Origin: a virus
Length of the DNA: 22,664 bases
IMG/VR virus record: IMGVR_UViG_3300034111_001212
Span: 1-22,664 of that record
Reading direction: 5' to 3' (one strand)
Part shown: positions 1 to 22,664 of the stretch, one piece after another
How the letters are laid out: the number at the start of each line of letters is the position of its first letter
Position numbering within the stretch: the stretch's first letter is position 1
Program-made: the position numbers and the translations under genes
The notes under the pieces: model-generated
Databases searched by the model: none
What the model was told of the DNA's origin: nothing
The model's input: the letters and a program-made list of their open reading frames with translations, nothing else

Positions 1-721
1 TGTGCCATTCAAACTCCACCCATGTCGCTCCCGTGCCGTTGGGAACCGACAGCGCAGGGATTCCCCATTGATGCCATGTGGCTGCGTCGATCTGGCCCTC
101 GCAGAGCAGGATTGTCTTGGAACGGTAGCTCGACTCAGGAACGGCTTGCCATCCAAAAAGGCTCGGAGCGCAATCCTTGTCCTGCCACACCTTCTTTTTC
201 TCGCCCAGCGTCCGATATGAGCGGTTGATGATCTCGCCAGCCGGAGAGATGCACGGGAAAACAATGGCCTTCCGCTCTGTGTCGATCTCGATTTTTAGCC
301 TCTCGATGATATCCGGCTTCAGCCTCCGAGTTTGAGTCAACCAAGCGTAGGCGCGACCGTTTGGTGATGGCGCTTCAGACTTAATCGCGGGAGCATGGCC
401 GTAAACCCGCTTCTCATGCTGTCTGACAGGCTGGGAGATGCCAAGGTATGTCCTCACCGCAGAAACGGCCTCCCCCGCTGAAATCGCTCGAGAGAGACGC
501 CAGAGGTCCACAAGATCGCCGTGGTCATCGGTCGCCCAATCTCTCCACTGCCCTGCGTGTCCTCCCGTCATCGTGAGCTTGAGCGAATCACCTGGTGCGC
601 CTGACAGGTCGCCGCAGATCCACTCGCTGCCGTGACGCCTGCCACCGGGGAGGAGCATTGGCGCAAGCTCCTCAATCCTGCCGACGAGTTGCTCGGAGAG
701 GTCTGAGACGGTTAGAAGCAT
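1..721 (-). CDS. DNA primase with TOPRIM domain (primase/helicase type), C-terminus cut by window edge
   Basis: Reading the minus strand from the ATG at 721 gives 240 codons without a stop up to the left edge, so only the N-terminal part is present. Residues about 30-75 (W-ICGDLSG-PGDSL ... GQWRDWATDDHGDLVDLW) have the layout of the N-terminal template-binding domain of phage TOPRIM primases and Twinkle-like primase-helicases. Residues 204-232 (ILLCEGQIDAATW ... ALSVPNGTGA) form the start of a TOPRIM fold, with the EG-x-ID motif and the PNG turn. It would make RNA primers at the phage replication fork; a helicase domain may follow outside the window. The start overlaps the end of the replisome-organiser-like gene by 10 bases, which suggests coupled translation and a shared replication role. 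The TOPRIM call is firm from the sequence; the helicase half is inference. Confidence 0.85.
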   Translation of the reverse strand, partial: MLLTVSDLSEQLVGRIEELAPMLLPGGRRHGSEWICGDLSGAPGDSLKLTMTGGHAGQWRDWATDDHGDLVDLWRLSRAISAGEAVSAVRTYLGISQPVRQHEKRVYGHAPAIKSEAPSPNGRAYAWLTQTRRLKPDIIERLKIEIDTERKAIVFPCISPAGEIINRSYRTLGEKKKVWQDKDCAPSLFGWQAVPESSYRSKTILLCEGQIDAATWHQWGIPALSVPNGTGATWVEFEWH

Positions 722-1536
722 CCGGCCTCCTCTTTTTCGATTTCTTCGTCGGTCCAGTAATCTGGGTGATCTCCCGCCGCCTCTCGTGCCTCGGCCTCCT
801 TCAGCCGCAGCAGCTTCGCCATGAGGTCGTCCTCTTCTTCGGGGGCCGTCTCAGCGGCGGATTGCGCTCTTGGCCATTCCGGCTCGTAATCAGACGGGCT
901 TTTCTGGCTGGGCATGTAGCCCGATGCCTTCCACGCCCTGACGGTCGATTTCCAGCATGCGATCTTTTTGCCTCCGTTGGTCCAGTCATTGCCCTCAAAT
1001 TTGTTCCATGTCGCCTCGGCATCGCGAGGGTAAAGGCCAACCTCTTGGAGGAAGGCATCAAAGTCCTCGCGGGTTTGTGGGCGAGCCTTGCTCGCTCTCT
1101 TCACTTCACTTCCATTCCCTTCCCTTCTATTCCCTTCCTTCTTCGTCACTTGGGTGTCACCTGCCTGACAGTTGCCTGACAGTTGGGTGTCACTTGCCTG
1201 ACACTCCATCCACTTGACCTTGGTAATGAAGAACTTAAAGGCTTCCTTGAACCAAGATTCCGGCGCTCTTGTCTTCACTGCCATTGCTCGGGCTGTCAGG
1301 GGAGTGCCATCCTCCCGCACAAGGCTGCCACGCTCCTGACACTTGGATGCCACCTGCAAAATCAAAACCCACGCGGCGAACAATTCGGCGGCGTTTTCCT
1401 GCTCCATGACGGTCGCAAAACCCTCGCCGTCGTGCTTGTTGGGAACACAAACCCAGCGCAGATTCTCAACCGTTCGGGATCGGTTGTTTTCAAAATGCCT
1501 TTGCCAATCCTTGATTTTGTAAATCGGGTCACTCAT
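712..1536 (-). CDS. Replisome organiser / replication initiator-like protein
   Basis: 274 residues. The N-terminal about 100 residues (LRWVCVPNKHDGEGFATVM ... AAWVLILQVASK, then RGSLV-EDGTPLTARAMAVKTRAPESWFKEA) look like the winged-helix domain of phage replisome organisers, which bind the origin and recruit the helicase loader. A basic, low-complexity linker follows (about 110-150, rich in K, R, G, E), encoded by the iteron-like repeats and the purine/pyrimidine tract. A C-terminal domain (about 155-215, REDFDAFLQEVGLYPRDAEATWNKFEGNDWTNGG) resembles the small helical domain found at the end of many phage replication proteins. The tail is acidic. It lies between HNH and primase genes, overlapping both ends by a few bases. 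Origin binding inside its own gene is inferred by analogy with lambda O. The family was recognised by pattern only. Confidence 0.65.
   Translation of the reverse strand: MSDPIYKIKDWQRHFENNRSRTVENLRWVCVPNKHDGEGFATVMEQENAAELFAAWVLILQVASKCQERGSLVREDGTPLTARAMAVKTRAPESWFKEAFKFFITKVKWMECQASDTQLSGNCQAGDTQVTKKEGNRREGNGSEVKRASKARPQTREDFDAFLQEVGLYPRDAEATWNKFEGNDWTNGGKKIACWKSTVRAWKASGYMPSQKSPSDYEPEWPRAQSAAETAPEEEDDLMAKLLRLKEAEAREAAGDHPDYWTDEEIEKEEAGCF
1092..1144 (+). other. Pyrimidine tract next to the iteron-like repeats
   Basis: On the plus strand this stretch is almost pure C and T, broken only by a few A and one G, and runs for about 50 bases inside the replisome-organiser gene. The minus (coding) strand reads as purines encoding K, E, G, N and R. 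It directly abuts the repeats at 1149-1203. Strand-asymmetric tracts beside iterons are typical of phage origins such as lambda ori, where they help melting; that role here is inference. Confidence 0.5.
1149..1203. repeat. Iteron-like repeats, candidate replication origin
   Basis: Two copies of the dyad TGTCA-N6-TGACA lie at 1155-1170 (TGTCACCTGCCTGACA) and 1188-1203 (TGTCACTTGCCTGACA), each preceded by TTGGG. Between them is a half copy, TTGCCTGACA, at 1172-1181. The three CCTGACA elements are spaced 11 and 22 bases apart, about one and two helical turns, so bound proteins would sit on one face of the DNA. They lie inside the replisome-organiser gene and encode the repeated peptides CQASDTQ and CQAGDTQ. 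Position, phasing and the adjacent pyrimidine tract fit an origin like that in lambda O. Alternatively this is a protein-level repeat in a linker. Confidence 0.5.
1335..1357. repeat. Degenerate outlying copy of the iteron-like repeat
   Basis: This 23-base segment matches the repeat segment 1175-1197 at 19 of 23 positions (CCTGACA-TTGG-TG-CAC-TGC). It lies about 130 bases to the right of the main repeats and still inside the replisome-organiser gene. A single TGTCAGG, the same core in the other orientation, is at 1294-1300. It supports a spread cluster of binding sites rather than a chance coding repeat, but the evidence is modest. Confidence 0.35.
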
Positions 1537-1952
1537 TTGGTTGCCTCCTTTTCGATTAGGTGAAACAGCCGGGATTGCAGCGGGACAATGGCAAGCTCCA
1601 TTTCATCGCAAGCTGACAAAAACCGCTTACTCGCGACCTCAATCCATCGAATCAAGGTTTTGCTGTCGTTTGCGAGTCGGGCCTGCGTCACGGCCTTGTA
1701 GAATGACTCCACAAGGGGCGGCATGCTCTCAAGGTTGCCTTCGTGCATCGCGGTGTGGCAATCCTCGCAGAGCGTCACTAGGTCGCGGGAATCTGCGTCC
1801 CATGGATTTTGGCCAGTGTATTGCTTGTGATGAACCGCAAGGGTTGAGTCTTGAGAAAAGCACAATCGGCATTTCCAATCGTCGCGATCCATGACTTCAA
1901 GCCGGACCTTCTGCCATCGCGGATCCTTGAGTTTCTCAGAATAGTTTTTCAT
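1533..1952 (-). CDS. HNH endonuclease
   Basis: 139 residues from the ATG at 1952. Residues about 26-75 form an HNH zinc-ribbon nuclease: CRLC, then LAVHHKQYTG-NPWD with the catalytic HH pair, then DLVTLCEDCHTAMH. The two Cys pairs should bind structural zinc and the His residues the catalytic metal. The start KNYSEKLKDPRWQ is typical of a widespread stand-alone HNH family. The C-terminal about 65 residues are helical and of unknown role. A GTG further upstream (1976) is in frame but sits inside the strong hairpin of the preceding structured RNA, so ATG 1952 was chosen. The only Shine-Dalgarno-like sequence, GAGGG at 1966-1970, is paired in that hairpin, so expression may be conditional. The gene overlaps the replisome-organiser start by 4 bases. 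It could be a homing-type or a packaging-related nuclease; the sequence does not decide. Confidence 0.85.
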   Translation of the reverse strand: MKNYSEKLKDPRWQKVRLEVMDRDDWKCRLCFSQDSTLAVHHKQYTGQNPWDADSRDLVTLCEDCHTAMHEGNLESMPPLVESFYKAVTQARLANDSKTLIRWIEVASKRFLSACDEMELAIVPLQSRLFHLIEKEATK

Positions 1953-1958
1953 AGGCAC

Positions 1959-2027
1959 AAAAAAGCCCTCGCCCACCCATCACGGTCAGACCTGGCGAAT
2001 ACACCAGCGCGATGGGGGGACGAGGAC
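1959..2027 (-). terminator. Strong intrinsic terminator-like hairpin overlapping the HNH ribosome-binding region
   Basis: Minus-strand stem 2027-2008 against 1984-1965: 19 of 20 positions pair, with one C-U mismatch, and it is GC-rich. The loop is 23 nt with its own small hairpin, followed directly by U6 (1964-1959). It should stop transcription coming from the helicase-methyltransferase gene or end the structured RNA. Seven bases after the U-run lies the HNH start codon, and the 3' arm carries the only GAGGG upstream of it. Read-through and an opened stem would therefore be needed for HNH expression in this transcript. Confidence 0.75.
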
Positions 2028-2080
2028 TGTCTGAAGGTATTCATTTCTACGGGTCTGACTCCGTGCCGATACGGTCGGCA
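1959..2080 (-). ncRNA. Structured RNA, probable C4-like phage antisense RNA
   Basis: Read on the minus strand, the gap between the helicase-methyltransferase stop and the HNH start folds compactly. There is a 6-bp hairpin at 2080-2064 (TGCCGA, loop, TCGGCA), then a short hairpin ACGG/CCGT whose loop holds GTCAGAC. Next comes a single-stranded segment with AATGAATACC. A very strong stem follows, pairing 2027-2008 with 1984-1965 (19 of 20 positions, counting G-U), whose loop contains a second hairpin (CTGGTG/CGCCAG) and GGTCTGAC. GTCAGACC (2059-2052) and GGTCTGAC (1992-1985) are perfectly complementary, allowing a kissing contact, pseudoknot or alternative pairing. Six U residues end it (1964-1959). 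Layout and sequence recall the C4 antisense RNA of P1/P7-type phages, from memory. The structure is directly visible; the family name is moderately sure. Confidence 0.6.
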
Positions 2081-2114
2081 TCTTTAGGCTCAACAAAATG
2101 AGTTCGTTTCGCAA

Positions 2115-4316
2115 CTAGAAAAGCTCAGTCTGGAGCTTTGCCCCGGCCAAATTCTCGCAAGCTTGCTTAAAATAGCTTTCCTTGAGTTCGGATCCGACAA
2201 ATTGCCGGTCCAAAGTAAGCGCTCCGACACCCTCGCTTCCAATGCCCGTAAATGGCGAGAAAACCAGATCGCCGGGATTGCTCCAAAGCTCAATCGCTCG
2301 CTCAATCACATCAAGCTGCAACGGGCAGATGTGTTTTTCGTCTTTGTGATCGCGAGCGCCATCTCGGTTGAGAACGCGGCCTTGATCGACCGTCATCCAA
2401 ACCGGAGATGCGACTTCCTGCCACCACGAAACCGGATATTTGTTTCGGTCTTTAGTGATCGGCTTTGGATTCTCACCTGGCGCCCGAAACACCAAAAGAT
2501 AATCCGGCGCTCCTACTCTCGATCCAGCCGAATCGGTGCAAAGCGTCTTGTGAAGAAGCCCATGGGCCTTTGTCCTCTGCATCTCGGTGACTGGGTTTTT
2601 CCAAATCGTGACTCGCGCGTGAAGGGTAAAGCCGTGCTTCCAAAAAGCTCTGATAATCTCGCCAGAGAAGTCTTGAAAGCCGATGTAGCCGTGCTTCCAT
2701 TTCGTGGCGAGAAGATCAACGCAATGCACGGCCACCTCGCGACCTGGAACAACGATCCGCGCCAGTTCGGCGATCAGAATCTCGAAATGCTTCGTGAACT
2801 CATCAAGGTCGTTGCAATTGCCCATGTCTTGCAAATCGTCCGAATAGGTGAACAGATCTGCAAAGGGTGGCGAGAAGACTGAGAAGTCCACCGAAGCATC
2901 CGGCAATGATTTGGCAACGCGAACGCAATCGCCGTGATAAACAGTCCAGCCTTCTCCTTGTCTCTTTTCGATATCGGTTTTCATTGTTAGTTCTTTTGTC
3001 CCTTCGCGGAATGCTGCCGCTGCAATTTTCATGCTTTCTTGCATTTCAGAGTGTTGGTTGATTTTGCGTGCTATTGTCCGCATGATTGCGCCCTCGGTCG
3101 TTGCGTGAACAACGTAAGCGTTTACTTCGCGAGTCTGTCCAAAACGATAGGAGCGCCTCAGCGCCTGGTAGAAGTCCTCGAAAGAATAGGACAGTCCAAC
3201 AAAGGCGATGTTTCGACAATGCTGCCAATTCATGCCATACCCAAAGATTCCGCTTTTGGAAATCAGAACGCGAATCTTACCATCAACAAAATCAGCGGCA
3301 GCCGTTTCTTTTTTCTTGGCTGTATCAGATCCGCGAATCTCGACCGCATCAGGAATTGACTTTGCAAGCCTTTCGCTTTCGTCGTTGGTATTGCACCATA
3401 CAATCCAAGATTCATCTGATGCATTGACAAGATCGGCCACGGCCCTCACTCGAGCCTCGGCCGTCATTCGCATCTCTTTATGCATCGTAGTCGCCGATAA
3501 GGTTGCGTTGCGGAAAAGCTCGCCATCGTTGGCCTCTCTCGTTTCATCAACATCAACGATGACGGTCTGCAGGTTGAGATTTGGCAGCGAGTATCCCGCG
3601 TCATCATAGCCAATGTCGGACGGCTTTGAGACGCATGCGGCCCATGACGCTACCCACTTCCAAAACTCGCCTTCAGCGTGCTTCTTCAATCGCCAATCGC
3701 CAGTGTTGAATGTGTCGTTGATGAAGAACGTGCAAAGCATTTGTTGCGGAGTGCAAACGCCAAGAAAATCAGCGTGCTGGCCAAACTCGGTATAATCGTT
3801 TGGCGACGGGGTAGCAGTGCATGCAAGCTTGTATGGCGTTTCGGCGAATCGCTCAGTCAAACGATGTCGAGTCTTCCCGGTAAAGCTTTTCAGAATGCTC
3901 GACTCATCGAGGACGACTCCGCCAAAGTCCACATAATCGAAATTGTCGAGCTTCTCGTAATTCGTGATCCAGATGCCTTCGCCGGAAATCTGATCGCCGG
4001 ATTCGACGACTTGAGCGGTGATCCCAAAATGCTCAGCCTCGCGTGCTGTTTGAGCAGCCACTGAAAGCGGCGTTAGAATCAGGATCGGCTTTCCAGTATG
4101 TTGCCTGACCTGGTGCGCCCACTCAAGTTGCTGGATCGTTTTACCAAGGCCGCAATCCTCGAAAAGCGCGGCGCGACCTTTCTTCACAGCCCATCTGACA
4201 ACGTGCGTTTGCCAATCGAAAAGCGGCGCAGTAATTGGCATAGGATCAAATCCGCTCGGCTTTGCGTGCTTGGTTTTCGCCTCAATAAAGGCGTCATATT
4301 CCTCTAAATTCTTCAT
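2115..4316 (-). CDS. SF2 helicase fused to DNA methyltransferase
   Basis: 733 residues. The N-terminal part, about 25-440, is an SNF2/SF2-type helicase: Walker A EDCGLGKT (53-60), DESS (137-140), TATP (167-170) and motif VI QALRRSYRFGQ (384-394). The C-terminal part, about 455-733, is an amino-methyltransferase of beta order: target motif SPPF (482-485) precedes the SAM-binding FSPFTGIGSEG (686-696). SPPF is commoner in N4-cytosine enzymes, but N6-adenine cannot be excluded. No nuclease domain is seen, so it is a modification or antirestriction enzyme rather than a full type III/ISP restriction enzyme; helicase-methyltransferase fusions are known in phages (compare P1 DarB, which is much larger). 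M445 at the domain joint has leader-like sequence before it (ACAAAAGAAC), suggesting a former or alternative start. The start at 4316 is supported by AAAAAAGAG just upstream. Confidence 0.9.
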   Translation of the reverse strand: MKNLEEYDAFIEAKTKHAKPSGFDPMPITAPLFDWQTHVVRWAVKKGRAALFEDCGLGKTIQQLEWAHQVRQHTGKPILILTPLSVAAQTAREAEHFGITAQVVESGDQISGEGIWITNYEKLDNFDYVDFGGVVLDESSILKSFTGKTRHRLTERFAETPYKLACTATPSPNDYTEFGQHADFLGVCTPQQMLCTFFINDTFNTGDWRLKKHAEGEFWKWVASWAACVSKPSDIGYDDAGYSLPNLNLQTVIVDVDETREANDGELFRNATLSATTMHKEMRMTAEARVRAVADLVNASDESWIVWCNTNDESERLAKSIPDAVEIRGSDTAKKKETAAADFVDGKIRVLISKSGIFGYGMNWQHCRNIAFVGLSYSFEDFYQALRRSYRFGQTREVNAYVVHATTEGAIMRTIARKINQHSEMQESMKIAAAAFREGTKELTMKTDIEKRQGEGWTVYHGDCVRVAKSLPDASVDFSVFSPPFADLFTYSDDLQDMGNCNDLDEFTKHFEILIAELARIVVPGREVAVHCVDLLATKWKHGYIGFQDFSGEIIRAFWKHGFTLHARVTIWKNPVTEMQRTKAHGLLHKTLCTDSAGSRVGAPDYLLVFRAPGENPKPITKDRNKYPVSWWQEVASPVWMTVDQGRVLNRDGARDHKDEKHICPLQLDVIERAIELWSNPGDLVFSPFTGIGSEGVGALTLDRQFVGSELKESYFKQACENLAGAKLQTELF
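2982..3000 (-). promoter_or_regulatory. Possible internal translation start of the methyltransferase half
   Basis: At the joint between helicase and methyltransferase the coding strand reads GGGACAAAAGAACTAACA and then an in-frame ATG (2984-2982), followed by AAAACC. This resembles the A-rich leaders before the helicase, RecT and 11088-11498 genes and the MKN-type starts of two of them. It may be a working internal start producing a free methyltransferase of about 289 residues, or a relic of two once-separate genes. Confidence 0.35.
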
Positions 4317-4330
4317 CTCTTTTTTGTTTT
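4317..4330 (-). promoter_or_regulatory. A-rich ribosome-binding leader of the helicase-methyltransferase gene
   Basis: Minus strand AAAACAAAAAAGAG ends directly at the ATG. The GAG could serve as a minimal Shine-Dalgarno, and the A-run as an S1-binding, unstructured leader. Very similar leaders precede RecT (9897-9910) and the gene at 11088-11498 (11501-11513). Most other minus-strand genes instead start by ATGA overlap. Confidence 0.5.
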
Positions 4331-4493
4331 ACTTTGCTCTATATTGCCTTTGATATTCCCGATTCCTCTCCGCGCAGATCTCGCATCGAGTCCGATTCGG
4401 CACGGCCAATCTGGCGCAGATCGCGCATCTACCGGCGGCGATCTGCTTGTTCTGCCAACGGCGGTTTCTGATGGTTTTTCCGTCGCTGTTCAT
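4329..4493 (-). CDS. Small zinc-ribbon protein
   Basis: 54 residues from the ATG at 4493. The C-terminal half holds two CxxC pairs, CAIC and CEIC, 13 residues apart (GRCAICARLAVPNRTRCEIC), followed by a basic helix with repeated Arg and Gln (NREYQRQYR). That is a classic single zinc ribbon or knuckle with a nucleic-acid-binding tail, common in phage early regions. A longer start at 4586 would fully overlap the upstream gene. The ATG at 4493 forms an exact ATGA overlap with that gene's stop (4492-4490), which decides the start. Its stop lies within the A-rich leader of the helicase-methyltransferase gene, so the two are probably cotranscribed. The exact function is unknown; binding of DNA or a partner protein is inferred from the zinc ribbon. 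Confidence 0.75.
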   Translation of the reverse strand: MNSDGKTIRNRRWQNKQIAAGRCAICARLAVPNRTRCEICAERNREYQRQYRAK

Positions 4494-4873
4494 CGCGTGA
4501 CCCTTTCCATCTCTGCGTTGTGGAAGTCGGCAGTTTCTTGGAAGTTTCGGTGATTCCGCACCATTTCGACGGTCCACGGTTTCCACTCAACCGGGACTAC
4601 TTCGCGAATGTTGACCTGCCTAGCGTCCCTGCTCGCTTTGTCTTTAGCGTCCTCCTCGGTAGGCCAGATTACACACATGCATAGATCATCAAGACCGTAA
4701 AGGTTAATCCAGCCCTCCAGCCTTTTCGGTTTTGGTCGATGCTGATCCACGATTTTTCGAGTATCCGCAATCACATGCATCTCCTCTTCGGTCAAACCTT
4801 CAGTATCATCGATGGCAGCGAGGATCTCCAACAGCTTTTCTGCGGCTTCCAGTAGTTCGTTTTCTTCTTTCAT
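4490..4873 (-). CDS. Conserved-looking phage protein of unknown function
   Basis: 127 residues from ATG 4873. A TTG three codons upstream is possible but weaker. The N-terminal about 45 residues are acidic and predicted helical (KEENELLEAAEKLLEILAAIDD), the middle carries a compact segment with W and C residues (LEGWINLYGLDDLCMCVIWPTEEDA), and the C-terminus is charged. The middle segment looks like a small alpha/beta unit but I do not recognise the family. There is no signal peptide or membrane segment. Start and stop abut or overlap both neighbours (one base from the upstream stop, ATGA with the downstream gene), so it belongs to the early operon. Confidence 0.7.
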   Translation of the reverse strand: MKEENELLEAAEKLLEILAAIDDTEGLTEEEMHVIADTRKIVDQHRPKPKRLEGWINLYGLDDLCMCVIWPTEEDAKDKASRDARQVNIREVVPVEWKPWTVEMVRNHRNFQETADFHNAEMERVTR

Positions 4874-4874
4874 A

Positions 4875-5090
4875 TCAATCAAGTTTCAGCTTGAACATCA
4901 GCGAGATCACGGCCTCGCGCTCGGTCTCTCCGCATTGGGTTTCCACTTCGCCGAAAAGCTCAATCGAAGCCTCCCAATAGGAATCGGACATATCGAAAAC
5001 ATAGAAGGTTTCGATGCCTAGGCGTTTCGCGTCCTGCTTCCAGCGCGGGGCGCTTTCGGCAACGTCTAAAAAGTCGTTTACGTCGTTCAT
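4875..5090 (-). CDS. Small acidic protein of unknown function
   Basis: 71 residues, acidic, soluble: NDVNDFLDVAESAPRW, then a likely beta-strand GIETFYVFDM, and a charged C-terminus rich in E. No catalytic motif or membrane segment is visible. The ATG at 5090 overlaps the previous gene's stop (ATGA), which supports both reading frame and start. It may be an inhibitor or accessory protein of the early region, as small acidic phage proteins often are, but nothing in the sequence shows this. Confidence 0.65.
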   Translation of the reverse strand: MNDVNDFLDVAESAPRWKQDAKRLGIETFYVFDMSDSYWEASIELFGEVETQCGETEREAVISLMFKLKLD

Positions 5091-5476
5091 GGTTTGTTCT
5101 TTGCTTTAGCCAAGGTAATCCGCATTTGATCTATCGCGCTCTTGTATCGAAGCAGAACCGGACAGTCTTCCATGAAAGTGTGCTGGTCCGCCTTTTCATG
5201 GTGAAGCTCAGAGCATCCGACAACGGGTACGGATTTCAGCAGGTCTATAGAAGCTTTCCTCAACTCCGCATTGATCGAGCGAAGCTTGCAAATCTCCGAA
5301 TTGCGATTGCCAAGCTCAACCTTGAGGGAGGCGGTTGCTTCGATCTTGTCGCGGGCCTCGTTCAGTTCGCGCTCAAGCTGGCGGGCGAAGTCCGACATTT
5401 CTTGTTGGCCCGTTGATCGGTCCCAGCTTTCCTTCCAATCGTTTTCGATTTTATCGGTCCTCGGCGTGTCACTCAT
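5087..5476 (-). CDS. Coiled-coil phage protein of the MSDTPRTD type
   Basis: 129 residues. It starts with MSDTPRTD, an N-terminus shared by many small phage proteins of unknown role. Residues about 28-85 form a long helix with heptad-like Leu, Ala and Ile spacing (FARQLERELNEARDKIEA, then ELGNRNSEICKLRSINAELRK), a probable coiled coil. The C-terminal part has Cys and His (CSELHHEKADQHTFMEDC), a possible but unproven metal site. It overlaps both neighbours by ATGA. The family is recognised only at the N-terminus; function unknown. Confidence 0.75.
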   Translation of the reverse strand: MSDTPRTDKIENDWKESWDRSTGQQEMSDFARQLERELNEARDKIEATASLKVELGNRNSEICKLRSINAELRKASIDLLKSVPVVGCSELHHEKADQHTFMEDCPVLLRYKSAIDQMRITLAKAKNKP

Positions 5477-5718
5477 TTAGCCCTCCCTCCAAATTCAACC
5501 CACTTGCACAGTTCAACGCCAAGTTCGGAACTCATCCGCTCGATGCGGCCCATGATCTCGACGGCATCCTCGACGCTCATGTTTGCGGCGCGCTCGTTGC
5601 CGTCTTCAAATTCAGAGTAAGCCTCCCGCAGGTGCGTTGCGGCAGCTCCAAGCTCTTCAAGGAGGTCGAGGACTTCCAGCCTCGCCATGCAGATAGTGTC
5701 TGGGGTCTTGTCGCTCAT
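5473..5718 (-). CDS. Small helical protein of unknown function
   Basis: 81 residues, acidic and almost entirely predicted helical (MARLEVLDLLEELGAAATHLREAYSEFED, then VEDAVEIMGRIERMSSELG). It ends with WVEFGGRAK, and the upstream small membrane protein ends with the similar WGRFEEGRAK; the shared ending may be chance or may reflect a short duplication at the ATGA junctions. Start and stop overlap the neighbours. No known domain recognised. Confidence 0.65.
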   Translation of the reverse strand: MSDKTPDTICMARLEVLDLLEELGAAATHLREAYSEFEDGNERAANMSVEDAVEIMGRIERMSSELGVELCKWVEFGGRAK

Positions 5719-5894
5719 TTCGCCCTCCCCTCTTCAAACCGTCCCCATTCCGCCATCACCCTGACCTCAGTCAGTTCCGCAATGGCCCGATCTTTCTCGT
5801 CCCGCTGCTCGCCCATTTCGAGGGCGAAGTAAAAGGCAAGTCCGTAGCCTAGCCCAGTAACTAGGCAGAGAATTCCGATAAGGTAGTCTCTCAT
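5715..5894 (-). CDS. Small single-pass membrane protein
   Basis: 59 residues, too short for many gene finders but bounded by ATGA overlaps on both sides (5894 start with the previous stop, stop with the 5718 start). Residues 4-25 are one strongly hydrophobic segment (YLIGILCLVTGLGYGLAFYF). It is followed by a charged helix (EQRDEKDRAIAELTEVR), giving an N-in or N-out anchor with a short soluble tail. It sits in the early, not the lysis, region, so a spanin role is unlikely; membrane-associated exclusion or anchoring is a guess. The reading frame is well supported by its position between two coupled genes. Confidence 0.7.
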   Translation of the reverse strand: MRDYLIGILCLVTGLGYGLAFYFALEMGEQRDEKDRAIAELTEVRVMAEWGRFEEGRAK

Positions 5895-6208
5895 GATATA
5901 TCTATTTCTTTAATCTCGTATCTTCCGTTTTTGTTTTTGCGCCACCCGTGGACCAAAATGATCCATCCGGCGGCTCGTAAATGCTCCAAGGCATCTGATT
6001 CGGTCATCTTGTTGATGCGGCTTTTTGTGTTGCTCCAGCTTGTTGATTGCACCGCTACGGTCTCGCCATCGCGGATCGCGAGGATGTCGATGATGCCGAA
6101 AAGATCCTGTCTAATGCGAGCGTGAGGATTCCACTTCTCGACTACCTGGACTAGCTGACACGTTTTGCGCAGATGGGCCAGACTGCGAGCGGTGGGGGAT
6201 TGTTTCAT
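5891..6208 (-). CDS. PD-(D/E)XK-nuclease-like small protein
   Basis: 105 residues. The pattern VVEKWNPHARIRQDLFGIIDILAI ... GETVAVQSTSWSN ... RINKMTES ... AAGWIILVHGWRKNKNGRYEIKE matches a small family common in phages and plasmids that I take to have a restriction-endonuclease-like fold. The D of DLFG and the D of IDI are candidate metal ligands, and the strand VAVQSTS takes the place of the usual E-x-K. The Gln instead of Glu means cleavage activity is uncertain. It lies just downstream of the cytosine methyltransferase with a 4-base overlap, so a modification-linked or junction-processing role is possible. Fold assignment is by pattern memory, not by search. Confidence 0.6.
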   Translation of the reverse strand: MKQSPTARSLAHLRKTCQLVQVVEKWNPHARIRQDLFGIIDILAIRDGETVAVQSTSWSNTKSRINKMTESDALEHLRAAGWIILVHGWRKNKNGRYEIKEIDIS

Positions 6209-7251
6209 GCGAATTGCTCCATCAGCACTCGAAAAGCTCTTTCTGCTGTTGCTGGCACAACTCCGTTTCCAAGGAGTCGCAGTTCGTCAGTTCGATTGTC
6301 ACAGGTTGTAAACAACTTGGCATGACCCATCCAATCGGAATGCCCATCAGCGTCTCGACCCATCGAGCGTTTAGCTTGCCTTTCTGTGTCCTCTCCACCA
6401 TCGGAGTCAGTTCCTTGTATTCCCGCCCCTCGTTGCCCCTGCCGCTCTTGTAGTCGCGGGCTGTCGGCGTTGCCCACAACTCGTGGCGGCTCCCATGCGA
6501 ACTGGTTCTCACCGGGGCGGCTTGGCCATGCATTGCTACTGCGACATTGAGATTCTGCATCGCATTGTCTCTTTGATGCACTTCGTTTCCCGTCACACTG
6601 CGGTAGTCGCGGGCTTGAACTGTTGGCCATTGCTCCGCCGCATAGACCTTCCTCGCCAGTTGGTCTTCCCGGTTGCGTGTCGGGTCGGCATACATCCACG
6701 CACCAGGGCAATCTTTGTGGTCCCGTGCCGATGCGGTGGGCCATGATGAAGACCCGCTTCCGTTGATGAGGCGCGCCGACTTCACTCGCTGAGAATATGC
6801 CCCACGTTGTTCTGTAACCCAACTCTTCCAGGTCACTGATGACTGCGGCGAGTCCCAACGATATATGTCCTTCGACGTTTTCAAAGAAACAGATCCTTGG
6901 TCGAAGAAGTCGAATTCCGCTTGCGATAAAAGGCCAAAGATGTCGTGGGTCGTTTTCTCCTTCCCGTCTTCCTGCGGCTGAAAATGGTTGGCATGGATAA
7001 CCTCCAGTGAGGATGTCCACGCGATCTCGAAAGCTTTCCCACGGGAAGGTTTTAAGATCCGTCCAGATAGGTGCTGAGTCCAAGAGTCCCGCTTCCATTT
7101 TTGCGACCAGGTTCGCACAGGCGAAAGCTTCGATCTCACAAAGAGCGACTGAGCGCAGAGTTGGGATTGCTCGACGCAGTCCAAGCTCAATGCCTCCATA
7201 TCCGGCACATAGGCCGATATGAGTTGTTTGGGAACAATCCACATTGATCAT
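6205..7251 (-). CDS. DNA C5-cytosine methyltransferase
   Basis: 348 residues from ATG 7251, chosen because it makes an ATGA overlap with the exonuclease stop; a further upstream start would overlap that gene. Motifs are in the usual order: SAM-binding CAGYGGIELGL (15-25), the catalytic PCQ loop GGYPCQPFS with Cys87, ENV (124-126), QRKRVF (163-168) and the C-terminal LGNGVVPATAERAF. It methylates cytosine C5 in phage DNA; the target is unknown. Residues about 170-320, where a target-recognition domain is expected, are low complexity and polar with repeated AMANSSSPRL and VGNADSPRLQ segments. This whole stretch is open in a second frame with its own recognisable motifs, so the gene may be dual-coding. 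No partner restriction enzyme is nearby: an orphan, probably antirestriction. Confidence 0.93.
   Translation of the reverse strand: MINVDCSQTTHIGLCAGYGGIELGLRRAIPTLRSVALCEIEAFACANLVAKMEAGLLDSAPIWTDLKTFPWESFRDRVDILTGGYPCQPFSAAGRREGENDPRHLWPFIASGIRLLRPRICFFENVEGHISLGLAAVISDLEELGYRTTWGIFSASEVGAPHQRKRVFIMAHRIGTGPQRLPWCVDVCRPDTQPGRPTGEEGLCGGAMANSSSPRLPQCDGKRSASKRQCDAESQCRSSNAWPSRPGENQFAWEPPRVVGNADSPRLQERQGQRGAGIQGTDSDGGEDTERQAKRSMGRDADGHSDWMGHAKLFTTCDNRTDELRLLGNGVVPATAERAFRVLMEQFA
6222..7244 (-). CDS. Overlapping reading frame inside the cytosine methyltransferase gene (putative second protein)
   Basis: 340 codons open in the +1 frame relative to the methyltransferase, starting 7 bases after its ATG and ending 17 bases before its end. 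It is not random-looking: it holds three copies of a W-[PA]-T-x-x-ARD-[HY]-[KR] motif (168-177 WPTASARDHK, 206-215 WPTVQARDYR, 257-266 WATPTARDYK), a SSVTWKSWVTEQRGAYSQR segment and LNARWVETLMGIPIGW (291-306). I recall these motifs from phage proteins annotated near cytosine methyltransferases. Each ARD motif overlaps a repeated NA-SPRL-type segment of the main frame. Function unknown; it could be a frameshift product or an independently started protein. The frame is visible, the protein is inferred. Confidence 0.5.
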   Translation of the reverse strand: MWIVPKQLISAYVPDMEALSLDCVEQSQLCAQSLFVRSKLSPVRTWSQKWKRDSWTQHLSGRILKPSRGKAFEIAWTSSLEVIHANHFQPQEDGKEKTTHDIFGLLSQAEFDFFDQGSVSLKTSKDIYRWDSPQSSVTWKSWVTEQRGAYSQRVKSARLINGSGSSSWPTASARDHKDCPGAWMYADPTRNREDQLARKVYAAEQWPTVQARDYRSVTGNEVHQRDNAMQNLNVAVAMHGQAAPVRTSSHGSRHELWATPTARDYKSGRGNEGREYKELTPMVERTQKGKLNARWVETLMGIPIGWVMPSCLQPVTIELTNCDSLETELCQQQQKELFEC

Positions 7252-7889
7252 GCCTTTCTTTTGTTCGCTGCAATCTCCTGCTGCCACGCTTCCTCGTATT
7301 GAGCGGAGAACGAGATCAGTGCGGCCTTGAGCTTTTCCGTAAACTCATCGCGTTCGACGAGGATGCGGAGCGGAGCGAGGCCCGGATTCCAAGACTGAAA
7401 CCACCATCCCCCTGTGGCTCCTGTCACGGCGAGAGAACCATAAATTTGAAAACGATATTCTTCCGGCAGTTCGCCTGCTCGACGGTAGCGGATATGCGTC
7501 TCAGGCACTGGAACCTTGCCTTCAAACCCAATCGAGTGACCAACAATCAGACCATCCGGCGAGCAACCGAAGTTGCCAAATTTGGACAAACAGAATCCGA
7601 CATCCGCGACCTTGATCCCGGTCTCGCCCTCGAAAGCCGCGACCGCTTGCGGTTCAAGCTCCGTTCCGCGTTGCATTGCCCAGTTCTCGTAGTTAGGCGC
7701 GGACTCGCAGTTTGCGCGTTCAGCGATCAGTTTGCAAATCGCACGCTCGCGAGCCTGTTCCGCGACCTTGCCAGAGTTCAACAACCACGGCCCGAAGTTC
7801 GATGCGGTGAGGACTCCACGGCGAAGGTCGTGCCATTCATCGGAGCGCTGCTCGCAGTAATAGATTGTGCAGTCTGGAAATTCTTTCAT
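7248..7889 (-). CDS. YqaJ/lambda-Exo type recombination exonuclease
   Basis: 213 residues. It matches the YqaJ viral recombinase family: QRSDEWHDLRRGVLTASNFG near the N-terminus, the helix AMQRGTELEPQAVAAFE (71-87), then the metal site CSPDGL with Asp112, FEGKVP with Glu123 and Lys125, and RFQIYGSL with Gln148. It should be a processive 5'-3' double-strand exonuclease that leaves 3' tails for the RecT protein encoded upstream in the same operon. Start and stop overlap the neighbours by 4 bases. Length is normal for the family and all key residues are present, so it should be active. Between it and recT lie two other genes, a ParB-like protein and an unknown. Confidence 0.92.
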   Translation of the reverse strand: MKEFPDCTIYYCEQRSDEWHDLRRGVLTASNFGPWLLNSGKVAEQARERAICKLIAERANCESAPNYENWAMQRGTELEPQAVAAFEGETGIKVADVGFCLSKFGNFGCSPDGLIVGHSIGFEGKVPVPETHIRYRRAGELPEEYRFQIYGSLAVTGATGGWWFQSWNPGLAPLRILVERDEFTEKLKAALISFSAQYEEAWQQEIAANKRKA

Positions 7890-8317
7890 GCTGATGCCAA
7901 CGTTCTGGGTTTGGTTGCAAAGTCGAGACGAAGCGCCCTGTCTAAGATGTCATCGCTTGGCAGGTGATTGATGCTCGGCAGGATCTCCGGTTTAGCCGGT
8001 TCGATGCGTGCCGGTATGGCCTCGCGTTTCGACGCCGGAACCAGCTTTCCGCGAACCATCTTCGCGTCCTTGGCCGGGATCACTCTCGCCGGAATGATCC
8101 TTTCCTCGGTGGCGTCGATGCCAGTTTGGAAATCGCATTTGCCGCCAAGGCCAACATACAAATCGACGCGGCGCTGCATTTTGGCCCTCTGCCGCGATGT
8201 GAGGTTGAAGTCCTTAATCTGATACTCGGGAAGAAGGCGCCGAATCGCCGCAAGGTTGAACCGAATGGTTGGGTTCCCGCCCAGGTGATCGATGTGATAG
8301 ATTGAGACTTCTTTCAT
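7886..8317 (-). CDS. Protein of unknown function with IPAR/IPAK repeats
   Basis: 143 residues. The N-terminal about 70 residues look folded and basic (YHIDHLGGNPTIRFNLAAIRRLLPEYQIKDFNLTSRQRAKMQRR). A Pro, Ala, Lys and Arg rich segment follows, in which IPAR, IPAK, VPAS, IPAR and EPAK recur every few residues (about 75-110). The C-terminus is a short helix. The repeat segment could be a flexible, basic, DNA-binding linker. The gene sits between the exonuclease and the ParB-like gene, overlapping both by 4 bases, and so may serve recombination. I do not recognise a family. Confidence 0.7.
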   Translation of the reverse strand: MKEVSIYHIDHLGGNPTIRFNLAAIRRLLPEYQIKDFNLTSRQRAKMQRRVDLYVGLGGKCDFQTGIDATEERIIPARVIPAKDAKMVRGKLVPASKREAIPARIEPAKPEILPSINHLPSDDILDRALRLDFATKPRTLASA

Positions 8318-9123
8318 AATGTTTCAAGTGTTGGGAAGCTTTCATCGAATGCCCATTTGAGAATTGTTGTGGGCTTGTTTTCTGCATGGGCCTTGAGTGC
8401 CTTGATGCCAAGGGCGGCGATCTCATGTTGCGAGAATTTACCTCGCGTCTTGTTGCTCTCGCGAATCAGGAGCTTTCGGAATGCCACTGCGGCAGGACTC
8501 CCGATTCCGGTCTCGACTCCGTTGAAGAACGATTCGGTTTTATCCTGCCCAATTCGCTCAAGAGCTAGAGATGCGAAGAAGGTTTTTCGCACCTTGCTGA
8601 CGAGACCCTCAAGCACGTTCCACTTTTCAATGGCCCACTCAATCGAGTCGTAATGCTGGTAATATGCATCAAGAACTTCGGTCTTCGACAATCGACGGGT
8701 TCCAAGATTCTTACCGTCCGAGTAGCTCATCCACATCTTGGCGACACTTGACTTTGTAGCGTAGCTTGCGATTTCCTCGTATTTGAACGCATCTGAATAA
8801 GTCCTTGGAGTCCCTCCATCAATTAGCGGATAAACCTTTGGATCGAGTCCGCGAACCACCAAGACAACCGGAAAAAAGTCGGCTTGCAGGAAAGCATGAA
8901 GGCGATGCTGCGCATCGATCAACGCGCCATTCCAATCAAACCGAATTGCGTCTCCCGTAAACAACCATCTATCGTTGGTCATGTCTCGAACTGCCATCTT
9001 GACGAATTCCGGCTTGAGGTTCCGCTGAAAGTCAGGAACCGCAGCGAGCCACTTCTCGCAGATCTCGCGTGAGGTTTGCTCAAGCGAGACCTCAACGCCG
9101 TTGTAGGAAAGTTTATCGATCAT
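8314..9123 (-). CDS. ParB/DGQHR-like protein
   Basis: 269 residues. Residues about 48-112 carry the pattern seen in phage ParB-like and DGQHR-domain proteins: MTNDRWLFTGDAIRFDWNG, LIDAQHRLHA (68-77) and LIDGGTPRTYSDAF (100-113). The usual LIDGQHRL here reads LIDAQHRL, a Gly-to-Ala change in the nucleotide-binding loop. The remainder is helical with no membrane segment. Such proteins are DNA-binding nucleases, CTPases or DNA-modification partners in other systems; which applies here is not visible. It is cotranscribed with recT (4-base overlap with its stop) and with the exonuclease, so a role in processing phage DNA ends is plausible. Confidence 0.75.
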   Translation of the reverse strand: MIDKLSYNGVEVSLEQTSREICEKWLAAVPDFQRNLKPEFVKMAVRDMTNDRWLFTGDAIRFDWNGALIDAQHRLHAFLQADFFPVVLVVRGLDPKVYPLIDGGTPRTYSDAFKYEEIASYATKSSVAKMWMSYSDGKNLGTRRLSKTEVLDAYYQHYDSIEWAIEKWNVLEGLVSKVRKTFFASLALERIGQDKTESFFNGVETGIGSPAAVAFRKLLIRESNKTRGKFSQHEIAALGIKALKAHAENKPTTILKWAFDESFPTLETL

Positions 9124-9893
9124 GCTGCACCTCCCTCTTCAATGACTTCAGCCTGCGCCTCGATGGCGGGAGCGATAGGAGCGGCAGGGGCAAAAGAAAC
9201 CTTCGCGGCCTCGTTGGCTGCTCGATTCACCTGAATGTCGGCGAGCTTGTCACCGTCCTTGTCGAGCGCATCGTGGAACTCGGGCGAAAGCGTGAGCCGT
9301 TTGGAATGGCGGCGAATAACCGTCTTTTTCGCCATCTCCTCAAAGTCCGTTACCCACGGGCCGGATCCGCTTGCCTTGGACCGTTTGCGAATCGCTTCCA
9401 CCTCGGCCAGTGTCATGACCTCGGTGTCGATCTCGCCGTTGGCCATTTTAACGATGCTGTAGACAGCTTGCAGCTTTCCTCGATCTTCCCGCCAGTTGAC
9501 CGCATGGCTGATCTCGCCATTGATCCATTCGAAGGAGTCGTTTTCCTTGACTGTCTCGGCCTTCCAAGAAACCACCTCGCCGGATCGTTTCGCCAGTTCG
9601 ACAAGCCCCTTCCAATCAACGATGAGCTGCACCTCTTTTCCGTAGGGAATGAGATGGCAGCGCCGCCCGTCCGGCTCAAGGCCCAGCGAAGAGCAGTCGA
9701 GCATCGCTCGCATAAAGCTCTCTTGCGAGCATTCGGCGAGCTTCGGGGAGCGAAGCAGAAGGGTTGTTGCAACGCGCAGAAAGCGATCTGGCGTCATGTG
9801 GCTAGGCAATGCGCGAGCAATCTGCGCACGCACGGCCTCGGAATTGATCAGCCCCTTGATAGTGCGAGGAGCTTCGGTAATTTCGTTTTTCAT
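9120..9893 (-). CDS. recT: RecT single-strand annealing protein
   Basis: 257 residues, close to the usual RecT length. Recognisable RecT core: TPDRFLRVATTLLLRSPKLAECS, then SFMRAMLDCSSLGLEPDG, CHLIPYGKEVQLIVDWKGLVELA (about 80-104), and later VTDFEEMAKKTVIRRHSKR. The C-terminal about 40 residues are Ala, Pro and Glu rich and probably flexible. It anneals complementary single strands made by the YqaJ exonuclease, for recombination and concatemer formation. The ATG at 9893 has an A-rich leader with GAGA (9897-9910), like the helicase gene. It heads the recombination run recT - ParB-like - unknown - exonuclease. Confidence 0.93.
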   Translation of the reverse strand: MKNEITEAPRTIKGLINSEAVRAQIARALPSHMTPDRFLRVATTLLLRSPKLAECSQESFMRAMLDCSSLGLEPDGRRCHLIPYGKEVQLIVDWKGLVELAKRSGEVVSWKAETVKENDSFEWINGEISHAVNWREDRGKLQAVYSIVKMANGEIDTEVMTLAEVEAIRKRSKASGSGPWVTDFEEMAKKTVIRRHSKRLTLSPEFHDALDKDGDKLADIQVNRAANEAAKVSFAPAAPIAPAIEAQAEVIEEGGAA

Positions 9894-9896
9894 TTG

Positions 9897-9910
9897 TCTC
9901 TTTTTTGGTT
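9897..9910 (-). promoter_or_regulatory. A-rich ribosome-binding leader of recT
   Basis: Minus strand AACCAAAAAAGAGA ends 3 bases before the recT ATG. It shares the pattern A-rich, CAAAA, GAGA with the leaders of the helicase-methyltransferase (4317-4330) and of the gene at 11088-11498 (11501-11513). The 33-base gap before recT (9894-9926) shows no hairpin or clear promoter to me. Confidence 0.5.
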
Positions 9911-9926
9911 TGAAATAATGCGCGTA

Positions 9927-10169
9927 TCAGTCGCGCCCCTGCCCGTTGTCGGGAAAAATATCCAAAGCAAGCCCGTAAAGCTCCTCCTCGATGGCATCAA
10001 CGGCGGCAAGTCGGATGCCTAGGTTTTTAAGCATCCGCACCTGGACGGCAAAGCCGTCGTAGATCAGATGGTCACAGGACTCACGCTCGCGGCGGTGAAA
10101 GGCGCGGATCTCAGCGATAAGCTTGTCAGTCTCACGCTCATGGTTTGCGAGTAGTTGGTCGATGTTCAT
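9927..10169 (-). CDS. Small helical protein of unknown function
   Basis: 80 residues, charged and helical (ANHERETDKLIAEIRAFHRRERESCDHLIYDGF, then VRMLKNLGIRLAAVDAIEEELYGLALDIFP). The first 30 residues may form a coiled coil. No motif or membrane segment is seen. It is separated by 6 bases from the gene upstream and 33 bases from recT. Codon use and acidic/basic balance resemble the neighbours. Function not recognised. Confidence 0.6.
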   Translation of the reverse strand: MNIDQLLANHERETDKLIAEIRAFHRRERESCDHLIYDGFAVQVRMLKNLGIRLAAVDAIEEELYGLALDIFPDNGQGRD

Positions 10170-10175
10170 AATGAT

Positions 10176-10382
10176 TTACCAGTTGTCTTCCTCGGCTCCA
10201 AAGGCCTTCCGCTCCATTTCGGCTATGCGCCATTTCGGATTCCGGCTTTGCCCAATGCCCTTCATGCCGGTCCTTGTGGCAGCGTCATCAATCGGTTTTG
10301 AAATCGCAGCCCATCTAGCGTTTTCGATTCGCCGCTGAAAATCCTCAAGGCTTTCGCCTTGTTTCCGTTTGCTCGATTTCAT
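10176..10382 (-). CDS. Small basic protein of unknown function
   Basis: 68 residues with a basic N-terminus (MKSSKRKQGESLEDFQRRIENARWAA) and scattered Arg and Lys, ending EEDNW. It could bind nucleic acid, but no fold is recognisable. The start at 10382 makes an ATGA overlap with the upstream gene's stop (10379-10381), which supports both. Confidence 0.6.
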   Translation of the reverse strand: MKSSKRKQGESLEDFQRRIENARWAAISKPIDDAATRTGMKGIGQSRNPKWRIAEMERKAFGAEEDNW

Positions 10383-10585
10383 GTCAACGATTTCTGAATC
10401 AGCGCGTCGATGGCGTAGTCGTAGTCGCGGCGCTGAACAACGGACGGGTCGAGTTCCTCCCCTGTTTCGTTGCAGATCACCGCGACGATCTCGGATCGCT
10501 CGATCTCAAGCGTGACGCTTTTCTCGGCCTCGGGACCGTCGAGCAGGTAGCGCGAGACGACGCCGGAAACGGAATGAGGAATCAT
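10379..10585 (-). CDS. Small protein of unknown function
   Basis: 68 residues: IPHSVSGVVSRYLLDGPEAEK, then alternating strand-like stretches (SVTLEIERSEIVAVICNETGEEL) and a short helix. It looks like a small beta-rich soluble domain; no family recognised. Start and stop both lie in ATGA overlaps, so it is well embedded in the operon. Confidence 0.6.
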   Translation of the reverse strand: MIPHSVSGVVSRYLLDGPEAEKSVTLEIERSEIVAVICNETGEELDPSVVQRRDYDYAIDALIQKSLT

Positions 10586-10683
10586 GGCCAGATCAGATCG
10601 AAAAGCGCCGGCACGTTCCAGACTGCGAAGATCGCGAGCGTCGTAATCAGCTTGACTAGGAAGTCGATGGGATCAAAGTTCAT
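10582..10683 (-). CDS. Mini-protein with one membrane segment
   Basis: 33 residues, below usual length cut-offs: MNFDPIDFLVKLITTLAIF, then AVWNVPALFDLIWP. Residues about 7-28 are hydrophobic, consistent with one membrane helix. It fills the space between two genes that would otherwise leave an unexplained 90-base gap in a run of overlapping genes. It overlaps the upstream gene by 11 bases and makes an ATGA overlap with the downstream one. No clear Shine-Dalgarno is seen. The tight fit is the main support; function unknown. Confidence 0.5.
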   Translation of the reverse strand: MNFDPIDFLVKLITTLAIFAVWNVPALFDLIWP

Positions 10684-10942
10684 TCACTGCGATTCTGATG
10701 AGTGTTCCCGGTTCAACATTTAAAAATGCAATAGGCTCAGTTCTGCGCTGCGCCTCGTATCGAGCGCGAGCGCGGTCGAGGGCGTCTTGCATCGCGAAGT
10801 AATCCGCGTCCGATTTGGCAGCGACTCCGGCCTCGAAAGCCCTGTTAAACATGTCAGCGACCGAATCCGCCGATGAGAATGAGAGGAACTCCTCCATGCG
10901 TGCGCGGAGGTTGTCCGCTTTTCGATTTTGAAGAATGCTCAT
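10673..10942 (-). CDS. Small helical protein of unknown function
   Basis: 89 residues. A helical, charged body (NLRARMEEFLSFSSADSVADMFNRAFEAGVAA, then MQDALDRARARYEAQRR) is followed by a short beta-like tail (FLNVEPGTLIRIAVNEL). No known domain recognised. Its start overlaps the stop of the RHH-like gene by ATGA. Confidence 0.6.
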   Translation of the reverse strand: MSILQNRKADNLRARMEEFLSFSSADSVADMFNRAFEAGVAAKSDADYFAMQDALDRARARYEAQRRTEPIAFLNVEPGTLIRIAVNEL

Positions 10943-11091
10943 GCTTCGTCCTCCTCGGGTTGATTTGCGGCGGAACGAATAGCTCGCATAAGCAAGCGGC
11001 GAGCTTGCGCGGACCTGCTCCGGTCTTGTTCATTGGCGAGAGCGTCGAGCATCGCGCCCTCCTCGTCTGGAATTTCAATGTTTAGAATCAT
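10939..11091 (-). CDS. Small ribbon-helix-helix-like protein
   Basis: 50 residues, with ATGA overlaps on both sides. The order is a short beta-strand (MILNIEIPDEEG), helix 1 (AMLDALANEQDRS) and helix 2 (SAQARRLLMRAIRSA), the order seen in CopG/Arc-type ribbon-helix-helix regulators, whose strand pairs in a dimer to read DNA. The SRSAQARRLLMRAI stretch resembles helix B of this fold. It could regulate the early genes. The fold is inferred from pattern only; the reading frame is well supported by the tight overlaps. Confidence 0.6.
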   Translation of the reverse strand: MILNIEIPDEEGAMLDALANEQDRSRSAQARRLLMRAIRSAANQPEEDEA

Positions 11092-11498
11092 GCTGCTTGG
11101 GTTTGAAGTTGGACGCTGAAATCTGCGATTGCGCGGCGCTGAATCTCTGCGGCTTGATCGGCAGAAATCGCAATGTGAAGGAACTCTTTTTCCTTCGGGC
11201 TAACCGCATCCGGCTTGACGTTAACTAAGAACCAATCCGTTGCGCCCCGCTCAAGGTGGACGCGAGTAGATTTGGCGTTGTACTTGTAAGAGTTCGCGGA
11301 CGGTCCCGCTGGGCGGAACATGACCTTCGCGCCCTTCCACTTGGCCTTGGGGATCGCGGACAGTTTGCGTTCCGCGCCCTTGATCGCTTCAAGAATCTGC
11401 TTGGTGCAGGTCACCGTAAACGATTCCGCCTTGCCGTTTACCTTGAGGAGTTCCGCATTAATCGCGGCGTTGTTTTGGATGTTGACTTTAATTCTCAT
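11088..11498 (-). CDS. Protein of unknown function, start of a small-gene run
   Basis: 136 residues from ATG 11498, chosen because AAAACAAAAGAGA (11501-11513) lies just upstream and because longer forms read into the 11600-11854 gene region. It is basic with mixed structure: IKVNIQNNAAINAELLKVNGKAESFTVTCTKQIL, then KWKGAKVMFRPAGPSANSYKYNAKSTRVHLERG, then DWFLVNVKPDAVSPKEKEFLHIAISADQAAEIQRRAI. It looks like an alpha/beta protein, possibly DNA-binding, but the family is not recognised. It is the first gene after the 101-base gap at 11499-11599. Confidence 0.7.
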   Translation of the reverse strand: MRIKVNIQNNAAINAELLKVNGKAESFTVTCTKQILEAIKGAERKLSAIPKAKWKGAKVMFRPAGPSANSYKYNAKSTRVHLERGATDWFLVNVKPDAVSPKEKEFLHIAISADQAAEIQRRAIADFSVQLQTQAA

Positions 11499-11599
11499 GC
11501 TCTCTTTTGTTTTCGTCGGCGGCTCATCCGCTGACGAGGGAATTCTGTCACCTCCCTTAAAAATGGCAACGGATTTTTTTAAGGACGAGAGAGAAAAGA
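11499..11599 (-). promoter_or_regulatory. Leader region of the early gene run
   Basis: One of the few gaps in the minus-strand genes. Reading the minus strand: A/T-rich TTAAAAAAA, then TTGCCATTTTTAAGG, then a near-perfect Shine-Dalgarno-like GGGAGGTGA, a small 6-bp hairpin (CTCGTC/GATGAG), and finally the A-rich leader AAAACAAAAGAGA. TTGCCA could be a -35 element, but I find no good -10 at the right distance. An 11-codon frame encoding MSRRRKQKRA (11527-11495) ends in an ATGA overlap with the gene. The promoter claim is weak. Confidence 0.35.
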
Positions 11600-11854
11600 T
11601 TAAAACCCTTCTGCTACCTCGATCTCGACCGCATCGAGCAGGACGCGCACGGCCTCGATCATCTGCGCCTCCAGATCCTCCTGCGGCCAGATCCATTCAT
11701 CACCGCTGCCACCGTCCTGATCGGCCATCCGGTGACCGTAGCCTCGCAGGCGCGCCGGCAGGTCGTCTGGATTCCACGGGCAATCGGTCGCAGCTCGACC
11801 GGATCGGTGCAGCTCGCAGACGAAATTGATCGGAGGGCAACAAAGGCAGATCAT
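11600..11854 (-). CDS. Small Cys-rich N-terminus protein of unknown function
   Basis: 84 residues from the ATG at 11854, chosen for its exact ATGA overlap with the HExxH gene. The N-terminus has a cluster of Cys and one His (MICLCCPPINFVCELH ... DCPW), which could bind a metal. The middle (DLPARLRGYGHRMADQDGGSGDEWIWPQED) and the acidic helical C-terminus (LEAQMIEAVRVLLDAVEIEVAEGF) are soluble. It ends the run that starts with the lysis genes and is followed by the leader region. Family not recognised. Confidence 0.6.
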   Translation of the reverse strand: MICLCCPPINFVCELHRSGRAATDCPWNPDDLPARLRGYGHRMADQDGGSGDEWIWPQEDLEAQMIEAVRVLLDAVEIEVAEGF

Positions 11855-12174
11855 GCCAAGCCCTTGAAAACCGCCCATTCCAGCTTCCGCACCGTCTGCT
11901 CCTCGACCCAATCGCCCGTTTCCGGCGAGATTGAGATGGCGTGCCTGAGGTCTGCGATGAGAAGATGCAGCGCCTCATGCACCGCGACCTCGGCGGTCTG
12001 GTTCTCCCGCTCGCAGAGGTCAGGATCGACGCGGACAATGGCCGTGCAGCTTGCGGGATCCGGCTCGATACAGGCGTAGTTTCCCGCACCCGGCTCAACC
12101 GAAAAGCGAACGTCGTAATGAGCAAGGCCAAGCGCCTCTTGCGCTCTGCGGAAATGTCCCTCAAACGCGCTCAT
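11851..12174 (-). CDS. Small HExxH protein, putative zinc peptidase-like
   Basis: 107 residues. The centre has VAVHEALHLLIADLRHAI (about 62-79), an HEALH = HExxH zinc-peptidase motif, after a beta-strand region with acidic residues (YACIEPDPASCTAIVRVDPDLCERENQTAEV). The spacing resembles small phage metallopeptidase-like proteins in which a HExxH helix follows two strands; a third ligand is not obvious (possibly a downstream Asp or Glu). It overlaps the metallophosphoesterase by 4 bases. Activity and target are unknown; it may only bind metal for structure. Confidence 0.65.
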   Translation of the reverse strand: MSAFEGHFRRAQEALGLAHYDVRFSVEPGAGNYACIEPDPASCTAIVRVDPDLCERENQTAEVAVHEALHLLIADLRHAISISPETGDWVEEQTVRKLEWAVFKGLA

Positions 12175-13166
12175 CGGCCTTCCAGCATGTTGCCCAGCAG
12201 GGAGCGCCCTTCCCAGATTCCCACATTGATGTGGAGGAACTCGCCTGATTTGGCAATGACTTGGTAGCCGTATCCATGCGACCAGCCCGTGGGATCAGAG
12301 TGCCGCCATAGCGGTTGACGTTGGCAAAGGCAGCCGGGATTCCAAGCTTTGACAAGGCCGACGCCGGGAAGGACTCGCGTGGCCGAATCTTCTCGATGGG
12401 TATGAGCGAAGACCACATTTCCGGCGGTTCTCGATACGGAGTCGCTCGCGGCGTTTTTGCTGCCAGAAAGCTCGTGGACAAAGAAAATCTTGCCCATCTT
12501 GATCCAGCCTGGTGGAAGGCCGGGAACGTGAGTCTCGGAGCGCCGGTAGTAAATTATGCCGCGCTCTTTGAGTTTGAGGAGAAACTCTGGCGCATTCAAC
12601 TGCCGCAGGAACTCAGCATCTCGCGAGTTCGACATCGTCTCATCAATCACCCAACGCTCGACTCGGTCCTCGTGGTTGCCCTCGATGAAATGAATCTGCG
12701 CGGAAGGCGCGGCATCTTGGAGCTGGTCGAGAAACCAGTTGCCATGCGCGATGTCATCTTGGTAGCTGTAGGTCGTCTGGGCGATGTAATTGGCCGTGTG
12801 ATGCTTGGCAAGGAAGCCGCCACATTCCACGATGTCACCGTTGAGGATGATCTCATCCGGCGAGAGTCTTCGCACATCGCCCAAGAAAGCCTCGACGGCA
12901 GGGCGATCCATCATGGATCCGTGGACATCGTTAGCGATGAGCCTGACCGTCTCGGTTTTTACCTTCGGCCTCGGTTTGTATTCGTTTTTAACGGGAAACT
13001 TTGCCGCTCGCAGCGCATTGTATTCGTCCAGCGCATCGTCTCGATCTTTGCGAAGGGCTGAAGCTTCGGCTCGGGCCTTGGCAAGTTCCGCCTGCGCCTT
13101 CACAACGCGATTCATCGCGTCGGAGTCTGAGACAAGCCTGTCGGAAAGATTGATTTCGTCGCTCAT
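12171..13166 (-). CDS. Calcineurin-type metallophosphoesterase
   Basis: 331 residues. The N-terminal 15-60 is a coiled coil (VVKAQAELAKARAEASALRKDRDDALDEYN). The metallophosphoesterase core follows with all signature motifs: NDVHGSMMD (D-x-H), LNGDIVECGG (GD), IEGNHEDRVERW (GNHE) and VVFAHTHRED (GHTH-like, here AHTH). It should hydrolyse phosphoesters with two metals, perhaps on nucleic acid or nucleotides; the substrate is not visible. The ATG at 13166 follows the HTH gene stop by 3 bases. Such phosphoesterases with an N-terminal coiled coil recur in phage genomes next to small HTH proteins. Confidence 0.88.
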   Translation of the reverse strand: MSDEINLSDRLVSDSDAMNRVVKAQAELAKARAEASALRKDRDDALDEYNALRAAKFPVKNEYKPRPKVKTETVRLIANDVHGSMMDRPAVEAFLGDVRRLSPDEIILNGDIVECGGFLAKHHTANYIAQTTYSYQDDIAHGNWFLDQLQDAAPSAQIHFIEGNHEDRVERWVIDETMSNSRDAEFLRQLNAPEFLLKLKERGIIYYRRSETHVPGLPPGWIKMGKIFFVHELSGSKNAASDSVSRTAGNVVFAHTHREDSATRVLPGVGLVKAWNPGCLCQRQPLWRHSDPTGWSHGYGYQVIAKSGEFLHINVGIWEGRSLLGNMLEGR

Positions 13167-13169
13167 AGT

Positions 13170-13601
13170 TTAACGGAGGTATTGTTTGGCGGTTTCAGGC
13201 GACATCACGCATTCCTCGAAATTGTCCGGTGACATTTCCACCCACTTGATGCAGTGGAGCGCCTTCGCGTGCCGCCGGATCGTATCCTCGGAGACTCCCA
13301 GATGCTGCGCGAAGTCCGCGACTCGGTAGCATACGCCCCGCTTGATCTCATGGAGCCTTCGGCGGCAATCAGAGCCTTGAGGTTTCTGCGGCATGACTCG
13401 CTTTTGGTTCAACGGAATGGCCTCTAGTTCGCTCTCTTTGTCGTCCTGCGGCCATCTCATTACTTCGCCCGTCATCGACGCCCTGACCTCGGCAACCTCC
13501 GCAGATGTAACCGCAGAAAGGTTTTTCGAGATGTCGTAGTTGGCCGCGCTCGGTCGTTTAGCGATAGCTGCCAGAATTCTGTCTCTTTTTGCATCGTCCA
13601 T
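13170..13601 (-). CDS. Two-HTH DNA-binding protein
   Basis: 143 residues. The N-terminal about 45 residues resemble a short helical DNA-binding start (RDRILAAIAKRPSAANYDISKNLSAVTSAEVAEVR), as in the AsnC or winged-helix style. The C-terminus carries a clear helix-turn-helix: CYRVADFAQHLGVSEDTIRRHAKALHCIKWVE (about 92-123), followed by ETAKQY. It could be a transcription regulator or terminase-small-subunit-like protein. The start at 13601 follows the short 12-codon frame by one base and has no Shine-Dalgarno, so it may rely on translation coupling. A direct repeat (13598-13614 and 13638-13654) spans its start and that of the short frame. Confidence 0.7.
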   Translation of the reverse strand: MDDAKRDRILAAIAKRPSAANYDISKNLSAVTSAEVAEVRASMTGEVMRWPQDDKESELEAIPLNQKRVMPQKPQGSDCRRRLHEIKRGVCYRVADFAQHLGVSEDTIRRHAKALHCIKWVEMSPDNFEECVMSPETAKQYLR

Positions 13602-13654
13602 GTTATTGGTAGCGTTTAGGATGCTTTCTGAAATAGCCCATATTATCGGTAGCC
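13598..13654 (-). repeat. Direct repeat at two stop-start junctions
   Basis: Two 17-base segments, 13598-13614 (CCATGTTATTGGTAGCG on the plus strand) and 13638-13654 (CCATATTATCGGTAGCC), match at 14 of 17 positions and lie 40 bases apart. On the minus strand each contains TAA-N-ATG: the stop of one frame and the start of the next. It may be a duplicated coupling signal or a repressor site pair. Confidence 0.5.
13603..13641 (-). CDS. 12-residue basic leader peptide frame
   Basis: Starts one base after the stop of the small membrane protein and stops one base before the start of the HTH gene. It encodes MGYFRKHPKRYQ, basic and aromatic. Flanked by the direct repeat. It could be a leader peptide coupling translation, or simply a passage of the ribosome between coupled genes. 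There is no independent evidence of expression. Confidence 0.25.
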   Translation of the reverse strand: MGYFRKHPKRYQ

Positions 13655-13762
13655 GCTCGGATAGTCTGGAAAATCATCGTCGTCATCGTCGCGGGTGCAT
13701 TTGATGACCAGGACAAAAGCCGCGATCATCAAAAGCGAGCCGAAGATGGCGGAAGGGATCAT
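13643..13762 (-). CDS. Small membrane protein with acidic tail, lysis-associated
   Basis: 39 residues, too short for most gene finders. The ATG at 13762 overlaps the endolysin stop (ATGA). Residues 4-21 are hydrophobic (SAIFGSLLMIAAFVLVIK), followed by Cys, Thr, Arg, a run of six Asp and a short Pro/Tyr tail. It lies in the lysis cassette after holin and endolysin, so it might be a small lysis accessory, but there is no lipobox for an outer-membrane spanin and no long periplasmic helix for an inner one. The role is open. Confidence 0.55.
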   Translation of the reverse strand: MIPSAIFGSLLMIAAFVLVIKCTRDDDDDDFPDYPSGYR

Positions 13763-14463
13763 GCTTCGTTGTCAGATGTTTTGCCGTCACTGGCGACGGT
13801 GTCGAGCGCATCGCTGCCGATATCAAAACCTTTGGGCCATCGGTAGCCAACGACTCGCGAAGTGTCGAAAGGCTTGACGTTGACCGCATCGCCTTGGTTG
13901 CCGCCTAGAACCATTATGTTCCCGTATTGGTCCTTGCCGGTCACAAATCCAACGTGGCCGGATCCGCTCGATTTCGACCCACGCCAAAAGACAACGATGG
14001 CGCCAGGTATCGGTCCACAGGGCTGGCCCCATTTTTCAAAGCTTCGCGCCATGCCGCTGCGTGTTCCGGCAATGCCGCAATCCTCGAGCATGGCATTAAC
14101 GTATCCGGCACACCAAGGCGTCTCGTCGTCGGAGAAGTAGAGTTTCGCAAGCTGCCAGTAGGACAAGATGCGCTTGCTATGCTGCCGGCCAGCAATCTCG
14201 GAAACGCCGATTTCCTGCCTTGCGCGGCGTAGCCAGATTGGTTCGCCTGCTACCTTCGGAGGTGCGACTGATGCTTGTGGCTCTTTGCGTAGTTCGGCCA
14301 GCGTAATCGGCCCAACGTAGTCGCGAGGCGATAGGGCTTTTGACACTTTAAACGCGATGATCGCCGCTCGGGTTTTCGGCCCGATCATTCCATCCGCTGC
14401 GCCTGGATCAAAGCCATGGGCCTTGAGGCGCGTTTGGATTTCGACGATCTCGGTTTTGGTCAT
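13759..14463 (-). CDS. Endolysin: peptidoglycan-binding domain plus TIGR02594-type NlpC/CHAP-like amidase
   Basis: 234 residues. Residues 5-60 form a peptidoglycan-binding domain (EIQTRLKAHGFDPGAADGMIGPKTRAAIIAFK). A Pro-rich linker follows, then from about 75 the TIGR02594-type catalytic domain (PIWLRRARQEIGV-E ... TPWCAGYVNAMLEDCGI, with the nucleophile Cys near residue 117, then GHVGFVTG with the catalytic His, and NIMVLGGNQGDAVN). It is a cysteine peptidase or amidase cutting the cell-wall peptidoglycan at lysis. No signal peptide, so release depends on the holin, whose stop overlaps its start by 4 bases. The C-terminal 25 residues are acidic and unmatched. Confidence 0.9.
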   Translation of the reverse strand: MTKTEIVEIQTRLKAHGFDPGAADGMIGPKTRAAIIAFKVSKALSPRDYVGPITLAELRKEPQASVAPPKVAGEPIWLRRARQEIGVSEIAGRQHSKRILSYWQLAKLYFSDDETPWCAGYVNAMLEDCGIAGTRSGMARSFEKWGQPCGPIPGAIVVFWRGSKSSGSGHVGFVTGKDQYGNIMVLGGNQGDAVNVKPFDTSRVVGYRWPKGFDIGSDALDTVASDGKTSDNEA

Positions 14464-14636
14464 TTGGTCCGCTTACGTTTTTCGAGCGCCGACATCACGA
14501 TACCGACAAGCGCGACCGCCGCACCGATACCGGTCTGGAGATCGGCCTGCGAGACGATACCGGCTCCGGTTGCGTAGCCACCCGCGATGGTCAGGCCGTG
14601 GCGAAGGAGTAGACCAAGAAGAAGTTTCGTGTCCAT
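14460..14636 (-). CDS. Holin (Pam3-gp28-like)
   Basis: 58 residues, below many length cut-offs. Two hydrophobic segments, about 4-23 (KLLLGLLLRHGLTIAGGYAT) and 32-51 (QTGIGAAVALVGIVMSALEK), and a basic end KRKRTK. The LRHGLT-AGG-A-TG pattern and final ALVGIVMSALEKRK match small phage holins of the Pam3 gp28 kind as I remember them. It would form pores that free the endolysin, whose start overlaps its stop (ATGA). First gene of the lysis cassette; the 72-base divergent gap is upstream. Confidence 0.82.
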   Translation of the reverse strand: MDTKLLLGLLLRHGLTIAGGYATGAGIVSQADLQTGIGAAVALVGIVMSALEKRKRTK

Positions 14637-14708
14637 GTCGGAGGACTCGACAAAACGAACGAAAAACGCAAGTTGAAATTCCGCTATGTTTTGTAGAGGG
14701 ATTGCAAC
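14637..14708. promoter_or_regulatory. Divergent intergenic region between lysis and tail genes
   Basis: 72 bases separate the leftward lysis genes from the rightward tail genes, so promoters for both directions, or at least one, are expected here or close by. I see no convincing -10/-35 pair: TTGAAA (14673-14678) has no -10 at the right spacing. AGAGGG (14693-14698 region) is a Shine-Dalgarno for the tape-measure ATG at 14709. A phage-specific or host-atypical promoter may be used. Confidence 0.35.
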
Positions 14709-16475
14709 ATGGCCGCAAAAGCAGACCTTAAGACCACGATCTCGGCAGATATGACGGGATTTGCTGCGACGATGCGACGAGCTGGAGGGCTGGCGAAATC
14801 AACAGGCACTGGCATAGGAAAGTCTTTGGGTAGCGCCAGTAGTGCAATCGGCGGCCTTGTTAAGAGCGCAGGAGCCGCAACGATCAAGCTCGCTGCACTT
14901 GGAGTCGCAGCCGCTGGCGTGGGACTTGTCGCCGGAATTAAAAACGCCGCTGATTTGGGCGGGAAGCTTGCTGATCTTTCAGCAAGAACGGGTATCGCAG
15001 CCGGGAAATTGGCAGTGATGGGAAGGGCTTTTGAAGATAACGGCGTCTCAGCCGACAAGATCGGCGGCGTCATCAACAAACTCCAAAAGACCATTACCGA
15101 TTTTGGGAATGGATCCGCCAGCGCATCAAAGCCATTTGCCGCTTTAGGTATCAAGTTTGAAGACATCTCAAGGCTTGATCCTGCTGCACAATTTGAACTC
15201 ATTCAGAGCAAGATTTCCGCAATTCAAGATCCAGCGCAGAGGGCTGCGCTCGCGATGCAGATTTTTGGAAAGTCAGGCGGCGAGCTTCTTACTCTCTTTG
15301 CAGACGGCGAGGCGTTTGCTAATGCCGGCGCTTTCCTCGGGACTCAAGCGGAAATCCTTGACCGCTCCGCAGGATTGTTCGATTCGATCTCCGACAAGAT
15401 GGCAAGGATTCCCGAAAAGCTTCAAGGCTTCTTTGTTGGGTTCCTTGAGCCGATAGGCGGTGACATTGATGCGATCTTGACCAAGTTTGAAGCTTTTGAC
15501 TTTGCGGCACTTGGGCTAAAGCTCGGCGAGATGTTTGCCGGAACCATTGACAACATCAAGGGGATGTTTCAAGCACTCAATCTTGGAGAGATATTTGAAT
15601 ACGCGGCCCTGAGTCTGAAGCAGGGCTTTATTGATGCAGTAAATTATCTCGCCAAAGGAATTTCAGCAGTCATCGACTCGATGAAAAGCGGCGAGCTTGG
15701 ATCTGTTTTTGAAACCGTCGGAATGCGATTGCAGCAAGCTCTGCTGCTAGCTGGCGCAGATTTGCTCGAAAGCCTAGAGCCGATCCTCGGAGAGAGGTCA
15801 AAAGTCGCAGCAGACTACAATCGCGCGACAGCAGATTTGATTGAAGCGCAACTGGAGGCCAAAGATGCGGAAAAGGCCAACCAGCCTTCATTCTTGGAGT
15901 CGTTTGTTGAAGCGTTCAAAAGTGCTGGCGATGTGATGAAGATGCCAGAAGAAGACGCTAAACGGTTTGGCGAGCTGGGCGACCGAATCAAGGAGGCCGC
16001 GGATCGATTCGCAAAGACGCGCGAAGAAGAAAAGACCAAGCGCCAGCAGGAGGCGGACGCTAAAAACAGAGCTGCGCAGGGATCTCCCGCAACTCCTGCC
16101 ACAGGTTCCTACAGCGGCCCGCAGATCGACGGCACAACCTACGGACCGCCGCGACCTATGACGGAACAATTCGGCCCTCCAAGGTCGCTTATGTCATCGC
16201 GCGACGGCAGGCTTTTTGGTGAATCCGTGCGGCCATCTAATCGCCTGTTTGGTCAAGCCGGATCGGCACTAGGAGGCGACAACGCCTTTTCGGCGGATCG
16301 CGCTCGGCTCGGCATTGCTTCGGGAATGACGACCGGAGGACTTGGCGAGAAACGCCGCCTTCGCACCAGCGCCGACGACAAGGGAGACAAAAAGAACCTT
16401 ACGCTCCAAGAGAAACAAGTCTCCTCCCTTGAATCCATCGAAAGCAAGATCGGCCAAGCCCTCACCGTAAACTGA
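14709..16475 (+). CDS. Tail tape measure protein
   Basis: 588 residues. The start is typical of tape measures (ADLKTTISADMTGFAATMRRAGGLAKS). It continues with Ala/Gly-rich hydrophobic segments (about 46-80, IGGLVKSAGAATIKLAALG, AAAGVGLVAGI), a region with SDKIGGVINKLQKTI and AALAMQIFGKSGGELLTLF found in many tape measures, long helical and coiled stretches (about 360-460, including KTREEEKTKRQQEADAK) and a disordered Pro, Gly and Ser-rich C-terminal part. It sets tail length; at about 0.15 nm per residue this gives roughly 90 nm, typical of a siphovirus. Shine-Dalgarno AGAGGG 10 bases before the ATG. First gene of the rightward module; the next starts after one base. Confidence 0.88.
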   Translation: MAAKADLKTTISADMTGFAATMRRAGGLAKSTGTGIGKSLGSASSAIGGLVKSAGAATIKLAALGVAAAGVGLVAGIKNAADLGGKLADLSARTGIAAGKLAVMGRAFEDNGVSADKIGGVINKLQKTITDFGNGSASASKPFAALGIKFEDISRLDPAAQFELIQSKISAIQDPAQRAALAMQIFGKSGGELLTLFADGEAFANAGAFLGTQAEILDRSAGLFDSISDKMARIPEKLQGFFVGFLEPIGGDIDAILTKFEAFDFAALGLKLGEMFAGTIDNIKGMFQALNLGEIFEYAALSLKQGFIDAVNYLAKGISAVIDSMKSGELGSVFETVGMRLQQALLLAGADLLESLEPILGERSKVAADYNRATADLIEAQLEAKDAEKANQPSFLESFVEAFKSAGDVMKMPEEDAKRFGELGDRIKEAADRFAKTREEEKTKRQQEADAKNRAAQGSPATPATGSYSGPQIDGTTYGPPRPMTEQFGPPRSLMSSRDGRLFGESVRPSNRLFGQAGSALGGDNAFSADRARLGIASGMTTGGLGEKRRLRTSADDKGDKKNLTLQEKQVSSLESIESKIGQALTVN

Positions 16476-16476
16476 C

Positions 16477-17085
16477 ATGCCCACCCCAGTAGGAAAAGGA
16501 ACAACGACATTCCGAGAAGTCTCCGTTCAAGAGACGGTTTCACGATCCGGCCTCGACGGGTTAACCGTTGTATTACGCGGCATCCATTCGGGCCTCGCGG
16601 CGGAAAAAAGGAAATGGAAGCGAGGAGCGTCTTACACGGGTTATTCCAATATGTATTTGGAGACGAAGGATTCCATCGACCGTGGGGCCGTTGCGGAATT
16701 GACGTTGAACTTTATCGGCTTCATCGACGCAACGAGCGACAATGGAGTCGTTGACGTAGAAGACAGCATCACTTCGCAGAGCGTCACGATCAACACCACC
16801 GACGATGAGAACGTCTCTTTTCGTTACTTCGCTCAGGCAACCACCGTAAGATGGATTTTTCGCGGAAAGAACCTGCCAGTAACACCGCGCTTTCCCGGGA
16901 TCGTGCCAAGCGTCATTCCGACAAATCTGCTCTTTCAGCCCGATCCTCCAAACTACAAAGGCAGCATTTCGGGCAGATACAATCCGACCGGGAGACTCGC
17001 TCAATTTACACGCACGCGATTGGCCCCCAGTGTCTGGGCGGTTGTCGAATCTTGGGAAAACCTTATTGAACCAGTATCGGGATAA
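16477..17085 (+). CDS. Tail/virion-associated protein of unknown function
   Basis: 202 residues, beta-rich: GKGTTTFREVSVQETVSRSGLDGLTVVLRG, then SYTGYSNMYLETKDSIDRGAVAELTLNFIGFID, then SVTINTTDDENVSFRYFAQATTVRWIFRGK. No signal, membrane segment or enzyme motif. Placed directly after the tape measure (TGA-C-ATG) and before two similar-looking proteins, it is probably part of the tail tip or baseplate. Its stop overlaps the next start (TAATG). Family not recognised. Confidence 0.7.
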   Translation: MPTPVGKGTTTFREVSVQETVSRSGLDGLTVVLRGIHSGLAAEKRKWKRGASYTGYSNMYLETKDSIDRGAVAELTLNFIGFIDATSDNGVVDVEDSITSQSVTINTTDDENVSFRYFAQATTVRWIFRGKNLPVTPRFPGIVPSVIPTNLLFQPDPPNYKGSISGRYNPTGRLAQFTRTRLAPSVWAVVESWENLIEPVSG

Positions 17086-17720
17086 TGAAGCGACCAGAGT
17101 TTAAGAGTGGGAACAGGTGGATGGTTGAAGCTCTCAACCTTGTGGCCGAATACGCGCAGCGCACGGGCGTCAATCCAGGTGGAAGGCCGGGATGGAATGA
17201 AACGGCGCAGGGGTGGTTGCCACCGAAAGTTGGGGTGGGCGAGGGCGGGGTATTTTCTCACGTGTGGCCGCTGACGGTTGTGGATGGCGAGGCTGCGGAA
17301 GTTAGCATCGAGGTGGGAACAATTTTGAAAGGCTCCGATTCGATCAGCGAAAAGCTTACGATCTCAAATCCCGACGAGATTTTCGTGGTCGATGTTGGCG
17401 GCTACATTGCACTCAAGATCACCGAAGAGGTTCCAACAACGTGCGAGCTTGTGTTCCTGACCGAATGGCCAGAGGATTTAGGCTATCAGGTCACCTACGA
17501 CGGAACAATTGGAGGAGAGGACTTCGCATTCGTCGAAAGGCATTTTCCTCTTTGGAAGTTTGTCGCCGTAGCCACCGATTCCTCAACTTCGGTCACTGAG
17601 GGTATCTACGCGGAGCAGCTCTGCTTCAATCACCTCGAGGTCCAATACGGGATATACCGAACGCCTGATGGTGAATTTGTCGTTCTTCCTGAGTTCAAGA
17701 TTTCCAACAAGGCGGCATGA
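17085..17720 (+). CDS. Tail/virion-associated protein of unknown function
   Basis: 211 residues. The N-terminus is charged and contains Trp (KRPEFKSGNRWMVEALNLVAEYAQRTG). A Gly-rich loop follows, then a long beta-rich part (VDGEAAEVSIEVGTILKGSDSISEKLTISNPDEIFVVDVGGYIALKI). It lies in the run after the tape measure, overlapping both neighbours (TAATG and ATGA), so it is likely a tail-tip component. Not recognised as a known family. Confidence 0.7.
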   Translation: MKRPEFKSGNRWMVEALNLVAEYAQRTGVNPGGRPGWNETAQGWLPPKVGVGEGGVFSHVWPLTVVDGEAAEVSIEVGTILKGSDSISEKLTISNPDEIFVVDVGGYIALKITEEVPTTCELVFLTEWPEDLGYQVTYDGTIGGEDFAFVERHFPLWKFVAVATDSSTSVTEGIYAEQLCFNHLEVQYGIYRTPDGEFVVLPEFKISNKAA

Positions 17721-18400
17721 GTTACGATTTCAGAACGGGAATATTGCCGACGGGCGCGCTCGCATATGTAAAAGCACAACTTCAGTCAATTCCTTTTCCC
17801 ATTTCAATTGACCACACTTCTACTGATGTTAACGAGGCGCTTGCAAGCACCGGATCAAACCGCCGTTTTTGGGCGCAGGGTAAAGGAAACATAAAAGCCG
17901 TTCCAGACTCGATTGTCGCGCTGGTCTACGCTGCCACCTGGGACTTTGACGTTTCGCTGAGTGGCGTCGGTGGCGCGATGACATGGAGCGGAACGCTAAA
18001 ACGGGGGGTGGATTATAGGTCTGGCGTTGAAACGGGCCTGCAGCTATTTACTCAGCGCGAAGCTTTTAGTCTCGGAATTTATCCGCCTGACCCAGATGCA
18101 AAATACAAAGTTGGTAATTTTATTTGGGAGTATTCAGATACCGAAAGCGAAACAGAAACTTTCTTTCGAATTGATTTGGACCCGCGTTCGCTCCTCTATG
18201 TGGCGGCAGATGATTCGTGGATTCTAGGCTCTGGTTTTTTCGCTGGAACAACGAACGGGAGCGACACAACTACGGTGGGATCATCTGGCACAGGAACTGA
18301 GACATCCGGCCTCACGATTTGTGGCGAGACTTGGAAGCTGTCAGGAGAAGAGGTCGGAAGCTTCGGTGGCTCGATCACTCCGGCAACCTGGTTGGCTTAA
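17717..18400 (+). CDS. Tail/virion-associated protein of unknown function
   Basis: 227 residues, beta-rich: SYDFRTGILPTGALAYVKAQLQSIPFPISIDH, then DSIVALVYAATWDFDVSLSGVGGAMTWSGTLKRG, ending in a Ser/Thr/Gly-rich stretch. It may be a tail-tip or carbohydrate-binding protein; no clear family. It is the last rightward gene, and its TAA (18398-18400) is interlocked with the stop of the converging gene. Confidence 0.7.
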   Translation: MSYDFRTGILPTGALAYVKAQLQSIPFPISIDHTSTDVNEALASTGSNRRFWAQGKGNIKAVPDSIVALVYAATWDFDVSLSGVGGAMTWSGTLKRGVDYRSGVETGLQLFTQREAFSLGIYPPDPDAKYKVGNFIWEYSDTESETETFFRIDLDPRSLLYVAADDSWILGSGFFAGTTNGSDTTTVGSSGTGTETSGLTICGETWKLSGEEVGSFGGSITPATWLA

Positions 18401-18651
18401 TACCGGAACATCGAAATGATCGCGTTAATATCTGGAGCGTGAATCATCGGGTTCGACTTGCTCACGTTGTGCCAGACCTCACGTTCCATCTCAATTGACC
18501 ATTGATTGCGCTCGATGCCCTCGAGGCGAGCTTCAATCTTGAATGCGGCTCTGGAAAGGTTCCACACGCCGGCCCCCAGAACGAGAAGCAGCCCAATGGA
18601 AATCTGGACGCCGTATTCTTTCGTCAATGCGGTGGCTTTTTGCGTTGTCAT
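18397..18651 (-). CDS. Single-pass membrane protein next to the tail-fibre genes
   Basis: 84 residues from the ATG at 18651, which follows the fibre stop by 2 bases; a GTG seven codons upstream would overlap the fibre. Residues about 14-32 form one membrane segment (VQISIGLLLVLGAGVWNLS), followed by a helix with heptad-like spacing (AAFKIEARLEGIERNQWSIEMEREVWHNVSKSN), so an anchored coiled coil exposed on one side. It could be a lysis accessory or a superinfection-exclusion type protein; the sequence does not decide. Its stop lies in the shared TTAA with the converging gene. Confidence 0.65.
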   Translation of the reverse strand: MTTQKATALTKEYGVQISIGLLLVLGAGVWNLSRAAFKIEARLEGIERNQWSIEMEREVWHNVSKSNPMIHAPDINAIISMFRY

Positions 18652-18653
18652 GG

Positions 18654-20312
18654 TTAGGAGATGACGCGCCACACGTCGGATGCGGAACGCCAGATGTGGA
18701 CGGGCCTGTCTGTGTGAGCCATTGTAAAGCTGCCGCTAGAAGATCCGGCCAAAATCAACGTTACTCCCGCAGCAGGGGCAACGGTAAGGGTTCCGCTGGT
18801 ACGGCGATTGGCTATCCAAAAGTGCGAATCTGTAGCCCAAGACCCGCTAGCTTGCGTGGAAATCGTTACCGTCGATGTGGATCCGGTTGCCTCAACGTAA
18901 TTTCCGTTGTGAGTTGCATAAACAAGCGACGTATCGGCAGTCAAAGAAACAGTTCCGCTTGGCAGGTAATTGATGCCAGTTGCGGAAAGCGTTCCTGCCG
19001 TCATTGACAAGTTTGCGCCAATCGAAATCTCCTCTGCCGCCCCACTGCTCGCAGTTGTCCTTCCAATCAGTCGAGCGGTTGACATAGTCATTCCGCTTGC
19101 GGTGATTGCGCCGCCGCACGCTAAAGTCCCTCCGGTTAATGCAAGGCCGGAACCTGCGGAGATTTCCTGCACGGCTCCTGTGCTGGCTGTTGTGCGCCCC
19201 AGAAGCTTAGCCGTTGCCATCGTCAGGCCGCTTGATGTGACAGCGCCTCCTGCCACGTAGTCAGTCCCAGCGGTCGCGGCGGATATGACTCCGCTGGTTA
19301 GTTTGGCGATCCCGGTTGTGGTGGCGCGCTTCAGCTGTTTGCCGTCTGTGCCGTTGAACAGAACAACCTCGTTCGCTACGCTCGACGCTACGCCTTTGCT
19401 CGTTTCCAAAGCCAGAATCGCTTGCTTCACGCGCTCTGGGGTGAAGGTTCGTGCAGAGGTCACCGTTCCAGCCTCCGCCTCCGCCTGGGTAACCTCTACC
19501 GGCAAAACCGCAGAAGCGTCCACCTGCACCTGCTGCCAGATTTTCGTATTCGTGCTGGCATTGTAATCATCTGGCCGGATGACGGTGGGCGACGATTCGG
19601 CGGTGGTCCCGGTTATGAGACGGTAGGTTCTCAGCACACTGGGGGAGTCATCTTGATCAACAAATTGAACGAGCTTCCCAACCGTCACGGCCACGGTGGG
19701 AATCGCATCGAGGTCTGCGGCGGTTCCTCCGATCTTGCTTGTTACCGTTGCCAAATATTCCGCAGCCGATGCCTTTAGAAGGTATTGTGTCGGATCTCCT
19801 GCATTTGTCGGCGTGGCTTCACCACCGGACAGAATATCGTGATAAATGGTATACTCCACCGGATCGACCGAGCTGCGAAATCCGCCAGACCCTCCAAGCT
19901 GGTAGGTCAGTTCGAGGCTGCAAGCGAGGCTCGCGATGTCGTTCGCGGCGTTTGCGTCATTTCGTCCGAGGGCGGTGTTCACCTGGGATGTGTTCAGGTC
20001 CAAATACCCAGTGTAAGTAAAGGAGACTGCGTCATGCGTCCACGTTTGGTTTGAGGCCAGCAACACGCCATCGGAATAATCGCCCTCTTCCTTGATGCCG
20101 ATCTTGATTACAGTGCCGCCAGCTAGATTCTCAGGCGTCCAAGTCGGCGCTTCGACAATCGAGGTTGCTGCCGTTGGGTCTGAGCTTCGCCCAAAGATGA
20201 GCTTCACCTCTGTCGCGCCATCTCCGGCTTTTCCGCCCAAACCAGTAATGACAGAATCCTGCCCGGGGGCTGCAACAAGGCGATCAACGCGGAGGTCGTA
20301 GAAGAGTTTCAT
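18654..20312 (-). CDS. Tail fibre / adhesin with tandem repeats
   Basis: 552 residues, low in charge, rich in Thr, Ser, Ala and Gly. The N-terminal about 150 residues are a distinct beta-rich domain (MKLFYDLRVDRLVAAPGQDSVITGL). In the middle is a stretch found in many tail fibres (VTQAEAEAGTVTSARTFTPERVKQAI), then AGTDYVAGG and a tandem repeat of about 47 residues (about 355-446: LLGRTTASTGAVQEIS and LIGRTTASSGAAEEIS). The C-terminal about 100 residues end in strands with WATDSHFWIANRRTSGTLTV and HIWRSASDVWRVIS, a likely receptor-binding tip. It mediates binding to the host surface. It overlaps the small protein at 20309 by 4 bases. Confidence 0.85.
   Translation of the reverse strand: MKLFYDLRVDRLVAAPGQDSVITGLGGKAGDGATEVKLIFGRSSDPTAATSIVEAPTWTPENLAGGTVIKIGIKEEGDYSDGVLLASNQTWTHDAVSFTYTGYLDLNTSQVNTALGRNDANAANDIASLACSLELTYQLGGSGGFRSSVDPVEYTIYHDILSGGEATPTNAGDPTQYLLKASAAEYLATVTSKIGGTAADLDAIPTVAVTVGKLVQFVDQDDSPSVLRTYRLITGTTAESSPTVIRPDDYNASTNTKIWQQVQVDASAVLPVEVTQAEAEAGTVTSARTFTPERVKQAILALETSKGVASSVANEVVLFNGTDGKQLKRATTTGIAKLTSGVISAATAGTDYVAGGAVTSSGLTMATAKLLGRTTASTGAVQEISAGSGLALTGGTLACGGAITASGMTMSTARLIGRTTASSGAAEEISIGANLSMTAGTLSATGINYLPSGTVSLTADTSLVYATHNGNYVEATGSTSTVTISTQASGSWATDSHFWIANRRTSGTLTVAPAAGVTLILAGSSSGSFTMAHTDRPVHIWRSASDVWRVIS
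18974..19250 (-). repeat. Two tandem coding repeats in the tail fibre
   Basis: Two units of about 47 codons, 19250-19112 and 19111-18974, encode GG-A-[VI]-T-[SA]-SG-[LM]-TM-[AS]-TA-[KR]-L-[LI]-GRTTAS-GA followed by EIS. Protein identity is clearly above DNA identity, so the duplication is not recent. This is the phage-fibre GRTTA repeat kind, forming part of the shaft. Confidence 0.75.
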
Positions 20313-20725
20313 GCTGTAAGATTTTGGATGCCTGCTTTCATGGCCGTTTTGGTTGCGGAGAAGACGGTGATTTGTTCTGCGGTGTAAGAGCTTGGCGCTT
20401 CCGCGTATTCGATCATGGCGATTGCAGCCTCATCATCGCCCTCGTCGAGGAGCGTGTTGGCGACTTCAAACTTTTCGCGGAATGGGCCGCGAATGTAGGC
20501 CGGGAGGGCTTGCCATGCAGCGTAGAGGGCAGAGCGCCCTGCCGCGCGAGCGTTTATGGCTCCTTGTTGATCTGCGATGATCGCTTCCGCAAACGAGCGT
20601 TGAGCCTCGATCTCTTCCAACGTTGGCACAGTGCCGCCGTCTCCTGCGCTGATCTGGTCGCCGTCGATGATCCAGCCTCCACGGTCGGGCCATGCAATTG
20701 ATAGGATGCGGTGAATTGGTATCAT
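20309..20725 (-). CDS. Tail-fibre-associated small protein (possible chaperone)
   Basis: 138 residues. The N-terminus is IHRILSIAWPDRGGWIIDGDQISAGD, followed by a helical, acidic body (EEIEAQRSFAEAIIADQQGAI, then YAAWQALPAYIRGPFREKFEVANTLLDEGDDEAAIAMIEYAEAP). It lies between two fibre genes, overlapping the downstream one by 4 bases, and has the size and placement of fibre assembly chaperones, though I do not see a known family motif. The W at 12 and the PAYIRGPF segment may form a small hydrophobic patch. Role inferred from context. Confidence 0.65.
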   Translation of the reverse strand: MIPIHRILSIAWPDRGGWIIDGDQISAGDGGTVPTLEEIEAQRSFAEAIIADQQGAINARAAGRSALYAAWQALPAYIRGPFREKFEVANTLLDEGDDEAAIAMIEYAEAPSSYTAEQITVFSATKTAMKAGIQNLTA

Positions 20726-20734
20726 ATTTGGAGA

Positions 20735-22664
20735 TCAAGGGATTCGATGGACGCGCATTGTGAGTCCTTGCGGAATCGTAATCGACGGAGTTCCCGTCCC
20801 CTCTGCTGCCGCTTTAAATTGAATCGTTCCGCCGCTGCTCCCGTTGATCAAGGTAAGTATTACTTTGAACGGTAGCATTGCCGTGGTTCCAGATGTTTCT
20901 ACTACATCGGTGTTGAATGCCGTAGCGGCGGCATCACTCCTGACTACTGCCGTCGTTGTAAAGTGGATCAATGAATATCGAACGTGCGTCGGGCTGGCCG
21001 GACCAGAAAAACAGATTTTAATACCGTCGCCAGATGCACCACCCGCTTGAAATCCGACGATTTCAATCAGGAGCTTTTCGTTGATTGCCACTGAGCAGGA
21101 CATGCCGCTTACGTCGGCAACTGTTGTGCTGGAGGTAGTGAAATCACTCGTCCGCATGTAGTGCTCGGTGACGGCGCGGGAAGCGAGAGAGGTAAGCGCC
21201 GCGTCTACGGTCGTGGCTCCGTATCTCACTGTGCTCGCTGGAATGTCCGCAAAGAGAATATCGTCCTGCAAACAAGCGAATCGTGCTCCCGGTGTATTTG
21301 CTGAATAACCATTTGGAAGAACGCACCAGTAATATGCGTCACTTGCCAAGTTTCCCGGCCCACCCGCCGTGCCAACAGAACCAGCGCCTCCGCCGTTATC
21401 AGTCCCCGGTTGCCCTCCTTCGCCACCTATTCCGCCTGTATAGGTTAGCGCGGAAACATAACAGCTATACAAAGTAAACGAGGGCGCAGTGCCTCCGTTG
21501 CCTCCATCTCCACCATTTCCAGCTTGCGTGTCTCCTGATCCATCTGCCCCGAGCCCACCAACGCCGCCAGTTCCACCCGAGATGGTAAGCGATATTGCCA
21601 CACTGTGATCTGAAGATAGGGCCAAGTTGGATGGGGTTGCTCCAACGCTACCAATTCCACCAGGAAATGTTCCTGCCGTTCCAGTTGTTCCTGTCCATGT
21701 AATGGCTAGGCTAGTCCTTTCCTTTCCGAGGCCACGAACAAAGACGTTCAAAGTTTGAGAGTCACTGTCTGCGTGCGTAAACGAAAAGCTCCCCGATCCA
21801 AGATCGAAGACGCGCGCGCCCGCATCCCAAGCTGCTTGAGCGGTCAGGTAGGGCAGTGATGGGTTGCCAATAGTTCCAGTTGTATTGCTACCCCCACTGC
21901 GGACATAGGCGATGCCAGTTCCGGTGATGGACGATCCGCCACCTCCCGCAGGAGTCGCGAAGGAAGGCGCAAGAGACGCTCCGTTGCTCTTTAGAAAAGT
22001 CCCGTCCGCACCAAGAGGAAGCTCGACGATCTGTCCGCTGGCATTGGAGTGGAAGACCTTCCAGTTCCCGGCGGTGTGGTCGCTGGTCGATGTCATCGCG
22101 TGCGAGCGATCATGGAATCGCGCATCGTTGCCTTGTGCGAATTGACCGGACCCAGTTCCGAATGCGCCAGCTTCAAGGACTCCGCTGGTTCCGGTCTTAA
22201 TCGGCAGGCCCGAGGTCGAGCCGATTGCGCCAGCGTTGGAAATGCCACCATGAACGTGGCTTGTCGGCGTCCTTGCGTCGGTCAGGCGCGAATCGTTGGT
22301 GGCAACGTAGTCTGTCCCAGCAACGGCAACGTCGAGCGTATTGCTTGCGGCCTTGAGAATGCCCGTTAACCCGCTGGTGGCGGTGTTCGTGGTTAGCGTA
22401 GGTTCAGCTGCCCCGAGGACCGCAACCGATACCGAGACGGCTCCGCTCGTTATATCCACATCAATAGCTGGCGACGAAACAACGGCGGAAGATTCCGCGA
22501 TGTCAGATCCAGGTGCCACCCAATCGGCTTGGCCTTGAAGGCGCAAAAGAACGTCGCTGCCTTCGGTCGCGGAAATATCCACCCAGTATTCGGTTTCGCC
22601 CTTAGCTTGGACATCTTCCAAGGTCCAACCAGATGCAAAGGCCGGGACGGTCGCGGCATTGGTG
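20735..22664 (-). CDS. Large Gly-rich tail fibre / adhesin, N-terminus beyond window edge
   Basis: The frame is open to the right edge (643 residues visible) and has no convincing start inside: the first candidate is a TTG at 22621, and codons before it remain open, so the gene is cut. Shaft modules: AGTDYVATNDSRLTDARTPTSHVHGG, GSGQFAQGNDARFHDRSHAM and SDHTAGNWKVFHS, all common in phage fibres. Two very Gly-rich segments follow (about 370-400 and 420-455, with GGDGGNGG and GGIGGEGG), resembling polyglycine-helix adhesin tips. A C-terminal beta-rich domain (about 500-643) ends in LTMRVHRIP. A receptor-recognition role is very likely; the details are inference. Confidence 0.82.
   Translation of the reverse strand, partial: TNAATVPAFASGWTLEDVQAKGETEYWVDISATEGSDVLLRLQGQADWVAPGSDIAESSAVVSSPAIDVDITSGAVSVSVAVLGAAEPTLTTNTATSGLTGILKAASNTLDVAVAGTDYVATNDSRLTDARTPTSHVHGGISNAGAIGSTSGLPIKTGTSGVLEAGAFGTGSGQFAQGNDARFHDRSHAMTSTSDHTAGNWKVFHSNASGQIVELPLGADGTFLKSNGASLAPSFATPAGGGGSSITGTGIAYVRSGGSNTTGTIGNPSLPYLTAQAAWDAGARVFDLGSGSFSFTHADSDSQTLNVFVRGLGKERTSLAITWTGTTGTAGTFPGGIGSVGATPSNLALSSDHSVAISLTISGGTGGVGGLGADGSGDTQAGNGGDGGNGGTAPSFTLYSCYVSALTYTGGIGGEGGQPGTDNGGGAGSVGTAGGPGNLASDAYYWCVLPNGYSANTPGARFACLQDDILFADIPASTVRYGATTVDAALTSLASRAVTEHYMRTSDFTTSSTTVADVSGMSCSVAINEKLLIEIVGFQAGGASGDGIKICFSGPASPTHVRYSLIHFTTTAVVRSDAAATAFNTDVVETSGTTAMLPFKVILTLINGSSGGTIQFKAAAEGTGTPSITIPQGLTMRVHRIP

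Follow-up and report, generated by a model that had tools for sequence, protein, structure and literature searches.

A pseudoknotted terminator RNA ahead of phage replication genes is a candidate leader attenuator

Between a helicase–methyltransferase gene and an HNH endonuclease gene, the virus record IMGVR_UViG_3300034111_001212 (the window, 22,664 bases, analysed over its whole length) carries a short intergenic stretch that would fold, if transcribed from the minus strand, into a compact RNA ending in a run of U residues. What is such an RNA doing at this place, and which of its neighbours does it serve? A sequence-only reading had likened it to the C4 antisense RNAs of phages and had seen in it an immunity-type or switching RNA with two possible conformations, set unusually before an HNH gene. 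Here we describe its anatomy, its conservation and its genomic surroundings, and propose tentatively that it acts as an attenuator in the leader of a DNA-replication operon.

Anatomy of the leader RNA

The leader RNA spans positions 2079–1959 of the minus strand, about 120 bases. Read 5′ to 3′ on that strand, a promoter-like block is followed by a 5′ hairpin (P0), a first pseudoknot strand (PK1), an AUG-bearing linker, a stem that encloses both an apical hairpin and the partner strand PK1′, and a U6 run. The parts are as follows.

About 2085..2101, minus strand: promoter-like block TCATTTTGTTGAGCC(T), candidate promoter or transcription-start region; kept in all close homologues
2065..2079, minus strand: 5′ hairpin P0, GCCGA-CCGTA-TCGGC; helix 1 of the 11-sequence alignment, with 96.4% of cells paired
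2052..2059, minus strand: pseudoknot strand PK1, GUCAGACC; covaries with 1985–1992
1949..2044, minus strand: putative small leader open reading frame (ORF) of 31 codons, MNTFRQSSSPHRAGVFARSDRDGWARAFLCL; its TGA overlaps the HNH ATG
2037..2042, minus strand: linker strand of PK2, GAAUAC, overlapping the small-ORF start codon; covariation in L018, L149, L136, L140 and L170
2008..2028, minus strand: 5′ arm of the terminator stem; fold prediction and homologue alignment
1992..2007, minus strand: apical hairpin CUGG-UGUAUUCG-CCAG; fold and alignment, with pair 105/120 as CG in six sequences and UA in four
1985..1992, minus strand: PK1′, GGUCUGAC, the 3′ bulge that separates the apical hairpin from the stem; complementary to PK1 by the homologue alignment and the structure-first test
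1964..1984, minus strand: 3′ arm of the terminator stem; fold prediction and homologue alignment
1959..1964, minus strand: U6 run, predicted intrinsic-terminator tail; T-runs are kept in homologues

The main stem joins 2028–2008 to 1984–1964 over 21 positions, with 20 pairs and a single C–U mismatch, and the apical loop at 2002–1997 (GUAUUC) supplies the 3′ strand of PK2. The HNH gene starts at the ATG at 1952, and the U-run ends about 10 nt ahead of that start. A diverged homologue, L018, has a hairpin of different sequence (GUCGAAAGAC) at the place of P0. The sequence-only reading had the coordinates, the U6 run, the apical hairpin and the complementarity of 1992–1985 to 2059–2052 right, and its stem is revised only in the number of positions and pairs; the contact between apical loop and linker (PK2), the small ORF and the promoter-like block are new here.

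In the order strand, 5′ arm of the stem, hairpin, complementary strand and 3′ arm, the RNA has the topology of an H-type pseudoknot whose two helices can coexist. Competition with the main stem comes only from a CACG/CGUG extension of PK1, not from the core pseudoknot, and that extension is weakly conserved and missing from L018 and L140. The idea of two competing conformations, which rested on that extension, is therefore unsupported.

Fold energy and covariation

The minus strand folds with −62.2 kcal/mol (z = −4.5), a value that 0 of 200 shuffles equalled, and the plus strand folds less well (−54.7 kcal/mol, z = −2.8). Among viral contigs, 19 loci with HNH relatives were found, and their upstream regions were compared. 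The resulting alignment of 11 sequences comprises the close family, the diverged L018 and L033, which fold alike, and L140 and L149, found by descriptor. Across these homologues, 92.8% of the alignment cells are paired under the leader structure; both sides have changed in 18 pairs (shuffled mean 7.1) and 34 cells (shuffled mean 9.6), 0 of 500 shuffles were as high and every slid control lay far below. Many pairs switch between G–C and G–U, an alternation that would leave an A–C mismatch on the other strand and so fits an RNA of the minus strand only.

Both pseudoknot contacts take part in this pattern. PK1 occurs in the compensatory forms GUCAGAC/GUCUGAC, GUGAGAC/GUCUCAC, GUGAGAU/AUCUCAC and GUCGCA/UGCGAC. 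Close relatives carry one of two haplotypes, GUCAGACC/GGUCUGAC or GUGAGACC/GGUCUCAC, with no mixed combination. PK2, which in the window pairs GAAUAC of the linker with GUAUUC of the apical loop, reappears as CAAUG/CAUUG in L018, AGAUGA/UCAUCU in L149, GAAUGAA/UUCAUUC in L136 and CUAUGAC/GUCAUAG in L170. In the 11 sequences its columns 53–56 are 91% paired with 111–114, and its outer two pairs are only 59% paired, failing in about 40% of the sequences. On this comparative evidence the structure and location of the leader RNA are well supported, and the earlier claim of a compact structured phage RNA with a pseudoknot and a terminator is borne out by the fold energy and by the covariation in 11 homologues.

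Within L003–L020, the PK1 haplotypes are combined with differing upstream genes and HNH variants, which suggests recombination around the leader.

The leader precedes replication genes

Two genes follow the leader in the window.

1533..1952, minus strand: HNH endonuclease gene (phrog_119, E = 8.5e-17), the first full-size gene after the leader; optional
712..1536, minus strand: the gene after HNH, with only a weak PHROG match, to a family of unknown function

In homologous loci, the place of the second gene is taken by replication initiation or primosomal genes, followed by a primase–helicase gene. The HNH gene, which had given the locus its apparent setting, is not the partner of the RNA: HNH is absent from L024, where a primosomal-type gene and DnaB come immediately after the same RNA, and from L033, where a replication initiation gene and a primase–helicase gene do. 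Because the RNA occurs without HNH in these two loci, we regard the HNH gene as optional. An HNH–RNA cassette or HEARO-like unit was rejected on the same loci, and on the frequent occurrence of HNH without the RNA. Replication genes also lie downstream in the diverged loci. Upstream, the gene varies among close homologues while the leader stays conserved; in the window it is the methyltransferase gene, which is co-directional and ends just before the leader.

Two observations concern the neighbours themselves. In the window, a 733-aa ORF at 2115–4316 of the minus strand fuses an SNF2-type helicase domain to an N6/N4 DNA methyltransferase domain. Elsewhere, another small RNA occupies the place before the same HNH family: int-alpA RNA (RF02996) lies directly upstream of it at L172:2911–2979 (Dyella) and L134:2911–2978 (Acidovorax-like), and L078 has a sequence similar to int-alpA RNA without an Rfam match.

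The same architecture without shared sequence

An HNH alignment search gave 80 viral loci and a second alignment gave 49 loci in host genomes; most of the loci sampled were found by way of a single HNH family. Where HNH heads an operon, many of these loci have their parts in the same order, in unrelated sequence. The first, looser descriptors of this order were too permissive (many weak matches; 672 on whole loci) and were replaced by a strict version with matched controls, which scored at least 52 in 12 of 99 HNH-upstream regions versus 40 of 10,690 equal-sized control windows (Fisher P = 3e-14). A structure-first test started from 16 loci with a predicted bulge of 5–10 nt beside an apical hairpin: 11 of the 16 bulges matched their own leader with a score of at least 15, against 13 of 240 matches to the leaders of other loci, some of them relatives (P = 1e-9).

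Trained on the 11 sequences with the pseudoknot left out, a covariance model found four loci that were not in its training set, L136 (E = 4e-10), L118 (9e-5), L096 (2e-4) and L167 (0.003). PK1 complementarity holds in this blind alignment for L136 (UGAGAC/GUCUCA), L118 (GUCGCA/UGCGAC) and L096 (GUGAGAU/AUCUCAC). L167 and L165 show no complementarity at the PK1 columns of that alignment, and their pairing, if real, lies elsewhere. The window-family model had no match in eight host genomes, a search that could not have revealed distant members, whose scores are too low at the scale of a whole genome. In several AT-rich loci the U-runs are imperfect. As far as sequence comparison can tell, the leader architecture is conserved though its sequence is not, and it appears before the replication genes of many unrelated phages. 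With no sequence shared across loci, sequence-based RNA surveys would miss such an element.

Two cultured Bacteroidota phages, chosen by their primase and not by HNH or the RNA, carry the architecture as well. In Tenacibaculum phage JQ the best promoter-plus-pseudoknot score of the genome (64.0; next distinct score 53.5) falls directly before the replication genes, at a TATATTAG promoter followed by AGCATCCTACTT/AGGTAGGATGCT, AACCCA/TGGGTT and T6. The best score in Flavobacterium phage snork6-2 (58.5; next 51.0) has the same position, with TATATTTG, GTGAGACG/CGTCTCAC and T7. In neither phage does the linker between PK1 and the stem hold a start codon. No leader was found before the replication genes of the blind-fetched Pseudomonas phages AF and vB_Pae_U8, Geobacillus virus E2 and Vibrio phages 1.133 and 1.135, nor any match in the genome of phage PJN03, scanned likewise; given these absences, we consider the element common, not general.

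In snork6-2 (L227), a putative and weaker second promoter–pseudoknot–stem element at 12546–12640 (GTCGTCG/CGACGAC, CCACCAA/TTGGTGG) lies directly before the endonuclease gene gp038, so a single phage may carry two.

Promoter and small ORF

A predicted promoter is usually found close ahead of the leader. A Bacteroidota-type motif, TAnnTTT[GA]/TTAG, stands 3–18 nt upstream of PK1 in 13 loci, versus 3.8% of random 24-nt windows, a control picked after the fact. Sigma-70-like promoters lie near PK1 in L136, L021 and L086, and the promoter-like block of the window family fits no known consensus. Within the window phage group, two loci keep this block and have the leader RNA swapped for another short leader. 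At L153:3580–3640 and L154:950–1010 the block CATTTTGTTGAGCC is followed by TTTCCGTAACGCTTCACCGTTACAGTAACGTT in place of the RNA, and the first gene is a different one; this may be an alternative leader with overlapping inverted repeats.

In a table of 31 loci curated by hand and eye, related loci included, every locus has a start codon between PK1 and the stem or at their edge (ATG in 30, GTG in L164). The frame so opened runs through the stem in 19 of the 31 loci, whereas the other two frames are open in 15 of 62 cases (P = 0.0006, the loci being partly related), and it does so through the terminator stem of the window. In eight loci, the window among them, its stop and the next start share an ATGA, and in three loci it is fused in frame to HNH; in L164 it amounts to GTG, one codon and a stop. 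The small peptide is poorly conserved, and the ORF of the window lacks a clear Shine–Dalgarno sequence. Leader peptides upstream of HNH in L077 and L109 share DSxxLxIxGNGK.

A leader gated by ribosome loading?

The gap of about 10 nt that separates the U-run from the next ATG is too short for a promoter, and the genes beyond the predicted intrinsic terminator would therefore depend on read-through. This anatomy leads us to infer a leader attenuator. Because the loops pair upstream of and over the start of the small ORF, we propose a race between ribosome and terminator, and our preferred reading, held tentatively and at slightly less than even confidence, is that the element is a 5′ leader attenuator of the phage DNA-replication operon, gated by ribosome loading on the small ORF. 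Transcription would probably start just upstream of PK1, and in the short nascent RNA the ribosome site would be open. A ribosome that loads would translate through the terminator and block its folding, letting RNA polymerase enter the replication genes, and could itself pass to the first gene by translational coupling. If no ribosome came in time, PK1 and PK2 would seal the site, the stem would form, transcription would stop and an RNA of about 120 nt would be released. On this model, ribosome loading, or a protein or RNA that competes for it, would control whether the replication genes are expressed. It is established that ribosomes can keep intrinsic terminators from acting (PMC4824070, PMC5021804).

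The small ORF is not universal, being missing or vestigial in L164, JQ and snork6-2, so the core function may lie elsewhere than in ribosome gating; these exceptions leave room for a leader triggered by protein or RNA in which the ORF is secondary. One such alternative, unlikely in our judgement, is a leader that works independently of ribosomes, its pseudoknotted terminator being a timing device or the binding site of a phage or host protein, for example an antitermination factor, or an initiator that regulates its own operon by feedback. The same three loci speak for it, retaining promoter, PK1 and terminator without a usable linker ORF, as does the fact that the common denominator of all loci is only the architecture and the place before replication genes. 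However, protein sites usually keep some sequence, and none is kept across loci; the linker start codon found throughout the curated set, in a preferentially open frame, also speaks against this reading.

The terminated RNA might instead accumulate and act in trans on leaders of the same phage as they are being transcribed, as a means of immunity or copy control. Its position at the head of the operon, and the logic of a terminated RNA with a read-through mRNA, are those of P4 CI and IsrK (PMC4825925); the PK1 strands are self-complementary, so that two copies could pair, and the haplotypes GUCAGACC and GUGAGACC in related phages are what specificity types would look like. We nevertheless hold this to be unlikely, since the folded RNA already pairs both strands internally, no separate seqA/seqC-like repeats were found in the 12–22 kb available per phage, and host genomes seldom carry HNH relatives (49 loci in 84,980 species; 3 of 388 and 5 of 395 genomes in two samples), a rarity that argues, indirectly, against a mainly prophage or lysogenic function. 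A broader version, in which a leader class widespread in phages of Bacteroidota, Verrucomicrobiota and other hosts has a released RNA that also serves as a trans-acting immunity or copy-control signal with PK1-haplotype specificity, seems doubtful to us to much the same degree.

That the RNA is simply the terminator of the upstream methyltransferase operon, its loop pairing incidental or serving to stabilize the 3′ end or protect the 5′ end against decay, is more improbable still. The co-directional upstream gene that ends just before the leader would suit it, and a strong stem with U6 suffices for termination. Yet the leader is conserved while upstream genes differ, many loci have promoters between the upstream gene and the leader, the PK1 pairing covaries and recurs out of sample, and the short gap before the next gene leaves the genes beyond in need of read-through. 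A DNA element, such as a replication origin (phage origins often adjoin replication genes, as this element does) or a hairpin acting in single strands, is very improbable given the many conserved G–U pairs possible only in minus-strand RNA, the better fold of that strand, and the flanking promoter and T-run that mark a transcript.

Comparison with known RNAs

C4 RNA (RF01695) resembles the leader in being a phage RNA of similar size with hairpins. The likeness goes no further: its covariance model gave no match at E ≤ 10 in the 251-base stretch, and Rfam none over the window at the gathering cut-off; no a/b target segments were found in the downstream operon (12–22 kb per phage), and there is no linked ant/icd antirepressor operon, the genes downstream being HNH or replication initiation and primase–helicase genes. 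A search of the same 12–22 kb per phage revealed no second site complementary to the loops, and the 7–8-mers of PK1 occur outside the leader RNA as scattered single sites only, unchanged with haplotype. From the sequence-only reading there remains a compact, covarying, pseudoknotted terminator RNA that is probably regulatory, without membership of C4 and without mutually exclusive conformations. Rfam 15 gave no match above its curated cut-offs for the leader RNA of the window, 20 diverged loci and 14 further loci, the sole match in the scan being int-alpA, a different RNA, in L134 and L172.

HDV-like ribozymes have the strand order P1–P2–P3–P1′–P2′, which the leader RNA shares. This identity was rejected: PK1′ abuts the 3′ arm, leaving no J4/2 cytosine, the linker between P1 and P2 is long, and Rfam gives no match.

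In pyrBI-type attenuators, which respond to UTP, a translating ribosome keeps the terminator from forming, as we propose for the present leader. Their leader ORF runs through the terminator; no pseudoknot seals its ribosome site there. In ColIb-P9 (repY–repZ) and the IncB and IncL/M replicons, a leader peptide, a pseudoknot and translational coupling control the replication initiator. There the pseudoknot activates translation of the initiator, whereas the one described here should shut off the leader ORF and go together with termination.

In phage P4, RNA-mediated termination stops the replication genes in lysogens through complementary leader segments (PMC4825925). Premature termination ahead of phage replication genes and complementary leader segments are common to the P4 CI system (seqA, cI, seqC) and the leader. 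CI, however, is a processed antisense RNA that acts on separate repeats, whereas here the 5′ region of the leader would pair with the terminator's own loop in an H-type pseudoknot. IsrK of Gifsy-1, which lies before orf45–anrP, yields a terminated RNA and a read-through mRNA with a small ORF coupled to the next gene and a structure that hides its ribosome site (PMC4825925). The short terminated RNA, the read-through mRNA, the coupled small ORF and the hidden ribosome site all have their predicted counterparts in the leader; in IsrK the ORF follows the terminator and an antirepressor is controlled, whereas here the ORF usually runs through the terminator and replication genes would be controlled. 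Our literature search found no description of the present element; most subscription journals lay outside its coverage, and an earlier description is possible.

Discussion

Few systems are known in which an attenuator precedes the replication genes of a phage, P4 being the standard case. The leader RNA described here would add one architecture, not represented in Rfam, that recurs before the replication operons of very diverse phages. The account we propose for it is a testable one, in which a phage could tie the start of its DNA replication to the supply of ribosomes or to a competing factor, and the cultured phages JQ and snork6-2 make that account directly testable.

Follow-up and report, generated by a model that had tools for sequence, protein, structure and literature searches.

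Fused gene and its joint

The window, a 22,664-nt stretch of viral DNA (IMG/VR record IMGVR_UViG_3300034111_001212), carries on its minus strand a single frame of 733 aa (2115..4316, stop codon at 2115-2117), in which an SNF2-type motor is followed by an N6/N4 DNA methyltransferase. Pfam analysis identified SNF2-rel_dom (residues 36-186), Helicase_C (290-393) and N6_N4_Mtase (476-719), all in one frame, and the phrog_16 profile covers residues 27-727. With both domain types in one frame, the protein is a motor-methyltransferase fusion of phrog_16. An AlphaFold model of the 733-aa protein (pLDDT 85.5, alignment of 73 sequences) yielded SNF2-type motors and the methylase TTHA0409 among the 50 Foldseek matches listed of 1883; the methyltransferase part matches TTHA0409, CcrM, DpnA and MboIIA. 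A type III restriction system (Res/Mod) was ruled out, as no nuclease family was found beside the motor in a Pfam search of the window protein (E up to 0.001). PADLOC identified methyltransferase or motor stretches only, among the 25 families listed of 52. The nearest copies in bacterial genomes (best 80 loci) are situated in the Verrucomicrobiota bins L327 (71%), L328 (70%) and L330 (60%) and in L329, a bin named Proteobacteria (61%). As these copies stem mostly from Verrucomicrobiota, their sequences make a host of this phylum likely for the virus.

In the model, the motor part (residues 1-438; 3003..4316, minus strand) is closed by a helix (406-438) and lacks the C-terminal tail of its free homologues. 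It is followed by a linker (residues 439-449; 2970..3002, minus strand) that is modeled with less certainty (mean pLDDT 68 for residues 431-440 and 72 for 441-450) and by the first strand of the methyltransferase (450-454). M445 is consequently located within the linker, five residues ahead of the methyltransferase core, and the module that begins with it (2118..2984, minus strand) has the length of a free methyltransferase. The linker is variable upstream of M445, and the MKT.I sequence is better kept. The original prediction had singled out 2982-3000 as a relic or working internal start; this stretch comprises the leader and the ATG, and the relevant feature is the linker, at about 2970-3002.

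On the minus strand, the joint reads GAA GGG ACA AAA GAA CTA ACA ATG AAA ACC, in frame. The ATG of M445 (2984..2982) is a candidate former, possibly still working, methyltransferase start, and the A that follows it yields ATGA, as in the usual 4-nt overlap. Its leader (2985..3000, minus strand) is A-rich, unstructured and devoid of a strong Shine-Dalgarno sequence. The proposed resemblance to true starts of the same record was borne out, as leaders and ATGAA- beginnings are alike: the recT start (9891..9893, minus strand) reads ...aaccaaaaaagagacaa ATGAAA, and the fused gene's own start (4314..4316, minus strand), which has an A-rich leader without a Shine-Dalgarno sequence, reads ...gtaaaacaaaaaagag ATGAAG. 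The start of ORF 4875-5090 reads ...gcaaagaacaaacc ATGAAC. Of the 29 starts examined between 712 and 22621, some have a leader with a strong Shine-Dalgarno sequence and others have a leader that lacks it, and the joint is akin to the A-rich leaders of the latter class, to which those of recT and the fused gene belong.

For a quantitative comparison, a start-site matrix was built from 322 starts of the window clade's contigs, which were called mechanically by rule and are unverified. Of 1476 internal in-frame ATGs, with the joint ATGs themselves counted in, 98% score below the joint; at this rate, an equally good score is expected for about 2 of the 97 internal ATGs of the window. The Shine-Dalgarno energy at the joint is -4.3, a value that 27% of these 97 ATGs reach. 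As a ribosome-binding site, the joint is not special.

Split homologues and the position of the start codon

Four viral scans, a phages collection and one genome scan provided 405 loci. Together with the window, these comprise 239 fused and 163 split arrangements, two loci in which the methyltransferase precedes the motor (L089, L300) and two whose contig is missing the methyltransferase (L315, L402), the last four standing outside the fused and split classes. Two more scans raised the totals to 342, 180, two and two of 526 classified loci, with contigs partly repeated; five of the 125 new loci were left out, as they were cut at the contig end (L426, L527, L529) or without a methyltransferase (L525, L531). 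Every scan was limited to at most the best 80 loci, and the counts describe the sample rather than nature. A tree was constructed from 128 representatives (75 fused, 53 split) drawn from 388 of 402 classified loci; for reading the joint, 15 of the 128 were dropped since the motif was not readable.

Both forms are already on record: a protein of Mycobacterium phage Sarma624 is named a fusion, and Synechococcus phage S-LBS1 has two genes. The suggestion that relatives with separate helicase and methyltransferase genes and the same junction might exist was confirmed by the 180 split loci, with methyltransferase starts at the position of M445. Judged from these sequences, the split relatives have their junction at the same place, as expected for the fusion of a split pair. 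The opposite expectation, namely that all relatives are fused through a conserved linker and none has a methyltransferase-only product, was found to hold by half. No methyltransferase-only copy was seen near the window, since the 58 loci with at least 74% identity to the methyltransferase part (best 80 of 387) consist of 57 fused genes and one cut at the contig end; the linker is variable, however, and more distant relatives are split. In two split loci, insertions are found at the very joint: a small ORF and an endonuclease gene lie between motor and methyltransferase in Flavobacterium phage hattifnatt9-1 (L321, 2447-3027), and a small ORF in a Helicobacter prophage (L092, 2892-3047).

The methyltransferase start could be read in 130 of 163 split rows, representing 53 clusters. 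It was picked by rule as the ATG nearest to 15 codons before the GDC motif, a pattern that also matches GDN in starts of the MKPDYQGDN type, e.g., in S-LBS1, which accounts for part of the unread rows. In these 53 clusters, the start is situated 12-21 codons before GDC, most commonly 16 (19/53), and M445 lies 17 codons before it. The start is ATG in 48 of the 53 clusters, overlaps the motor stop by 4 nt in 23 and is preceded by a Shine-Dalgarno sequence with a mean energy of -6.06. Deposited starts agree with the rule in 8 of 11 named split phages; those of L084 and L318 differ, and L082 was not scored. Independently of the rule, ATGA closes the motor gene in 121 of 180 split rows; for 92 of them, the ATG precedes GDC by 13-19 codons. 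The remaining ATGA rows were misread at 6 codons due to GDN (24 rows), gave a distance of 9 (one row) or were unreadable (four rows). The neighboring split clade has starts such as MKPDY, MKKPEY and MKTEY, to be compared with MKTDI at the joint; in its S-LBS1-like rows, the start lies at -14 and thereby differs by three codons from M445, and other members start at 15-17 codons. Translational coupling of such ATGA pairs is documented in excerpts of an earlier study (PMC6728339).

Codon 445 is ATG in 35 of the 53 window-clade representatives, including members of both deepest branches (L330, L486, L490, L491, L495 on one; L329, L520 on the other). For the 53 representatives, five changes are required if ATG is ancestral and six if it is not, with an outgroup root support of 52. 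The ATG was thus lost about five times within the clade, with Met replaced by A, E, K, I, V, L or S and the gene retained; judging by the aligned genes, it is not essential. In all 174 clade rows, a set drawn exclusively from fused rows and containing some contigs twice, 118 have ATG and the other 56 have GCA, AAG, GCC, ATA, GCG, AAA, GAA, TCC, GCT, CTC or GTC; none of these 56 carries GTG, TTG or CTG. All 35 ATG representatives show ATGA, because the next codon encodes lysine or asparagine. Outside the window clade, Met is absent from the joint of L331, the closest fused row of the outgroup. In 49 other fused rows, which are not independent, Met is present at -14 to -18 in 12 vs. 6.5 expected (P 0.035), and at -12 to -21 it is not enriched (16 vs. 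13.1 expected). A general Met enrichment at the joint of other fused clades was accordingly discarded as weak.

The position match suggests that the ATG of M445 is probably the former methyltransferase start. Alternatively, M445 was never a start: the fusion would be old, MKT.I would simply mark the conserved N-terminal edge of the methyltransferase fold, and split genes would stem from repeated fission nearby. This scenario, which appears unlikely overall, draws on the better conservation of K446, T447 and I449 (2, 3 and 3 changes in 43 representatives, vs. 7 for M445) and on the aforementioned replacement of Met by seven other residues without loss of the gene.

Motor tail and direction of change

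Free motors end in a tail of the form Y...P.[WF][LI], and fused ones do not. In the census, 175 of 178 split loci (68 of 70 clusters) had P.[FW] among the final 18 residues of the motor, at a background of 0.8%, compared with one of 77 fused clusters with a readable joint, the exception being L392; two of the 180 split rows (L403, L482) were left out for length. Of 53 split representatives, 46 carry the related pattern [LIVMFC]P.[FWYL] in the same C-terminal stretch of 18 residues, vs. one of 68 fused linkers, with 4.2% of 18-residue motor windows as background. In its commonest form, the tail has Y at -9, P at 0, W or F at +2 and L, I or M at +3. It is missing from the Mycobacterium phages L319 and L320, from L357 and likewise from L403, which was too short for the census. 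With a motor that ends at RFGQ in L357 and is only 247 residues long in L403, these two rows appear to be broken or truncated rather than genuinely split.

The tail occurs in far-apart split clades. It is still present (P.[WF]) in L089 (1504-4879) and L300 (2038-4293), where the methyltransferase lies upstream of the motor, and it therefore does not serve the reading-frame overlap only. Our reading of these sequence patterns is that the tail might dock the methyltransferase and become dispensable once both are fused. A search for a matching methyltransferase pocket, i.e., columns conserved in split but not in fused rows, revealed no clean pocket. From RFGQ, the median distance is 72 residues to the motor end in 53 split rows and 56 to the methyltransferase start position in 67 fused rows; about 16 residues of motor tail are missing from the window lineage.

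The single exception, L392 from a Clostridia bin, is fused and nevertheless exhibits the tail (IPEWL), followed by GGAGGA and an in-frame GTG at -16. In its model (pLDDT 90.1; 77 sequences, among them partial rows from split motors and split methyltransferases), a loose stretch (439-445) is followed by an ordered block (451-460, mean 92) that contains the tail: a strand at 451-454 and then IPEWL at 455-459, with a helix turn at EWL. On sequence, L392 looks like a fresh fusion, though it stems from a single metagenome bin and could be an assembly error.

Taken together, the joint is best explained, with reasonable though not full confidence, as a gene-fusion seam. The ancestor would have had two neighboring genes, one for an SNF2-type motor with a Y...P.[WF][LI] tail and one for a methyltransferase whose ATG often overlapped the motor stop (ATGA). 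In the window lineage, tail and stop would then have been lost and the frames joined, so that the old start ATG became the internal codon M445, followed by MKT.I as a remnant of the methyltransferase N-terminus. The linker would now join motor and methyltransferase as the tail once did, and the ATP-driven motor might carry or position the methyltransferase on DNA. The original prediction had proposed a fusion of adjacent genes by loss of a stop. The fusion itself is consistent with the split relatives, their starts at the M445 position and L392; the window lineage, however, shows more than bare stop loss, as about 16 tail residues are gone too, and models based on the fused and split labels alone put the fused form as the older state.

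The direction of change is indeed where these lines of evidence diverge. On the 128-row tree, fused and split rows interleave with 15 label changes, at least 11 of which are forced by starred branches, whereas 38 of the tree's 125 inner branches are weak. One unresolved fork gives rise to the window's group, in which all 20 rows are fused, to a split group of 24 rows, to a mixed group (seven split rows, one fused) and to a single fused row. Midpoint rooting gives 15 maximal split clades vs. 27 fused ones, the latter at least 16 after collapsing weak branches. A two-rate model on this rooted tree estimated rates of 0.08 for split-to-fused and 0.43 for fused-to-split changes; the probability of the fused state was above 0.99 for the window clade, also when L331 was included, and 0.99 at its common ancestor with the S-LBS1-like split clade. 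Both label-only parsimony and this model thus speak for the scenario in which M445 was never a start. That scenario would, however, require the tail of 68 of 70 split clusters to be re-invented at every fission, and it is at odds with the tail and start remnants inside the fused frame of L392. Because each fission would have to invent the same tail, the shared tail points to split genes first. A split ancestor is therefore favored without being settled, with the label-only models favoring fused first.

Phage genes recombine, and a further explanation for the mosaic is that whole junctions are swapped between phages, in which case neither state would be older for the window and the joined-core tree would mislead. 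The interleaving of fused and split rows and the weak inner branches fit this idea. Two split loci also differ in the nearness of their two parts to the window, with L528 showing 60.6% identity in the methyltransferase vs. 45.2% in the motor and L353 46.3% vs. 53.8%, which may signal junction swapping. Against it, no split row among the best 80 loci per scan exceeds 53.8% identity to the window in the motor (60.6% in the methyltransferase), compared with 57-63% (57-71%) for the deepest fused rows of the window clade. Since no split row is nearer in the motor, the window clade looks stably fused, and junction swapping is considered improbable, the least favored of the explanations weighed here.

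Under the favored seam explanation, the family forms a natural series that leads from two genes via an apparent fresh fusion (L392) to old fusions without a tail and partly without the start codon. The argument that proteins fused elsewhere are partners here thereby becomes testable at residue level, because the candidate docking tail of split motors is gone after fusion.

Possible initiation at M445 and comparison with known systems

Whether fused genes retain an internal start for their second enzyme can likewise be tested cleanly in this family. If ribosomes also initiated at M445 on the A-rich, unstructured leader, one gene would supply both a tethered and an untethered methyltransferase, a proposal that is compatible with a gene-fusion seam. 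Several features of the joint agree with it. On the start matrix, 33 distinct joint ATGs score like starts (mean 1.76, compared with 1.92 for called starts and -1.96 for internal ATGs). RNA structure was measured on 39 nt centered on the codon, and A-excess, defined as synonymous A beyond the prediction from amino acids and the gene's codon use, on the seven codons upstream. Across the 35 ATG representatives, no other of the 705 columns is as weakly structured as the joint (mean -0.44 kcal/mol, z 3.4), which also ranks sixth of 704 for A-excess (1.40, z 3.75); in the 18 representatives lacking the ATG, its ranks are 28 of 705 for structure and 104 of 704 for A-excess. Among 17 Met columns, the joint comes first for structure and A-excess alike. 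Per-gene z-scores of ATG and non-ATG rows, which are related to each other, differ with Mann-Whitney values of 0.00017 (structure) and 0.002 (A-excess). What lifts the joint above chance is thus its place, at the start position of split homologues, together with its context of low structure and A-excess. In the excerpted text of Scharff et al. (2011; PMC3121790), unfolded RNA at the AUG marks starts that are free of a Shine-Dalgarno sequence, and internal AUGs are described as normally structured. On account of this low-structure criterion, initiation at M445 is still regarded as a possibility, if a doubtful one.

Other comparisons weaken this proposal. In five tree-chosen contrasts between ATG and non-ATG rows, A-excess over 7 codons was higher in three (in one by 0.1), tied in one and lower in one; over 13 codons, it was higher in three and lower in two. 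Structure was clearly weaker in two of the five and near-equal in three. Coarse per-gene percentiles within the clade are alike as well (.83/.94 for 12 ATG rows,.87/.92 for seven others). The mean Shine-Dalgarno energy at the joint (-0.55) is weaker than at internal ATGs (-2.61) and split starts (-6.06), and no lost ATG was replaced by GTG, TTG or CTG in the 56 non-ATG rows. The Shine-Dalgarno sequence was therefore rejected as a signal of the joint, its mean energy being weaker than at internal ATGs. Synonymous codon conservation, which peaks at the joint (rank 7 of 700 at codon 443), was given little weight as proof of a start because other places outrank it. The independently fused S-CBS3 clade (L086, L173-L252) shows an A-excess peak in its linker too, and A-excess may accordingly be a linker trait. 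In this clade, the peak coincides with a Met at -28 relative to GDC; L086 and three rows closely related to it have the sequence AAGGAATCAACCATG, and a Met at -17 is confined to close relatives of L086. The suggested continued production of a free methyltransferase is hence backed by the start-like context and weakened by the repeated loss of the ATG and the lack of a retained Shine-Dalgarno sequence. A broader model, in which free motors dock the methyltransferase through the Y...P.[WF][LI] peptide, fusion swaps this peptide for the linker and some old starts still yield free enzyme, can be put forward only tentatively and is, as a whole, rather unlikely.

In-frame internal starts are familiar from gene 4A/4B of phage T7, where one frame gives rise to a long and a short product; unlike in T7, the second product of the window gene is putative. 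The closest named counterpart is the Sarma624 protein, deposited as "DNA helicase/methyltransferase fusion protein" and assigned to phrog_16, in which one chain carries motor and then methyltransferase as in the window. It is about 34% identical and larger, and its annotation does not mention a start codon at the joint. The split pairs of S-LBS1 (A50/A49), Dulem virus 39, EBPR podovirus 1 and Pseudanabaena phage Pan4 encode the same enzymes in the same order, with the methyltransferase start near the M445 position (the deposited starts of EBPR and Pan4 differ from those picked by rule); unlike the window, they have two genes and a motor with the Y...P.[WF][LI] tail.

In DarB of phage P1 and other polyvalent methylase-helicase dyads, as described in excerpts of PMC5512222, a methyltransferase is joined to an SWI2/SNF2 ATPase; joint action on phage DNA is proposed there, with the motor translocating the methyltransferase on DNA in the manner of type III enzymes. 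DarB has an EcoKI/TaqI-like methyltransferase and the reverse domain order, whereas that of the window is TTHA0409-, CcrM-, DpnA- and MboIIA-like. Membership in the DarB-type polyvalent methylase-helicases was ruled out, since the window motor (36-393) precedes the methyltransferase (476-719); owing to this opposite order, only the idea of a motor-moved methyltransferase is adopted. That neighboring enzyme genes remain active when joined in frame is illustrated by an artificial Eco29kI R-M fusion (PMC3039593), which differs from the window gene in being engineered and in combining an endonuclease with a methyltransferase. No paper among the literature matches listed deals with a relic start or a motor tail in the motor-methyltransferase family, which is no proof of absence.

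The window's cytosine-C5 methyltransferase gene at 6205-7287 (minus strand) is overlapped by another long frame at 6222-7244 (minus strand, 340 aa). The latter matches phrog_1008 DNA methyltransferase (2e-21), and the former matches phrog_1008 weakly at its end (4e-4), so that two frames with methyltransferase homology cover the same 1 kb.
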